Part shown: positions 1 to 64,000 of the stretch, one piece after another
Numbering within the stretch: the stretch's first letter is position 1
Layout: each line of letters starts with the position of its first letter
NCBI RefSeq assembly: GCF_000178995.1
Contig: NZ_ADVZ01000005.1
Location: forward strand, 186,001 to 250,000
Source: Afipia sp. 1NLS2
GTDB lineage: Bacteria > Pseudomonadota > Alphaproteobacteria > Rhizobiales > Xanthobacteraceae
Length of the DNA stretch: 64,000 bases
Direction: 5' to 3'
Notes under the pieces: model-generated
Database searches by the model: none
The model's input: only the letters and a program-made list of their open reading frames with translations
What the model was told of the DNA's origin: nothing
Translations under genes and position numbers: made by a program

Positions 1-134
1 CCGTCACGCGCGTCCGGCAGCGCCCGGTGCATGATGGTGGAGAGCGCGTAAGCGAGGTAGCGCTCCTCGAGCGCCTCACGCAGCGCGACTTCCTGAATGT
101 CCTGCGGTTCGGGGGGAATCAGTGTCTTGCCCAT
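1..134 (-). CDS. parC: DNA topoisomerase IV subunit A, N-terminus (partial)
   Basis: Translating the minus strand from the ATG at 134 gives 44 residues before the window edge. They contain [19 protein letters not shown], the conserved opening of the ParC/GyrA breakage-reunion domain. ParC with ParE decatenates daughter chromosomes. The residues match the ParC rather than the GyrA form of this segment, and the position just after recO on the same strand agrees with the usual order in Bradyrhizobium relatives. The catalytic tyrosine lies outside the window. Confidence 0.88.
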
Positions 135-338
135 GCCGCAGGGGTTAACGCCTGCCGCTGGGCGGGACAAGGATGGAATGAAACCGTCGAATCAGCCGGA
201 CGGCCAATTTTCTCTGCTCCGGACCGCAGACCTCATGACAAAGCCCGATGCCCTGATATTGTCAAAGAGTTCCAGTTCCATGGAACCAGAGCGGATCGGA
301 TGGGTTGCCGCATTGAAAGGACCCACAGGAGGAGAAAA

Positions 339-593
339 ATGAAACGTGTCGTTCTGACCGCCCTTGCCGCAGTCACCCTCGCGGGTGCGGCCACCTTGGC
401 CAGCCCGCGTGCTGAAGCCATGACGCTGCCCGGCATCACCGGCGCGCCATCGACCCAAACCGAAAACGTCGCTCTGGTCTGCCGCCGTGTCTGGAACGGC
501 TGGCAGTGGGTACGTAGCTGCTACCGCACCGGCCCGCGCTATTATGGCCCGCGTCCCTATTATGGTCCGCGCCGCTACTACCGCCGTTGGTGA
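339..593 (+). CDS. Small secreted Tyr/Arg-rich protein of unknown function
   Basis: This 84-residue protein starts at ATG 339, preceded by a strong AGGAGG site at 328-333. A longer reading frame opens upstream, but only this start has a ribosome site and gives a signal peptide: KR, a hydrophobic Ala/Leu stretch, then a likely cut near PRAEA. The mature part has one CRRVWNGWQWVRSC segment, which could form a disulfide, and a tail rich in RYYGPR-type motifs. Similar short exported proteins with Tyr/Arg tails are common in Bradyrhizobium relatives; the function is not known. It lies alone between parC and recO on the opposite strand. Confidence 0.75.
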   Translation: MKRVVLTALAAVTLAGAATLASPRAEAMTLPGITGAPSTQTENVALVCRRVWNGWQWVRSCYRTGPRYYGPRPYYGPRRYYRRW

Positions 594-613
594 CCAGCGG
601 CTGACCGATTTGC

Positions 614-645
614 AAAACGGGCCGGATTTCCGGCCCGTTTTTTAT
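614..645. terminator. Rho-independent terminator, probably bidirectional
   Basis: A perfect hairpin, AAACGGGCCGG / CCGGCCCGTTT, is followed by a T run on the plus strand, with matching A residues on the other side. It sits between the end of the small exported protein gene and the end of recO, so it can end both. Confidence 0.9.
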
Positions 646-661
646 TGCGGCCGATTGACCC

Positions 662-1411
662 TTATCCGGCGGCCAACTGCACCCAGGACCGCGCCACCGC
701 CGCGATAAACCCGTCCCGCGCATCGGAGTGGCCCTGCCCGCGCGGCTCCAGCACGTTGCGCAGCAGGAACAGGCCGGTCAGCCGAAAGCCCTCCATCATG
801 TCCCGCTCGGTTTCGGCGCCGCTGTCCTCATGACCCGCGCGCAGGAACGGCGGCAGCGGCAGTAACCGTTCGCGCCAAGGTTCCCCGGCGGCACGGGACA
901 CCGCGCAGCCCGACTTGGGCGACACATAGATCAGGTCGGCTTGCGCACCCGTCGCGGCGCAACTGGACAGATCGAGGCCGAAGCCGAGCTCGTCCAGCAT
1001 CGCCATCTCGAAACGGACGACATGCGTGGCCGCGACGACAGGCTCATCGAAGTCATCGAGAATCGCCTCGAGCAATTCGTAAATGCCGTCATGCGGGGCA
1101 CGCTCCGGCAACAGCCGCGCCAGCGCCGCGAGATGCGTGATGCCATAGGCGGCGTGAGGGCACGCCAGCATGGTGGCCGCGCGCAATTGCGTCCCCTCGA
1201 TCGCGTAATAGCCGAGATGTTCGTCGAGCCGGGCGCGCCAGACCGCGCTGACCGAATTGCCCGGCTGCAGCAGCGGCCGCATCCGCGTCCCCGCGCCGCC
1301 ACGCACCAGCCCGAGATGGCGGCCATGGCTGCGCGTCAGCAACTCGACAATGGCACTCGATTCGCCATGTCGCCGCGTGCCGAGGATGATGCCTTCGTCG
1401 GTCCACTCCAT
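662..1411 (-). CDS. recO: DNA repair protein RecO
   Basis: This 249-residue protein begins [17 protein letters not shown], the usual start of the RecO OB-fold domain, with the helical domain following. RecO loads RecA onto SSB-coated single-stranded DNA in the RecFOR pathway. The length is normal for the family. Only two cysteines (SSCAAT and KSGCAVS) lie where some RecO proteins carry a four-Cys zinc site, so a complete zinc finger is not present. It is the last gene before parC in a minus-strand run from lepB, and a terminator follows at 614-645. Confidence 0.95.
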
Positions 1412-1500
1412 GAATCGAATCTTACACGATCCGGCACAAAACCGCGTTGCCGGGATCGCCTCTCAGACCAGAATATTATCCGCAAAACACCGGCGCGTTG

Positions 1501-1890
1501 TCAGGACTGAAACCAGCCTTCCGCGTCGCCGGTAAAGGACTGGTAGATCCCGAGAGCCGTCAGCACCGCCGAGCAGATATCGATCATGCTCGCAAGCGAC
1601 CAGCCGTCATGGCGCAGGACGCTCGTGAGCGTGAGGATCGACAGGCCGAGCGAGACCATCAGCACCAGGCGCGCCCAGTTGCGCCGCTGATGGGCTGCGA
1701 CCCACACCAGATGGCAAAACAACAGAATCAGGCCCGCGCTGAAGATCGCGGAGGCCGCCACGTTAATCTGTGGCACGTCTTCGGGGATCGGACGCAAGGG
1801 AAACGAAAGCGTATCCAGCAGCAGCGAGGCATAAAGACAAATTTCAAAACGCCGCACATTCTCCGGTACGACAGGCTCAAAGCCTTTCAT
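1501..1890 (-). CDS. Small integral membrane protein between era and recO
   Basis: This 129-residue product is translated from ATG 1890, which overlaps the era stop codon by 4 bp (ATGA), so translation is probably coupled to era. This start was preferred over an upstream one inside era. Three or four hydrophobic segments are visible (around INVAASAIFSAGLILLFCHLVWVA, LVLMVSLGLSILTL and MIDICSAVLTALGIYQSF in register). No family was recognised. The conserved place in the lepB-rnc-era-recO run suggests a real, lineage-specific membrane protein. Confidence 0.75.
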   Translation of the reverse strand: MKGFEPVVPENVRRFEICLYASLLLDTLSFPLRPIPEDVPQINVAASAIFSAGLILLFCHLVWVAAHQRRNWARLVLMVSLGLSILTLTSVLRHDGWSLASMIDICSAVLTALGIYQSFTGDAEGWFQS

Positions 1891-2807
1891 TCCTTCGGAA
1901 ACTCCAGTCCCATCTCCCGGTAACGCTCGGGATCGTCGCCCCAATTGTCGCGTACCTTCACGAACAGGAACAGGTGCACTTTCTGTCCGAGAATGTCGGC
2001 GATCTCCTTGCGGGCATCCGCACCGATCGCCTTGATGGTGGCACCGCTCTTACCGAGCACGATTTTTCGTTGGCTGTCGCGCTCGACGAAGATGGTCTGC
2101 TCGATACGAACGGATCTGTCCTTCAGTTCTTTCCAACTGTCGGTTTCCACCGTCGATTGGTACGGTAGTTCCTGGTGCAGATTCCGGTAGATTTTTTCGC
2201 GGGTGATTTCCGCGGCGAGATGACGCAGCGGCGCATCCGACATCTGGTCTTCGGGGTAATGATAAGGCCCCTCCGGCATCGCCTCCGCCAGCGCGCGGCG
2301 CAGGTCGTCAACACCGTCGCCGGAAATCGCCGCGATCATGAACGTCTGCTTGAACGCGATCCGCTCGTTGGCTTTCTGCGCCAGCGCGAGCAGCTTCTCG
2401 CGCGCGACAAGATCGATCTTGTTGATGACGAGAAACTTCGGATGCTTGACGGCTTCGAGCTTAGCGAAGATCGCGTCGGCCTCCTCGTCAAGCCCGGCGC
2501 GCGCATCGAGCAGCACGCAGACCATGTCGGCATCGTGCGCCCCGCTCCACGCGGTCGAGACCATGGCTCGGTCGAGACGCCGCTTCGGCGTGAAGATCCC
2601 GGGCGTGTCGACCAGCACGATCTGCGCGTTGTCTTCGATGACGATACCGCGGATCAGCGCGCGCGTGGTCTGCACCTTGCGCGAGACGATGGTGACCTTC
2701 GAGCCGACCAGCGCGTTGACGAGCGTTGACTTGCCGACGTTGGGCGCACCGATCAATGCAACGAAGCCGCATCGGGTCGGCGAATTCTGTTCCGACACTT
2801 CAGGCAT
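1887..2807 (-). CDS. era: GTPase Era
   Basis: Era binds the 3' end of 16S rRNA and checks 30S maturation. The 306-residue protein shows the G1 loop GAPNVGKST, G3 DTPG and G4 NKID, followed by a C-terminal KH domain with VLGKSGATIKAIGADARK. The start at 2807 (MPEVSEQ) overlaps the rnc stop by 8 bp; an earlier ATG at 2831 would lie deeper inside rnc and adds residues not typical of Era. It is part of a translationally coupled lepB-rnc-era set, the usual order in alphaproteobacteria. Confidence 0.96.
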   Translation of the reverse strand: MPEVSEQNSPTRCGFVALIGAPNVGKSTLVNALVGSKVTIVSRKVQTTRALIRGIVIEDNAQIVLVDTPGIFTPKRRLDRAMVSTAWSGAHDADMVCVLLDARAGLDEEADAIFAKLEAVKHPKFLVINKIDLVAREKLLALAQKANERIAFKQTFMIAAISGDGVDDLRRALAEAMPEGPYHYPEDQMSDAPLRHLAAEITREKIYRNLHQELPYQSTVETDSWKELKDRSVRIEQTIFVERDSQRKIVLGKSGATIKAIGADARKEIADILGQKVHLFLFVKVRDNWGDDPERYREMGLEFPKE

Positions 2808-3648
2808 CCTTGCCGCCAGACACGCCTTCACGGCTCAACAAAGCCGATGCCGCCGCCTTCTCCGCCGCGCGCTTGCTTGAGCCGATGCCCTCCGCCGAGG
2901 CGAGCCCCGGCAGATCGACCGCGACACGGAAACGCGGATCGTGATGCGGCCCGGTGCGCTCCACCTCGCGATAGACCGGCGTCGGCAATCCCTTGCCCTG
3001 CGCCCATTCCTGCAGCACGGTTTTCGGATCGCGCAGCGGCCGCACTGGACGGCGCATGCGCTCGGTCCAGTTGCGAAGAACGAACTGTTCGGCAGCGCCA
3101 TAGCCGCCATCAAGGAAGATCGCGCCGATCACCGCTTCGCAGATATCGCCGACGATGCTGTTGCGAAGCCGCGCGCCGACGCCCGCGCCGACCGTACCGA
3201 GTTTGATGTTCTCATGCAGCCCGAGCGACTTGGCGACATCGACGCAGGCTTCCTTGCGCACCAGATCGGCGAGGCGCTTGGACATCTCGCCCTCGTCCGC
3301 CTTCGGGAAGGCGCCATACAGCATGTCCGAGACGATCAGGCCGAGCACATGGTCGCCGAGGAATTCCAGCCGCTGATAGCTGTCGGTGCGGCTCTGCGAG
3401 GACTTCAGCGCCGACACATGTGTGAGCGCTGTTTTCAGTAGCGCCGGATTCTTGAAAGTATGACCGATGCGCTGTTCAATCTCGCGCACCAGTTCCTTCG
3501 CACTCGGCCGGCGCGGCTTCTTTGGCTTGCCTTCTGCCGCAGGCGTGTCTGCCGCTGCCTTGCGTTCGGACGCTTTCGCCGCCGCAGGCTTCGCGTCGGG
3601 AGAATCGCCCTCCTGCACCGGCGCTGCACTCAAGACGTCGCCGATCAT
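2800..3648 (-). CDS. rnc: Ribonuclease III with an Ala/Lys/Pro-rich N-terminal extension
   Basis: RNase III cleaves double-stranded RNA, including rRNA precursors. The catalytic signature RLEFLGDHVL (Glu95, Asp99) and the second acidic motif DICEAVIGAIFLD are present, followed by a C-terminal double-stranded RNA-binding domain. The start at 3648 overlaps the lepB stop as ATGA. The protein has 282 residues, while the family norm is about 225; the excess is a low-complexity segment of about 45 residues before KELVREIEQRIG. An earlier in-frame ATG at 3708 lies inside lepB and is less likely. Confidence 0.95.
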   Translation of the reverse strand: MIGDVLSAAPVQEGDSPDAKPAAAKASERKAAADTPAAEGKPKKPRRPSAKELVREIEQRIGHTFKNPALLKTALTHVSALKSSQSRTDSYQRLEFLGDHVLGLIVSDMLYGAFPKADEGEMSKRLADLVRKEACVDVAKSLGLHENIKLGTVGAGVGARLRNSIVGDICEAVIGAIFLDGGYGAAEQFVLRNWTERMRRPVRPLRDPKTVLQEWAQGKGLPTPVYREVERTGPHHDPRFRVAVDLPGLASAEGIGSSKRAAEKAAASALLSREGVSGGKDA

Positions 3649-4406
3649 CTGATAACCGAGAACAGGCGGCTCCAGCGCACGCTGACCGGCCAGCGCCAGA
3701 ACTGCCACGCCTGCTCGCCCCTATCGACGGAGAAGAAAATAATCTGGGCACGGCCGATCAGGTTTTCTTCCGGCACATAGCCCACGCCCGACGCCACGCG
3801 GCTGTCGCTCGAATTGTCGCGGTTGTCGCCCATCATGAAGTAATGGCCTTCCGGCACGACATAGACGGCGGTGTTGTCATAATAGCCGTTATCGACGCAA
3901 TCGAGAGTCTTGTAGGTGACGCCATTCGGCAGCGTTTCCTGCCACTGCTTGACGCGTGCGGTCGCGTCTCCCGAGCCGCACGGATCCTCGCCGACAAAAT
4001 CGGCGACGCGCTCACGCTTCACCGGCACGTCGTTGATGTAGAGCAGCCCCTCTTTCATCTGGATATGATCGCCCGGCAGGCCGATCACGCGCTTGATGTA
4101 ATCGATGTTGTCCTCGCGCGGAAAGCGGAACACGACGACATCGCCGCGCGCGGGCGCGGAACCAAAGACGCGGCCAGAAAACAGCGGCGGCGAAAACGGC
4201 AGCGAATAGTGGCTGTAGCCGTAGGAGTATTTCGAGACGAACAGATAGTCGCCGACCAGCAGCGTCGACTCCATCGAGCCCGATGGAATGTTGAACGGCT
4301 GGAACAGGAACGTGCGGATGATCGCCGCGATGATCAGCGCATGAACGACGACGCGGATTGCTTCGCCAATCCCGCCTTCGGATTTGGTGCCGGATGTCGT
4401 GCTCAT
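3645..4406 (-). CDS. lepB: Signal peptidase I
   Basis: This inner-membrane protease removes signal peptides from exported proteins. The 253-residue product has one N-terminal membrane segment (residues about 17-35), then PSGSMEST with nucleophile Ser44, YIKRVIGLPGD with general base Lys105, and the late box GDNRDNSSDSR. The start MSTTSG at 4406 was chosen because it places the membrane anchor at the usual distance; upstream ATGs would add 28 unusual residues. It heads the coupled lepB-rnc-era run. Confidence 0.95.
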   Translation of the reverse strand: MSTTSGTKSEGGIGEAIRVVVHALIIAAIIRTFLFQPFNIPSGSMESTLLVGDYLFVSKYSYGYSHYSLPFSPPLFSGRVFGSAPARGDVVVFRFPREDNIDYIKRVIGLPGDHIQMKEGLLYINDVPVKRERVADFVGEDPCGSGDATARVKQWQETLPNGVTYKTLDCVDNGYYDNTAVYVVPEGHYFMMGDNRDNSSDSRVASGVGYVPEENLIGRAQIIFFSVDRGEQAWQFWRWPVSVRWSRLFSVIR

Positions 4407-4609
4407 GTCGTCTGAATTCCTTGAAACGGCGGGCGCGGCATGGACCGAAGCACCTGCGCGAGTTTTAAACGCTTGCCGCATCTGGCGCAATCAACGGCGG
4501 CGCGACAATCCACCAAACGATTGATATTTCTTTGGAAATTAAGGCAGCGGGATGGTCGGCCGGCGCGCCAGCCCGGCTTTTCCGGCTCAAACCTTGGCTC
4601 AGAACTTGG

Positions 4610-5023
4610 TCAAGGCTTGGGGACCGCGGAAATGATGACAAAGGCCTGCGCCAGGGGCCAGTCATCGGTAATCGTCAGGTCAATCCGGGCCTCATGACCC
4701 GGGGGGAGGAGCGACTGAAGCTGCGTCAGCGCCCCACCCGTCAGTTGCATGGTGGGCCGCCCGCCGGGGAGATTGACCACCCCCATGTCCCGCCACCACA
4801 CCCCTTCCCGGATACCGGTGCCCAGAGCCTTGGCACAGGCCTCCTTGGCCGCGAAGCGCTTGGCATAGGTCGCGACAAACGCACGCGGGGCCTTCGCCCG
4901 GCGCGCCGCCTTGGCCTGCTCGGCCTCGGTGAAAATGCGGTCGATGAACCGCGCGCCATGGCGCTCCATCACCTGTTCGACCCGGCGGATATCGATGGTG
5001 TCGGAGCCGATTCCGAGAATCAT
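4610..5023 (-). CDS. acpS: Holo-[acyl-carrier-protein] synthase
   Basis: AcpS transfers phosphopantetheine from CoA to acyl carrier protein. The 137-residue protein opens [16 protein letters not shown], with the metal-binding Asp in GSD, and has the second signature [15 protein letters not shown]. The ATG at 5023 overlaps the pdxJ stop (ATGA), so the longer open frame running upstream through pdxJ is not coding. The pdxJ-acpS-lepB order is common in alphaproteobacteria. Confidence 0.95.
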
Positions 5024-5778
5024 GCCTGCCCCGCTTTCGCCCGGCCACGCGCCATCGCCGCGCGCATGGTACCGATGGCCTGCGCCAGCCCGACGAACAG
5101 CGCCTCGCCCATAAGGAAATGACCGATGTTCAGCTCCATGATCTGCGGCAGCGCCGCGATCGTCTCGGCGGTCGCATAATCGAGGCCGTGGCCCGCATGG
5201 ACTTCGAGGCCGAGCGAATGCGCAAGCTTGGCGCCCTCGACAACGCGCAGCCACTCGGCGTCCGACCTGCTGTTTCGCTCCGCCAGCGCGTCGCACCAGG
5301 TTCCGGTGTGAATTTCGATCACCGGCGCCTTCAGCTGCGCGGCCATTTCGATCTGCGCGGGGTCCGGCGAAATGAACAGCGAGGCGCGGATGCCCGCCTC
5401 GTTGAACTTTGCGATGGCCGGCGCAAGCGTCGCCTGCTGCCCCACGACATCGAGCCCGCCTTCGGTGGTCAGCTCCATCCGCCGCTCCGGCACGAGGCAC
5501 ACCGCGTGCGGTTTGGTCGCAAGCGCGATGCCGACCATCTCGTCGGTCACCGCCATCTCGAAATTCAGAGGCTTTGAAATCTCGCGCTTCAGCCGCGCCA
5601 TGTCGGTGTCGCGGATGTGACGGCGGTCCTCGCGCAGATGCGCGGTGATGCCGTCCGCTCCCGCTTCGATCGCCAGCAAGGCGGCACGGACAGGATCGGG
5701 CAGCAATCCGCCGCGCGCATTGCGCAGCGTGGCGACGTGATCGACGTTGACCCCAAGGCGGATGGGCAAGGAAGGCAT
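5020..5778 (-). CDS. pdxJ: Pyridoxine 5'-phosphate synthase
   Basis: PdxJ condenses 1-deoxyxylulose 5-phosphate with 3-amino-2-oxopropyl phosphate in vitamin B6 synthesis. The 252-residue TIM-barrel protein begins with [17 protein letters not shown] and shows the conserved [16 protein letters not shown] and [11 protein letters not shown] motifs. The length is typical. It lies 18 bp downstream of rsh and overlaps acpS by 4 bp. Confidence 0.96.
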
Positions 5779-5796
5779 TGATGGATTTCCAGGAGG

Positions 5797-8064
5797 CTAG
5801 CCGTTGACCCGTTCGACGCTCGCGACCACGGCTTTCGCGCGCAACTGGTTGATGATCCCGTTCAGGTGCTTGAGGTCGTAGACCTCGAGATCGATGATGA
5901 GATCGGTGAAATCGGGCGAGCGGCGGCTCATGCCGATGTTGTCGATATTGCCGTCATGCTCGGCAATCACGCCCGCGACCTGTGCGAGGCTACCCGGCTC
6001 GTTGACGTTCTGCACATGCAGCCGTGCCGGAAAGCGCCGCGGCGCGGCTTCGTCGATGTCCCAACGCACATCGACCCAGCGCTCCGGTTCTTCCTCGAAA
6101 TCCTTCAAGGCAGGCGCCTGGATCGGATAAATGGTGATGCCCTCGCCCGGCGTGACGATGCCGACGATGCGATCCCCCGGCACGGCACCGCCATTCGGCG
6201 CGAACTTGATCGGCAGATCGGAATTGATGCCGTGGATCGGAATCGCCGTGCTGCTCGTGGCAGAATCCGGCGTCTTGCCCTTCGCCGCTGCGCCCTTGAT
6301 GCCGCTGAGACGCGCCTCTTCCTTGTAATCGGGATACATCGCGCGGGCGACATCGGCGGCCTTCATTTCGCCTCGCCCAACCGCCGCCATCACGTCATCA
6401 ATCGAGGTGCGTGCGAGCCGCGGCAGCGCGCCCTTGAGCTTGTCGTCGGCGTAGACGATCTTTGCGCGCATGAACAGGCGCTCGACGATGCGTCGCCCCA
6501 ATCCCGCATACTGATCGCGCACCGCTGCGCGGGTGGCGCGGCGGATCGCAGCCTTCGCCTTGCCGGTGACGGCCAGCGCCTCCCATGCCGAGGGCGGCGC
6601 CAGTTGCGCGCGCGAGGTCAACACCACGACCTCGTCGCCATTGTGCAACTCCGAGGACAGCGGCGAGAACTGGCCATTGATCTTGCAGCCCACCGCACTG
6701 TTGCCGACGTCGGTATGCACCGCATAGGCAAAGTCGATCACATTGGCGTGGCGTGGCAGCGCGATCAGCTTTCCCTTCGGCGTGAAGCAGAACACCTGAT
6801 CGTGGAACAGCTCCATCTTGGTGTGTTCGAGGAATTCCTCCGGATTGGCGCTTTCCGCCAGCATCTCGATGGTGTGGCGCAGCCAGGCGAAGGCATTGGA
6901 TTCCCGCTTCAGCATCTCGGTCGGAGAATCGACGCCCTCCTTGTAGAAGGAGTGCGCAGCGATGCCATACTCGTTAATGCGATCCATCTCCTCGGTGCGG
7001 ATCTGCAACTCGACGCGCTGATTGCCGGGGCCGATCACCGTGGTGTGGATCGAGCGATAGTCGTTCTGCTTCGGCGTCGAGATGTAATCCTTGAAGCGTC
7101 CCGGCACGACCGGCCATGTGGTGTGCACCACGCCGAGCGCCCGGTAGCACTCCTCCGGCGTCTCCAGAATCACGCGAAAACCGAAGATGTCGGACAATTG
7201 CTCGAAATTGACCGACTTGCGCTCCATCTTCACCCAGATCGAGAACGGCTGCTTGCGCCGCCCCTTCACCACCGCCTTGAGGCCGTGCGATTCCAGACTC
7301 GCGGACAATTGCGTCTCGATCTCGCCGATCAGGTTGCGGTTGAGTTCGGTCAGAGCATCGAGCCGCTGCGTGACCACCGCGCGCGCCTCCGGATCGAGTA
7401 CCTTGAAAGACAGATCCTCCAGCTCCTCACGCATTTCCTGCATACCCATGCGGCCAGCAAGCGGCGCATAGATGTCGAGCGTCTCCTCGGCGATGCGCTG
7501 GCGCGAGGCCGGCGGCATGAATTCCATCGTGCGCATGTTGTGCAGGCGATCGGCGAGCTTGACCAGCAGTACGCGCACGTCGTTCGAGATCGCGAGCAAG
7601 AGCTTGCGCAGGTTTTCCGCCTGCTTGGCCTCGCGCGAGACGAGTTCGAGCCGCTTCAGTTTGGTGAGGCCTTCGACCAGCGCGCCGATTTCGGTGCCGA
7701 ACAACTGGTCGATTTCGGCGCGCGTGGACTCGGTGTCTTCGATGGTGTCGTGCAGCAGCGCGGCGACAATGGTGGCGTCGTCGAGCTTGAGGTCGGTCAG
7801 GATCGCGGCGACCTCAAGCGGATGAGAGAAATACGGATCGCCCGAAGCGCGCTTCTGCTCGCCATGGGCCTTCATGGCATAGACATAGGCGCGGTTGAGC
7901 AGATCCTCGTCGGTGTGCGGATTGTAGGACCGGACCCGATCCACCAGATCGTACTGCCGCATCATCTTCGGCCGCGCGCGCGCCGGACGCTTGAGCGCAG
8001 CCGCGGCCTCCGCCGTGGTGACGCTTGCCTGCATCTGACCTGCGCTGCGGCGTCCAGCCGGCAT
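5797..8064 (-). CDS. rsh: Bifunctional (p)ppGpp synthase/hydrolase (Rsh)
   Basis: This is the single long RelA/SpoT homologue typical of alphaproteobacteria, controlling the stringent response. The 755 residues show an intact hydrolase HD motif (LLHDTIEDT), the synthetase domain (DIFGFRVI and YRSIHTTV), a TGS domain ([21 protein letters not shown]) and a C-terminal ACT domain. An intact HD motif argues that it can both make and break (p)ppGpp. The start at 8064 has an AAGGACGG site upstream; internal ATGs at 8034 and 7965 are alternatives. It follows rpoZ, as in many Proteobacteria. Confidence 0.95.
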
Positions 8065-8190
8065 TTCGAAACCGTCCTTCCGGATTCGGGGCTTATCCCC
8101 TGGATGAGAATATCGCCGTCCCCGGTTCCAATCGCAAGAAAGGTTATCGTGAAATGTTGAACAGGATCAAAAGCAAAAGGCCGAAAAACA

Positions 8191-8215
8191 AAAGGCCCGA
8201 GTTTCCCCGGGCCCT
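8191..8215 (-). terminator. Terminator downstream of rpoZ
   Basis: Read on the minus strand, GGGCCCG GGGAAA CTCGGGCC is followed by TTTTGTTTTT. It separates rpoZ from rsh, so rsh expression needs read-through or its own promoter. Confidence 0.75.
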
Positions 8216-8249
8216 GTGATCTACCTATCGTGTCCGGCGCTCGTCCGGC

Positions 8250-8642
8250 TTATTCGTCTTCCTCAGGCTGCTCTTCCGGCGGCGCGAGGCCTTCCAGACC
8301 CTTGAGCAACTCTTCTTCGGTCATGCGCTCGACGGCGACCTCGGTGTCGTCGGCATCGACGCTCGCGCCGGCCGAGCCGATCAGCGGGATCGTGTCCGGC
8401 TCCGGTTCGTCCACCTCGACGAACTTCTGCAGCGAGTGCACGAGTTCTTCCCTGAGGTCTTCCGGGGCAATGGTCTGGTCCGCGATTTCACGCAGCGACA
8501 CCACCGGATTCTTGTCGTTGTCGCGATCGACCGTGATCGGCGAACCCGACGAGATCATGCGCGCGCGATGCGCGGCAAGCAGCACGAGATCAAACCGGTT
8601 ATCGACCTTGTCGATGCAATCCTCGACGGTAACGCGCGCCAT
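8250..8642 (-). CDS. rpoZ: RNA polymerase omega subunit
   Basis: Omega helps fold and assemble the beta' subunit and forms part of the ppGpp site of RNA polymerase. The 130-residue protein begins [28 protein letters not shown], the family signature, and ends in an acidic Glu-rich tail. The ATG at 8642 is the canonical start; a longer open frame upstream has no matching residues. Its placement directly upstream of rsh fits the shared link to ppGpp. Confidence 0.96.
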
Positions 8643-8943
8643 AAAGCCGCTCCGTAAAACAGGTTGAAAAGTTTGTTGCGGTGCCGAAGTAAATACAAGG
8701 AATACGCGAGGATCGCAACCGCCAATTTTGCCCGGATTTGCAGGCTTTTTGCGGGGGGAACCACACCGCATTGACGTTCTGTTCAGCTTATCGGAATGCT
8801 TTATCTACCCAGGGTAGTTATCGGCCGGTTTTACGCTGGTGGCCAAGGTTTTGCTTCATTGCCTCACCACTATATCGTTATGAAGCACCTGCGCGAGATC
8901 AACGCGCCAATAACCTCATAACAAACGGACGAGAAATCTTTTG
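8643..8943. other. Intergenic region between divergent rpoZ and NYN gene
   Basis: About 300 bp must contain both promoters. I see no RNA gene, repeat or convincing operator. The half nearer the NYN gene is somewhat AT-richer. Confidence 0.5.
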
Positions 8944-9582
8944 ATGACATCGCCTTCTCATAAAATTGCGCTTTTCATAGATGGAGCCAATCTCTACGCC
9001 ACCGCCAAAACTCTCGGCTTTGATATCGACTACAAACGCCTTCTGCTTGAATTTCAGAACCGGGGCACGCTGGTTCGCGCCTTCTACTACACCGCCATTA
9101 TCGAGGATCAGGAATACTCCTCGATTCGTCCGTTGATCGACTGGCTGGACTACAACGGCTACACCGTCGTCACCAAGGCGACGAAGGAATTCATCGACGC
9201 CAGCGGCCGCCGCAAGGTGAAGGGCAATATGGACATCGAGCTCGCCGTCGATGCCATGGAGCTGGCCGAGCACATCGACCATATGGTGCTGTTCTCCGGC
9301 GACGGCGATTTCCGCTCGCTGGTCGAAGCAGTGCAGCGGCGTGGCGTGCGCGTCACCGTGGTCTCCACCATCTCCAGCCAGCCGCCGATGATCGCGGACG
9401 AGTTGCGCCGCCAGGCGGATGTCTTTACTGATCTGGTCCAGCTCCAATCCAAGCTCGGCCGCGATCCGGGCGAGCGCACCACACCGCGCGAGCCCCGGGA
9501 GCGCCAGCATACGCCGCAATTCCTGCAGCGGAGCACGAGTACGATTGCACCGCGGGCCAATGAAGAAGAGTACGACGACTAA
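8944..9582 (+). CDS. NYN domain protein (LabA/DUF88 family), putative ribonuclease
   Basis: The 212-residue protein shows the PIN-like NYN fold: FIDGANLYATAK near the N-terminus (first catalytic Asp), KGNMDIELAVDAM (middle acidic cluster) and LFSGDGDFRSLVEA (last Asp pair). NYN proteins are predicted metal-dependent RNases, but the substrate here is unknown. A low-complexity basic tail follows residue about 175. The frame also has TTG at 8941, directly before ATG 8944. It overlaps the downstream uracil-DNA glycosylase gene by 23 bp. Confidence 0.88.
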   Translation: MTSPSHKIALFIDGANLYATAKTLGFDIDYKRLLLEFQNRGTLVRAFYYTAIIEDQEYSSIRPLIDWLDYNGYTVVTKATKEFIDASGRRKVKGNMDIELAVDAMELAEHIDHMVLFSGDGDFRSLVEAVQRRGVRVTVVSTISSQPPMIADELRRQADVFTDLVQLQSKLGRDPGERTTPREPRERQHTPQFLQRSTSTIAPRANEEEYDD

Positions 9583-10264
9583 ATCCAAATCAGGCTCGAG
9601 GCCCAAAGCGGCCTCGGGCCCCTCTTCTTCCGAGACATCCCACCCCGACCGCGACTGTCCCCTCTGCCTTCGTCTGGCGTCCTTCCGCGAGGACAACCGC
9701 GCTGCGCACCCCGACTGGTTCAACGCGCCCGTGCCGCAGTTCGGCGGGGTCGATGCGGCGCTGCTAATCGTCGGCCTTGCGCCCGGTTTGCAGGGCGCCA
9801 ACCGCACCGGGCGGCCCTTCACCGGCGACTATGCCGGCGATCTCCTGTACCAGACCCTGCTCGATTACGGCTTCGCCTCCGGGCATTACGAGGCACGCCC
9901 GAATGACGGCCTGAAACTGGTGAACTGCCGGATCGGCAACGCGGTGCATTGCGTGCCACCGCAGAACAAGCCGACGCCCGCCGAGATCAACACCTGCCGC
10001 CAATTTCTTGTTGGCACGATTGCCGAGATGCCGCGCCTGCGCGCCATCGTCTCGCTCGGGCGCATCTCGCACGATTCGACATTAAAGGCGCTGGGCCTGC
10101 CCTTGCGCGCCGCGCCTTTCAAGCACGGCGGCGAATTCCAGCACGACAGGATTCGCATCTTCAGCAGCTATCACTGCTCGCGCTACAACACCAACACCGG
10201 CGTGCTGACGCCGAAGATGTTTCACGCGGTGTTCGCTAGCGTGCGGGATTATCTGAAAGATTAG
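9560..10264 (+). CDS. Family 5 uracil-DNA glycosylase (UdgB-like)
   Basis: This base-excision repair enzyme removes uracil, and often other deaminated bases, from DNA. The 234-residue protein has N-terminal cysteines (DCPLCLRL) and a GLAPGLQGANRTGRPFTGD active-site motif, with CVPPQNKPTPAE further on; these are consistent with an iron-sulfur-cluster UDG of family 5. The C-terminal catalytic loop reads YHCSRYNTNTG, where the family usually has HPS, so Pro-Ser is changed to Cys-Ser. The start ATG 9560 lies inside the NYN gene. It ends convergently, overlapping the peroxiredoxin gene by 4 bp. Confidence 0.9.
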   Translation: MKKSTTTKSKSGSRPKAASGPSSSETSHPDRDCPLCLRLASFREDNRAAHPDWFNAPVPQFGGVDAALLIVGLAPGLQGANRTGRPFTGDYAGDLLYQTLLDYGFASGHYEARPNDGLKLVNCRIGNAVHCVPPQNKPTPAEINTCRQFLVGTIAEMPRLRAIVSLGRISHDSTLKALGLPLRAAPFKHGGEFQHDRIRIFSSYHCSRYNTNTGVLTPKMFHAVFASVRDYLKD

Positions 10265-10836
10265 ACCGGGTTGGCCTTCAGCCACGCCAAGACATCGGCG
10301 GCGCTACGGTCCGGAGGAAACACTGGATAGAAAACGTGGGTGATGACACCCGCATCCGCGACCAGCGCGAGGCGCTTCAACAGCGTCTGCCCCGCGACCT
10401 CCATCGTCGGCAGCTTCAAAGCCTTGGTCAGTTCGAGTTTGGCATCCGACAGTACCGGAAACGGAATGTGCAGCCGCGTCACCATTTCGCGCTGATAATC
10501 CGTGCTCTGGGTGGACAGGCCGAACACACGGGCGGCACCGGCGGCTTTCAGCTCGCCGGCGAGATCGCGGAATGAACAGGTCTGTGGCGTGCAGCCGCGC
10601 GCCCCGGGGATCATGTCCCAATCCTCGGTCAGGCCGATCTTGCCGGGCTCACCGGTGCGCGGATAGGCAAAGACGACGATCCGGCCGGGCTCTCGTGACA
10701 GTACAACGCTCTCGTCGTTCGTATCCGTCAGCGCCACATCGGGAAAACGCTGGCCGGTGAGGTGCGCTGCCGCGCCGTCATCCTCGGGGGCTGGAATCTT
10801 CGACCAATCGGGAGCTTCCAAACTCGGCTGATTCAT
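10261..10836 (-). CDS. Peroxiredoxin (AhpC/TSA, BCP-like)
   Basis: This thiol peroxidase reduces peroxides. The 191-residue protein has the thioredoxin-like fold and the active-site segment GARGCTPQTCSFRD, with a peroxidatic Cys and a second Cys four residues on, as in bacterioferritin comigratory proteins. The insertion between YPRTGEPG and the active site is longer than in E. coli BCP. It lies 5 bp downstream of smpB on the same strand. Confidence 0.88.
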   Translation of the reverse strand: MNQPSLEAPDWSKIPAPEDDGAAAHLTGQRFPDVALTDTNDESVVLSREPGRIVVFAYPRTGEPGKIGLTEDWDMIPGARGCTPQTCSFRDLAGELKAAGAARVFGLSTQSTDYQREMVTRLHIPFPVLSDAKLELTKALKLPTMEVAGQTLLKRLALVADAGVITHVFYPVFPPDRSAADVLAWLKANPV

Positions 10837-10841
10837 TTTGA

Positions 10842-11315
10842 CTATCCTCTCGCCCGCAGCAACCGGCTCTTTTCGCGTGACCAGTCCCGCTTCTTTTCCG
10901 TTTCACGCTTGTCGTGCAACTTCTTGCCCTTGGCGAGCGCCAGCTCGAGCTTCAGCCTGCCCTGCTCGTTGAAGTACATCTTCAGCGGAATGAGCGTCAT
11001 CCCCTCGCGCTCGATCGCGCCGATCAGTTTGTTGATCTGGCGCTTGTGCAGCAATAATTTGCGCGGCCGGCGCGGCTCGTGATTGAAGCGGTTGGCCTGC
11101 AAATATTCGGGGATGTTGGCGTTGACGAGCCAAATCTCGCCGCCCTTCGAGTCAGCATAGGACTCCGCGATGGTGCTCTTGCCGTTGCGCGCGGACTTCA
11201 CCTCGGTGCCGGTGAGCATCACACCGGCCTCGATAGTGTCCTCGATGGAATAGTTGAATCGCGCCTTGCGGTTTTCCGCAACGACCTTGATCGGGCGCTC
11301 CTTTTTCTCAGCCAT
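10842..11315 (-). CDS. smpB: SsrA-binding protein SmpB
   Basis: SmpB brings tmRNA to stalled ribosomes for trans-translation. The 157-residue protein shows [30 protein letters not shown] and the C-terminal basic tail [19 protein letters not shown]. The tail sits in the vacant mRNA channel. The length is normal. The ssrA RNA itself is not visible near it. Confidence 0.97.
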
Positions 11316-11339
11316 CGCAGCGATTTCTGGTCACAGGCG

Positions 11340-11753
11340 TCACTTCGCCTTCAAGAGGTCGCGGATTTCGGTGAGCAGTTCCTGATCCTTGGTCGGCGCC
11401 GGCGGCTCCGCAGGCTTCGCCTCCTCGCGCTTGAACTTGTTGATGAAGCGAATCACCACGAACAGCACGAAAGCGACGATCAAGAAGTTCAGCGTCACGG
11501 TCAGGAAGCTGCCCCAGGCCAGCACCGCGCCCTGCTTCTTGGCGTCCACCAGATTGGTCGCGGTCACGGCTTTCGACATGCCGGTGAAGTAGTTCGAGAA
11601 GTCGAGGCCGCCCGTGATCGCACCGATCACCGGCATGATGATATCGCCGACCAGAGAGGAGACGATAGCGCCAAACGCAGCACCGATGATGACGCCGACC
11701 GCCAGGTCGACGACATTGCCCTTCATGGCGAAGTCGCGGAATTCCTTGAGCAT
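11340..11753 (-). CDS. mscL: Large-conductance mechanosensitive channel MscL
   Basis: MscL forms a pressure-relief pore in the inner membrane. The 137-residue protein has the signature [31 protein letters not shown], given here in parts (start [15 protein letters not shown]1 [13 protein letters not shown]), a second membrane helix [13 protein letters not shown], and a C-terminal amphipathic helix EIRDLLKAK. The start at 11753 has an AGGAGAGG site 8 bp upstream; a start at 11774 would lack one. Confidence 0.96.
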
Positions 11754-11793
11754 CGAAAACCTCTCCTTATCCAAACAAGGTGGCCAACATTGC

Positions 11794-12687
11794 TTAATTC
11801 AGCACCCCGGCGTGAACCATCGCATCGCGAATGGCTCTGCCAACGAGTGGCGTCACCGGCATCAGCGGCGGACGAACCTCCTCCTCCAGCCGGCCCAGCA
11901 GCTTGAGGCCGTGCTTCGCTCCGGCAACGCCCGGCTCCTTGAAGATGGCATCGTGCAACGGCACCAGCCTGTCCTGAATTTTCAGGGCACCCGCGTAGTC
12001 CCCCTTGAAAACGGCCGCCATGAGATCGGCGCACGGCTTCGGCGCGATGTTGGCGGTGACCGAAATGCAACCATGCCCGCCCGCCGCCATGTAAGCGAGT
12101 GCGGTCATGTCCTCGCCCGACATCTGGATAAAGTCTGGCCCCATGGCGTGCCGCTGCTGCGAGACGCGCGCGAGATTGGCGGTGGCATCCTTCACGCCCG
12201 CGATGTTCTTCAACTCGAACAGCCGCGTCATCGTCTCGACCGACATATCCACGACCGAGCGCGGCGGGATATTGTAGATGATGATCGGAATCCCGACCGC
12301 ATCGTTCACCGCCTTGAAGTGGTGATACATCCCATCCTGCGTGGGCTTGTTGTAATACGGCGTCACTACCAGCACGGCGTCGGCGCCGGCCTTCTCGGCG
12401 TGCTTTGCGAGAGCGACCGCTTCCGTGGTCGAGTTCGAGCCCGCACCGGCGATCACCGGCACGCGGCCGCTCGCCTCCTTCACGCACCATTCGACGACCT
12501 TGTTGTGTTCGTCATGCGTAAGGGTCGGGCTTTCGCCCGTGGTACCGACGGGAACCATACCGTTCGAGCCTTCGGCGATCTGCCAGCTCACGAGGTTGCG
12601 AAATGCGCCCTCGTCCAGGCTGCCGTTTTTGAAAGGGGTGACCAAGGCTGTAAAGGAACCCCGAAACTTGCCATTGGCCGCCATCAT
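11794..12687 (-). CDS. dapA: 4-hydroxy-tetrahydrodipicolinate synthase
   Basis: DapA condenses pyruvate and aspartate semialdehyde in lysine and diaminopimelate synthesis. The 297-residue TIM-barrel protein has [10 protein letters not shown], the Tyr in YNIPPRS, and the Schiff-base Lys in IAGVKDAT. Two ATGs stand in tandem (12687 and 12684) behind a GGAGAAAG site; either could be used. It is transcribed away from the lytic transglycosylase gene. Confidence 0.95.
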
Positions 12688-12982
12688 CTTTCTCCAAACA
12701 ATTCCTATGCGAGCTCACCGAGCCCGAAACACTGCGAATATCGCGGGCAAGCCTGATTAAATACCGGCTCCCGCGCTGCGATGAAAGAGCGCGGCGACGA
12801 TTCCGGCTTTCTTTATCGGCGATTGTGGCCCTGCCAGCCCCGAATTTGCCGCCCTTTCGCGGTATCTAGTGTGGTGGTTCGGGACACTGGGCCGTTCCGA
12901 TCAAATTCCTGTTTGGCGTCTGAATCCAATAGATTAGACCTGTCGCTGACGGCGACGATGTGATTCGCAGCGAAGGACGGCC
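12688..12982. other. Divergent intergenic region dapA / lytic transglycosylase
   Basis: About 295 bp hold the two promoters. No RNA gene, riboswitch or clear operator was recognised; in particular I see no lysine riboswitch. Confidence 0.5.
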
Positions 12983-15172
12983 GTGGCTTCTGCTCTCTTG
13001 AAAATCACAGCCTTTGCGAGTGGTGCGCTGGTCCTCGCGGCACTTGCGCCTGCCGCCCTTCTTGCAGTCCCCTTGCCGAAGCCGCGCCCCGTGCCGCGCA
13101 GCGTGATTCCCAAGACTGCCAAATCGCTGTCGCAGCTTCCGGCCGCGCCGAAGCTCTCCGGAACGCAACCCACACCGCTGGCGGCAAAGCCACCGGTGCA
13201 AGCAGCACCGCCCCCGCAGGCGCTGACACCCAAAAAATCCCGTGCGCCTCTCGCGGTCGCCGCCACCTCGACGACATCGAAGGCCGATCTGCAGACGCTC
13301 GAACAGATCATCGAGCTCGTCCGCGCCAAGCGCCAGTCGGATGCCACACAACTGCAAGGCTCGATCAGCGATCCGCTGGCGCGCAAGCTTTCGGAATGGA
13401 TCATCCTGCGCAGCGAGGATAACGGCGCATCCTCCGACCGCTACCTCGCCTTCATCACGGAAAATCCGAGCTGGCCGAGCCAGACCTTTTTCCGCAAGCG
13501 CGGGGAAGCAGCTCTTTGGGAGGATCGGCGCGACGACAACACCATCCTGTCGTTCTTCGGCAATGACCAGCCGATCACGGCCAAGGGCCGCTTCGCCCTG
13601 GCGCGGGCGCTGCTCGATCGCGGCGACCGCGCACGCTCCGAACGGCTGGTGCGCGAGGCATGGCATGAGGATTCGTTCTCCTCCGCCGTCGAAGAGGCAG
13701 CCCTTTCGCAATTCTCGGCCTTCCTTAGCGGCGGCGATTTCAAGCGGCGAATGGACACGCTGGCCTATAGCAGCGACTCCGACGGAGCGCTGCGCGCAGC
13801 CAAGCACCTCGGCGGTGGTTATGTCGCGCTGGTCAAGGCGCGGATCGGCCTCAATCGCAAGGCATCTAATTCAAAGGCCCTGCTCGCGGCCGTGCCTGCG
13901 AACCTGCACAGCGACCCGCTCTATATCCTGAGCCGGATCCAGTACCTGCGGCGCGAAGACAAGATCATGGACGCCGCGCGGCTGATGCTGGACGCACCGC
14001 GCGAGCCGTCCCGCATCATCAACACCAACGAATGGTGGATCGAACGGCGGCTCTTGGCGCGCAAGCTCATCGACATCGGCGAGAAGCGCACCGCCTATCG
14101 TGTCGCGCGCGACGCGGCGGTGCCCGAGCGCGGCATCTACAAGACGGAGCGAGAATTCACCGCAGGCTGGATCGCATTGCGCTTCCTCAACGATCCCGCC
14201 ACCGCCGCCCAGCATTTCGCCCGCATCGGGATCAACACCACGAACCCGACCGCAAAGGCGCGGGCCGGATACTGGCAGGGCCGCGCCGCGGAAGCCGCAG
14301 GCCGGCATCAGGAAGCCCACGCCGCCTATCAGGCCGCAGCCATCCATTCGACAAGCTATTATGGCCAGCTGGCGCGGGCGAAACTGCACTTGCCGCAACT
14401 GGGCCTGAGCGGCAAGCCTGTCACGCCACGGGGCGCGGAACGGCTGGAGATCGTGCGCGCGGTCGAGATTCTCTACGCGCTGGATGAGGAAGACTACATC
14501 ATCCCGATCATGGCCGACATGGGCGACAATGCCGACCGCGACGCGCTGGCAGCACTTTGCGAGGTAGCAGAGCGCAACAACGATCCGCGCGGCATGCTGG
14601 TGGCCGGAAAGGCGGCGCTCAATCGCGGCCTGCCGTTCGACCACTACGCCTATCCGGTCAACGGCATCCCCTCCTATCGCAACATGGGACCGGCGGTGGA
14701 GAAGGCCATCGTGTTCGCTATCGCGCGGCAGGAAAGCGCCTTCAATCCTTCGATCGTGTCACCCGCCAACGCCTACGGCCTGATGCAGGTGACACCGGAC
14801 GCCGCCAAATACGTTACCAAGAAATATGGCGGCACCTATGACCTCGCCCGCCTGAAAGGCGATCCCTCCTACAACGCCACGCTCGGTTCGGCTGAACTCG
14901 GCGGATTGATCGAGGATTATCGCGGTTCCTACATCATGACGTTCGCGGGCTACAATGCCGGGCGCGGCAGCGTGCGGAAATGGATCGAGCGCTACGGCGA
15001 TCCGCGCGACTCGACCGTGGACGCGGTGGACTGGGTCGAACTGATCCCGTTCTCGGAGACGCGCAATTACGTCCAGCGCGTGATGGAAAACCTGCAGGTC
15101 TATCGCGCCCGCTTCGGCGGCAGCCACCAATTGATGATCGAAGCCGACCTGCGCCGCGGCGCGATGCAGTAA
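12983..15172 (+). CDS. slt: Soluble lytic murein transglycosylase
   Basis: This periplasmic enzyme cleaves the MurNAc-GlcNAc bond to form anhydro-muropeptides. The 729-residue protein starts at GTG 12983 with a signal peptide (ASGALVLAALAPAALLAVP), has a Pro/Ala-rich linker, a long alpha-helical superhelix, and a C-terminal goose-type lysozyme domain: ARQESAFNPSIVSPANAYG (catalytic Glu), LMQVTPDAAK, AGYNAG and RNYVQRVMEN. A second, smaller transglycosylase lies at 62627-63553. Confidence 0.93.
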   Translation: MASALLKITAFASGALVLAALAPAALLAVPLPKPRPVPRSVIPKTAKSLSQLPAAPKLSGTQPTPLAAKPPVQAAPPPQALTPKKSRAPLAVAATSTTSKADLQTLEQIIELVRAKRQSDATQLQGSISDPLARKLSEWIILRSEDNGASSDRYLAFITENPSWPSQTFFRKRGEAALWEDRRDDNTILSFFGNDQPITAKGRFALARALLDRGDRARSERLVREAWHEDSFSSAVEEAALSQFSAFLSGGDFKRRMDTLAYSSDSDGALRAAKHLGGGYVALVKARIGLNRKASNSKALLAAVPANLHSDPLYILSRIQYLRREDKIMDAARLMLDAPREPSRIINTNEWWIERRLLARKLIDIGEKRTAYRVARDAAVPERGIYKTEREFTAGWIALRFLNDPATAAQHFARIGINTTNPTAKARAGYWQGRAAEAAGRHQEAHAAYQAAAIHSTSYYGQLARAKLHLPQLGLSGKPVTPRGAERLEIVRAVEILYALDEEDYIIPIMADMGDNADRDALAALCEVAERNNDPRGMLVAGKAALNRGLPFDHYAYPVNGIPSYRNMGPAVEKAIVFAIARQESAFNPSIVSPANAYGLMQVTPDAAKYVTKKYGGTYDLARLKGDPSYNATLGSAELGGLIEDYRGSYIMTFAGYNAGRGSVRKWIERYGDPRDSTVDAVDWVELIPFSETRNYVQRVMENLQVYRARFGGSHQLMIEADLRRGAMQ

Positions 15173-15240
15173 AAGCATCGTCTTTCTGGCATGATGTACT
15201 GCCCCTCCACTCGGGAGAGGTGAAAGAAAGTACACCTGCA

Positions 15241-16131
15241 ATGTCTGCCTTCCACGACATCTTCGCTACGTCCGCCGACGGATTACGGCTGCGCGCGCGC
15301 GCCACCGGCCCTGCCGATGCCGCTGCTCTGCCCGTTCTTGGCCTGCCTGGCCTGACGCGAACGGCGGAGGATTTCGATATCGTCGCGCAGGCGCTGGTGA
15401 GCAATCCGCAAAATCCACGGCGCGTGGTCGCGATCGATTATCGTGGCCGTGGCAGGTCCGATTTCGATCCGAACCCGGCCAACTACACCGTGCCGATCGA
15501 GGCAACTGACGTGCTGACGCTGGCAGCAGCGGCGGGAATCTCCCGTGCGATCTGGCTCGGAACATCGCGCGGCGGGCTGATCTCGATGGTGACCGCGGCC
15601 ACGCGCCCGGAGCTTGTCGCAGGCATCATCCTCAATGACATCGGTCCCGAACTGGACATCAAAGGGCTAATGAAGATCAAGGGCTATCTGGCCCCGCCGG
15701 TCACGCCGCAGACGTGGAGCGAGGCAGTCCGCGGACTGCAACGGCTGTTCGGTAGCGTCTTCCCCGCCCTTACTGAAGAGGATTGGCAGGCTTGGGCGCA
15801 CCGTGCATTCCGGCAGGATGGAGATGGCCGCCTGACGCGTACTTACGATCCCGCGCTGGCGCGGACGTTCGATGCCATTTCGCTTGAAACGCCGCCGTCA
15901 CCGCTATGGGAATTGTTCGACCAGATGGCGCAAGTGCCGCTCTTGTCGATCCGCGGCGAGCTCTCGGATCTGTTGTCGCGCGAGTCCGTCGCTGAAATGA
16001 AGCGGCGGCGACCCAGCATGGAAACGTGTGATGTGCCCCTGCAAGGCCACGCCCCGCTGCTCGCGGATGCGCCGACGGTGGAGCGGATCAAGGCGTTCTG
16101 TCGAAGATGCGACAACGCGGGCAGATTCTAA
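15241..16131 (+). CDS. Alpha/beta hydrolase
   Basis: The 296-residue protein has the oxyanion-hole region LGLPGLTRTAEDF, the nucleophile elbow GTSRGG (Ser in the centre) and a C-terminal catalytic His in LQGHAPLLADAPTVERI. The substrate is unknown. The frame is open upstream into the transglycosylase gene, but ATG 15241 gives the standard N-terminus. It follows the transglycosylase by 68 bp and may be co-transcribed. Confidence 0.85.
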   Translation: MSAFHDIFATSADGLRLRARATGPADAAALPVLGLPGLTRTAEDFDIVAQALVSNPQNPRRVVAIDYRGRGRSDFDPNPANYTVPIEATDVLTLAAAAGISRAIWLGTSRGGLISMVTAATRPELVAGIILNDIGPELDIKGLMKIKGYLAPPVTPQTWSEAVRGLQRLFGSVFPALTEEDWQAWAHRAFRQDGDGRLTRTYDPALARTFDAISLETPPSPLWELFDQMAQVPLLSIRGELSDLLSRESVAEMKRRRPSMETCDVPLQGHAPLLADAPTVERIKAFCRRCDNAGRF

Positions 16132-16220
16132 GCGACATATTCGGTGTCGCCCCCGCCTGCGCTGGGGCAACTCATGAAGGCCACGAGCAAGCGATCTTGC
16201 TTTACACATAACCCTCATAT

Positions 16221-16257
16221 CAAAAACAAAACCCCGGCAGTTGCCTGCCGGGGTTCG
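16221..16257 (-). terminator. Terminator of the porin gene
   Basis: On the minus strand, AACCCCGGCAGG CAA CTGCCGGGGTT is followed by TTGTTTTTGA. It lies about 30 bp beyond the porin stop codon. Confidence 0.9.
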
Positions 16258-16286
16258 TTCGATGGCTTCACCCGAAAGTGAGACGA

Positions 16287-17690
16287 TCAGAAGTTGCGCT
16301 GAACGCGGAAGATACCCGAGTACCGATCCGTATCGCCGTAAGTGACGGGACGACCCTGGAGGGCAGTCGCACCAACCATATTCTGGTCGATGTGGGTCCA
16401 AGTCGCTTCGGCGATGAGAGCGAGGTTCTTTACCGGCTTCCAGGTCGTGTTCAGACCGAGCTGGCTGACGTTGAAGTCAGGGTTGCAGGTCGGAGTCGCG
16501 CCACAAATGGTCGCCGTAGCAGTGCCATTGTAGTCAACATGCGACCACGAACCGAACACGCTGGACGACCAGTGGGCGTTCCAGTTGTGGTTGAAGGCGC
16601 CGTTGAAGCCGTAGGCCTTGGTCAGCTCAATCGAGCTGCCGAGAGCAGTGGCGAACACGCCATCGGCAAGCGGAACGCTTGCAAAGCTGGCGCCATCAAG
16701 CACCGCGAAGCTGCGCGGAGTCGCACCGGAATTGCCGAGCACATAGCGCAGCGCACCCTCGGTGTAGGTACCGCTGATCTTGATGTCGTCGCCGGGGCCG
16801 GTCGGCAGGTTCTTGATCTGCAACGCACCGGTCACAGCGAAGCCCCACTTGTCGCCCGGATGGCCGTTCGTAACGGTGGCGGGGGTGTAATAAACACCGG
16901 TGACTTCGTGAGCAGCTGCCGAGAACTGCAGCAGACCCCAAGCCTGGTCGAGTCGGATGTTGCCGACGACGTCCGGAGCGGTCGGAGCAGCATAGCTGTT
17001 AGTATAAGCCGCACCCGTAGCAAAATTGTAGGTTCCAGCCAGAACGCCAATGCGGTTGGCCTGCTCCTGCTGGTCAACACCGACGCTGGCCGATACGCCG
17101 TTGCCGAACTGCCAAGTGTACTGGATGTTGTTAACGCCCGCGTCGTAGTTCGGGCCGCCCATGAGGATCGAGTTGAGGTTGCCCGGAGCGCCATTCCACG
17201 GGAGGGCGTAAGCCGAAGCCGAACGACCGAAGGTGAAGCCAGCGAACTGAACGAACGCAGCCTCGACGCGCATGCCGCCGTTGCCCTGAGTGTCGGTGGC
17301 GTCCACAGCGGAACCCGTGGTGAACTGCGGGCCGAACGCACCGAAAGTACGGACAACGCCGTATTCGGTCGCGGTGCGGGTGTCGACGTTCATCATGATG
17401 CGGGCACGGGACTGATACTGGCCAGCGCTGCGGAGGCGGAGGCCACCATCACCGTTCATGTAGACAGCATCCGACGGGGCCCCGCCAAAGGTGACTTCCG
17501 CACGCAGATAGCCGCCGATGCGGATGCAGGTGTCGGTGCCGGGGATGTAGTAGAAACCAGCGCCGTACAGGGAACAAACCTTCACGTACTCGACCGCTTT
17601 GGCCTTGACGGGAAGATCAGCCGCCTGTGCGCCACCGATCGCAACGATTGCCGCTGCCGATCCGAGGACAAGGCTCTTAATCTTGCTCAT
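16287..17690 (-). CDS. Outer-membrane porin (alphaproteobacterial porin family)
   Basis: The 467-residue protein has a signal peptide cut after GGAQA, then the hallmark ADLPVKAKAVEYVKVCSLYG and GFYYIPGTDTCIRIGGYLR, which identify the Rhizobiales porin family, and a terminal Phe (RVQRNF) for insertion by the BAM complex. It should form a trimeric 16-strand barrel for small solutes. The start has a GGAGG site 5 bp upstream. It is monocistronic, with a strong terminator and a long upstream region, typical of an abundant porin. Confidence 0.93.
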   Translation of the reverse strand: MSKIKSLVLGSAAAIVAIGGAQAADLPVKAKAVEYVKVCSLYGAGFYYIPGTDTCIRIGGYLRAEVTFGGAPSDAVYMNGDGGLRLRSAGQYQSRARIMMNVDTRTATEYGVVRTFGAFGPQFTTGSAVDATDTQGNGGMRVEAAFVQFAGFTFGRSASAYALPWNGAPGNLNSILMGGPNYDAGVNNIQYTWQFGNGVSASVGVDQQEQANRIGVLAGTYNFATGAAYTNSYAAPTAPDVVGNIRLDQAWGLLQFSAAAHEVTGVYYTPATVTNGHPGDKWGFAVTGALQIKNLPTGPGDDIKISGTYTEGALRYVLGNSGATPRSFAVLDGASFASVPLADGVFATALGSSIELTKAYGFNGAFNHNWNAHWSSSVFGSWSHVDYNGTATATICGATPTCNPDFNVSQLGLNTTWKPVKNLALIAEATWTHIDQNMVGATALQGRPVTYGDTDRYSGIFRVQRNF

Positions 17691-18297
17691 AAAACCTCCA
17701 ATATGATTGTGTAGGGAAGGTTCCGGCCCGCCGGTGTTAAGTCACACCTGTGGTTTGGTCCCCTTGATCCCCGTGACCGCCTGGTCGCCTCGCGCTTTCG
17801 GACACTCCCGCACAAACGCGAGCGACTTAAGCGAAACTTCCAAACGGGACGACCTCGGGATGCCCCCCTCCGTCGCACAGGCAGAATTACCCAACGCCTA
17901 CACGCACGCAACAAAGACCCGCCGCATCCGGGCCGCCTTTGGATCGTTTCCAAAGAACTGTTGCACAAAAAACACTCACTGTTTTGTGAGATAAACACGT
18001 AAGTATTTGAAATATAGATTGTATTCGTAATATCGACGATCCTGGGGTGCTGCGTTGCATTTTTGCATCATCTCGCTCTGCCTACAGCTGCGGCGGTGGA
18101 AATCACGAATCAAACAACGCGATTCCATGGCGTCATTCTTGTCACGAATCCGCTGTCCGGCCCTGTTTCAGGATGCGCCGTGGGCCTCATCATTATCTTC
18201 GCCGTGCATGATTATAATGTGAGAACGGTCCGCTGCTGATCGTCACCTGCCGATCCCGACTTGCAGGTCACGGCATCGTCAGGCATATCGGGCGCGT
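17691..18297. other. 607-bp noncoding stretch between porin and tRNA-Ser
   Basis: This contains the porin promoter and leader, and the upstream region of tRNA-Ser. No open frame with a ribosome site was convincing. A small CTCAC/GTGAG hairpin occurs at 17975-17990. The central 18000-18030 part is AT-rich. A porin-regulating small RNA is possible but nothing in the sequence identifies one. Confidence 0.4.
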
Positions 18298-18389
18298 GGA
18301 GACGTGGCCGAGCGGCTGAAGGCACTCGTTTGCTAAATGAGCATACCTTGAAAAGGGTATCATGGGTTCGAATCCCATCGTCTCCGCCA
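18298..18389 (+). tRNA. tRNA-Ser(GCU)
   Basis: The acceptor stem GGAGACG pairs with CGTCTCC, followed by discriminator G and an encoded CCA. The anticodon loop reads TTTGCTAAA (anticodon GCU, reading AGC/AGU), there is a long class II variable arm, and the T-arm GGGTTCGAATCCC is canonical. The 92-nt length fits tRNA-Ser. Confidence 0.97.
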
Positions 18390-18444
18390 CTTCATTAATC
18401 TAAAGGCGATACCCGTCGTATTTCCAAAACGGGACATTCATTAC

Positions 18445-20643
18445 GTGCCGCGTCCCGATCTCAATGACATTTTCAACCGCGCTCTGTTGGCCCACCGTGC
18501 CGGTCAACTCGATATCGCCGCCTCGCTTTACCGCGAAGTTCTCACGCACGATAAAAAACAGTTCGCACCTCAGCATCTGCTCGGCGTGATCGAAGGCCAG
18601 CGTGGGAATCTCGCGGAAGGCATTCGCCAGATCACCAAGGCTCTCCGGCTCGATCCAAAATCACCGGAAGCTTATCTCAATCTGGGACGGATGCAGGGAG
18701 AGGCTGGCGATCTCAGCAATGCGGAAAAGAGCCTTCGCAAATCCATCTCATTGAATCCGAGCAATGCGCTCGCCTATGGTAATCTGGCCGCCGTTTACCG
18801 ACGCATGAAGCGTTACGAGGAAGCCAAAACCGCAGCCGACCAAGCCCTCCGGATCGATCCGAACGAATGGATGGCCCTTATCAATCGCGGCAATGCGCTT
18901 CTCGCCCTTAATCTGCTTGACGACGCCAAAGCAGACTATGAGCGCGCCGCCACTTTGCACCCTTCGGCACCGGAAGCCTGGATCGGCCTTGGCGACATCG
19001 CCTGCAAAAATCGCGACATCAAAGCCGCTCTTGCGCACACCCAAAAGGCCCTGACGCTGGCACCAAAATCCGCAGAAGCCTGCCTTCTGCAAGCCCGCCT
19101 TCTTGAAATGCGATTCCTCCACGAGGAAGCACTAATCGCAATCAAGCAAGCGTTAGCTGCCGCGCCCGACCTCGTTGAGGCCGACATCCTGCGCAGCAGA
19201 ATTCTATTCACGGCCAAACGATACTCGGAGACCATTCCAATCCTGGAAAGAATTATCCGGTCAAATCCCGAGACAGTCGGCATCAAAGGGCAGCTTTTCG
19301 TCTCCAAGATGATGACCTGCAACTGGGATCGCTATGAAAAGGACCGGCTCGCATGTGTGCGCGCGATCGAAGAGAATCCGGCCCACATCACGCCCTATGA
19401 TTCCGTGATCGTCACACAGGCCCCTGCTCAACATTTGGCTTGCGCTGTCGCACACACAAAAAGGGGCTTTCCGAAGATCGAGACTGTTTGGCGGGGTCCT
19501 CTCTACGCGCATGAGAAAATCCGCATCGGCTACGTGTCTCCCGATTTCAGGGAACATGCGGTCGGCCACGTCATTGCCGACCTGTTCGGGCACCACGACA
19601 AGAGACACTTCGAACTTTATGGATTTTCCACCGCCGCTGATGAATCAGCGCTACGCGCCCGGATCAAATCCACCTTCCATCATTTCATCGACATCGGCTC
19701 GATGACCCATGAACAGGCTGCGCAATGCATCCGCGACCACGAAATCGACATCCTGATTGATCTGGCAGGACACACGGTCCACACGGGCTTGGACGCCATG
19801 GCGTTCAAACCCTCCCCTATTCAGGTCACATGGCTCGGTTTTCCCGGCACCACCGGCGCGCCGTTCATGGATTACATCCTTGCTGATCCGACAGTCATTC
19901 CGGCGGAACACGCACCCTTCTATTCGGAGAAGATCGTTCGGCTTCCCGACACTTATCAACCCAACGACGGCGCGCTGAAAGTTGCCGACAGCCCATCACG
20001 CGAGGATGTCGGCCTGCCCGCGAGCGGCCTTGTGTTCTGCTGCTTCAACAACACCTTCAAGATCACGCCCGAAGTGTTCGACATCTGGATGCGCTTGCTC
20101 GGCCAGGTCGAGGGTAGCGTCCTTTGGCTGTTCGAAGGCAACGCCACCGCAAAGGCAAACCTCATCAAGGAAGCTGTCGCGCGCGGAATTTCCCCCGAGC
20201 GTCTCGTTTTCGCTCCGCTTGCAGATTATGCGACCTATCTCGCGCGCACGCAGCTCGCCGACCTGTTCCTCGACAACAACTATTGGAACGGTCATTCCAC
20301 CGCGAGCGATGCATTACGCTGCGGTGTGCCGGTCATCACCTGCCAGGGCACCAGCTTCGCCAGCCGCGTGGCCTCCTCCCTGCTCCGCGCCATCGAGATG
20401 CCGGAGCTCATCACCACATCGCTGGAAGATTACGAGGCGCTGGCGCTCAAGCTGGCGTGCGACCCCGCTTTGCTCGCCGCCACCAAGGACAAGCTCGCGA
20501 GGAACCGCCTCACGGCGCCACTGTTCGACACCGCACGCTTCACCCGGCATCTGGAAGCCGCCTATGTGACCATGTACGAACGCGCGCAGCGGGGCGAGCC
20601 GCCCGCCTCCTTCGCAGTCGAGGCTCTGCCGTCCAAGATTTGA
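18445..20643 (+). CDS. TPR-repeat protein with GT41 (O-GlcNAc transferase-like) domain
   Basis: The 732-residue protein, from GTG 18445, has about eight tetratricopeptide repeats (residues about 1-300), followed by a C-terminal GT41 glycosyltransferase domain with RIGYVSPDFREHAVGH, DLAGHT, QVTWLGFPGTTG, CCFNNTFKITPEVFDIW and NYWNGHSTASDALRCGVPVI. Bacterial relatives glycosylate Ser/Thr of proteins such as flagellins or have unknown targets. The last 38 codons have a diverged duplicate at 28028-28144 on the far side of the formate dehydrogenase block. Confidence 0.92.
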   Translation: MPRPDLNDIFNRALLAHRAGQLDIAASLYREVLTHDKKQFAPQHLLGVIEGQRGNLAEGIRQITKALRLDPKSPEAYLNLGRMQGEAGDLSNAEKSLRKSISLNPSNALAYGNLAAVYRRMKRYEEAKTAADQALRIDPNEWMALINRGNALLALNLLDDAKADYERAATLHPSAPEAWIGLGDIACKNRDIKAALAHTQKALTLAPKSAEACLLQARLLEMRFLHEEALIAIKQALAAAPDLVEADILRSRILFTAKRYSETIPILERIIRSNPETVGIKGQLFVSKMMTCNWDRYEKDRLACVRAIEENPAHITPYDSVIVTQAPAQHLACAVAHTKRGFPKIETVWRGPLYAHEKIRIGYVSPDFREHAVGHVIADLFGHHDKRHFELYGFSTAADESALRARIKSTFHHFIDIGSMTHEQAAQCIRDHEIDILIDLAGHTVHTGLDAMAFKPSPIQVTWLGFPGTTGAPFMDYILADPTVIPAEHAPFYSEKIVRLPDTYQPNDGALKVADSPSREDVGLPASGLVFCCFNNTFKITPEVFDIWMRLLGQVEGSVLWLFEGNATAKANLIKEAVARGISPERLVFAPLADYATYLARTQLADLFLDNNYWNGHSTASDALRCGVPVITCQGTSFASRVASSLLRAIEMPELITTSLEDYEALALKLACDPALLAATKDKLARNRLTAPLFDTARFTRHLEAAYVTMYERAQRGEPPASFAVEALPSKI
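20527..20643 (+). repeat. Left copy of the duplicated GT41 3' end
   Basis: This 117-bp segment, from the DTARFTRHL codons to the stop, aligns without gaps to 28028-28144. The encoded 38 residues agree at 31 positions. Weaker similarity continues past the stop into about 20644-20700, where the minus strand resembles the end of the Sel1-like gene at 28157. Confidence 0.85.
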
Positions 20644-20908
20644 TCGAGGAAAGCCTTTACGCGCCGATCCTCGAGGCGTGGGGCTTTACCCTGGGAGCAT
20701 TACGCGCAGTAATTTGAAATGACTATCAATTCAATTTGAAAAAACTATTGTTCCTGCCTTAGCCGCCTTATGAAGCGCACTTCCGAACCATGAACCGTGA
20801 TTTATGATCGGATAAGCAAATTAAAACGGCTCATGTGAAGACACCTTCATATCCCATAATCCATGGTCGGTGGTATATTAGAAGAAATCCAATACTCTGG
20901 AGGCCATT

Positions 20909-22891
20909 ATGGGCAGACAAGGCAAGCAGAACTACACGCGACTGACCGAGCCGCTTGTCCGCGAAAACGGTGTGCTGCGGCCCGCCTCCTGGGATGAGGC
21001 GCTCGATCGCGCCGCCGAAGGCTTCCGCCGGAACCGCGAGCTCCATGGTGACGACTCGTTCGGCATGTTCGCCTGCTCCCGCTCGACCAACGAGCTGAAC
21101 TTCATCGCGCAGAAGTTCGCCCGGGCGGTGATGGGCACCAACAACATCGACTCCTGTAACAGAACTTGACACGCTCCTAGCGTCGCCGGTCTGGTGACGG
21201 TATTCGGAGCTGGCGGTGGTACCTCGTCCTATCGTGAGATCGAGGACGCGGACTTGATTATCTTCTGGGGCTCCAATGCCCGAGAAGCACACCCGATTTT
21301 CTTCCATCACGCCCTGAAGGCGATCCACAAGGGCGCCAAGGTCTATTCGGTCGATCCGCGCCGGTGCAAGACAGCCGAGTGGGCCGACAATTGGCTTGGG
21401 CTGGATGTCGGCACCGACGTGGCGTTGGCCTATGGTATCGGCCGCGAGATCATCCACGCCGGATTGACCAACGAGGCCTTCATCGCGAACGCCACCCTTG
21501 GGTTCGAAGATTACATCGCCGCGTGCGAGCCGTGGACACTGGAAGTCACGTCCCGTGAGACGGGAGTGCCCGCGGATCTGATCCGTGAGCTCGCGCACGA
21601 CTATGCCAAGGCGGAACGCGCACAACTGTGCTGGACGCTCGGCATTACGGAACATCACAACGGCACCGACAATGTGCGGGCCCTGTGCAACCTCGCGCTG
21701 CTCACCGGCCAGGTCGGCCGCTGGGGCGCGGGCCTGGTTCCGGTGCGCGGTCAGAACAACGTCCAGGGCGGCGGCGACATGGGGGCGATCCCCAGGAACC
21801 TGCCCGGCTTCCAGGATGTCGGGAATCCCGAGCATCGGGCGAAGTTCGAACGCCTTTGGGGCGTCACGATGCCTCCGAAGTACGGCTTGACGCTCTCGGA
21901 GATGATGGAGGCGATGGACGAGGGACACCTAACCAGCGTCTACATCGTGGGCGAGAACCCGGTGCAGTCCGACGCCGACACCACGGCGGTGGCCAGGCGG
22001 TTACAGAACCTGGACCATCTGGTCGTGCAGGATATCTTCCTCACCAAGACCGCCACGTTCGCCGACGTGGTGCTCCCCTGCGCTGCGGCATGGTGCGAAA
22101 GCGATGGCACCTTCACCAGCAGCGAACGGCGGGTGCAACTCGTGCGCAAGGCACTGGAACCACCAGGAAGCGCGAAGGACGACATCGAGATCATCCGTCT
22201 GGTCGCAAAGCGTCTGGGGCACGATTGGCCGATCCAGACCGCGGAAGAGATTTGGGATGAACTGCGCGCGGTGTCGCCGGCGCACCATGGAATGTCCTAC
22301 CGGGTGCTTGCAGAACGGGGTGGCGTCCAGTGGCCCTTCCCTGACGAGAATGGACCGGAGTCGCCGTTCCTGCACGGCCGGCTCTGGGAAAAGGATCCCG
22401 CGAAGCGCGGACGCTTGGCGCCATTCGGCATCCTTGAGCACAAGCTGCCGGTGGATAAGCTCAACGACGAGTTCCCGCTGCGCCTGACGACCGGCCGGCG
22501 ACTGACCGACTACAACACCGGCGTGCAATCCGGTGGCTTCAACTCACCGATCCGCGTCGGCGGCTGCGTCGACATCTCTCCGGAGGATATGGTTCGGCTC
22601 GGTATCAACGAGGGCGAAGTGGTCCGCGTGACTTCCCGTCGCGGATCGGTGCTGGCGCCTGCCCGTATCGATCCGGGACTGCGCCCCGGCCTGCTCTTCA
22701 TGGCCTGCAACTTCCCCGACGACGTGGACACCAACTCGCTCACCATCGAAGCGAACGACCCGATCTCGAAAACCGCCGAGTTCAAGGCAACAGCGGTCAA
22801 AGTAGAGAAGACCAACGAGCCTCTCCCCGAAGAGAGCGCCGACACCGCTGATCACGAGCCCCAGGATAACGAGCTCGCGACCGCGAACTAG
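20909..22891 (+). CDS. fdhF: Selenocysteine-containing formate dehydrogenase catalytic subunit (UGA readthrough)
   Basis: The gene must be read through TGA 21167-21169, giving 660 residues with selenocysteine at position 87. The surrounding residues NNIDSCNRT-Sec-HAPSVAGL match the active site of FdhF/FdnG-type enzymes, where Sec binds Mo or W and the next His aids proton transfer. The same frame continues with bis-MGD-binding segments (IIFWGSNAREAHP, TLGITEHHNGTDN, GQNNVQGGGDMGA) and the conserved Arg in TTGRRLTDYNTG. A SECIS hairpin lies just after TGA. The ribosome site TGGAGG precedes ATG 20909. The usual N-terminal Fe4S4 domain is absent and appears on the third gene. An automatic annotation would split this into two false genes. 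Confidence 0.93.
21167..21199 (+). promoter_or_regulatory. Selenocysteine UGA codon and SECIS hairpin
   Basis: TGA at 21167-21169 is followed by stem CGTCGCC (21181-21187), loop GGTCT (21188-21192) and stem GGTGACG (21193-21199), seven pairs including one G-U. Counting T of TGA as 1, the loop GGU occupies 22-24, the same spacing as the fdhF SECIS of E. coli, and a T occupies position 17. This element should recruit SelB with Sec-tRNA. Confidence 0.88.
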
Positions 22892-22907
22892 GTAGGAAGG
22901 ATAAGTT

Positions 22908-24758
22908 GTGGACCTGAAGTTCTCCAACGCCGAACCGTTCGCTGATGAACGGGACGCGGTTGATCGGCTGCTTGGAACCAGTGAAAGTGGTTGGCACGGT
23001 GGCGAGCGCGACGAGAAAGACCACCGGCGCGCGCACAGTGGCCGCTCGCAGAGTCGACGGCACCTCGTCATGGAGGCGCTGCACGCTGTGAATGACCGCG
23101 TCGGTTGGATCAGTCCCGGCGCGCTGAACTACATCGGAAAACGGCTCGGCATAGCCGCAGCCGACGTCTACAGCGTCGCGACGTTCTATGCGATGTTCTC
23201 CACCAACATGCGGCCGAAACGCATCGTGCACGTCTGCACCGATATCGCCTGCATGGCGCGCGGATCCAAGGAGGTCTGTGCCGACCTCGAGAAGCGGCTG
23301 GGTCCGGCCGGCGCCATGAGCGGCTGGAAGCACAGTCCCTGCCTCGGCGTGTGCGAACGCGCACCTGCCGCGCTGGCGGTAGAAGCCGGTGACCCGCCCC
23401 ATGAGCACCTGATCGGGCCTGCCACTGCCGATGAAGTTGTCCTTGCGCTGAATAACGGTCCCGTGGCCCTCGCAGCCGAGGCGCCGCCCGGCATGGCCGT
23501 GCCGCAAGCCGGCCAAGAAGGCCTGATGCTGCTCAAGCGCGTCGGCAAGGTCGACCCGGAAAGCATCGACGACTACCTCGCGACCGGCGGCTATGCCGGA
23601 TTGCGGCGGGCGTTCGAGATGGGACCCGGCAAGGTCATCAGCGAGGTCAAAGACTCCCGGCTGATGGGCCGCGGCGGGGCGGCGTTTCCCGCCGGCATCA
23701 AGTGGGAGAGCACCGCCAAACAGCCTGCCACGCCCCGCTACCTTGTCTGCAACGCCGACGAAAGCGAGCCCGGTACGTTCAAGGATCGCGCCATCCTCGA
23801 GGGCGACCCGTTCGCATTGATCGAGTCGATGACCATCGCCGGTTACGCCATCAGCGCTGAGCGGGGCTACATCTACCTGCGCGGCGAGTACCCTCGCGCC
23901 TACCGGATGTTGAGCAACGCCATCGCAAGGGCCCGCGGACGCGGATTCCTGGGCGACAACGTCATGGGTACCGGGTGGAGCTTCGAGCTGGAGATCCGGC
24001 GCGGTGCCGGCGCCTACATCTGCGGCGAAGAAACCGCGATCTTCAATTCGATCGAGGGCTATCGTGGTGAACCGCGCTCCAAGCCGCCCTTCCCGTTCGA
24101 AGCCGGACTCTTCAACAAGCCGACGGTGGTCAACAACGTCGAGACCCTGTGCAACGTCCCGCTGATCATGCAGATGGGCGGCGCAGAGTACGCCAAGATC
24201 GGAACCGAGGGCTCCACCGGACCCAAGCTGTTCTGTGTTTCGGGCAACCTCGTGCGCCCCGGCGTCTACGAAGTGCCGTTCGGCGCGACTCTGGGCGATG
24301 TTATCAAGTTGGCCGGCGGAGTACCGCAGGGCCGAAAGCTGCAGGCGGTGCTGCTCGGCGGCGCGGCCGGTGTGTTTGTGCGCGCTGATGAGCTTCATAT
24401 CCCGCTTACCTTCGAGGGTGCTCGCGCCAACAACGCCACCCTGGGCTCGGGCGTGGTGCTGGCCTTCGACGATACCGTCGATCTGCCCGCCATTCTGCTG
24501 CGCATCGCGAGCTTCTTCCGCGACGAATCCTGCGGCCAGTGCGTCCCTTGCCGGGTGGGCACGGTACGTCAGGAGGAAGCGCTGCTGCGCATCATGCGCA
24601 ATGGCCGCGATACCGCGGCCAAGGAACGCAACGTCGGCCTGCTGCGCGACGTCGGCCTGGTTATGAAGGATTCCTCGATCTGCGGTCTTGGTCAGGCTGC
24701 CTGGAATGCCGTCGAGTCGGCTATCGACCGCCTCGGCGTACTGGAGAAAAGCCGATGA
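22908..24758 (+). CDS. Formate dehydrogenase diaphorase subunit (NuoE-NuoF fusion)
   Basis: The 616-residue protein combines a thioredoxin-like [2Fe-2S] domain (Cys in VCTDIACMARGS and SPCLGVC) with a NuoF-like domain: GRGGAAFPAGIKW and NADESEPGTFKDR (FMN/NADH binding), then CGQCVPCRVGT plus a later Cys in SSICGLG for a [4Fe-4S] cluster. It should pass electrons from formate to NAD. GTG 22908 is the start, with GGAAGG 7 bp upstream and 16 bp after the catalytic gene. It overlaps the next gene by 4 bp. Confidence 0.92.
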   Translation: MDLKFSNAEPFADERDAVDRLLGTSESGWHGGERDEKDHRRAHSGRSQSRRHLVMEALHAVNDRVGWISPGALNYIGKRLGIAAADVYSVATFYAMFSTNMRPKRIVHVCTDIACMARGSKEVCADLEKRLGPAGAMSGWKHSPCLGVCERAPAALAVEAGDPPHEHLIGPATADEVVLALNNGPVALAAEAPPGMAVPQAGQEGLMLLKRVGKVDPESIDDYLATGGYAGLRRAFEMGPGKVISEVKDSRLMGRGGAAFPAGIKWESTAKQPATPRYLVCNADESEPGTFKDRAILEGDPFALIESMTIAGYAISAERGYIYLRGEYPRAYRMLSNAIARARGRGFLGDNVMGTGWSFELEIRRGAGAYICGEETAIFNSIEGYRGEPRSKPPFPFEAGLFNKPTVVNNVETLCNVPLIMQMGGAEYAKIGTEGSTGPKLFCVSGNLVRPGVYEVPFGATLGDVIKLAGGVPQGRKLQAVLLGGAAGVFVRADELHIPLTFEGARANNATLGSGVVLAFDDTVDLPAILLRIASFFRDESCGQCVPCRVGTVRQEEALLRIMRNGRDTAAKERNVGLLRDVGLVMKDSSICGLGQAAWNAVESAIDRLGVLEKSR

Positions 24759-25681
24759 ACGCGCCCGTCCAGCAGATTACGATCTCCATCGACGGCAAGG
24801 AGGTCAGCGTCCCTGAGGGGAGCACCATCCTGACCGCGTGTAACGCTGCGGGCAAGGACACGCCGACGCTCTGCTACGGCGACACCCTCACGCCCAAGAA
24901 CGCCTGCCGCGTTTGCATGGTCGAGCTCAAGGGCTCGCGCGTCCTCGTGCCCTCCTGCTCTCGCAAGGTTCAGCCCGGCATGGAGGTCTTTACCGACACC
25001 GACCGGGTGCGGCACAGCCGCCGCCTCGTACTGGAGTTGCTCGATTCCTCGGTCGACCTGTCCACGACGCCGAAGATTCCCGAGTGGAAGGAACGCTACA
25101 GCGTCGACTCCGGTCGTTATGGTCCGAAAGCTGGTCCGAGCCTCCGCCGTGATGTTCATGAGCCGGGCGAGCACCACACCGGAAACGGCAGCGTCGCGGC
25201 CTCGATGGCCCAGCCAGACAAGATCGACAACGATCTCTATGTGCGCGAGTATGACAAGTGCATCCTCTGCTACAAGTGCGTGGATGCCTGCGGGACCCAG
25301 TGGCAGAACAGCTTCGCGATCCAGATCGCGGGGCGCGGATTCGATTCCCAGATTTCCACGGAGTTCGCGGTCGAACTGCCGGAGTCCGCGTGCGTCTTCT
25401 GCGGCAACTGCGTGGAGGTGTGTCCGACGGGAGCGCTATCGTTCAAGTCCGAGTACGATATGAGAGCCGCAGGCACTTGGGACGAAGCGCAGCAGACCAC
25501 GACCACCACGATCTGCACCTACTGCGGCGTCGGCTGTAACGTCGAGCTGCACGTCCAGGACAACAAGATCGTCAAGGTGACCGCGCCCCACGATCACGAA
25601 GTCAACCACGGCAATCTGTGCATCAAGGGCAGGTTTGGCTTCACGCACGTCCAGAGCCGCAAGGAAGACGGCAACGACTAG
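24755..25681 (+). CDS. Formate dehydrogenase iron-sulfur subunit carrying the displaced Fe4S4 domain
   Basis: The 308-residue protein has three parts. Residues 1-75 form a NuoG-like [2Fe-2S] ferredoxin (CYGDTLTPKNACRVCMVE). Residues about 150-225 carry two [4Fe-4S] motifs, CILCYKCVDACG and CVFCGNCVEVCP. The last 50 residues, ICTYCGVGCNVELHVQ through GNLCIKGRFG, are the CxxCxxxC...C domain that normally begins molybdopterin oxidoreductase catalytic subunits. This domain is missing from the catalytic chain, so the two polypeptides probably meet to complete it. The start overlaps the previous stop (ATGA). Confidence 0.92.
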   Translation: MNAPVQQITISIDGKEVSVPEGSTILTACNAAGKDTPTLCYGDTLTPKNACRVCMVELKGSRVLVPSCSRKVQPGMEVFTDTDRVRHSRRLVLELLDSSVDLSTTPKIPEWKERYSVDSGRYGPKAGPSLRRDVHEPGEHHTGNGSVAASMAQPDKIDNDLYVREYDKCILCYKCVDACGTQWQNSFAIQIAGRGFDSQISTEFAVELPESACVFCGNCVEVCPTGALSFKSEYDMRAAGTWDEAQQTTTTTICTYCGVGCNVELHVQDNKIVKVTAPHDHEVNHGNLCIKGRFGFTHVQSRKEDGND

Positions 25682-25709
25682 AGTGCTTCCGCTTTAAACG
25701 GAATTAGCT

Positions 25710-25740
25710 ATGCCCGGCCTCGTGCCGGGCATTTTGCGTT
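25710..25740 (+). terminator. Terminator of the formate dehydrogenase operon
   Basis: ATGCCCGGC CTC GTGCCGGGCAT is followed by TTTGCGTTTT. It lies between the convergent ends of the operon and selB. Confidence 0.85.
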
Positions 25741-25767
25741 TTGACGGGCTGATATTTTCGCCTCCGG

Positions 25768-27567
25768 TCACCGCACCACTTCGCGGTGGTCTTCGTCGAT
25801 CCGGCGCGTCCAGCCACGTCCGTCCAGATACTCCAGCAGCGGGATCGCCACCCGGCGGCTGGTCCCCAGGGCCTGCCGTGCCTGACTGGTGGTGAAGGGT
25901 TGCGGCAATTGCGCCAGTGCCTGTCTCGCAAGCTCTGGCGCGGACGGCAGCAGCACTACACCTCCTGGAAAACGCAACACCCGCCGGGCGCTCTCGGCCG
26001 CGGCCAGTTCGCGGATACCAAGGCCGAGGGCGGCGAGATCGCCGGCCAACGGTGCGAGGAAGGGATTCGTAAGCAACCGCGCTTCGAGCTTCGTCACCCC
26101 GGCCTCGGCGCGGCCAAGGTCGGCGCGCACCCGCGGCAGCCGGACGCAACCTTGGTGCTGCTCGAGGCCGGCGTCCTCGACGAGTTGGTCGATGAAGCGC
26201 GCTGCGGACGGACCAAGGGCGTCGCGCACCGCTCCTTGGGAAACGCCGGGCGTAAGCTGATCCCGCTGGGAGTCATCCTCCACCAGAGCCCGCAGCCGCC
26301 CTCGCCACTCGTCATAGGTGGGAAGGTGCACCCACCAGCCACTTCGTTCGCGGATCCCGGGGGGCGGCGCTGCATCGGGACCAACCAGGCCGATCCGGTG
26401 CAGGTAGTCCACCTCCACAGCGCCCCGCTCCGCCACCTTGGCCAGCACGTCGCCTTCGGGTGGCATCGCGGAAAGCGCTACCCCGCGCCGGGCACTATCC
26501 CCACGGCGCGCGAGTTGCGGTGGATCTGGGTCCAGCACACCGACGCCGCCGAGCACGCGATGACGTGCCGGATGACGGAGCAGCAGCCGATCGCCCACGA
26601 TCAGCGGCAGCGGCCAGTCGAGAGTGATCCGGGCATGCTCGGCATTGAATCGGCGCAACTGGGCTGGCACCGTCGCCGTTCCGACATGCACGGTGAGTTG
26701 TGTGGGCACCTCATCAAGCGCGGCACCCCCGATGCGGCGCACATCGACCTCCGTGGCCATGAGCCAGGCGTCTGGCGCGATCAGTGCCTGACCACGACGA
26801 ACGTCCCCTGCGGACACGCCACGCAGGTTGACCGCGGCCCGGGTCATGGGACGAAGAGCGTCGGCAGGAGCGTCCCGCGATTCCAGGGCGCGGACGACGA
26901 CCTCGCGCGGCTCCTGACCATCGCCGGCCACCACGAGCCGATCACCCTTGGTCAGCGTGCCAGCGACGAGGGTACCGGTCGCCACCGTGCCCGCCCCCGA
27001 AACGCTGAACGAGCGATCGATCCACAGCCGGAGGCGGCCGCTCGCGTCAGGCGCAGGCGCTTTGGCCAGCACGTCATCGAGGGCTTGCCTGAAGTGGTCT
27101 AATCCAGTGCCCTGCACGGCCGATACGGCGACCGCCGGTGCGCCGCGCAGACCTGTGTGTGCGAGTTCGCTGTGAGCACGCTCGATGGTCGCCGCGACGA
27201 GATCCGGCGCACGGTCGGCCTTGGTGACCACGATCAGACCGTGGCTGATGCCGAGTGCAGCGATGGCATCGCGATGATCGCTGGATTGCGCCGACCAACC
27301 CTCGTCGGCAGCCACCACGAAACACACCACCGGCACCGTCCCCAAGCCAGCAAGTGCATTGCGGATGAACCGCCCGTGGCCGGGCACGTCCACGAAGGCG
27401 ACCTCACGCCCGGAAGGCAAAGTCGTCCAGGCGAACCCGAGGTCGATGGTGAGCCCGCGCCGGCGCTCCTCCTCCCAGCGGTCCGGCTCCATCCCGGTCA
27501 GCGCGCGGACCAGAGTGCTCTTGCCGTGGTCGACATGACCGGCCGTCGCGACGACGTGCGTCGTCAT
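25768..27567 (-). CDS. selB: Selenocysteine-specific elongation factor SelB
   Basis: SelB delivers Sec-tRNA to UGA codons marked by a SECIS. The 599-residue protein has GHVDHGKST (G1), RGLTIDLGFAW (switch I), DVPGHGRFI (G3) and TKAD (G4), with the short EF-Tu-like spacing typical of SelB rather than EF-Tu, then domains II-III and winged-helix repeats at the C-terminus ending EYLDGRGWTRR. No frame damage is visible. The sequence style is more like actinobacterial than proteobacterial SelB (impression, not tested). Its ATG at 27567 overlaps the end of an 18-codon open stretch following selC. Confidence 0.93.
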   Translation of the reverse strand: MTTHVVATAGHVDHGKSTLVRALTGMEPDRWEEERRRGLTIDLGFAWTTLPSGREVAFVDVPGHGRFIRNALAGLGTVPVVCFVVAADEGWSAQSSDHRDAIAALGISHGLIVVTKADRAPDLVAATIERAHSELAHTGLRGAPAVAVSAVQGTGLDHFRQALDDVLAKAPAPDASGRLRLWIDRSFSVSGAGTVATGTLVAGTLTKGDRLVVAGDGQEPREVVVRALESRDAPADALRPMTRAAVNLRGVSAGDVRRGQALIAPDAWLMATEVDVRRIGGAALDEVPTQLTVHVGTATVPAQLRRFNAEHARITLDWPLPLIVGDRLLLRHPARHRVLGGVGVLDPDPPQLARRGDSARRGVALSAMPPEGDVLAKVAERGAVEVDYLHRIGLVGPDAAPPPGIRERSGWWVHLPTYDEWRGRLRALVEDDSQRDQLTPGVSQGAVRDALGPSAARFIDQLVEDAGLEQHQGCVRLPRVRADLGRAEAGVTKLEARLLTNPFLAPLAGDLAALGLGIRELAAAESARRVLRFPGGVVLLPSAPELARQALAQLPQPFTTSQARQALGTSRRVAIPLLEYLDGRGWTRRIDEDHREVVR

Positions 27568-27619
27568 CGCTCGTCGCGCGGGTCGTCGGCCACCGCGGCG
27601 GCGTCGAGGTTGCAGCGAT

Positions 27620-27715
27620 TGGCGAAGGCGGACAGGAAACGAACCTGCCAGACCGAGTTACCCGGTCTCACCGATTTCGAAGACCGGGAGGACCACCGGA
27701 AACCCAAACACCTCC
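27620..27715 (-). tRNA. selC: tRNA-Sec-like gene with anticodon UCG (selC, probably defective)
   Basis: The 96-nt gene folds in the 8+5 form of tRNA-Sec: 5' GGAGGTGT, D-arm with CCGGTGG, an 8-bp variable arm AGACCGGG-TAA-CTCGGTCT, T-arm and encoded G-CCA. It lies next to selB. The anticodon loop at 27682-27676 reads CTTCGAA, so the anticodon is UCG, not the UCA needed for UGA. The acceptor has two wobble pairs and a U-C mismatch at pair 8, and the T-loop reads TTCGTTT with position 58 changed from A to T. These changes look like decay, though an unusual recoded tRNA-Sec cannot be excluded. Confidence 0.85.
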
Positions 27716-28027
27716 GAGCGCTCTCACATCGAACACTCATCTTGTCGAGCACTCTCCCTTGAAGGCCTATGCCTGACCAGTGCACGAATGCACACAAAAT
27801 GCGTTGGTATTGCGTTCTGCAATGCTTGGGAAACGCTTTGATTGTCAAGAAGAAGTTGAACCGTGCAAGATGCACGCGTTCACCGCTCGAATACGCAATT
27901 TTTTCTATCAAACAATCGAACGCGACTATCGATGGGCATATTCGAGCTGCCCAGCGATTTTTTAGCACCCATAGTGCGAGCGATGATTGTGCCGCCCGAA
28001 ATAACCGGTGCGACAGATTTCAGGATC
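27716..28027. other. AT-richer stretch at the right edge of the island
   Basis: No convincing gene is present. Several short open frames overlap one another without ribosome sites. It probably includes the promoter for selC-selB and the recombination junction with the GT41 remnant. Confidence 0.5.
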
Positions 28028-28144
28028 GATACCGCGCACTTCACCCGGCATCTGAAAGCCGCCTACGTGACCATGCACGAACGCGCGCAGCCGGGCGAGC
28101 TACCAGCCTCGTTTGCGATCGAGGCCCTGCCGTCCGGAATCTGA
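28028..28144 (+). pseudogene. 3' remnant of a GT41 (O-GlcNAc transferase-like) gene
   Basis: The 38 residues from DTAHFTRHL to LPSGI agree at 31 positions with the last 38 residues of the intact GT41 protein ending at 20643, including the stop position. The rest of the gene is absent upstream. Divergence of about 18 percent suggests a remnant of a second, paralogous copy rather than a fresh target duplication. It keeps its convergent position relative to the Sel1-like gene. Confidence 0.85.
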
Positions 28145-28156
28145 TCGGGAAAGGCT

Positions 28157-28423
28157 TTAGTGCGCCGTCATCCATGCGCGGGCTTCGCGCTGGGCCAGCG
28201 CGATGTCTTCCGCTGACATCTGTTCGGCGAGTTCGCGGCGCAACTGGATCGCATCCACCCGTCCCTTGAGTGCTGCCAGATTGAACCATTTGTGCGCGGC
28301 AATGAAATCGACGATGCCGTCACGGCCGGTCGAGAACATCAACCCGAGGTCGAACAGCACGTCGCCGTTCGCGCTTGCCTCCACCGGCGAAGCGCCGGTC
28401 TGGTCGATCACCATCTGAAACAT
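28157..28423 (-). CDS. Sel1-like repeat small protein
   Basis: The 88-residue protein has one Sel1/TPR-like helical repeat, DGIVDFIAAHKWFNLAALKGRVDA, followed by a polar helix EQMSAEDIALAQREAR. The start MFQMVIDQ at 28423 is preceded by AAGGGGGG. Similar short Sel1-type proteins are common in Bradyrhizobium relatives; no function is known. It is convergent with the GT41 remnant. Confidence 0.8.
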   Translation of the reverse strand: MFQMVIDQTGASPVEASANGDVLFDLGLMFSTGRDGIVDFIAAHKWFNLAALKGRVDAIQLRRELAEQMSAEDIALAQREARAWMTAH

Positions 28424-29083
28424 GTCACCCCCCTTGTGGTGCCGGGTGTGCACTTGGCCAGCCGCGGCTCCTGTCCGAATTCCGTCTTTGACATCCCCTC
28501 GCCGATTGATCGGCTTGTGAGGGGGATCTGACCGCTAAAATTTGAAGGGTGGTTTAAGTATCGAGATGAATCGAATCTCAACGCACGGCGGCGCACGATC
28601 CGTCGCGCCGCAGGAATCCCTGACTCTTCAAGAGCTTCGCGAATTGTTCAGAGAGGATTCAGCCTAACGTTTGGGAAGCCGGTAACCATCGGCCAAACAG
28701 GCACGACGCGAGTAATCCCACCCCACAAAGGTCCTGGAGACGATCAATCTGTCGGGAACAAGCTGGCTCAAGGCCAATATCGGAAGCCAGTCAAGAAAAC
28801 GGGCCCGATAAAGAAACGAGGGCGTCGGTGAACACGTCAGGATTGAGATTCAACCGGAAGCTCCGGTAAACTGCGGATCATGATCCGCAACGTACGAAGA
28901 ACGCTGACGCTCTTCTGCCGGGTCGGCTGCGGCTAAGAAGCTCACTGCCTGTCCGACCGTCTCTCCTGATGTCTCGCCGACACCCTCTGTCGTCAATCCG
29001 GGCTGAAAGTATCCACCGAAGTCGACACCGGCCCTTAATGACGTTGCCGGCCTCAAACTGCCGGCAATCCGTAAGGCGGAGCC
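28424..29083. other. 660-bp stretch without a recognised gene
   Basis: Short open frames exist on both strands, none with a clear ribosome site or a recognisable domain. The region may be remnant DNA. I saw no inverted-repeat ends that would identify an insertion sequence. Confidence 0.45.
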
Positions 29084-29182
29084 TTACTTCTTCTTCTTGG
29101 CGACCTTGCGGGTCTTCTTGGCAGTCTTCTTCACTGCCGACTTCGCCTTCTTGGCTTTCGCCTTCTTCGCTTTCTTGGCCAT
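29084..29182 (-). CDS. Lys/Ala-rich histone H1-like micro-protein
   Basis: The 32-residue protein, from ATG 29182, consists almost wholly of Lys and Ala with a few Ser, Thr, Arg and Val (MAKKAKKAKAKKAKSAVKK, then KTRKVAKKKK). The start has GGAGGG 6 bp upstream. Short proteins of this kind are often annotated as histone-like in Rhizobiales and may bind DNA or RNA non-specifically; this is an inference from composition. An in-frame ATG further upstream (29350) adds a non-basic stretch and lacks support. Confidence 0.65.
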   Translation of the reverse strand: MAKKAKKAKAKKAKSAVKKTAKKTRKVAKKKK

Positions 29183-29662
29183 GTTGCCCTCCATTAATGA
29201 GATGGCTTTGTCGCTGTCGTGCACTCGGGAATCGAAATGCACTGCATTTGGATTACACCAACGCGTTAAAAAAAACAGTGTCCCGCTTAAGGAAGTGTTG
29301 ACGCACAGTACACGATGCGACAGCTGCACTGACTCTAAAAACATCGCCACGCATCGCTGGCGCGAGAGCAGCGCGTGATGCCTTCGATCGCCCCTCGCAA
29401 CAAGAAATTCAAAAAGCCCCTGTTATACGGATATTTCTTGCATCGCATGAAAAGCAGCGAAGCGATGCGGAAAGTCCGGCGCGTGCGTTATCGGCACGAA
29501 AAAACGCGCCGCCCGGACTCTGAGTCGGATTTTTTGGCAACGAAATTATTTTCGTGGATTTTTGCTTTTGAGGCGATCGGCGCTCGCATCGGCGTCCATT
29601 TCGGCACTTCACTCCGCCGATTCGCGAATCGCGATCTAGACCTCACACACGTCATCCGACAT
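29183..29662. other. Noncoding stretch upstream of the Lys/Ala-rich gene
   Basis: About 480 bp between the micro-protein and the gatB terminator. An open frame at 29375-30175 on the plus strand runs antisense into gatB and is not regarded as real. No RNA gene or repeat was recognised. Confidence 0.45.
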
Positions 29663-29702
29663 GAAAACGGCGCCGCGCGAATGCCGCGCGACGCCGTTTT
29701 GG
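29663..29702. terminator. Strong terminator downstream of gatB
   Basis: AAAACGGCGCCGCGCG / CGCGCGACGCCGTTTT forms a long stem with one non-pairing position, flanked by A and T runs. It lies 17 bp beyond the gatB stop codon. Confidence 0.85.
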
Positions 29703-29718
29703 ATCGTGTTCTGCGGGT

Positions 29719-31203
29719 TCAGATGCCGAGTTTGCTCTTGAGCAGATCGTTGACGGCCTGCGGATTGACCTTGCCGCCCGACGATTTCATCACCTGGCCG
29801 ACAAACCAGCCGATCAGTTGCGGCTTGGCGCGTGCCTGCTCCACCTTGTCGGGGTTGGCTGCGATGATTTCGTCCACCACCTTCTCGATCGCGCCGAGAT
29901 CCGTGACCTGCTTCAGTCCAAGGCTCTCCACCAGAGCCTTCGGATCGCCTCCCTTGGTCCAGACAATTTCGAACAAATCCTTGGCGATCTTGCCGGAAAT
30001 CGTCCCTTCGCCGATCAGATCGACGATCGCGGCGAGTTGCGCCGTTGAGACAGGGGACGCGGCAATCTCCTGCCCTTCCTTGTTCAGGCGGCCGAACAGT
30101 TCATTGATAACCCAGTTGGCGGCGAGCTTACCGTCGCGCCCGGCATTGCCGAGACCCGCCAGCACTGCCTCGTAGAAGTCGGCGCTCTCCCGCTCGGCGA
30201 CCAGAACACCGGCGTCATACGGCGTCAGCCCAAAGCTCTCGATGAAGCGCGTGCGCTTCTCATCCGGCAGCTCCGGCAGATGCGATTTCAGTTCCTCGAC
30301 ATAGGCTGCGGTGAATTCCAGCGGCAGAAGGTCGGGATCCGGGAAGTAACGGTAGTCGTGCGCCTCTTCCTTGGAGCGCATCGACCGGGTCTCGCCCTTG
30401 TTGGGGTCGTAGAGCCGGGTCTCCTGCTCGATCGTGCCGCCGTCCTCGATGATCTCGATCTGGCGGCGTGCCTCGAACTCGATGGCCTGGCCGATGAAGC
30501 GGATCGAATTGACGTTCTTGATCTCGCAGCGAGTGCCGAATGGCTCGCCGGGCCGGCGCACCGACACGTTGACGTCGGCGCGCAGGTTGCCCTTCTCCAT
30601 GTCGCCGTCGCAGGTGCCGAGATAGCGCAGGATGCTGCGCAGCTTGGCGACATAGGCCTTGGCTTCCTCGGAGGAGCGCATGTCCGGCTTGGAGACGATC
30701 TCCATCAGGGCAACGCCCGAGCGATTGAGATCAACATAGGACATCGCCGGATGCTGGTCGTGCAGCAACTTGCCCGCATCCTGCTCCAGATGCAGCCGCT
30801 CGATGCCAACCGACGCAGTGCTGCCGTCCGGAGTGTCGATCAGCACCGTGCCTTCGCCGATGATCGGCGACTTGTACTGGCTGATCTGATAGCCCTGCGG
30901 CAGGTCCGGATAGAAATAGTTCTTCCGGTCGAAGGTCGATTTCAGATTGATCTGCGCCTTGAGGCCGAGCCCGGTGCGGATCGCCTGCGCGACGCACTCC
31001 TCGTTGATGACAGGCAGCATGCCGGGCATCGCCGCATCGACCAGCGAGACGTGCTCGTTGGGCGCGCCGCCGAATTCGGTCGAGGCGCCGGAAAACAGTT
31101 TGGAATTCGAGGTCACCTGGGCATGGACTTCCAGCCCGATGACGACTTCCCAGTCGCCGGTGACGCCCTTGATGAGCTTTTTGGGATCGACGGTTGCGTT
31201 CAT
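29719..31203 (-). CDS. gatB: Asp-tRNA(Asn)/Glu-tRNA(Gln) amidotransferase subunit B
   Basis: GatB binds the mischarged tRNA and activates its acyl group for amidation within GatCAB. The 494-residue protein has [42 protein letters not shown] and [11 protein letters not shown], with a C-terminal helical/YqeY-type domain. Its length is normal. gatC and gatA lie further upstream on the same strand, separated by a patatin-like gene and two small genes. Confidence 0.96.
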
Positions 31204-31255
31204 GGGGCGGCTTTTACCGCGCCCGCGAACAAGAGAAAACCCCCGCGCGGTGGCG

Positions 31256-32647
31256 TCAGAGGCTCGCCGCGAATGACTTGAAGACCGGGCTCCCTCGCAG
31301 CGTGTCCCGGCCCGCCTCGATCACGTCGTCTACCTGCTCGCGCGGCAGGTGAAACCGGGTCGGAACATTGTCGAGCTGCTGCGCGCGGGCCGGATCGAGC
31401 TGATCGAATCCGAGCCGCCCGACAAAGAACTTGATGTCCCGGCAATTCCAGCGAGGACCAGCGCCGTATCGGGCGCGGTCGGCCGCCGACAGCCCGCAGC
31501 GCCACCGCACCAAGGCGGCCTGCCAGTCGTTCATAGTGCTGTTGAAGGCGGTAAAGCTGCCCGCCACGCTGGCCCCCAAAGCGGTGTCCGCGGTGGCCTT
31601 GACGAGTTCCGCGCCGCGCGGTCCCTCAACCGTATTGATCCACTGCGGAGACGGTCCGGGCGCGGCCGCATCGACCACCAGAAACAGCGCCCGCCGCAAT
31701 TTCACGGCCTGCCTTGGCGAGAGCGGCCCGTAAGGCGTATCCGACGACAGACGCGCGATGGTGAAGCCGGACAATCCGAAATTGTCGACCAGTCCGCCGT
31801 CCAGCAATTTGATGTAAGGCACCGCGCCGTCATGGTATTTAATGAGTGCATTGGCGAAGCTGGTGAGCAGCGGTTGCGCATTCCTGTCCCGGCGGACGCG
31901 TTCCACCCAGCCCGGCAACGGCTGATTGCATTTCTGAGGGAAGGACTGGATCACAACCGGCGCAAATGCGACCGGCACCGCCGCGGATGCCGCAACGGCA
32001 TCCGCCAATGGGTACTGCGACAGGTCGCTGCAGATGGCGTTGAATGTCACCGCACCGAACACGAACGGCGTTCTGTTGTAGATATCGGACGCATTGATCC
32101 AGACGCGCGGCTTGCCGATCGCCCGGAACTGCCCGAACGTCGCGCCGTGGAACAGGTTTGCATCGAGCCAGCGCGGAAAACCGGTTGAATCGTTGATGCC
32201 GCCTGCGAAAGCCCGGCCCAGTGTCGCCAGGTTCAGGTTCGTTTGCAGGTCTTCCTCGGCATTCCGCAGCAAGAATTTCTCGCGGAAGTCGGCGAGGCCG
32301 GCTCGTTTCTTCAGACCGTAATAAGCGGCCGTGACGGACCCACCCGAGACGCCGGAGATATATTCGACCCGGTCGATCATCGGGGCCTGCGCGCCGCGCA
32401 TTGGAATCCGTTCCATTTCCGACAGCACGCCATAAGCGTAAGCGGCTGCGCGCGTGCCGCCACCTGAAAAGGACAGGCCGATAATCGTCTGATCCGCGCT
32501 GGTGTCTTCCTCGAAAGCGGGCCCGAGGCTATTGGCCAGGTTCGACGGCGTGCCGGGAAGATTGACCGGATCGTTCTGAATCGTGGCGCAGCCGATCAGC
32601 AGCGCACAGACCGACAGACTTCCCAAAACTGAACGCACGCGCGACAT
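31256..32647 (-). CDS. Patatin-like phospholipase, predicted lipoprotein
   Basis: The 463-residue protein has a lipoprotein signal ending in LLIGC. The catalytic dyad of the patatin fold is visible: oxyanion GGGTRA, nucleophile in SGVSGGS and Asp in [11 protein letters not shown]. It probably hydrolyses phospholipids at the envelope. The start at 32647 is preceded by GAGGAGAGG; an ATG at 32662 has no such site. It lies between gatB and chorismate mutase with its own spacing, so it is probably transcribed alone. Confidence 0.88.
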
Positions 32648-32745
32648 TCCACCTCTCCTCAAGCGCGGAGTCTTAAGAGGTTGGGTCGCTATTTTCCTAA
32701 TACCGGCGGCCGATGTGCAATAGGGTTAACAGGCCCGCCCCAATC

Positions 32746-33042
32746 CTAGGATTTCGCGCTCTTGATATGTCCTTCTTCGTAGTCGATCGACCAACCGATG
32801 AGATTGCGCCAGAGCATTTCAGCAAGATCCGGCGGCACGCCTGCGGCCTCGGCCTCGGCGCGAACATGGGCAACGACCTCCTCGACCCGCTCCGGGATCG
32901 CGGCCGGAAGCCCCTCCCGGAGTTTCACAGCGATCACCTGATCGAGGCAGCGCACACGTTCGGCAATCAGCGCGACGAGATCGCGGTCGATCCGGTCGAT
33001 GACCTCGCGCAGCTCCGGCAGATTTTTCGGTTCGAACGACAT
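32746..33042 (-). CDS. Chorismate mutase, AroQ type
   Basis: This enzyme converts chorismate to prephenate for Phe and Tyr synthesis. The 98-residue all-helical protein has the AroQ pattern: LPELREVIDRIDRDLVALIAERVR (first helix with Arg/Asp), a Lys in VIAVKLREG, and a C-terminal helix. The ATG at 33042 overlaps the upstream stop by one base (TGATG), implying coupling. It is monofunctional, without prephenate dehydratase. Confidence 0.9.
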   Translation of the reverse strand: MSFEPKNLPELREVIDRIDRDLVALIAERVRCLDQVIAVKLREGLPAAIPERVEEVVAHVRAEAEAAGVPPDLAEMLWRNLIGWSIDYEEGHIKSAKS

Positions 33043-33338
33043 CAATCCTGCTTGCCCAACAACGCCGACGCGATCTGGTCCCATTCGGTTTCGAGTAAGG
33101 CGGATGACGCAGGCTTGCCCGCACGGCCGTACCAGTATCCCGCATTGTCGAGGTCGCCCTCAATCCGATGGATATGCGCGTGCACCCATGCACCGTCCGC
33201 CGTCGGCGTCTGCTGCGCAAGGGAGTGTGCCTGTTCCCAGTTTCCCTTCGCAACCCACCACAGGGCCGTCAGCGGTTGTGACAAATTGGCCGGTGGCGCG
33301 GCCTCCGCGAGGCTGGCCTTCAAATCCGAGATGCTCAT
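33042..33338 (-). CDS. Conserved small protein between gatA and chorismate mutase
   Basis: The 98-residue protein has the sequence pattern LSQPLTALWWVAKGNWEQAH and GDLDNAGYWYGRAGKPA, which looks like one TPR-like helical pair. No enzyme family was recognised. Its ATG at 33338 overlaps the gatA stop (TGATG) and its own stop overlaps the chorismate mutase start in the same manner, so all three are probably translated together. Confidence 0.8.
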   Translation of the reverse strand: MSISDLKASLAEAAPPANLSQPLTALWWVAKGNWEQAHSLAQQTPTADGAWVHAHIHRIEGDLDNAGYWYGRAGKPASSALLETEWDQIASALLGKQD

Positions 33339-34813
33339 CACCACCACCTCTTGGGCTCGAACCGCCCCGCCGCCTGCTCGATGGTCTCGCCCAGCGAGAA
33401 CAGCGTCTCCTCATCGAACGGGCGTCCGATCAATTGTAGCGCGAGCGGCAAGCCCTGCGCATCCTTGCCAGCAGGCACCGCGATGCCCGGCAGGCCCGCC
33501 ATGTTCACCGTCACCGTGAAAATGTCGTTGAGATACATCTCGACCGGATCGGCCTTGCCCTTTTCGCCGATGCCGAACGCCGCCGACGGCGTCGCGGGCG
33601 TGAGGATGGCGTCCACGCCTTTCGCGAACACGTCCTCGAAGTCCTTCTTGATGAGGGTGCGGACCTTCTGCGCGCGCAGATAATAAGCATCGTAATAGCC
33701 GGCCGAGAGCACATAGGTGCCGATCATGATGCGGCGGCGGACTTCCGGCCCGAATCCAGCGGCACGGGTATTCTCGTACATCTCGGAAATGGTCTTGCCG
33801 TCAACGCGCGCGCCGTAACGCACGCCGTCATAGCGCGCGAGATTCGACGACGCTTCGGCAGGTGCGACGACATAATAAGCCGGCAGCGCGTATTTGGTAT
33901 GCGGCAGCGACACCTCGACGATCTCCGCACCCGCCGCCTTCAGCCATTCCACGCCCTGCGCCCACAGCTTGTCGATTTCCGGCGACATGCCGTCGATCCG
34001 ATATTCCTTCGGAATGCCGATCTTCATACCCTTCACGGACTTGCCGATCGCCGCCTCGTAATCCGGCACCGCGCGATCGACCGAGGTGGTGTCCTTGGGA
34101 TCGTGCCCCGCCATCGAGCGCAGCATAATGGCGGTGTCGCGCACCGTGCGCGCAAACGGGCCTGCCTGATCGAGCGAGGACGCGAACGCGACCACCCCCC
34201 AGCGCGAGCAGCGCCCATAGGTCGGCTTGATGCCGACGATGCCGGTGAAAGCCGCAGGCTGACGGATCGAGCCGCCGGTGTCGGTGCCGGTCGCGCCGAG
34301 GCAAAGCCCCGCAGCCACCGCCGACGCCGAACCGCCGGACGAGCCGCCCGGCACCAGCGCCGTATCCGATCCCTCGCGCCGCCACGGATTGATGACGCTG
34401 CCAAACGCGGAGGTCTCGTTCGAGGAGCCCATCGCGAACTCGTCGTTGTTGAGTTTGCCGAGCAGCACCGCGCCGTCGCGCCAGAGTTGCGCGGTGATGG
34501 TCGATTCATAAGGCGGCTTGAAGTCGCCAAGGATCTTCGAGCACGCGGTCAGGCGCACGTCCTTGGTCGCGAACAGATCCTTGATGCCGAGCGGAATGCC
34601 GAGAAGGTTGCCGCCCTCGCCTTTCGCGATCTTGGCGTCGGCGTCCTTCGCCATCGCACGGGCCCGCTCCGGCGTCTCCAGCACATAGGCGTTGAGAACG
34701 CGTGCGCTCTCCATCGCGGCCAGATGCGCGTCGGTCAGTTCGAGTGCCGTGAAGGATTTCGCCGCAAGACCCTCTTTGGCTTCGGCAAGCGTCAGTGCAG
34801 TCAGATCAGTCAT
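33338..34813 (-). CDS. gatA: Asp-tRNA(Asn)/Glu-tRNA(Gln) amidotransferase subunit A
   Basis: GatA releases ammonia from glutamine for the GatCAB reaction. The 491-residue amidase has the Ser-cisSer-Lys triad: Lys in [11 protein letters not shown], cis-Ser in GGSSGGSAS and nucleophile Ser in [10 protein letters not shown]. The start MTDLTALT at 34813 overlaps a small upstream gene by 8 bp; an ATG at 34822 is an alternative. Its C-terminal LIGRPFDE is also conserved. Confidence 0.96.
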
Positions 34814-34991
34814 TCGTCTCAATCGGGTCGCAGATAAAAGGAGATCGTTTGGTTCGTTTCGCAGCCTGGGAGGCTTTCAGCGCGATGTCATGGCCCTCAT
34901 CGGGGTCCGGGGTCTTACCCTGCCGTTCCATGTCGTCGAGGTAGTCCATGAACGCCTGATAGAAGTCTTCATCGCTGCAGAGTTCGCACAT
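34806..34991 (-). CDS. CxxC-containing micro-protein between gatC and gatA
   Basis: The 61-residue protein opens [20 protein letters not shown], with a CxxC pair at residues 2-5, an acidic helix, a short basic patch and a C-terminal FICDP motif with a third Cys. Its stop overlaps the gatA start by 8 bp, and it lies 17 bp after gatC, so the position is a translated link in the gat operon. Function is unknown; Cys positions suggest metal binding. Confidence 0.7.
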
Positions 34992-35008
34992 TGCAGTCCA
35001 CCCTGCCG

Positions 35009-35296
35009 CTACTCGACAACCTTGGGCACGAGGAAGAAGTGATCCTCTGTGACCGGCGCGTTCGCCAGCACGAGCCCGGAGATTTCGCCGTCATTGACGA
35101 CGTCGTGGCGCTTCTTCATCTCCATCGGCATCACGGAGGTCATCGGCTCGATGCCTTCGACATCGACCTCGGACAGTTGCTCGATGAAGGCGAGCATCGC
35201 GTTAAGTTCGCCCTGGAGGTGCGGCACCTCCTCATCCTTGACGGCAATCCGCGCAAGCTGCGCGATCCGGCGAACCGTGGCTGCATCGACTGACAT
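35009..35296 (-). CDS. gatC: Asp-tRNA(Asn)/Glu-tRNA(Gln) amidotransferase subunit C
   Basis: GatC wraps around GatA and GatB to hold the amidotransferase together. The 95-residue protein has [33 protein letters not shown] and the C-terminal [17 protein letters not shown], all family hallmarks. Length is typical. It is the first gene of the gatC-gatA run. Confidence 0.96.
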
Positions 35297-35465
35297 TGAT
35301 TATGGCTCCGGGAAGGTATGGCTCCGGGAATACCGCCGCAGCGGTTCCAATGGCCTGCCTATAAAGCATTTTCCGCTCAAGGGGAAATCCGGGCAGGCAT
35401 GCCCGCAGCGGTCAAATTGCCCCCAGCTGGCGGCGCTTGAGCCAGCGCCCAATCGCGACAATCGC

Positions 35466-35645
35466 TCATATCCCCTCGACCAGCCCAAACGGCCAGGTGC
35501 CCTGCAAAAAGCCGCAGATCGAGCCCAGCGCGCAGGCCGCCGCGAAGCCAAGAATAAAGTGCGGCGACTTCTCCTCCAGCGCGTAGCAGACCAGCATCGC
35601 GGTGACCGCGAACAGCCCGAACAGAGTCAGAGCATCGAGGGACAT
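35466..35645 (-). CDS. Small two-helix membrane protein
   Basis: The 59-residue protein starts MSLDALTLFGLFAVTAMLVC (first membrane helix), has a short polar turn EEKSPH, and a second helix FILGFAAACALGSICGFL ending PFGLVEGI. The start at 35645 has a GGAG site. An ATG at 35696 adds a basic leader without support. No function is known. Confidence 0.7.
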   Translation of the reverse strand: MSLDALTLFGLFAVTAMLVCYALEEKSPHFILGFAAACALGSICGFLQGTWPFGLVEGI

Positions 35646-35717
35646 CAGCACAACTCCAAAAACCCGCAGCCGCGAAAGCGGCCTGCGGGTTGTCAATTCG
35701 CAGCCCTGAAGCGGTGC

Positions 35718-36293
35718 TTACAGCGGCAAGGCCGGCAGCGCCGCGATCCCATCGACCGTCTCCGGGGGCGTATGTGCAACGTTGAGTATCAAGGAGACAG
35801 TGAGGAAATATCCGATCAGCCCTGTCAGATCGACCACACCGCGCTCGCCGAGCTGCGCCACCGTCCCGGCATAGGTCGCATCGCAAACGCCACGATGCAT
35901 CAGCAGTTCCTGCGTAAAATCGTAGACCAGCGCCTCGTCCGCGCTCATGTCGGCGGGACGCCGTCCGCAACGCACCGCCTCGATCGTTTCGGAACTGGTG
36001 CCGAGCTTCAACGCCAGCGGAACATGGGTGAACCACTCGAACTGCTGCGTGCAGGCACGGGACACCACCAGCATGGCGAATTCCGAGAGCCGCTGTGGCA
36101 AGCTGCTGTCGAAACGAATATATTCTCCAACCCGCTGCAAACGGTCGAGCAACTGCGGACTTCGCAGGAGCGGAATGAACGGGCCTTTGACGCCCTTGCG
36201 CGGCCCGGCGATGAGAATCTGTGCTGCGGCTTGCTGGGCGGCATCCATCTGTGCGAGTCCAAGCGGCGGCATGCGGTCTGGGTGCTGATGCAT
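35718..36293 (-). CDS. Carboxymuconolactone decarboxylase-family protein
   Basis: The 191-residue protein shows the CMD/AhpD-like helical fold: LSEFAMLVVSRACTQQFEWFTH, a region usually forming the active-site cavity. It lacks the CxxC of AhpD, so a decarboxylase or other role is more likely than a peroxidase role. The start at 36293 has AGAAGGA 7 bp upstream; ATG 36314, overlapping the MFS gene stop, is an alternative. It is co-transcribed with the MFS gene. Confidence 0.82.
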   Translation of the reverse strand: MHQHPDRMPPLGLAQMDAAQQAAAQILIAGPRKGVKGPFIPLLRSPQLLDRLQRVGEYIRFDSSLPQRLSEFAMLVVSRACTQQFEWFTHVPLALKLGTSSETIEAVRCGRRPADMSADEALVYDFTQELLMHRGVCDATYAGTVAQLGERGVVDLTGLIGYFLTVSLILNVAHTPPETVDGIAALPALPL

Positions 36294-36310
36294 ATCGGTT
36301 TCCTTCTCCA

Positions 36311-37510
36311 TCATTCGGATGTTTCCGGCGCACTCGCGCCGCGGCCGAGCGCAAGGCTGCTCGCCACGAGAACGAATGCCGCTAATACGCTCGGAGCGGC
36401 CAGCCCGCCATGAAACAGGCTGACTGTCGGCGGCCCTAGAATCTGTCCCAGTGCGAAAGCAGCAGTATAGAGCGCGATGAGCCGAGCCGCGCTCGTGCCG
36501 CCGAGACGCCGCGCTTCGCGGATGCCTGCCATCGTGATGACCATGAACGTGCCGCCTACGCACAGCGCCGAGAACAACAAGACGTAGAGATTGATCGTGA
36601 AGACCGGCGCGATCACACCGGCGGCCAGAATCCATTGCGCGCGAATCCAAAGGCGGCGCGCCGAATGATGCGGCAGGAATGCCGCGGCGCAGAGCGTCGA
36701 GATCGCGCCTGCCGCACCGAACACAGGCCATATCAGACCAAACAGGAGCGGATCGGTGATGACCTCCCGCGCCAGAGCGGGCAGGAATGTAGCGGGGATG
36801 ATGTATCCGTAACCGAAAGCGCCATAGCACAGCGCCGCCAGCCGCGCCTCGCCCCTCAGGGGGGCCGCGCGGGACTTCGTCACCGGCACCTCGTGTCCGT
36901 CGTCACCCCTGAGCGGCAGCCAGAGCGCCAACGCGAAGACGGCGGCAACGCCGCCAAGGCAGATCCATGTCGACCGCGCACCGAACGCGAGGCTTCCCGC
37001 GGCGAGGCAGATGACGCCCGTGGCGCAGATGCCGACGCCAACTCCGGAAAAGACATAGCCTGACCATGTTTTCTTATGGGCCAGCGCAAGGCGCGGCATC
37101 GCCCAAGCGGAAACGCCCACCAGCACGAAGGCGCTGGCGGCACCAGCCAGTAGCCGCAGAATCAGCCAGATCCAGAAACCCTCCGTCAAACCCATTGCGA
37201 AGGTGAGGACGGCAATCGACAGAAGTCCCCAGCGGACGGCCCTCGCCGGACCGGGATGCCACCCGATGCAGATCAGTGCACCGGCCAGATAACCAAGGTA
37301 ATTGGCCGTTGCGAGCCAGCCGCCCTGAACCAGCGTGACGCTCCCTTCCTGCTGCATTAGCGGCAGCACCGGCGTGAATGCGAACCGCCCGATCCCCATC
37401 GCGACCGCCAGCCCCGCAAGGCCAATCCATGCGACAGCGCCAACGCGCATGACAGGCGATACGGTCGGGGTGGAAACAGACGACATGAGTTGCCCAGCGG
37501 TTGAGTCCAT
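36311..37510 (-). CDS. MFS transporter (YbfB/YjiJ type)
   Basis: The protein of about 399 residues has twelve predicted membrane helices and the motif GIGRFAFTPVLPLM early on, typical of the YbfB/YjiJ branch of the major facilitator superfamily. The substrate is unknown. Start candidates are ATG 37510, 37519 and 37486. It is divergent from a LysR gene and 4 bp or more overlapping with the carboxymuconolactone decarboxylase-like gene, suggesting uptake or export of an aromatic-derived compound. Confidence 0.85.
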   Translation of the reverse strand: MDSTAGQLMSSVSTPTVSPVMRVGAVAWIGLAGLAVAMGIGRFAFTPVLPLMQQEGSVTLVQGGWLATANYLGYLAGALICIGWHPGPARAVRWGLLSIAVLTFAMGLTEGFWIWLILRLLAGAASAFVLVGVSAWAMPRLALAHKKTWSGYVFSGVGVGICATGVICLAAGSLAFGARSTWICLGGVAAVFALALWLPLRGDDGHEVPVTKSRAAPLRGEARLAALCYGAFGYGYIIPATFLPALAREVITDPLLFGLIWPVFGAAGAISTLCAAAFLPHHSARRLWIRAQWILAAGVIAPVFTINLYVLLFSALCVGGTFMVITMAGIREARRLGGTSAARLIALYTAAFALGQILGPPTVSLFHGGLAAPSVLAAFVLVASSLALGRGASAPETSE

Positions 37511-37553
37511 CGACCGCAAGCGTAGACTGACGCTGTATTCTCGGATATTGAAT

Positions 37554-37584
37554 AATGTAGAACATTGTATTCTCTTTATGAGAA
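37554..37584. promoter_or_regulatory. Candidate LysR operator (two inverted repeats)
   Basis: Between the divergent MFS and LysR genes stand two perfect inverted repeats: AATGT-AGA-ACATT at 37554-37566 and TTCTC-TTTAT-GAGAA at 37570-37584. The latter has the T-N11-A spacing (or near) of LysR-type boxes. Placement just before the LysR start fits autoregulation. Confidence 0.6.
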
Positions 37585-37599
37585 CACTAGAGGCGCACG

Positions 37600-38520
37600 A
37601 TGAACTTCACCGATCTGCAGATGTTCAAGACCGTCGCCGAAGAAGGCGGCATCATCAAAGCGGCGCAGAAACTGCACCGTGTCCCGTCGAACGTAACAAC
37701 GCGTATCAAACAACTTGAGAGTGCGATCGGCGTGCCGCTGTTTCACCGCGACCGCCAGCGGCTGCATCTTTCGCCCAGCGGCGAATTGCTGCTCGATTAT
37801 GCGGAACGGCTGATCCGGCTGTCCGAGGAAGCACGCAACGCTGTGTCGGGCGCCCCACCCCATGGACTCTTGAAACTTGGGGCACTGGAAAGCACGTCAG
37901 CGAGCCGCCTGCCCGGCGTACTGGCCGACTTTCACCGCCGCTATCCCGATGTGCGCCTGGAATTGACTACCGGTACGAACGATGCGCTGGTCAACGCAGT
38001 AGCGGAACGGCGGCTGGATGCGGCCTTTATCGCCGAGCCGCCATCCGTGCGCGGGCTCGCTCACCTGCCCGTGTTTCGTGAACGCCTCGTGGTCATCTCC
38101 AGCCTGGATCATCCGCCCATTGCCAGTTCGCGCGAGGCCGCAGGCCAAAGCCTGATCGCCTTTCCGAGCGGCTGCGCCTATCGCCGTGTCATGCAGCGCT
38201 GGCTGAAACGCGAAAGCCTCGCCACTCTGAGAGTTCTCGAGCTCACCTCCTACCATGCAATCGTCGCCTGCGTCGCAGCCGGTGCGGGCATCGCGCTGGT
38301 GCCGGAAGCCGTGCTCGACGCAATGCCACACGCGCGGGTGCGGCGTAATCCGATTCCGCGCGCCCAAAGCGAGATCGTCACGCCGCTGATCTGGCGCGAA
38401 GGCGAAATATCGGCACCGGTCATGGCTCTCCGGATGCTGATGAACTCCATGACGACAGAGACATCCGCAAAAAAGCGAAGTCTAAAAACGCTGCGGAGCG
38501 GACGGACAGCCAAGGTCTAG
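37600..38520 (+). CDS. LysR-family transcriptional regulator
   Basis: The 306-residue protein begins MNFTDLQMFKTVAEEGGIIKAAQKLHRVPSNV (in two parts: MNFTDLQMFKTVAEEGG and AAQKLHRVPSNVTTRIKQLE), the winged helix-turn-helix of LysR proteins, followed by an effector-binding domain with LKLGALESTSASRLPGVL. It is divergent from the MFS and carboxymuconolactone decarboxylase-like genes, which are its likely targets. The inducer is unknown. Confidence 0.92.
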   Translation: MNFTDLQMFKTVAEEGGIIKAAQKLHRVPSNVTTRIKQLESAIGVPLFHRDRQRLHLSPSGELLLDYAERLIRLSEEARNAVSGAPPHGLLKLGALESTSASRLPGVLADFHRRYPDVRLELTTGTNDALVNAVAERRLDAAFIAEPPSVRGLAHLPVFRERLVVISSLDHPPIASSREAAGQSLIAFPSGCAYRRVMQRWLKRESLATLRVLELTSYHAIVACVAAGAGIALVPEAVLDAMPHARVRRNPIPRAQSEIVTPLIWREGEISAPVMALRMLMNSMTTETSAKKRSLKTLRSGRTAKV

Positions 38521-38558
38521 CCTTTGCATCGGGTTTCGCCGCCATGGTAAGTGAGGCG

Positions 38559-39041
38559 ATGCCCGCTCTCATCCTTCCCCTGACCGAGGCTGCCACGCAC
38601 TGGACGCCGCGCGGCGCGCTGATCGGGCTCGACCTCGGCACCAAGACCATCGGTGTCGCCGTGTCCGACCCCGATCGGCGGCTTGCGACTGGCGTCACGA
38701 CGATCCAGCGCAAAACCTTCACCAAGGACGCCGCCGAACTGCTCAGGATCGCAGGCGAGCGCGCCTCCTCCGGATTCGTGCTCGGCCTGCCGATCAATAT
38801 GGACGGCAGCGAAGGCCCGCGCGCACAATCCACCCGCGCGTTCGCCCGTAATTTTTCCAAGCTCACCGACCTCGCCATTGGCCTGTGGGACGAACGGCTC
38901 TCGACCGCCGCCGTCGAACGCGAACTGATCGCCAACGATGTCAGCCGCGCGCGCCGCGCCGAGGTGATTGACGAGCACGCCGCAATCTTCATTCTGCAAG
39001 GCGCGCTGGACCGCCTCGCGGCGCTGAGCCGCCAGTCATAA
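38559..39041 (+). CDS. ruvX: Putative pre-16S rRNA nuclease / Holliday junction resolvase RuvX (YqgF)
   Basis: The 160-residue protein has the RNase H-like fold of YqgF: LIGLDLGTKTIGVAVSD (catalytic Asp), VLGLPINMDGSEGPRAQ, and WDERLSTAAVER with the conserved Asp/Glu, then VIDEHAAIFILQ. YqgF processes the 5' end of 16S rRNA; the older name is Holliday junction resolvase. The start MPALILPL at 38559 was preferred to ATG 38544; either is possible. Confidence 0.93.
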   Translation: MPALILPLTEAATHWTPRGALIGLDLGTKTIGVAVSDPDRRLATGVTTIQRKTFTKDAAELLRIAGERASSGFVLGLPINMDGSEGPRAQSTRAFARNFSKLTDLAIGLWDERLSTAAVERELIANDVSRARRAEVIDEHAAIFILQGALDRLAALSRQS

Positions 39042-39047
39042 CCCCGC

Positions 39048-39833
39048 TCAGGAATGCGTGGCGAGCCAGATGGTCTGGATCGTTGCAGCGAGATTGTTCA
39101 GGCCGTGGATCACGACCGTGAGCCACGTCGAATTGCTTCTATAGCGCAAGTAGCCGAGCAGCAACCCGATCGAGAACACCTCGCCGAGGAAGAACCAGTC
39201 GTATTGCAGGTGCATCAGCGTCCACACCGCCGAGGACAGGATGATCGCACCGGGAATCCGTAGGAAGGATTCTGACCAGCCGCGATAGAGAAAGCCACGC
39301 ACGAAGAATTCCTCGGTGACCGGCGCGGCCACCACTATGGCGAGAACGAGCAGCCATAGCGTGTTGTCAGCCTGCGCGGCTTTCAGCGTATCCATCATGA
39401 AACCGGGCATCACCTCGCGGCCGGTGGCCTTGGACAGCAAATCCCATCCCTCGACCAGCACCGCGAGGCTGACCGCGCCGATCAGCAGCCACTTCCATGA
39501 CGGGCGGTTCAGGGCGAGGTAATCCGCAAAACGCTGGCGCGCCAGCTTCGTCGCCACCCAGGTCGCGAACAGCACGCCCGGCAGGCCAGTCATGACCGAG
39601 AGCGAGAGCGCCTTGCCGCCCGTGATCACATGCGTCAGCGAATCCGCGAAGGTGGACATGGTGAGCGGCTCTTTCTGCATGAGCAGCAAAACCACAATCG
39701 TCGCGCCCTGCCCGAGGAACAGCGCAATGAAAATCAGCAGCCCCCACAGCGAGGTGCCCCAGAATTTCCAGATGCGCGGCTCCGGCGCGGGCACGGGTAC
39801 AACGGGGTCGGTGAGTGTTTCGGGAAGACTCAT
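39048..39833 (-). CDS. CPBP-family intramembrane glutamic endopeptidase
   Basis: The 261-residue membrane protein has several helices and the CPBP (Abi/CAAX protease) motifs: EEFFVRGFLYRG (motif 1, paired Glu and Arg), LMHLQYDWFF (motif 2 His) and VVIHGLNNL (motif 3 His/Asn). Members process prenylated or signal-type proteins, or bacteriocins; the substrate here is unknown. It is convergent with ruvX. Confidence 0.9.
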   Translation of the reverse strand: MSLPETLTDPVVPVPAPEPRIWKFWGTSLWGLLIFIALFLGQGATIVVLLLMQKEPLTMSTFADSLTHVITGGKALSLSVMTGLPGVLFATWVATKLARQRFADYLALNRPSWKWLLIGAVSLAVLVEGWDLLSKATGREVMPGFMMDTLKAAQADNTLWLLVLAIVVAAPVTEEFFVRGFLYRGWSESFLRIPGAIILSSAVWTLMHLQYDWFFLGEVFSIGLLLGYLRYRSNSTWLTVVIHGLNNLAATIQTIWLATHS

Positions 39834-39860
39834 CGATGTGCTTTCGCTTGCAAAAGAGGC

Positions 39861-41492
39861 TTAAGGCAGCGCCCGCGCGAGCAGGCCCTGAATCTCGCCG
39901 GGGGTGAGGTCGACCGCGCCATACATCAGCCCACGCCGTTGCGCCAGTCGCGTTTGCGCGAACAGGGCCGCATGGCCGGGATGGACTGCCTTCAGCGCGA
40001 CCGCGGCAGCGGCAACCGCCAGGCTTTCCACGGCGTTGCGGGCCGCCCCCTCAGCATCCGGCTGGCCCAGTGCCGCAGCGGTTGCGGACAATGCCGCCTT
40101 TACACCCGGCAAATCCCCCCCCTCTTGCGCGAGATGGGCCAGCACGGCGGCCGCAGCGTCGCGCTCGCGCGACACCACGCGCAGCACGTCGAGGCACATC
40201 ACATTGCCGGAGCCCTCCCAGATCGCGTTGACCGGCGCTTCCCGGTAATGCCGAGCCAGAATGCCCTCCTCGACGTAGCCGTTGCCGCCGAGGCACTCCA
40301 TCGCCTCGTGCAAAAAGGCCGGCGCGCTCTTGCAGACCCAGTATTTCACCACCGGCGTCATCAGCCGCATAGTGGCGCTCTCAACCGGATCATGAGGCGC
40401 ATGGTCGAAGGCGCGGCACAGCCGCATCACCAGCGCCGTCGTAGCCTCGACATGGAGCGCCATGTCGGCAAGTACGCTGCGCATCAGCGGCTGGTCGGCG
40501 AGGTGCCTGCCGAAAACGCTGCGATGCCGCGCATGATGAAGCGCATGCGCAAGACCCGAGCGCATCAGCCCCGCGGAAGCGATGGCGCAATCCTGCCGCG
40601 TCAGCGACACCATTTGAATAATGGTGGCAATACCGCGCCCCTCCTCGCCCAGCCGCAGCGCATACGCACCCTCGAACTCCACCTCGGACGAGGCATTGGA
40701 GCGGTTGCCGAGCTTATCCTTGAGCCGCTGGAAGCGCAGCGCATTCACCGTTCCGTCCGGCGCAAAACGCGGCATGACAAAGCAGGTGAGCCCACCTTCC
40801 ACCTGCGCCAGCACGAGGAACGCATCCGACATCGGCGCCGACATGAACCATTTGTGGCCGGTGATGCGATAGTAATCTCCCTCACGCTCGGCGCGCGTGA
40901 CGTTGGCGCGCACGTCGGTGCCGCCCTGCTTCTCGGTCATACCCATGCCGATGGTCATGCCGCGTTTCTGCCACCACGGCATGAAGGCAGGATCGTAAAC
41001 ATTCGTGCCCAGCACCGGCATGATCTGCACGCGCAGCGCCTCGTCGCTCGCGAGCGCAGCGACCGAGGCGCGTGTCATGGTGATCGGGCACAGGTGCCCG
41101 GTCTCGACCTGTGCGGCGATGAAGAACTTTGCCGCGCGCACGACTTCCGCGGCTCCGCCCGCCGACGTGCCAGCCCCGCTCCATGTCGAATTGTGCAACC
41201 CGGCATGGGCGCTGTGCGCCATCAACTCGTGATAGGCGGGATGAAACTCCACCTCATCGCGGCGGAATCCGCGCGCGTCGTAGGTCTTCAGCTTCGGCGG
41301 GTTCTCGTTGGCAAGCCGCCCGCGCTCGGCCATCGCAGCCGAGCCCCAGAGCCGCCCGAACAGTGACAACTCCTCCGCATGGTCACGCGCGCCATAGGCC
41401 GACACCGCCTCCATCAGAGGGACATCGCAGCCGAACAGGTTGATGTCGCAAAAGGGCGGCGATTGGTTGAGCACGGCGCGGGCGGACGACAT
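39861..41492 (-). CDS. Acyl-CoA dehydrogenase, AidB-like
   Basis: The 543-residue flavoprotein resembles AidB in length and in motifs: FCDINLFGCD near the start, GMGMTEKQGGTDVRAN (flavin site), ITGHKWFMSAPMSDAF, and ECLGGNGYVEEGILARHYREA. E. coli AidB binds DNA and is part of the adaptive response to alkylation; the role in this organism is not shown. The start at 41492 (MSSARAV) has AGGAG 10 bp upstream; an ATG at 41570 adds 26 uncharacteristic residues. Confidence 0.9.
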   Translation of the reverse strand: MSSARAVLNQSPPFCDINLFGCDVPLMEAVSAYGARDHAEELSLFGRLWGSAAMAERGRLANENPPKLKTYDARGFRRDEVEFHPAYHELMAHSAHAGLHNSTWSGAGTSAGGAAEVVRAAKFFIAAQVETGHLCPITMTRASVAALASDEALRVQIMPVLGTNVYDPAFMPWWQKRGMTIGMGMTEKQGGTDVRANVTRAEREGDYYRITGHKWFMSAPMSDAFLVLAQVEGGLTCFVMPRFAPDGTVNALRFQRLKDKLGNRSNASSEVEFEGAYALRLGEEGRGIATIIQMVSLTRQDCAIASAGLMRSGLAHALHHARHRSVFGRHLADQPLMRSVLADMALHVEATTALVMRLCRAFDHAPHDPVESATMRLMTPVVKYWVCKSAPAFLHEAMECLGGNGYVEEGILARHYREAPVNAIWEGSGNVMCLDVLRVVSRERDAAAAVLAHLAQEGGDLPGVKAALSATAAALGQPDAEGAARNAVESLAVAAAAVALKAVHPGHAALFAQTRLAQRRGLMYGAVDLTPGEIQGLLARALP

Positions 41493-41659
41493 GGCAATGC
41501 TCCTGACGAAGACGGAGCGACACCCGCTCCGATTCGGGCCGGATGGGTACAAGTCTAACGCCAGCGGCATGGCGCGGAAAATCGTCGCAATGAGAAATTT
41601 TCCGGAACCTGCCCTGCTGCACGAGGTTTCCCGGCAAGGACTACCGAGAGGAGCGGCAA

Positions 41660-41944
41660 ATGCACGTGAAAGCCATTCTTGCTGCGGTCATCGCGGCGAT
41701 GATCCTGAGCACATACGGCGCCTCCGCGCAGAACACGCCGGCCCAAAGCCCGACGACTCAAAACCCGAGCCAGCCGGCCACCAGCGATGGGCCTGATGCA
41801 ACGCAGTCCGCGCCAGCCGAGTCCCCGCAGGCGTCCGGCCATGATGCCCAGTCCGGCCAGCCGGAAACCGGCCCGAACGCGGCCAAGACCCAAGGCACAG
41901 CGAGCGGCGACTACAAGGGCATCCACGACAGCAACAAGAAATAA
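41660..41944 (+). CDS. Small secreted Gln/Pro/Ser-rich protein
   Basis: The 94-residue protein has a signal peptide (AILAAVIAAMILSTYGASAQ), then a low-complexity, hydrophilic sequence rich in Pro, Gln, Ser and Ala, ending in DYKGIHDSNKK. The ribosome site GAGAGGAG is upstream. No family was recognised. Confidence 0.75.
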   Translation: MHVKAILAAVIAAMILSTYGASAQNTPAQSPTTQNPSQPATSDGPDATQSAPAESPQASGHDAQSGQPETGPNAAKTQGTASGDYKGIHDSNKK

Positions 41945-42124
41945 CAGCGCCTTTCAGGCACCTTGGGCATGCACCTGGCAGCCGATCGGGCCCGCCTTCT
42001 CTGGCTATGGGCGAAGCCCCTTCGGCCGCAATTTACCTTGCCCTGCGCAGGCTAGCGCGAACCGTCCACAGCCGCCAAATCCGCCTTGCTCCGAATGGCA
42101 AGTCTGCCTATAGGTTTGGCTTTA

Positions 42125-43078
42125 ATGACCCCTGCACCAAAATCGAGTTTTGTCCTCGGGCACCGGCATCTGCTGGGCATCGAAGGGCTTTCCGCGGCCG
42201 ACATCACCGGCCTTCTCGACCTCGCCGGCGAATACGTCGAACTGAACCGGCAGGTGGACAAGAAAAGCGCCGTCCTGAGCGGCCGCACCCAGGTCAATTT
42301 GTTCTTCGAGAACTCCACCCGCACCCAGTCGTCCTTCGAGATTGCCGGTAAGCGGCTCGGGGCGGATGTCATGAACATGTCCGTCTCCTCGTCCTCGATG
42401 CGCAAGGGCGAGACGCTGATGGACACCGCCGTGACGCTGAACGCGATGCACCCCGACATTCTGGTGGTGCGCCATCACGCCTCCGGCGCGGTCGAGCTGC
42501 TGGCGCGCAAGGTCGATGGTTCCGTCGTCAACGCGGGTGACGGCGCGCACGAACATCCGACGCAGGCGCTGCTCGACGCACTCACCATCCGCCGCAACAA
42601 GGGACGGCTGGAAGGTCTGCTGGTCGCGATCTGCGGCGACGTACTGCATTCGCGCGTCGCCCGCTCGAACATCATTCTGCTCAACCTGATGGGCGCGCGG
42701 GTTCGCGTCGTCGGCCCCTCTACGCTGCTGCCACCCGGCATCGAGCGAATGGGTGTCGAGGTCGCGCACGACATGCGCGAGGGGTTGAACGGCGCCGACA
42801 TCGTGATGATGCTGCGATTGCAGCGCGAGCGCATGAGCGGCTCTTTCGTGCCGTCGAGTTCGGAATACTTCCAATTCTACGGCCTCGACCAGAAGAAGCT
42901 GTCTTATGCCAAGCCCGATGCGCTCGTTATGCATCCGGGCCCGATGAATCGCGGAGTCGAGATCGACTCCATTGTCGCCGACGGCGCACAATCGCTGATC
43001 CGCGAGCAGGTCGAAATGGGAGTGGCGGTACGCATGGCGGTGCTCGAAGCACTCGCCCGCAATCTGCCGAATGCGTGA
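42125..43078 (+). CDS. pyrB: Aspartate carbamoyltransferase catalytic subunit
   Basis: PyrB joins carbamoyl phosphate and aspartate in pyrimidine synthesis. The 317-residue protein has the phosphate-binding motif [28 protein letters not shown], and [12 protein letters not shown] near the end. ATG 42125 was chosen over ATGs at 42086 and 42095 because it matches the normal N-terminal length. pyrC-like follows 3 bp later. Confidence 0.95.
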
Positions 43079-43081
43079 ACC

Positions 43082-44383
43082 ATGCTGAAAGATAACCGCC
43101 CCACGCTTCTCATCAATGCCCGCCTGATCGATCCCTCATGCGATCTCGACGGCCGTGGCGGGGTGCTGATCCATGACGGCGTCATCGCCGAGGCCGGGCC
43201 CGGTGTCGGCAAGAGCCATGCACCCGAGGGTGCTGAGATCATCGATTGCGCGGGCAAGGTCATAGCCCCCGGCCTGATCGACATGCGCGCCTTCGTCGGC
43301 GAACCCGGCGCGGGCCATCGCGAGACATTCGCCTCCGCAAGCCAGGCGGCGGCGGCGGGCGGTATCACTACCATCATCTGCCAGCCGGACACCAAGCCCG
43401 TCACCGACAATTCGGCGACGGTCGACTTCGTGCTGCGCCGCGCCCGCGACACCGCCGTGGTCAACATCCATCCGATGGCCGCGTTGACCAAGGGCTTTGC
43501 GGGCGAGGAGATGACCGAGTTCGGCCTTCTCAAGGCCGCGGGCGCGGTCGCCTTCACCGACGGCGCGCGCAGCGTGACGAACGCGCAGGTGATGCGCCGC
43601 GCGCTGACCTACGCACGCGATTTCGGCGTGCTGATCGTCCACCACACCGAAGATCCCAACCTCGCAGGCGAAGGAGTGATGAACGAAGGCGAGTTGGCCT
43701 CCCGCCTCGGCTTGATCGGCGCGCCGAGCGCCGCCGAAGCGGTGATGCTGGAGCGTGACATGCGCCTCGTCGCGCTGACCGGCGGGCGCTATCACGCCGC
43801 CTCCGTGAGTTGCACCGAGTCGCTCGACATCCTGCGGCGCGCGCGCGAAGCCGGTCTTGCCGTCAGCGCCTCCGCCTCGATCAATCATCTGACCCTGAAC
43901 GAGAACGATATCGGCCCCTACAAGACCTTCCTCAAGCTGTCGCCGCCGCTGCGCACCGAGGACGACCGCAAGGAACTGGTGGCCGCCGTCGCATCCGGGC
44001 TCATCGACGTCATCATGTCGGATCATAATCCGCAGGACGTCGAGGTGAAGCGCCTGCCGTTCGCGGAAGCGGCTTCCGGCGCGATCGGGCTGGAAACCAT
44101 GCTCTCTGCCGGCCTGCGTCTCGTCCACAATGGCGAGATTGAACTAACCCGCCTCATCCGCGCGATGTCCACGCGGCCCGCCGAACTGCTCGGGCTTCCG
44201 GGCGGCACACTGCGCAGGGGTCGCCCCGCCGATATCGTCGTGATCGATCTCGATACGCCGTGGATCCTCGACCCCGCCGACCTGAAATCGAAGTGCAAGA
44301 ACACGCCATTTGATGAGGCCCGCTTCACCGGGCGCGCGGTGCGCACCATTGTCGGCGGCCGCACCGTGTTCGAACAGGTGTGA
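43082..44383 (+). CDS. pyrC: Dihydroorotase-family protein lacking the HxH metal motif
   Basis: The 433-residue amidohydrolase is close to the type I dihydroorotases: [31 protein letters not shown] and [11 protein letters not shown] align to metal and substrate regions. At the first metal site, however, the motif [13 protein letters not shown] lacks the two His of the usual DxHVHxRxPG. In some bacteria such pyrB-linked homologues are inactive partners of PyrB and a separate active dihydroorotase exists elsewhere. Which applies here is unknown. It is in an apparent operon with pyrB and plsY. Confidence 0.88.
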
Positions 44384-44387
44384 GCGC

Positions 44388-44990
44388 ATGGACCTCTCGC
44401 CTGCAGTCGCGACGGCTCTCTCTCTAGCGATCGGCTACCTGTTCGGCTCGATCCCGTTCGGCCTGCTGATCACCCGCCGCGCGGGCACTGCCGATCTGCG
44501 CTCTATCGGCTCGGGCAATATCGGCGCGACCAACGTGCTGCGCACCGGACGCAAAGGCCTCGCTGCCGCGACGCTTGTCGGTGACATGCTCAAGGGCACC
44601 GCTGCCGTTCTGCTTGCCCGCTATCTGCTCGGTGACGACGCTGCCATCGCCGCAGGCCTCGGTGCCTTTCTCGGGCACATCCTCCCCGTCTGGCTGAAGT
44701 TCAAAGGCGGCAAGGGTGTCGCGACCTATATCGGCGTGCTGCTCGGCCTGTGGTGGCCGGCGGCGCTGATCTTCTGCGCGGTGTGGCTCGCGATTGCCGC
44801 CATCACCCGATACTCCTCGCTGGCCGCACTGATCGCCAGCGCCGTGATCCCGCCGCTGCTGCTGTGGCTACAGTACCTGCCGCTGGCGACCCTGTTCGCC
44901 GTGCTCTCCGCCATCCTGTGGTTCAAACACCGCGCCAACATCCGCCGTCTGATGGACGGCAGCGAGGGCAAGATCGGCGCGAAGACTTAA
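44388..44990 (+). CDS. plsY: Acyl-phosphate glycerol-3-phosphate acyltransferase
   Basis: PlsY makes lysophosphatidic acid from acyl phosphate in the inner membrane. The 200-residue protein has five predicted helices and the three conserved motifs [11 protein letters not shown], a [19 protein letters not shown] stretch, and a Leu/Arg-rich ending with [13 protein letters not shown]. It starts 4 bp after the pyrC stop, so the genes are coupled. Confidence 0.94.
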
Positions 44991-45067
44991 AACACCTCTC
45001 ATTTCGCAACAACCCGCATTGTTCCCTGCCCCGAGTTGCGCAACACTGGCCGCCACGGGAGGCGGTC

Positions 45068-46189
45068 GTGGACAGGCTCGCATCGGCACCCATCAGGTTG
45101 AACGACGGCCAGCGCATCGACTGGCTGCGGCTGATCCGCAGTGAGCATGTCGGGCCCCGCACATTCCGCTCTCTCGTCAATCATTGCGGTAGCGCCAGAG
45201 CTGCACTCGAACGCCTGCCCGACCTCGCACGTCGCGGCGGCGCGAGCCGCCCCGGACGGATATGCTCCCTTGAGGAAGCTGAGCGCGAAATCGAAGGTAG
45301 TAACAGGCTTGGCGTCACGTTGCTTGCCCCTGGCGAGCACGGCTATCCGCCACGGCTCGCGCTGATCGACGACCCCCCACCCCTGCTCGGCGTGCGCGGT
45401 GCACACGAGGTCGAGATGCGCCCGATGATCGGCGTTGTTGGTTCGCGTAACGCCTCCGGCGTCGGTCTGAAATTCGCGCAGACCATCGCGCACGATCTGG
45501 CGGCCGCCGGATTCGTCATCACCTCAGGTTTGGCGCGCGGTATCGATCAGGCGGCCCACCGCGCAACATTGAGCGGCGGCACCGTGGCCGTGCTCGCGGG
45601 CGGACACGACCGTATCTATCCGCCCGAACATGAAGGCCTGCTCGCCGCGATCATCGACGCAGGCGGCGGCGCAATCTCGGAAATGCCGCTTGGCCACGGC
45701 CCACGTGCCCGCGACTTTCCACGCCGCAACCGCCTGATCTCCGGAACTGCACTCGGCATTCTGATCGTCGAAGCCGCCCACCGTTCCGGCTCGCTCATCA
45801 CCGCGCGCTTCGCCAACGAACAGGGCCGCGAGGTGTTCGCGGTCCCCGGTTCGCCGCTCGACCCGCGCGCCGCCGGGACCAACGACCTCATCAAGCAGGG
45901 CGCGACGCTCACGACTTCGGCCGCAGACATTATAAATGTCGTTGCGTCGATCATGGGCCGCCCGATCGAACTGCCGATGGAGGAAGACGAGGCTCCGCAC
46001 GAGAGCCGCGAGCCACAGGACACCGATCGTGCCCGGATCGTCGGCCTGCTTGGTCCCTCGCCCATCGGGATCGACGATCTGGTGCGGATGGCCGAAACCT
46101 CGCCTGCCATCGTGCGTACGGTGCTGCTCGAACTTGAGATGGCCGGGCGGCTGGAACGCCATGGTGGCGGCATGGTTTCGCTGAACTGA
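45068..46189 (+). CDS. dprA: DNA processing protein DprA
   Basis: DprA protects incoming single-stranded DNA during natural transformation and loads RecA. The 373-residue protein has a Rossmann-like core with [41 protein letters not shown] and [20 protein letters not shown], and a winged-helix C-terminal domain. GTG 45068 is preceded by GGGAGG; the open frame upstream overlaps plsY and is not DprA-like. Confidence 0.93.
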
Positions 46190-46200
46190 CTGTTCCAATA

Positions 46201-46413
46201 TCAGCGGGATTTCCGGTGCGTCCGCATCAGGCCATCGGCCTCCATGCGCGCCATGTCCAGAAGATAGCCGAGCGTATCGAAACGATTCCGATGACAGATG
46301 GACGTCAGATTGAGCAGCGTCTCCGCAATAAAGGCTGCCGCCTCCTCCGCGCCGCCATCTTCGCCGCGCTGCTCTGATTTAGGCTCCGTCGATCTGTCTC
46401 GGCGAGGCGGCAT
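46201..46413 (-). CDS. Small conserved-looking protein, convergent with dprA
   Basis: The 70-residue protein has a hydrophilic, charged N-terminus and a C-terminal helix region AAAFIAETLLNLTSICHRNRFDTLGYLLDMARMEADG. I have split this into AAAFIAETLLNLTSICH and RFDTLGYLLDMARMEADG. No family was recognised, but the pattern is compatible with a real Bradyrhizobium-group protein. No strong ribosome site was judged. Confidence 0.55.
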   Translation of the reverse strand: MPPRRDRSTEPKSEQRGEDGGAEEAAAFIAETLLNLTSICHRNRFDTLGYLLDMARMEADGLMRTHRKSR

Positions 46414-46644
46414 AAACTCCAGCCTGTCCTGGAATCAGGATAATATTCTTATACTCCAAGTTTTGATTTATGCAACTTCCGGCTTAATTTAATTAAAATT
46501 TACAACTTTAAGTACCTGTTCCCTTGCCCCTTCAAGCGACCGGCATTTGACAGCACCCCCCACTTTACCCATGTATCGCTGCGAAAGCCTCGTCCCCTCG
46601 CGGTGATTCCGGGGCTTATTTTCAGCCTAACTCATTGGATTCAA

Positions 46645-49407
46645 ATGAATCTCGTCATTGTGGAGTCGCCTGCGAAGGCCAAGACGATCAATAAATATCT
46701 GGGCTCCTCCTACGAGGTTCTGGCCTCCTACGGCCATGTCCGGGACCTTCCCGCCAAGAACGGCTCGGTCGATCCGGACGCCAATTTCCAGATGATCTGG
46801 GAAACCGACCCCAAGGCGGCGAGCCGGCTCAACGACATCGCCAAGGCGCTCAAGGGCGCCGACAAGCTGATCCTCGCCACCGACCCTGATCGCGAGGGCG
46901 AGGCGATCTCCTGGCACGTACTGGAGGTCATGAAGCAGAAGCGCGCGCTGAAGGACCAGAAGATCGAGCGCGTTGTCTTCAACGCCATCACCAAACAGTC
47001 CATCACCGAGGCGATGCAGCACCCGCGCGAGATCGACGGCGCGCTGGTGGATGCCTACATGGCGCGCCGCGCGCTGGATTATCTCGTCGGCTTCACGCTG
47101 TCGCCGGTGCTGTGGCGCAAACTGCCGGGCGCGCGCTCGGCAGGGCGCGTGCAGTCGGTGGCGCTGCGCCTCGTCTGCGACCGCGAGCTTGAGATCGAGA
47201 AATTCGTGCCACGCGAATACTGGTCGCTGGTCGCAACGCTTCTCACGCCGCGCGGCGACAGCTTCGAGGCGCGCCTCGTCGGCGCCGACGGCAAGAAAAT
47301 CCAGCGGCTCGACATCGGCAGCGGTGCGGAAGCCGAGGATTTCAAGAAGGCGCTGGAAAACGGCACCTACTCCGTCGCTTTGGTCGAAGCCAAGCCCGCG
47401 CGCCGCAATCCGCAGGCACCCTTCACCACCTCGACGCTGCAGCAGGAGGCCAGCCGCAAGCTCGGCTTCGCGCCCGCGCACACCATGCGTATCGCGCAGC
47501 GCCTGTATGAAGGTATCGACATCGGTGGCGAAACCACCGGCCTCATCACTTACATGCGTACCGACGGCGTCTCGATCGCGCCCGAAGCCGTGCCCGCTGT
47601 CCGCAAGGTGATCGGTGAGGACTACGGCAACAATTACGTGCCGTCCACGCCGCGCCAGTACACCTCGAAAGCCAAGAACGCGCAGGAAGCGCACGAAGCG
47701 ATCCGCCCGACCGACGTTTCGCGCCGCCCCGCCAAGCTGAAGGCGCGGCTCGATAACGACCAGTATCGTCTCTACGAACTGATCTGGATGCGCACGGTCG
47801 CAAGCCAGATGGAATCCGCTGAACTGGAACGCACCACCGTCGACATCACGGCGAAGGCGGGTTCACGCACGCTGGAATTGCGCGCGTCCGGCCAGGTCGT
47901 GAAATTCGATGGCTTCCTCGCGGTCTATCAGGAAGGCCGCGATGACGATCCCGATGACGAGGAAAGCCGCCGCCTGCCTGCGATGAGCGAAGGCGAAGTA
48001 CTCAAGCGCGAAAGCCTCGCCGTCACCCAGCATTTCACCGAGCCGCCGCCGCGCTTCTCGGAAGCATCGCTGGTCAAGCGCATGGAAGAACTCGGCATCG
48101 GGCGGCCTTCAACTTACGCCTCGATCCTGCAGGTCTTAAAAGACCGCGGCTATGTGAAACTCGAGAAGAAGCGCCTCTCCGCCGAGGACAAGGGCCGCGT
48201 CGTCGTCGCCTTCCTCGAAAAATTCTTCTCGCGCTATGTCGAGTTCGACTTCACCGCCGACCTCGAGGAAAAGCTCGACAAGATTTCCAACAACGAGATC
48301 GCCTGGAAGCAGGTGCTCAAGGATTTCTGGCGCGACTTCATGGGCGCCGTCGATGACATCAAGGACGTCCGCGTCTCCGAGGTGCTCGACGTGCTCGACG
48401 CGATGCTCGGCGAACACATCTACGAGCCGCGCGCTGACGGCGGCGATCCGCGCCAATGCCCAAGCTGCGGCACCGGCAAGCTCAATCTCAAGGCCGGCAA
48501 GTTCGGTGCCTTTGTCGGCTGCTCGAACTATCCTGAATGCCGCTACACGCGTCCCCTCGCCTCCTCGAGCGCATCGAACGACCGCGTGCTCGGCAAGGAC
48601 CCGAAAACCGATCTCGATGTCGCGGTGAAGGCCGGGCGTTTCGGCCCATACATCCAGCTCGGCGAGCCGAAGGATTATGCCGAGGACGAGAAGCCGAAGC
48701 GCGCGGGCATTCCGAAGAACATGTCGCCCGCCGATGTCGAACTCGATCTCGCGCTCAAGCTGTTGTCGCTGCCGCGCGATGTCGGCCCGCACCCGGAGGA
48801 TGGCGAGATCATCACCGCGGGCATCGGCCGGTTCGGGCCGTTCGTGCGCCACGGCAAGACCTATGCGAGCCTCGAGGCTGGCGACGATGTTTATAATATC
48901 GGCCTCAACCGCGCGGTGACGCTGATCGCCGAGAAGATCGCCAAGGGGCCGAGCCGCCGTTTCGGCGCAGATCCCGGCAAGGAGGTCGGCGACTATCCGG
49001 CGCGGGGTGGCAAGATCATGCTCAAGAAGGGCCGCTACGGCGCCTACGTCACCATCGACGGCATCAACGCCACGATCCCCGACGACAAGGAGCCGGACCA
49101 GATCACCCTTGAGGAAGCCATCGCGCTGATCGAGGCGCGCGCCACCAAGACCGGCGGCAAGCCCAAGCGTGGCGGCGCGAAGAAAGCCGCGCCGAAGAAG
49201 GCTGCCAAGAAAACTGCAACCAAAACCGCGACCAAGAGCGAAGCCGAGGACGCCGAGCCTAAAGCCGCGCCCAAAAAGGCGGCGGCACCTCGCGCAAAGA
49301 CTGCGGCCAAAGCCAAGCCTCGCGCGGTTGCGAAACCCGCCGCAAAGGCCGTGGCAAAACCCACCAAGGCCGCTGCGAAGAAGAGCGCCGGAAAAGCACG
49401 CGGATAA
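46645..49407 (+). CDS. topA: DNA topoisomerase I with Lys/Ala-rich C-terminal tail
   Basis: TopA relaxes negative supercoils through a Tyr-DNA bond. The 920-residue protein begins MNLVIVESPAKAKTINKYL (Toprim), has TDPDREGEAISWH, the catalytic Tyr in TGLITYMRTDGVSI, a zinc finger CPSCGTGKLNLKAG...CSNYPEC, and further Toprim-type repeats. The last 80 residues are a histone H1-like tail of Lys, Ala and Pro. ATG 46645 is chosen over 46603. Its TAA overlaps the rnr ATG by one base. Confidence 0.96.
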   Translation: MNLVIVESPAKAKTINKYLGSSYEVLASYGHVRDLPAKNGSVDPDANFQMIWETDPKAASRLNDIAKALKGADKLILATDPDREGEAISWHVLEVMKQKRALKDQKIERVVFNAITKQSITEAMQHPREIDGALVDAYMARRALDYLVGFTLSPVLWRKLPGARSAGRVQSVALRLVCDRELEIEKFVPREYWSLVATLLTPRGDSFEARLVGADGKKIQRLDIGSGAEAEDFKKALENGTYSVALVEAKPARRNPQAPFTTSTLQQEASRKLGFAPAHTMRIAQRLYEGIDIGGETTGLITYMRTDGVSIAPEAVPAVRKVIGEDYGNNYVPSTPRQYTSKAKNAQEAHEAIRPTDVSRRPAKLKARLDNDQYRLYELIWMRTVASQMESAELERTTVDITAKAGSRTLELRASGQVVKFDGFLAVYQEGRDDDPDDEESRRLPAMSEGEVLKRESLAVTQHFTEPPPRFSEASLVKRMEELGIGRPSTYASILQVLKDRGYVKLEKKRLSAEDKGRVVVAFLEKFFSRYVEFDFTADLEEKLDKISNNEIAWKQVLKDFWRDFMGAVDDIKDVRVSEVLDVLDAMLGEHIYEPRADGGDPRQCPSCGTGKLNLKAGKFGAFVGCSNYPECRYTRPLASSSASNDRVLGKDPKTDLDVAVKAGRFGPYIQLGEPKDYAEDEKPKRAGIPKNMSPADVELDLALKLLSLPRDVGPHPEDGEIITAGIGRFGPFVRHGKTYASLEAGDDVYNIGLNRAVTLIAEKIAKGPSRRFGADPGKEVGDYPARGGKIMLKKGRYGAYVTIDGINATIPDDKEPDQITLEEAIALIEARATKTGGKPKRGGAKKAAPKKAAKKTATKTATKSEAEDAEPKAAPKKAAAPRAKTAAKAKPRAVAKPAAKAVAKPTKAAAKKSAGKARG

Positions 49408-51752
49408 TGAAAAAGAAGCATGGCGCGACCGATGGCTTTCCCGACAAGGAGAGCATCGTCGCGTTCATCAAGACCAACCCCCGCGAGGCCGGCACGCGCG
49501 AACTGGCGCGGCATTTCGGTCTCAAGAACGAATCCCGCGCGGCATTGCGCCGGATTCTGCGTGAACTCACCGACGAAGGCGTGATCGCCAAACAGGGCAA
49601 GCGCGTGCATGACGCGCGCGATCTTCCCCCGACCCTTGTCGCCGACGTGACCAAGACCGACAGCGACGGCGATCTGATCGCCGTGCCCGCCGAATGGGCC
49701 GAAGACATCGACGGCCCCGCGCCGGTCATCCACATCCATACCCCACGCCACCCGAAGCCCGGCACCGTCGCAGGCGTCGGCGAGCGCGTGCTGCTGCGGC
49801 TGGAGAAGTGCGAGCGCGGCGAACGCGCAGCCCTCTATATCGGCCGCGTCATCAAGGTGCTGGAAAAAACCAGGAACCGCGTGCTCGGCATCTTTCGCGC
49901 GAGCCCCCAAGGCGGCGGCCGGATGATTCCGGTCGACAAGAAACAGGCCGGACGTGAACTCGCCATCTCCGCCGCCGACAGCGCCGACGCGCAGGATGGC
50001 GACCTCGTCAGCGTCGAACTGACCCGTGGGCGCGGCTACGGCCTGCCCTCCGGGCGCGTGCGCGAGCGGCTCGGCTCGATGAAGACCGAGAAGGCCATCA
50101 GCCTGATCGCCATTCACGCCCACGAAATTCCGCAGGAATTCTCGCGCGCCGCCATCGACGAGGCGGAAGCCGCGAAGGTCGCGACCCTGAAGGGGCGCGA
50201 AGACTGGCGCGATGTGCCGCTCATCACCATCGACCCGCCGGACGCTAAAGACCACGACGACGCGGTGCATGCCACGCCCGATACCGATCCCGCCAACAAG
50301 GGCGGCTTTATCGTCAACGTGGCGATCGCGGACGTCGCCTACTACGTGCGGCCAGATTCGGCGCTCGATCGCGAAGCACTCAAACGCGGCAACTCGGTCT
50401 ATTTCCCCGACCGCGTGGTGCCGATGCTGCCCGAGCGTATCTCCAACGATCTGTGTTCGCTGAAACCGAACGAGCCGCGCGGGGCCATCGCGGTTCGCAT
50501 GATAATCGGCGCGGACGGGGTCAAGCGCTCGCACAGCTTCCACCGCATCCTGATGCGCTCGGCGGCAAAACTCTCCTACGCGCAGGCACAGGCCGCGCGC
50601 GACGGGCGGCCGGACGACACGACAGGTCCCCTGCTCGAATCCATCATCGCGCCCCTCTACACCGCCTACCGGCTTGTGAAGCGCGCGCGCGACGCGCGCG
50701 ACCCGCTCGAACTGGAATTACCGGAACGCAAGATCCTGTTGAAACCGGATGGCACGGTGGATCGGGTGACGACGCCGGAACGGCTCGACGCGCATCGGCT
50801 GATCGAGGAATTCATGATCCTCGCCAACGTCGCCGCCGCCGAGACGCTGGAGAAGAAGACGCTGCCGCTGATCTATCGCGTGCACGACCAGCCGACGCAG
50901 GAGAAGGTCCACAACCTTCACGAATTCCTCAAAACACTCGACATGCCGTTCACCAAATCCGGCGCGCTGCGGCCTGCGGTGTTCAACCGCATCCTCGCTC
51001 AGGTGAAGGGCCGCGATACCGAATCTCTCGTGAATGAAGTCGTGCTGCGCTCACAGGCGCAGGCCGAGTACGCCTCGGAGAATTACGGACATTTCGGCCT
51101 CAATTTGCGGCGCTATGCGCATTTCACATCCCCAATCAGGCGATACGCCGACCTGATCGTGCACCGCGCGTTGATCCGCGCGCTCGGCCTCGGCGACGGC
51201 GCGCTGCCCGAGCACGAGACGCTGGAAACGCTGGGCGAAGTCGCCGCCGCGATCTCGCTCACCGAACGGCGCGCCATGAAGGCCGAACGCGAAACCACCG
51301 ACCGCCTGATCGCGCATTTTCTCGCCGATCGCGTCGGCGCGGTCTTCGAAGGCCGGATCTCCGGCGTCACCAAAGCAGGTCTGTTCGTCAAACTGAATGA
51401 GACGGGCGCCGACGGCCTGATCCCGGTGAGAACGCTCGGCAGCGAATTCTACCATTTCGATGAAACCCGCCATGCGCTGATCGGAACGCGCAGTGGTGCC
51501 ATGCACAGACTGGGTGACGTCGTGGAGGTTCGTCTGATAGAAGCAGCGCCGGTCGCCGGTGCGCTGCGGTTCGAACTCCTGTCCGAGGGAACCAAGGCGC
51601 CGCGCGGCAAGCGTGAGTTCGGAAGTCGAAAACATATCGGCTCGAAGCGCGGCGCGAAGGCGAAGACAGGACGAGGCCCGAAGGGCAAAGACAAGAGCAA
51701 GGCTCGCAAGCCCGGCAAGACCAAACCCGGCAAAGGCAAACGAGGCAAATGA
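49407..51752 (+). CDS. rnr: Ribonuclease R
   Basis: RNase R is a processive 3'-5' exoribonuclease able to unwind structured RNA. The 781-residue protein has a winged-helix N-terminus, cold-shock domains, the RNB catalytic core with DPPDAKDHDDAVH (metal-binding Asp residues), YAHFTSPIRRYADL, an S1 domain (GAVFEGRISGVTKAGLFVKL) and a Lys-rich tail. Start and stop overlap the neighbouring genes (TAATG with topA, ATGATG with the DUF983 gene). Confidence 0.95.
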   Translation: MKKKHGATDGFPDKESIVAFIKTNPREAGTRELARHFGLKNESRAALRRILRELTDEGVIAKQGKRVHDARDLPPTLVADVTKTDSDGDLIAVPAEWAEDIDGPAPVIHIHTPRHPKPGTVAGVGERVLLRLEKCERGERAALYIGRVIKVLEKTRNRVLGIFRASPQGGGRMIPVDKKQAGRELAISAADSADAQDGDLVSVELTRGRGYGLPSGRVRERLGSMKTEKAISLIAIHAHEIPQEFSRAAIDEAEAAKVATLKGREDWRDVPLITIDPPDAKDHDDAVHATPDTDPANKGGFIVNVAIADVAYYVRPDSALDREALKRGNSVYFPDRVVPMLPERISNDLCSLKPNEPRGAIAVRMIIGADGVKRSHSFHRILMRSAAKLSYAQAQAARDGRPDDTTGPLLESIIAPLYTAYRLVKRARDARDPLELELPERKILLKPDGTVDRVTTPERLDAHRLIEEFMILANVAAAETLEKKTLPLIYRVHDQPTQEKVHNLHEFLKTLDMPFTKSGALRPAVFNRILAQVKGRDTESLVNEVVLRSQAQAEYASENYGHFGLNLRRYAHFTSPIRRYADLIVHRALIRALGLGDGALPEHETLETLGEVAAAISLTERRAMKAERETTDRLIAHFLADRVGAVFEGRISGVTKAGLFVKLNETGADGLIPVRTLGSEFYHFDETRHALIGTRSGAMHRLGDVVEVRLIEAAPVAGALRFELLSEGTKAPRGKREFGSRKHIGSKRGAKAKTGRGPKGKDKSKARKPGKTKPGKGKRGK

Positions 51753-52210
51753 TGGACAGCGTGGTGCGGACTCCCGAGACCCCGACCAAGGTTTGGACCC
51801 AGTCGATGGCCGCGCCCGCAAAGCGCAATCTCTGGAATGCGATGCTGCGCGGCTGCCGTGGCCGCTGCCCGAGCTGCGGCGAAGGCAAGCTGTTCCGCGC
51901 CTTCCTGAAAACCGCCGACTGCTGTTCCCAGTGCGGGCAGGACTTCACCCATCACCGCGCCGACGATCTCCCCGCCTATCTCGTGATCGTCATCGTCGGG
52001 CACATCGTGGTGCCGATCATGCTGTGGGTTGAGACCAACTACTCGCCGGCCGTCGCCCTCCAATTGGCGATCTATTTGCCAATCACACTGGTGTCATCGC
52101 TCCTGCTGCTCCAGCCGGTGAAGGGCGCGGTCGTCGGCCTGCAATGGGCGCTGCGCATGCACGGCTTCGACGAGAGCGAGGCTGAGAGCGCAGCCGAGCG
52201 TCCGGCCTGA
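51749..52210 (+). CDS. DUF983 zinc-ribbon membrane protein
   Basis: The 153-residue protein has the DUF983 pattern: RGCRGRCPSCGEGKLF, then CSQCGQDFTHHRADDLPAY (two CxxC pairs, likely zinc), followed by two membrane helices (YLVIVIVGHIVVPIML, and LQLAIYLPITLVSSLLLL). Function is unknown; DUF983 genes often lie next to rnr in alphaproteobacteria. Its ATG 51749 overlaps the rnr stop; ATG 51752 is equally possible. Confidence 0.9.
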   Translation: MMDSVVRTPETPTKVWTQSMAAPAKRNLWNAMLRGCRGRCPSCGEGKLFRAFLKTADCCSQCGQDFTHHRADDLPAYLVIVIVGHIVVPIMLWVETNYSPAVALQLAIYLPITLVSSLLLLQPVKGAVVGLQWALRMHGFDESEAESAAERPA

Positions 52211-52227
52211 GCGCTCGCGCGTTTCGG

Positions 52228-52968
52228 ATGAACTCGCTCCCGACACAGACTGCGGACGAGGCCCGGCATCCCTATCGAAGGCCGCGCGATTCCGCGACAC
52301 TCATCCTGGTCGATCGCAACGGGTCCGTTCCGAAAGTCCTGCTCGGGCGGCGGCGCGCTGACCTCGTCTTCATGCCGAACAAGCTGGTGTTTCCCGGCGG
52401 CAGCGTCGATGCGACGGATCATCGTATTCCGCTCGCGACCGAACTTCCCAATGCGCTTGAAACAAAGCTCGTCGCCGGCAGTCCGAAAACGACACCAGCC
52501 CGCGCCCGCGCCCTTGTGGTTGCCGCGATTCGTGAGGCCTGCGAGGAGACCGGCCTATGCCTCGGCAGTAAGCCACCCATTCCTCTCACGCCTGTACAAA
52601 CAGCAACCCTGAAGGGTGAGTGGAGACCCTTCGCGGAGACAGGCCTGCTGCCCGACCCCTCGCAACTCTATTTGATCGCGCGTGCCATCACCCCACCGGG
52701 ACTGGTTCGCCGGTTCGACACGCGCTTCTTTACCGCCGACATCTCCGCCATCGCCCACACTGTCAACGGCGTCGTCCATGCCGATGCGGAGCTGGTCGAA
52801 CTCAAATGGATCGAACTCGGCGCCGCCCCGCTCGCCGACATTCACTCGATGACACAGAGTGTACTGGATGAGCTCAATGCCCGCCTCACGATCGGTCCAC
52901 TGACCCATCAGGCCGAAGTGCCGTTCTTTCATTTCCGCAACGGCGCGCGGCTGCGTGACACGCTCTAG
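52228..52968 (+). CDS. NUDIX hydrolase
   Basis: The 246-residue protein carries the Nudix box in the form KLVFPGGSVD ... AAIREACEETGLCLG, with an insertion between the Gly-Gly part and the REACEE part, as in the NUDT19/RppH-unlike subgroup. It probably hydrolyses nucleoside diphosphate derivatives such as CoA or ADP-ribose; the substrate is not shown. It starts 17 bp after the DUF983 gene and may be in the same transcript. Confidence 0.88.
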   Translation: MNSLPTQTADEARHPYRRPRDSATLILVDRNGSVPKVLLGRRRADLVFMPNKLVFPGGSVDATDHRIPLATELPNALETKLVAGSPKTTPARARALVVAAIREACEETGLCLGSKPPIPLTPVQTATLKGEWRPFAETGLLPDPSQLYLIARAITPPGLVRRFDTRFFTADISAIAHTVNGVVHADAELVELKWIELGAAPLADIHSMTQSVLDELNARLTIGPLTHQAEVPFFHFRNGARLRDTL

Positions 52969-53033
52969 ACACCAGGGTGCCGCCCGCGAAAGCAATGGCG
53001 GGACGCACGGGCGAACGGTAGGTTGTCGCCCGC

Positions 53034-53858
53034 ATGGCATGGACTTGGCGCGACATCGTGGAGAAGGACTGGCTCCGGCGCGTGGGCGGCGCCGTGTCCG
53101 TGATGGCGCATGTCGCGCTGCTGGCGTGGGTCGTCTTCGGCTCGGGCGTCAAGCTCTACGATCCGCCGCCGCCCGCCATCAATGTCGAACTCGTCCCGGC
53201 GAAAGACGCGCCTGCGGAGAAATCCGGCGACTTGTCACTGCCGAGTCTCGATACGGCCAAGGGCGATGATGCAAAGCAGGACGAGCCGAAAGCGGACGAG
53301 TCCAAGCCTGAAGAGCCCAAGGCTGAAGAACCAAAGGCTGAAGAACCGAAAATCGACGACAAGGCGCTAACGCCTGTGCCCGAGGAAACCAAGCCCGTCG
53401 CCGAGCCGCAGACGCCTCCACCGGAACCGCCTGCCCTCCCGCAGGCCGCCATCACCGGCGCACCGACCGTGCAGCCCGACGTGATGAGCCAGTACGGCGA
53501 TCCGTTCATGTCCGGTCTCGGCGGCTTCACTCCCGATCAGGTCGCCGCCGACCTGAAAACCGATGTTGTCGCCGCCTTTCGCGCACATCTGAAATCATGC
53601 CTGAAACTGCCTGCGGGCGTTGCGCCGACAGATGACGCCCGCATCGTGCTGCGGGTGGCGCTCAAGCGCGACGGTAAGCTCGCCAGAACGCCGGCACTGA
53701 TGGCGGCAAAAGCCACGCCGAAGGGGCCGTTGATTATGAAGGCCGCGATTCACGCGCTCGAAGCCTGCCAGCCCTACTCCATGCTGCCAGCCGAGAAGTA
53801 TAAGGAATGGCGGGAACTCGACCTCGAATTTACCCCGGCGGGATTCGAACCCGGATGA
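53034..53858 (+). CDS. TonB/TolA-like inner-membrane protein
   Basis: The 274-residue protein has a short cytoplasmic segment, one membrane helix (VSVMAHVALLAWVVFGSG), a Pro/Glu/Lys-rich periplasmic linker with tandem PKAEE repeats (about residues 75-115), and a C-terminal globular domain with a Cys pair (SCLKLPAG, LEACQPYS). The layout resembles TonB or TolA, but the known tail motifs are not clear. The C-terminal codons overlap a tRNA-like T-arm on the other strand, probably by chance. Confidence 0.75.
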   Translation: MAWTWRDIVEKDWLRRVGGAVSVMAHVALLAWVVFGSGVKLYDPPPPAINVELVPAKDAPAEKSGDLSLPSLDTAKGDDAKQDEPKADESKPEEPKAEEPKAEEPKIDDKALTPVPEETKPVAEPQTPPPEPPALPQAAITGAPTVQPDVMSQYGDPFMSGLGGFTPDQVAADLKTDVVAAFRAHLKSCLKLPAGVAPTDDARIVLRVALKRDGKLARTPALMAAKATPKGPLIMKAAIHALEACQPYSMLPAEKYKEWRELDLEFTPAGFEPG

Positions 53859-54048
53859 CACCGGATTCCTGCTAAATGGCCGGGAAAACTCATTATTTCC
53901 GGGCAGATCGGCGAAAATAGCGGCCTTAAGAGGCCGAAATCCTTGACTTTGGGGCATTCGAGGCTAGGTTGCGGCCAAACGCGGGTCGGCCTCGTCCGGC
54001 CCGCTACAGATTCCAGACATCAGATTCAAGGCATCGAGGTTTTCGAAC

Positions 54049-54216
54049 ATGGCCAAAGCGGTCACGATCAAGGTCAAGCTCGTCTCCAGCGCGGATACCG
54101 GCTTCTATTACGTCGCCAAGAAGAATTCGCGCACCATGACCGACAAGCTGGTCAAGAAGAAGTACGACCCGGTCGCGAAGAAGCACGTCGAATTCCGCGA
54201 AGCCAAGATCAAGTAA
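54049..54216 (+). CDS. rpmG: 50S ribosomal protein L33
   Basis: The 55-residue protein [20 protein letters not shown]... with [20 protein letters not shown] and [11 protein letters not shown] is L33 of the short, Cys-free type common in alphaproteobacteria. It is followed by a strong terminator. It is monocistronic. Confidence 0.97.
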
Positions 54217-54259
54217 AGCTCAAGTAAGCCTGATCTTTCGCAAAGCGTCGAACGAAATG

Positions 54260-54287
54260 ACGGAGCCTTTCGGGCTCCGTTTTTTGT
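54260..54287 (+). terminator. Terminator of rpmG
   Basis: ACGGAGCC TTTC GGGCTCCGT followed by TTTTTTG. It also stands just before the pncB stop codon on the opposite strand. Confidence 0.93.
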
Positions 54288-54293
54288 TGGCCT

Positions 54294-55598
54294 CTACACA
54301 CGCACCGCCGTGCGCACACGCCCGGCATCGCCGAACACGCGCAGGTAGCGTACGATTTCATCCGGACTGCCGGTCGCCTTTTCCGGGTTGTCCGAGAGCT
54401 TCACCGCTGGCCGGCCGTTGACTGACGTCACCTTGCAAACCAGCGAGATCGGATCGAGGTCGGCGGTGCCATCGGGCGAGCAGCCGACGAAATCATTGGT
54501 GAGGTTGGTACCCCATCCAAAGCTGGTGCGTACCCGCCCGGCGAAATGCCGATACGTCTGTTCGATCGAATCAACGTCCATGCCGTCGGAGAAGATCAGA
54601 AGCTTTTCCCGCGGATCACGGCCCCTGTCCTTCCACCACCGAATGATGCCCTCGCCCGCCGGGATCGGCGGCGCGCTGTCAGGCCGAAAGCCGGTCCAGT
54701 CCGCCACCCAGTCCGGAGCATCGCGCAGGAACGCCTCGGTGCCGAACGTATCGGGCAGCGCGATCAAAAGATTGCCGTCATAGGTGTGCCGCCATTGGTC
54801 AAGAATGAGGTACGGCGCGCGGCGCAGTTCTTCATCGCTGGAAGCAAGAGCAGCCGCGACCATCGGCAGTTCGTGGGCGTTGGTGCCAATCGCTTCGAGA
54901 TCATTGTCCATCGCCAGTAGCACGTTGGAGGTGCCTTTGAAGGCGGGACCGAGCCCTTCCTTGAGCGCCTCCACGCACCAGCGTTGCCACAGGAAACCGT
55001 GGCGGCGCCGGGTGCCGAAATCGGACAAACGCAGCTCATCGAGGGCCTTCAACCGCTCAACCTTGGTCCACAGCTTGGCCTTGGCGCGCGCATAGAGCAC
55101 GTCGAGCGCGAAGCGGCCCTGCCCTTTCACCGCCTGACGCGAGCGCAGTTCGTTGATGATGGCGAGCGCTGGAATTTCCCACATCGTGGTGTGGGTCCAT
55201 GGCCCGTGGAAGTGCAGTTCGTACTGACCGTCCACCGCGCGCAACTCGTAGTCCGGAAGCTGGAAGGTCGAAAGCCAGTTGATGAAATCCGGCGCGAACA
55301 TCTGGGTCTTGCCATAGAAGGTGTTGCCGGCAAGCCAGATGAGCTCCTTCCTGGAAAAGCGCACGCTGCGGGCATGGTCGAGCTGGGCGCGCAGTTCCTT
55401 CTCGTCGATGATCTCGCCGAGCCGCACACGCCGGGTCCGGTTGATGACCGAAAAGGTGACCTGCTCGTCCGGATACAGTTTCCGGATCATCTGCAGCATC
55501 AGGAATTTGTAGAAGTCGGTATCGAGCAGACTGCGCACGATCGGATCGAGCCGCCAGCCATGGTTGTAGGTTCGCGTTGCGATGTCCGTCACGGTCAT
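54294..55598 (-). CDS. pncB: Nicotinate phosphoribosyltransferase
   Basis: PncB converts nicotinate, PRPP and ATP to nicotinate mononucleotide in NAD salvage. The 434-residue protein has [58 protein letters not shown] and [18 protein letters not shown]. The start MTVTDIA at 55598 avoids the unsupported upstream ATGs. Its length is normal. Confidence 0.95.
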
Positions 55599-55684
55599 GG
55601 CGCGATCATAACCGCCGAGGCGGCGCATCGCCAGCGCAGCCCGGATAGCGCTTCGCACCGCGCGGGCTACGCTTGCTGGCTGCT

Positions 55685-57061
55685 CTAGGCAGCATCCGCG
55701 ACGACGACGCGGTTGCGACCGTCGTGCTTGGCGCGATACAGCGCCTGGTCGGCGCGCTTGAGCACATCGGCGACCGGCTCACTCTTCTTTTCCAGCATCG
55801 AAATGCCGACCGAGATCGTGACCTCGATGCGCTTGGTACCCTTTTCGATGGAAAACGGCTCGTTCGCGATCGAGCGGCGCAGCCGCTCGGCGATGATGCC
55901 CGCGACATGCAGGTCGGTTTCCGGCATCACGATGACGAATTCCTCGCCGCCATAACGCGCGGCCAGATCGATACCCCGGATCGACTTGCGGATGCGGGTC
56001 GCGAATTCGCGCAGCACATCGTCGCCGGCATCGTGGCCGTAAGTGTCGTTGATCGACTTGAAGAAGTCGATGTCGAGAATCATCAGCGCCAGCGGTTTGC
56101 CGCGCGCGGCGGCCTGCTCCGCGAGCGTGCCCACATGACCCTCGAGATAGCGGCGATTGTGCAAACCCGTGAGCGGATCGGTGATCGCCATTTCGAGCGA
56201 GTTCTGCACGCTGTCGCGCAGGTAATGCGTATAGCGGCGGCGGCGGATCTGGGTGCGGGCCCGCGCCAGCAATTCGTTCTTGTCCACTGGGCGCAGTAGG
56301 TAATCGTTCACGCCGATCTCAAGCCCGCGCAGCAACTGCGTGTTGTTGTCGGCTTCGGAGAGTGCCAGCAACGGCACGCTGCGGGTGCGCTCCAGCGAGC
56401 GAACCTGGCTGCAAAGCCGTAGGCCATCGTAGTTTTCGAGGTTGAGCGAGACGATCAGCAGATCGTAATTGTTCTCGGCCGCATGAAACAGCGCTTCGGA
56501 GGGATTGGGCTCGACATCGACCGCATGCTCTTCCGCCAGCACCGGCGCGAGCCGCTCGTAGGATGACGGACGATCATCCACCAGAAGAATCTTGCCGCCC
56601 TTGCCGGTATCGGCAATCGCCTCCCGTTCGGGCGCCTGGATGCCGATCTCATGAGAGGTAATGGCGCGCATGCGCATCTCGTCGGTCATCATCTTCAGCC
56701 GCGTCAGCGAACGCACGCGGGCGATCAGCACCACGTCTGAGACCGGCTTGGTGAGAAAATCGTCGGCGCCGGCATCGAGGCCGCGCACGCGATCCGACGG
56801 GCTGTCGAGCGCCGTCACCATCACCACCGGAATGAAGTGCGTACGCGGATTGGATTTCAGCCGGCGACACACCTCGAAACCGTCGATGTCGGGCATCATC
56901 ACGTCGAGCAGGACGATGTCGCATTCGGCGCGCTGGCAGATTTCAAGCGCCTGCGTGCCGCAATTGGCGGTGACCACATCGAAATATTCCGCCGAGAGCC
57001 GTGCCTCCAGCAGCTTGACGTTTGCCGGGACGTCATCAACGACCAGAACCCGCGCGGACAT
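55685..57061 (-). CDS. pleD: Response regulator diguanylate cyclase PleD
   Basis: PleD makes cyclic di-GMP at the pole during the swarmer-to-stalked transition in Caulobacter and relatives. The 458-residue protein has two REC domains (the first with phospho-Asp in [10 protein letters not shown]; the second degenerate) and a C-terminal GGDEF domain with YGGEEFVIV. The I-site-like RERSR motif is not seen in this form but a related R-rich segment lies before the domain. It follows divK by 11 bp on the same strand. Confidence 0.95.
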
Positions 57062-57072
57062 TCCAAAACCCC

Positions 57073-57444
57073 TTAGCCGACGAAACGCCGGACCGTTTCA
57101 ATAAATTTTCCGACCGAGATCGGCTTGGACAAATACGCTTCGCAGCCGCCCTCGCGGATGCGTTCCTCGTCGCCCTTCATGGCAAAAGCAGTCACCGCGA
57201 CCACAGGCGTCGCCCGCAATTCGGCGTCGTCCTTGATCCATCGCGTGACTTCGAGACCCGAGACTTCGGGAAGTTGAATATCCATCAGGATGAGGTCGGG
57301 GCGATGTTCGCGCGCCAGTCTCAGGGCCTCGCGGCCATTGCTGGTGCCGACCGTCTGATACCCATGGGCCTCCAACAGATCGCGGAAGAGCTTCATGTTA
57401 AGCTCGTTGTCCTCCACGATCAGGACGGTTTTGGCCACCCCCAT
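57073..57444 (-). CDS. divK: Single-domain response regulator DivK
   Basis: DivK is the diffusible regulator that controls DivJ/PleC kinases and CtrA in the alphaproteobacterial cell cycle. The 123-residue protein is a single REC domain: [15 protein letters not shown], phospho-Asp in [13 protein letters not shown], and SKPISVGKF with the conserved Lys. It is directly upstream of pleD, as in Caulobacter. ATG 57444 (MGVAKTV) is the likeliest start. Confidence 0.95.
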
Positions 57445-57560
57445 TCCTCCAATGCCGCTCGACGTCAGTTCCGCCGCCAGTAATACGATTAGGCGTCGCC
57501 ACGCCGGAATGACTCGGGCATGATGGCCCAAAATAGTGCTGATAAGTTACGGAAAGGCAA

Positions 57561-57857
57561 ATGAGAATGGCCGGAAAGCCCAGCCGGAGTCCCGCAGAAG
57601 TTGCTGAAATCGTGGCGATTCGCGCGCTCGCATTTCTGGCCGGTGACCCGGAGCGGTTGGGGCAGTTCCTGTCCGAGAGCGGTATCGGGCCACAGACGTT
57701 GCGCGCCTCGGCCTCCGATCCCCGTTTTCTGGCCGGCGTGCTGGATTTCATCGTGCGGGACGACGCCACGGTGAAGGCGTTCTCGGATTTCTCGCAATTC
57801 CCCCCGCCGACCATCGCCGCCGCGCGCGAGGCGCTGGGCGAGAGCACGCATGGCTGA
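57561..57857 (+). CDS. DUF3572 family protein
   Basis: The 98-residue protein has the helical DUF3572 pattern: AEIVAIRALAFLAGDPERLGQFL, then RFLAGVLDFIVRDDATVKAF. Function is unknown; the family is restricted mainly to alphaproteobacteria and is often found near dinB and divK. An internal ATG at 57567 could also be the start. Confidence 0.88.
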   Translation: MRMAGKPSRSPAEVAEIVAIRALAFLAGDPERLGQFLSESGIGPQTLRASASDPRFLAGVLDFIVRDDATVKAFSDFSQFPPPTIAAAREALGESTHG

Positions 57858-57884
57858 CTTAACTGACCGCAATGGCGACGCACG

Positions 57885-59189
57885 ATGGACGAGGCCTCTC
57901 CTCCTCCCGGCTTCTGCCGGGACTGCCTGACCGACGCGGCTCCGCAGGCGCGGCGCTGCGCCGCCTGCGGCTCGCCGCGCCTGCTGCGGCACCGTGCGCT
58001 CACCGAACTCAGCCTCGCCCATATCGATTGCGATGCCTTCTACGCGACGGTCACCAAACGCGACCGGCCCGAGATCGCCGACAGGCCGGTCATCATTGGC
58101 GGCGGCAAGCGCGGCGTCGTCGCGGCAGCCTGCTACATCGCCCGCACCTATGGCGTCCGCTCCGCGATGCCGATGTACAAGGCGCTCGACCTGTGTCCTG
58201 AGGCCGTCGTCATCCGCCCGGACATGGCGCGCTACGTTCAGGTCGGTCGTCAAGTCCGGCAGGCGATGCACGCACTGACCCCGCTTGTCGAGCCGCTGTC
58301 GATCGACGAGGCTTTCCTCGACTTGTCGGGCACCGAGCGCCTACACGGCATGATTCCGGCGAAGGTGCTGGCGCGCTTCGCCACACAGGTCGAGCGCGAC
58401 ATCGGCATCACGGTCTCCGTGGGCCTGTCCGCCAACAAGTTTCTCGCCAAGATCGCTTCCGATCTGGACAAGCCGCGCGGCTTCGCGGTGCTCGACCAGG
58501 AGGATGCGCGGACGCTGATGGCGGAGAAGCCGGTCGGCTTCATCTACGGCGTCGGCCCCGCCATGCAGGAAAGACTGCGCGACCACGGGTTTCGCCTGAT
58601 CGGAGAATTGCAGCGCGCGGACGAAACCGACCTGATGCGTACCTTCGGCGCGGAAGGCCGGAGATTGTGGCGGCTCGCGCGCGGCATTGACGAGCGCAAG
58701 GTGGTGCCCGACCGCGGCGCGAAAGTGATCTCCAGCGAAACCACCTTCGAGAACGATCTGCGCGACTATACCTCGCTGGAGCGCATCCTGTGGGACCTGA
58801 GCGAAACCGTTTCGCGCCGCCTCAAGACCGGCGGGCTCGCCGGATCGACCGTCACACTGAAGCTGAAAACCGCCGATTTCCGTCAGCGCACGCGCTCACA
58901 ATCGATCGTCGCCCCAACCCAGCTCGCCAACCGAATCTTCGCGATCGCCCGCGACATGCTGGCGCGCGAAACCGACGGCACCGCATTCCGGCTGATTGGG
59001 GTCGGCGTCAGCGCGCTGCAACCTTCGAACGGCAGCGACGACGAGGACATGCTCAACCGCCGCTCGGCGCACGCCGAACGCGCCATGGACGAGGTCCGCA
59101 AGCGTTTCGGCGACAACGCCGTGGTGCGCGGCATCGCCTATACGGCGAAGCCCGCGAGCCCTACATCGCTGCGGCGGAAGGACTCGTGA
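57885..59189 (+). CDS. dinB: DNA polymerase IV with N-terminal zinc-finger-like extension
   Basis: DinB is a Y-family polymerase for translesion synthesis. The 434-residue protein has LAHIDCDAFYATV (metal site), ACYIARTYGVRSAMPM, LSIDEAFLDLS (second metal site) and helix-hairpin-helix residues GVGPAMQERL, then the little-finger domain. Residues 10-35 carry CRDCLTDAAPQARRCAACG, two CxxC pairs in a zinc-ribbon pattern absent from E. coli DinB. It starts 28 bp after the DUF3572 gene. Confidence 0.95.
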   Translation: MDEASPPPGFCRDCLTDAAPQARRCAACGSPRLLRHRALTELSLAHIDCDAFYATVTKRDRPEIADRPVIIGGGKRGVVAAACYIARTYGVRSAMPMYKALDLCPEAVVIRPDMARYVQVGRQVRQAMHALTPLVEPLSIDEAFLDLSGTERLHGMIPAKVLARFATQVERDIGITVSVGLSANKFLAKIASDLDKPRGFAVLDQEDARTLMAEKPVGFIYGVGPAMQERLRDHGFRLIGELQRADETDLMRTFGAEGRRLWRLARGIDERKVVPDRGAKVISSETTFENDLRDYTSLERILWDLSETVSRRLKTGGLAGSTVTLKLKTADFRQRTRSQSIVAPTQLANRIFAIARDMLARETDGTAFRLIGVGVSALQPSNGSDDEDMLNRRSAHAERAMDEVRKRFGDNAVVRGIAYTAKPASPTSLRRKDS

Positions 59190-59196
59190 TCTCGCA

Positions 59197-60057
59197 CTAT
59201 TTGCACGGCTTGTTGTCGCCGACCTCGAACTTGTCCATCGTGCCGTTGATGACGAAATCGTTGTAATCGAGCACCAGCGCGCGCGAGACGCCATCCTCGT
59301 ATAATTCGAACGACATCGTATAGAGCGGGGTCTGCTCGCCCTTGTCCGGCTGCGCGGCGCGGTCGTAATAGCTCACCGTCACCGGCCAGCGGGTCTGCGT
59401 CTTCAACTGATCGCTCTTGCTCGCGACATCGGGCGACGCGGGAGCGCGGCCGCCGGCAATCGGCTGCCCGATCACCACGAACGTGTTGTAGACCTTCTCG
59501 CCGTTGTCCGAGCCGTCATAGACGCCAAGCTCCAGAATGCGCTTGCCCTCCTTCGCCGCTTCGATGATACGGCGGGTCTGTTCGGTCGGAAACACGATCT
59601 CCTTGTCGAGCGTGAAGGTTTTGACCTTTGGCTGCTTCAGCTTCACCGTGATGGTGCCATCCGGCCCGCGCTCCGCCGTGCCGTCCACATAGGAGGGATC
59701 GGCGTCGTTGGTCTGGCTCGCGACCTTGAAGCGATAACTCGCACCCTTGGCGTCCTCCCAGTTGGTCGAACGCAGATCGCTCGTCGTGGTCTTGTCCTCG
59801 CCGGATTCGATCCGCGACACCTGCCGGAAATCGGTCGAATAACCTTCGCAGGCATTGCCGCCGAACTTGTAGACGATGCGCCCGTTCGCGGAATTGACCG
59901 AGGCATTGCCCCGCGCCTGCGCGAGGCTCAGGTCATAGACCGCCTCATGCGCCATGAACGGCACCCCGGCGGAAGGCTGCGCCTGCGCAAACGCGCATGA
60001 CGCCGCGACGGTGCCGAGCACGCCGAAAATCCGCAAAAACGCTCGCGACAGGACCAT
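59197..60057 (-). CDS. eipB: Cell-envelope integrity protein EipB (DUF1849)
   Basis: EipB is a periplasmic beta-spiral protein that maintains envelope integrity in Brucella. The 286-residue protein has a signal peptide ending near CAFAQA, FMAHEAVYDLSL near the mature start, YSTDFRQVS and the two cysteines (GNACEGY and NKPCK) that form the disulfide in the Brucella protein. Start at 60057 is preceded by AAGGAGAG; earlier ATGs are unsupported. It is convergent with dinB. Confidence 0.9.
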   Translation of the reverse strand: MVLSRAFLRIFGVLGTVAASCAFAQAQPSAGVPFMAHEAVYDLSLAQARGNASVNSANGRIVYKFGGNACEGYSTDFRQVSRIESGEDKTTTSDLRSTNWEDAKGASYRFKVASQTNDADPSYVDGTAERGPDGTITVKLKQPKVKTFTLDKEIVFPTEQTRRIIEAAKEGKRILELGVYDGSDNGEKVYNTFVVIGQPIAGGRAPASPDVASKSDQLKTQTRWPVTVSYYDRAAQPDKGEQTPLYTMSFELYEDGVSRALVLDYNDFVINGTMDKFEVGDNKPCK

Positions 60058-60160
60058 GTTCTCTCCTTGCCAACCTAGGAATCGGAGCATATTGGCGCTG
60101 GGATTATGCCGCAACTTGGGCATAACACGCGTCAAACAGGGTCAAGTTACGGAGGTTAGG

Positions 60161-60628
60161 ATGGCAGGTGACATCGAACGGAAACTCGCAGGCCTCGGGA
60201 TCACGCTGCATGCGCCGCTGGCCCCCATCGCCAATTACGTGCCTTTCGTGCGAACCGGCAATATTCTCACCGTCTCCGGCCAGGTCTGCAACAATGCCGA
60301 CCGGCAGTTGATCGCGCGGGGCAAGTTAGGTGCGGGCGTCAGCATCGAGCAGGGACAGGCAGCCGCGCGCGGTTGCGCCATCAATCTGCTCATTCAGGTG
60401 AAAGCCGCCATCGGCGATCTCGATCGCGTGGTGCGGGTGATCCGGCTTGGCGGTTTCATCAATTCCGCGCCGGATTTCCTCGATGGCCCGAAGGTGATGA
60501 ACGGCGCCTCCGACCTGATGGTGGAAGTGTTTGGCGACAAGGGCCGCCACGCCCGCTCCACCGTCGGCGTCGCCGCCTTGCCTGCGGATGCCGCCGTCGA
60601 GGTCGAAGGCCAGTTCGAGGTGATGTGA
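60161..60628 (+). CDS. RidA family protein
   Basis: RidA-type proteins hydrolyse reactive imines or have related roles. The 155-residue protein is of the longer subgroup: LAPIANYVPFVRTGNILTVSGQ, then DLDRVVRVIRLGGFINSAPDF, ending with AALPADAAVEVEGQFEV. The catalytic Arg of typical RidA is replaced around NAAVEVE, so imine deamination is not certain. The start has a GGAGG site 5 bp upstream. Stop overlaps the glycerophosphodiesterase start by one base. Confidence 0.88.
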   Translation: MAGDIERKLAGLGITLHAPLAPIANYVPFVRTGNILTVSGQVCNNADRQLIARGKLGAGVSIEQGQAAARGCAINLLIQVKAAIGDLDRVVRVIRLGGFINSAPDFLDGPKVMNGASDLMVEVFGDKGRHARSTVGVAALPADAAVEVEGQFEVM

Positions 60629-61395
60629 TGCCCTCTCGCGCGCCGGACTGGCTGACGGCTGCGCCGGTCGCGCATCGCGGGCTGCATGACGCGGCCCGTG
60701 GCATCGTCGAAAGCACGCCCTCGGCATTTTCTGCGGCGATTGCGGGCGGCTTCGCCATCGAGACCGACCTGCAATTGTCGTCGGATGGCGAGGCGATGGT
60801 GTTCCACGACGACACGCTGGCGCGCCTCACCGAGCGCGGCGACGACATCCGCACATTGAGCGCCGCCGAGCTGAAAACCGTGCGCTACAAGGCGACCGCC
60901 GACCGCATGATCACGCTGGGCGAGTTGTGCGAGATGACAAACGGCCGCGTGCCGCTGGTGGTGGAGATCAAGAGCCGGTTCGACGGCGACCGCCGCCTGA
61001 TCCGGCGTATCGCGGAGATCGTGCGCGCCTATCAAGGCCCGCTGGCGCTGATGTCATTCGACCCCGATCAGGTGCTGGCGATCCGCGATCACGTCCCCGA
61101 CGTGCCGCGCGGCGTCGTCGCGGAGCGGTATTACCGCGAGGACGAATGGCGGGCGCTGCCGCCGGAGAAGGTGCGCGGCATGCTCCATCTGCGCCACGCC
61201 TTCCGCACCCGCCCGCACTTCATCGCCTACTGGATCAACGAACTGCCCGCGCCCGCGCCGTGGATCGCGCAACACATCTTCGGCTGTGCGCTGCTGACAT
61301 GGACGGTGCGCACGCCGGAGCAGCGCGCCCGCGCCGCGCGCTACGCCGACCAGATGATTTTCGAGGGTTTCGTGCCCGAGCCAAAACACCCTTGA
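60628..61395 (+). CDS. Glycerophosphodiester phosphodiesterase
   Basis: The 255-residue protein begins with the catalytic segment PVAHRGLHD (His-Arg), then AIETDLQLSSDGEAMVFHDDTL (the Glu and metal ligands) and the second His. GDPD enzymes release glycerol-3-phosphate from deacylated phospholipids. It is coupled with the RidA-type gene through TGATG. Confidence 0.92.
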   Translation: MPSRAPDWLTAAPVAHRGLHDAARGIVESTPSAFSAAIAGGFAIETDLQLSSDGEAMVFHDDTLARLTERGDDIRTLSAAELKTVRYKATADRMITLGELCEMTNGRVPLVVEIKSRFDGDRRLIRRIAEIVRAYQGPLALMSFDPDQVLAIRDHVPDVPRGVVAERYYREDEWRALPPEKVRGMLHLRHAFRTRPHFIAYWINELPAPAPWIAQHIFGCALLTWTVRTPEQRARAARYADQMIFEGFVPEPKHP

Positions 61396-61458
61396 AGACA
61401 CCCGGAAAATCACGATCTATGACGTGAGATAACCGCAGGCTGGCGGGATTACCTGCAT

Positions 61459-62625
61459 TTGACGACACCCACCGACATCACACTCGAAGCCGTATCGTCC
61501 GTGCGCCAGATTGCGGCGGCGGACTGGGATGCCTGTGCCAACCCGGATGGCAGCGTCTACAATCCGTTTCTGTCTTATGCGTTCTTCGCCGCACTGGAAG
61601 ATTCCGGTTCCGCGACCGCGCGCACCGGCTGGCTTGCGCGCCATTTGATCGCGCGCCGTGGCGAACACATCCTCGGCATCGTGCCCTGCTACCTGAAGAA
61701 CCATTCGCAGGGCGAATATGTGTTCGACCATAACTGGGCGGACGCTTTCATGCGCGCAGGCGGCGCCTATTACCCGAAGCTGCAAGTCTCGGTGCCGTTC
61801 ACGCCCGTCACCGGCCCGCGCCTGCTGGTCCGCGCCGACACCGATCAGGACCGCACGCGCGAGGCGCTGATCGCCGGGATGATCGGACTGTGCAATCAGC
61901 TCAAGGTGTCATCCGTGCATGTCACCTTCGCAACGCAAGGCGAGTGGGACATGCTCGCCGAGCACGGCTTCCTGCAACGCACCGACCAGCAATATCACTG
62001 GCGCAACGAGAACTACGCGACTTTCGACGACTTCCTCGCCACACTGGCCTCGCGCCACCGCAAGGCGATTAAGCGCGAGCGCCGCGACGCGCTGGCAAAC
62101 GGCATCAGCATCCACATCCTCAACGGCTCGGAGATCACCGAGGATGCGTGGGATGCATTCTACGATTTCTACATGGAGACAGGATCACGCAAATGGGGAC
62201 GGCCCTATCTCAATCGCGCTTTCTATACGCAGATCGCGGAAACGATGGCCGACGACATCGTGCTCATCATGGCGAAACGCGAGGGCCGCTGGATCGCGGG
62301 GGCGATCAATTTCAAGGGCTCCGATACGCTTTTTGGACGGCATTGGGGCGCAATCGAACACCACCCATTCCTGCATTTCGAGGTCTGCTATTATCAGGCG
62401 ATCGACTATGCGATCCGCCACGGGCTGAAATTCGTCGAGGCTGGTGCGCAGGGCGAGCATAAGATTGCGCGCGGCTACCTGCCGCAGATGACCCGCTCCG
62501 CGCATTACATCGCGGACCCGAGCCTGCGCCGCGCGGTGCGCGACTATCTCGTGCATGAACGCGATTATGTCGAGCAGGCCGGCCGCGAACTGACGGAAGC
62601 CGGTCCGTTCCGCAAAGCGACTTAA
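61459..62625 (+). CDS. DUF482 / GNAT-fold acyltransferase-like protein
   Basis: The 388-residue protein has the FemAB/GNAT-like pattern of DUF482: NPFLSYAFFAALEDSGS, YVFDHNWADAF, LASRHRKAIKRERRDA and FEVCYYQAIDYAIRHGL with a final segment GAQGEHKIARGYLPQMT. Function is unknown; an aminoacyl or acetyl transfer role is inferred. TTG 61459 is the only plausible start after the intergenic gap. It follows the glycerophosphodiesterase by 63 bp. Confidence 0.88.
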   Translation: MTTPTDITLEAVSSVRQIAAADWDACANPDGSVYNPFLSYAFFAALEDSGSATARTGWLARHLIARRGEHILGIVPCYLKNHSQGEYVFDHNWADAFMRAGGAYYPKLQVSVPFTPVTGPRLLVRADTDQDRTREALIAGMIGLCNQLKVSSVHVTFATQGEWDMLAEHGFLQRTDQQYHWRNENYATFDDFLATLASRHRKAIKRERRDALANGISIHILNGSEITEDAWDAFYDFYMETGSRKWGRPYLNRAFYTQIAETMADDIVLIMAKREGRWIAGAINFKGSDTLFGRHWGAIEHHPFLHFEVCYYQAIDYAIRHGLKFVEAGAQGEHKIARGYLPQMTRSAHYIADPSLRRAVRDYLVHERDYVEQAGRELTEAGPFRKAT

Positions 62626-62626
62626 A

Positions 62627-63553
62627 TCAGCCTTTGCTGCCGGGATTGTGCAGCACCATGCAGGCCTGCCCCGCTTTGTGAATCTTCGCGCACAATTCGT
62701 TCGCGGCCTGCCGCGTGTCCGCACCGATCCGCACCTGATAGAACGCGCGGGTGCCACGGCTGCGCAGCGTCGTGCTGAGTAGGTTCGGATCATGATCGCC
62801 GATCACCCCGCTCACCCGCGCCATGGCGCGCGCGTACATCGCCAGCGCCTTGTCGCGCGAAAATCCGGCGGCCAGTTGCACGCCCCACGGGCTTGCCGCG
62901 CCGATGCGGACGCGCTCCTCCAGATGAGCGACGAACGGATTCGGCGCATGGCGTAGCAGCGCCATCAGGTCGCGGCACCCTTCCGGCTTCTTGCGGTCCG
63001 CAGGATCCTTGCCTGCTTCCGCTTTGTTCCAGTCCTCCACGCTCGCGCCCGTGATGGCATAGACGTAGTTGCGGGTTTCCTCAGGCATCGGCCCCGTGCC
63101 CGCCTGCCATTCATGCACGCGGCGCGGCCCGGCGTTGTAGGCGGCGGCGGCAAGCCCGAGATTGCCGAACTCGCCGCGCAATTCGGCGAGAAATTCCGCG
63201 GCCTTCGGCAGTGCCTGCACCGGATCGAACGGATCGAGCAGCCGCCGCTCGTTCGCGGTGCCTGGCATGAACTGCGCGACGCCCTGCGCGCGTTGGCCAT
63301 TCCGCGTCACGGGTCCCACCGCGTCCGGCTGAAATCGGCTCTCCTGCCAGATCACGCGGGCGAAGAATTCCAGCGGCAGGCCGTTCGCCTTCGCCGCGGA
63401 TTCGATCATCAGGCACATGGATTCACCGGTATCGGCGATTTTCGTGGGCGCGGAAGCCGCCAGTTCCTGCTGCGCGAGCGCAACACTCGCCAGTGATGCG
63501 AGCGCGGCACCGGCAAGCCAGCAGGCCAGTCCTCGTCTCACGATCCGGCGCAT
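62627..63553 (-). CDS. Lytic transglycosylase with C-terminal SPOR-like region
   Basis: The 308-residue protein has a signal peptide (GLACWLAGAALASLASVALAQ), a lysozyme-like domain with ARVIWQESRFQPDAVG (catalytic Glu), GVAQFMPGTANERRLLDP and AAYNAGPRRVHEW, and a C-terminal region that resembles a SPOR-type fold (TRAFYQVRIGADTRQAANELC). It should act on the septal or general sacculus. It is divergent from the small membrane protein gene. Confidence 0.9.
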   Translation of the reverse strand: MRRIVRRGLACWLAGAALASLASVALAQQELAASAPTKIADTGESMCLMIESAAKANGLPLEFFARVIWQESRFQPDAVGPVTRNGQRAQGVAQFMPGTANERRLLDPFDPVQALPKAAEFLAELRGEFGNLGLAAAAYNAGPRRVHEWQAGTGPMPEETRNYVYAITGASVEDWNKAEAGKDPADRKKPEGCRDLMALLRHAPNPFVAHLEERVRIGAASPWGVQLAAGFSRDKALAMYARAMARVSGVIGDHDPNLLSTTLRSRGTRAFYQVRIGADTRQAANELCAKIHKAGQACMVLHNPGSKG

Positions 63554-63610
63554 TTACCTTAACCCCGATCCTGCATGGCCTCGCGCCTCTCCCGCGCCTA
63601 AAGCTGCCCC

Positions 63611-63925
63611 ATGGAACAAGGCCAGCCGCACGACGAGCTTCTGCTGGAAGATGAGACTGCTCCGGCCATCGAGCAACCCGGCGAGGCGGAAACCACGCCT
63701 GCCCTTCCCGCCGACAATCTTGCCTTTCCGGCCAGCCCGCCCGCCCCTTCCCGTCGCGTCAGCATGGTGCGCGGCGCCGCACGCATGGTGATCGCTTTCG
63801 CCTTCTCGCAATATGTCATCATCACGGTGATGGTCGCGACCGGAGCCGCCCTCCTATCGAGAACCGTCTCCAGCCTGCTGGTCGAAAAATTCGACGCCAT
63901 CACACGGGCGATCCGACATCTCTGA
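63611..63925 (+). CDS. Small single-pass membrane protein
   Basis: The 104-residue protein has an acidic Pro-rich N-terminus (about 50 residues), then a membrane helix FAFSQYVIITVMVATGAALL and a short amphipathic tail. No family was recognised. It is followed by a strong terminator. Confidence 0.7.
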   Translation: MEQGQPHDELLLEDETAPAIEQPGEAETTPALPADNLAFPASPPAPSRRVSMVRGAARMVIAFAFSQYVIITVMVATGAALLSRTVSSLLVEKFDAITRAIRHL

Positions 63926-63929
63926 GCAA

Positions 63930-63965
63930 CAAAAAAAGCCCGGCGAGATCGCCGGGCTTTTTCAA
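63930..63965. terminator. Bidirectional terminator
   Basis: AAAAGCCCGGCGA GATC-type turn then TCGCCGGGCTTTTT, with A and T runs on opposite sides. It can end the small membrane protein gene and a minus-strand gene that enters from the right edge. Confidence 0.9.
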
Positions 63966-63982
63966 TTTTTGTGAGAGCCGCT

Positions 63983-64000
63983 TTACGCCTTGGCCGGTTC
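63983..64000 (-). CDS. Possible C-terminus of a gene entering from the right edge
   Basis: On the minus strand the last 18 bp read EPAKA and stop (TAA at 63985-63983), just before the terminator at 63930-63965. This fits the end of a minus-strand gene; too little is visible to identify it. Confidence 0.4.
   Translation of the reverse strand, partial: EPAKA

Follow-up and report, generated by a model that had tools for sequence, protein, structure and literature searches.

A tRNA gene of the selenocysteine type (tRNA-Sec) that adjoins a selB gene in Afipia sp. 1NLS2 carries the anticodon UCG in place of UCA, raising the question of whether it serves an altered genetic code, still reads UGA, or is a copy in decay. 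The window, that is the whole stretch of 64,000 nucleotides that was analysed, corresponds to positions 186001-250000 of contig C6 in an assembly of 3.97 Mb that is 99.9% complete. Hereafter, SelB* designates the actinobacterial-type SelB encoded there, selC* the tRNA-Sec gene linked to SelB* and fdhF* the adjoining formate dehydrogenase alpha gene; G000 is the genome carrying the window, and the other G- and L-numbers are compared genomes and loci. The features discussed are the following.

20525..20666, plus strand: direct repeat, left copy, 142 nt.
20909..22891, plus strand: fdhF*, catalytic part of formate dehydrogenase alpha, with Sec at an in-frame TGA.
21167..21169, plus strand: Sec codon TGA, in the context NRT-U-HAP.
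21182..21198, plus strand: SECIS hairpin GTCGCC-GGTCT-GGTGAC (from folding and conservation).
22908..24758, plus strand: fdhB, a NuoE/NuoF-type fusion subunit.
24755..25681, plus strand: NuoG-like subunit with the Fe4S4 domain that normally begins FdhA (Fer2_4, Fer4, Molybdop_Fe4S4); the start used here is the one suggested by an ATGA overlap, as against 24539 in the list of ORFs.
25768..27567, minus strand: selB*, actinobacterial-type SelB of 599 aa, intact (TIGR00475, SelB comparisons, dN/dS).
27620..27715, minus strand: selC*, tRNA-Sec-type gene with anticodon UCG, apparently partly decayed (ARAGORN, Rfam, nine homologues compared).
27678..27680, minus strand: anticodon UCG, read as UCA in the other eight selC* copies that keep the triplet.
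28026..28167, plus strand: direct repeat, right copy, 142 nt.

ARAGORN calls a 96-nt tRNA with anticodon tcg at 27620-27715 on the minus strand and labels it Arg, and the Rfam tRNA-Sec model (RF01852) matches the same interval with 54.8 bits (E 2.5e-8), above its gathering score of 47. This score discriminates poorly: in this genome and in its relatives, tRNA-Ser(UGA) genes reach 48.3-52.8 bits with the same model. The gene is placed in the tRNA-Sec type because its position before selB* matches that of the intact selC* in G014, to which it aligns at 89.6% identity, the score by itself being insufficient. It resembles bacterial tRNA-Sec (RF01852) in its long variable arm, long acceptor, G73-CCA end, position beside selB and score above the gathering value, and differs in its weaker stems, in the anticodon UCG where UCA is expected, and in U58. 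A58 of the T-loop is a conserved, nearly invariant position. The window gene has TTCGTTT there, whereas TTCGATT is found in all four intact relatives and in 70 of 72 actinobacterial tRNA-Sec copies from the best 80 of 166 matches, the other two falling outside the search pattern. The anticodon loop is CTTCGAA and the 3' end GCCA; according to the available text of PMC5330540, G73 is held essential for tRNA-Sec. A sequence-only reading had described a tRNA-Sec-like gene by selB with anticodon UCG, loop CTTCGAA, T at position 58, a CCA end and 27678 as the deviating anticodon base, all of which agrees with the program calls, the alignment to the G014 copy and the sequence itself, base 27678 being unlike that of all four intact relatives. 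Its list of defects fared less evenly, as only part of the damage is specific to the window copy. Derived changes such as U58 belong to it, but the U-C apposition at acceptor pair 8, real as it is, is also present in the four intact relatives, and of the 72 tRNA-Sec genes that 74 actinobacterial loci (best 80 of 166 matches) yielded, 66 have T/C at this pair, so that this mismatch was rejected as a sign of decay and is considered ancestral. The U6-G pair likewise occurs in the intact copy of G005.

The selenoprotein gene beside selC* shows which codon has to be read. The Sec codon of fdhF* is TGA in all 12 SelB* loci, and the fdhF*-fdhB-fdhN operon stands beside selB* in every one of them. The 17 bases of the SECIS are identical in these 12 loci and in G118, and changed in G201. 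The window fdhF* has three CGA codons, each aligned with Arg in all 10 aligned relatives, as the sequence-only reading had held for CGA in this gene. Because the Sec codon is TGA and the CGA columns are Arg, the operon has no need of a tRNA-Sec with anticodon UCG. Along 20909-25681 the formate dehydrogenase alpha subunit is split, its Fe4S4 domain lying at the C-terminus of the separate downstream NuoG-like subunit, and this gene order is matched in the 12 SelB* loci as well as in G118 and G201. The loci of these last two genomes (L199 and L200) carry fdhF* with TGA and the GGTCT loop, have no SelB* match and encode only a normal SelB, which weakens the idea of a strict pairing between SelB* and the GGTCT SECIS; SelB* may thus not be strictly required for fdhF*. 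In another Sec formate dehydrogenase gene, fdoG, the SECIS loop is AGTTT in 10 of 11 loci and AGTCT in the remaining one. No fdoG was detected in G011, G136 or G014 at E up to 1e-100, G014 having a normal SelB.

The genome holds other tRNA-Sec genes. A genome scan for another selC, selA and selD, which the sequence-only reading had proposed, returned two more tRNA-Sec genes on contig C10, both with anticodon UCA (77.1 and 75.6 bits) and each adjoining its own selA, selB and selD, which brings G000 to three full-length selB genes and three tRNA-Sec-type genes. The complete normal selA-selB-selC-selD sets lie at 8803-13375 of L009 and 7864-14307 of L010; one is beside a Sec-TGA fdoG and the other has no fdhF* or fdoG match nearby. 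At 10005-10100 of L010 the normal selC is nested within a mechanical selB reading frame (9972-12206), an arrangement like that described in the available text of PMC8124441. Matching normal sets are found in G005, together with a third selA/selD pair by its SelB*.

The state of selC* was then compared across the 12 alphaproteobacterial SelB* loci. These comprise the loci L072-L076 of G098, G014, G010, G136 and G011, respectively, and L077 as the twelfth. An intact selC* with UCA is present in four of them (G005, G011, G014 and G136); in the other eight it is altered, replaced or undetected, and a normal selC exists elsewhere in every one. The G003 copy retains UCA and has a 3-nt deletion in the D-loop together with U58, whereas 3, 8 and 11 of the 27 pairs are broken in G002, G067 and G098, and 48 positions are deleted in G010. 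The remnant in G067 gives no match to the tRNA-Sec model at E up to 1e-4. In G193 (L172) a damaged selC (46.5 bits) occupies the slot; it belongs to the normal alphaproteobacterial type, with 84% identity to the genome's own normal selC and 63% to the intact selC* of G014. In G098 (L072) the selC* remnant lies between SelB* and an intact normal-type selC with UCA, the latter some 200 nt upstream of SelB*. No selC was detected before selB* in L077 with ARAGORN or at the RF01852 gathering threshold, and a normal selA-selB-selC-selD set follows further along this locus.

Normal selB and selC genes occur in 9 of the 11 SelB* genomes searched. In the other two, G011 and G136, neither a further selC nor a further full-length SelB was found, the remaining model matches over the cut-off being tRNA-Ser; both keep selC* intact and have selA and selD a few kb from it. 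G014 and G005 have an intact selC* despite the presence of a normal selC, and G005 combines normal sets with a local selA and selD. Among the eight searched genomes that have no local selA/selD, only G014 keeps selC* intact (Fisher P 0.024), an association between decay and absence of local selA/selD that is indicative only, the 11 genomes being related. The anticodon UCG is seen in one of the nine alphaproteobacterial selC* copies that keep the triplet and in none of the 72 tRNA-Sec genes that ARAGORN calls in the 74 actinobacterial loci among the best 80 of 166 matches.

Eight positions of the window copy are unlike all four intact copies, namely 27700, 27698, 27678 (anticodon), 27674, 27662, 27658, 27639 (U58) and 27625. 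The changes at 27662, 27639 and 27625 are common to the window copy and G003, those at 27674 and 27658 to the window copy and G002. G003 is the only one of 13 relatives in which the block lies in matching flanks, and since three of the window changes, U58 included, are shared with it in the same flanks, change began before the anticodon mutation. The window copy has 9-11 differences over 96 positions to the four intact copies, which differ from one another at 2-4 of 96, and pairs that include an altered selC* show 8 to 40 differences over the 48-96 sites compared. Its RF01852 score of 54.8 bits is also below those of the four intact copies linked to SelB* (70.6-74.9). Faster change than in intact homologues and an intact copy elsewhere in the genome (the two UCA genes on contig C10), both looked for as marks of a decaying duplicate, were thus found; the third such mark, loss of stem pairing, was not, as 0 of the 27 cloverleaf pairs are broken. 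In the window copy six of the pairs are G-U, where the intact copies have one to three, and the cloverleaf energy is -29.5 kcal/mol against -35.6 to -37.8. When eight random substitutions were simulated, all pairs survived in 3.3% of cases and the anticodon was struck in 23%, so that the anticodon change needs no special cause, and the intact pairing of the stems speaks mildly for a constraint that persists or was recent. Between the window copy and G003, 12 of 93 sites differ in the tRNA and 13 of 52 in the spacer beside it (binomial P 0.003). Because the tRNA diverged more slowly than the spacer, constraint would have lasted past the split between the window and G003 copies or would still act weakly.

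The elongation factor has been kept. SelB* scores 277 bits with TIGR00475 (NCBIfam selB; curated cut-off 242.25) and contains PF00009, PF25461 and PF09107, with the GTPase and the C-terminal winged helix of a SelB. A scan of the genome collection gave 166 relatives, the best 80 of which comprise 6 alphaproteobacterial and 74 actinobacterial proteins, as classed from record titles. SelB* is 81-87% identical to 11 alphaproteobacterial relatives and 47-65% to the 74 actinobacterial SelB among these best 80 of 166, while the genome's own two SelB share 37-38% identity with it over the matched part. It is present in 7 of 29 genomes of the genus and in 11 of 296 drawn from the family, those 7 included. 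In the literature searched, titles and the beginnings of abstracts contain no description of an actinobacterial-type SelB in relatives of Afipia. The alphaproteobacterial loci that retain selC* have it directly before selB*; the actinobacterial loci in which selA was mapped show the order selC, selA, selB in five of six, selC coming after selB in L147. No stops interrupt SelB* in any of 11 genes, and dN/dS ranges from 0.116 to 0.172 over the 14 pairs computed, with 0.116 for G002-G010 and 0.136 for G000-G003, pairs in which both selC* are altered. As SelB* stays intact where selC* is altered, it probably uses the resident tRNA-Sec, and from this pattern of conservation we infer that it can accept it. 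The selB* tree is poorly resolved, grouping G000 with G003 at 68% support in the DNA tree and not in the protein tree, and the shared insertion site is better evidence for the kinship of these two genomes.

The fdh-selB*-selC* block of the window is bounded by the two copies of the 142-nt direct repeat, which are 82% identical and suggest an insertion; the repeat overlaps the 3' end of a TPR/glycosyltransferase-41 gene. We propose that the block, consisting of a Sec formate dehydrogenase operon, an actinobacterial-type SelB* and its own selC*, was probably acquired by transfer. Where a normal tRNA-Sec is already present, selC* would be redundant and would tend to decay, the UCG anticodon being one of the eight changes gained by the window copy, and SelB* would most likely bring the resident tRNA-Sec with UCA to the fdhF* TGA. 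G000 has a second and a third selC, its selB* is intact, the Sec codon is TGA and decay in the relatives is graded; we further infer that the UCG tRNA is not used. With high confidence, the window gene is taken to be a decaying redundant selC whose SelB* has been kept, likely with the resident UCA tRNA-Sec, and the UCG anticodon is most likely a scar of decay and not a new genetic code. Of the three options in the sequence-only reading, decay of selC and the existence of a second selC therefore hold together, the former with eight changes absent from the four intact relatives, whereas a natural anticodon variant finds no support, as all 12 loci use TGA for Sec, CGA is Arg and UCG occurs in no other SelB*-type-linked tRNA-Sec examined (best 80 of 166 matches).

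Alternatively, selC* might be usable but for its anticodon base, and that base an error of sequencing or assembly, UCG and UCA differing by a single base. We consider it unlikely, given seven further changes unlike all four intact relatives, three of the changes being shared with G003 and two with G002. Quite improbable, too, is a UCG tRNA that still folds, accepts Sec and is taken by SelB* either to UGA, with G-U pairing at the first codon base under control of the SECIS, or, as Sec or Ser, to some CGA codons; if true, this would be a naturally occurring tRNA-Sec that has lost the match to its own codon. In the first of these forms, a G36-U1 pair would be tolerated with SelB* anchored by the SECIS. 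The unbroken stems, the divergence slower than that of the spacer and the conservation of SelB* and SECIS are in keeping with it, but wobble at the first codon position is not expected, U58 and the weakened acceptor pair are shared with G003, where the D-loop is deleted as well, and UCA copies are at hand, which makes this form very improbable. The second form, a working variant with which SelB* inserts Sec or Ser at CGA, can draw on the unbroken fold, on the natural tRNA-Sec with other anticodons, sense ones included, described in the available text of PMC5330540 and PMC7609411, on the CUA copy in L145 and on the available text of PMC3834832, which reports no evidence for contact of SelA with the anticodon, yet it is scarcely credible and a code change at CGA was rejected, since fdhF* uses TGA and has Arg at its three CGA columns in 10 aligned relatives, no codon matching UCG stands at the Sec site of fdhF* in the 12 loci, the relatives do not keep the variant, two UCA tRNA-Sec are present in the genome, and A58, part of the TTCGATT of 70 of 72 actinobacterial copies (best 80 of 166 matches), has become U.

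Decay of a redundant selC is an ordinary process in an interesting setting. A lone odd tRNA-Sec anticodon is not to be taken for a code change until the genome has been checked for further selC genes and the selenoprotein gene for its Sec codon. The relatives constitute a natural experiment in which a specialised elongation factor was kept and its own tRNA was repeatedly lost or swapped for the resident type, so that an exchange of partners between a foreign SelB and a resident tRNA-Sec becomes testable.

Known cases of multiple tRNA-Sec genes, of pseudogenes and of variant anticodons are reported in the available text of PMC5330540, PMC7609411 and PMC3834832. Alphaproteobacterial selB genes with selC remnants at their 3' end have been described, for example in Sinorhizobium meliloti and Rhizobium (PMC8124441, available text). 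As in the window, a tRNA-Sec remnant lies beside or in a kept selB of alphaproteobacteria; there it is inside the 3' end of the selB frame, whereas selC* stands before an actinobacterial-type SelB in a mobile-looking block. In deltaproteobacteria, a second SelB occurs with a selC-like tRNA-Cys (PMC7609411, available text), which is likewise a second selB adjoining a selC-like tRNA in one genome; that tRNA has the identity elements of tRNA-Cys (U73), unlike the window tRNA, which has G73 and resembles actinobacterial tRNA-Sec. In Geodermatophilaceae, tRNA-Sec with a CUA anticodon shares with the window gene a tRNA-Sec body and an anticodon other than UCA (PMC5330540, available text), but its selenoprotein codon matches the anticodon, whereas in the window the codon is TGA and UCA copies coexist. 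A Modestobacter tRNA-Sec with CUA at 7639-7730 of L145, near its SelB, scores 66.9 bits and provides, by contrast, an anticodon variant with a good score.
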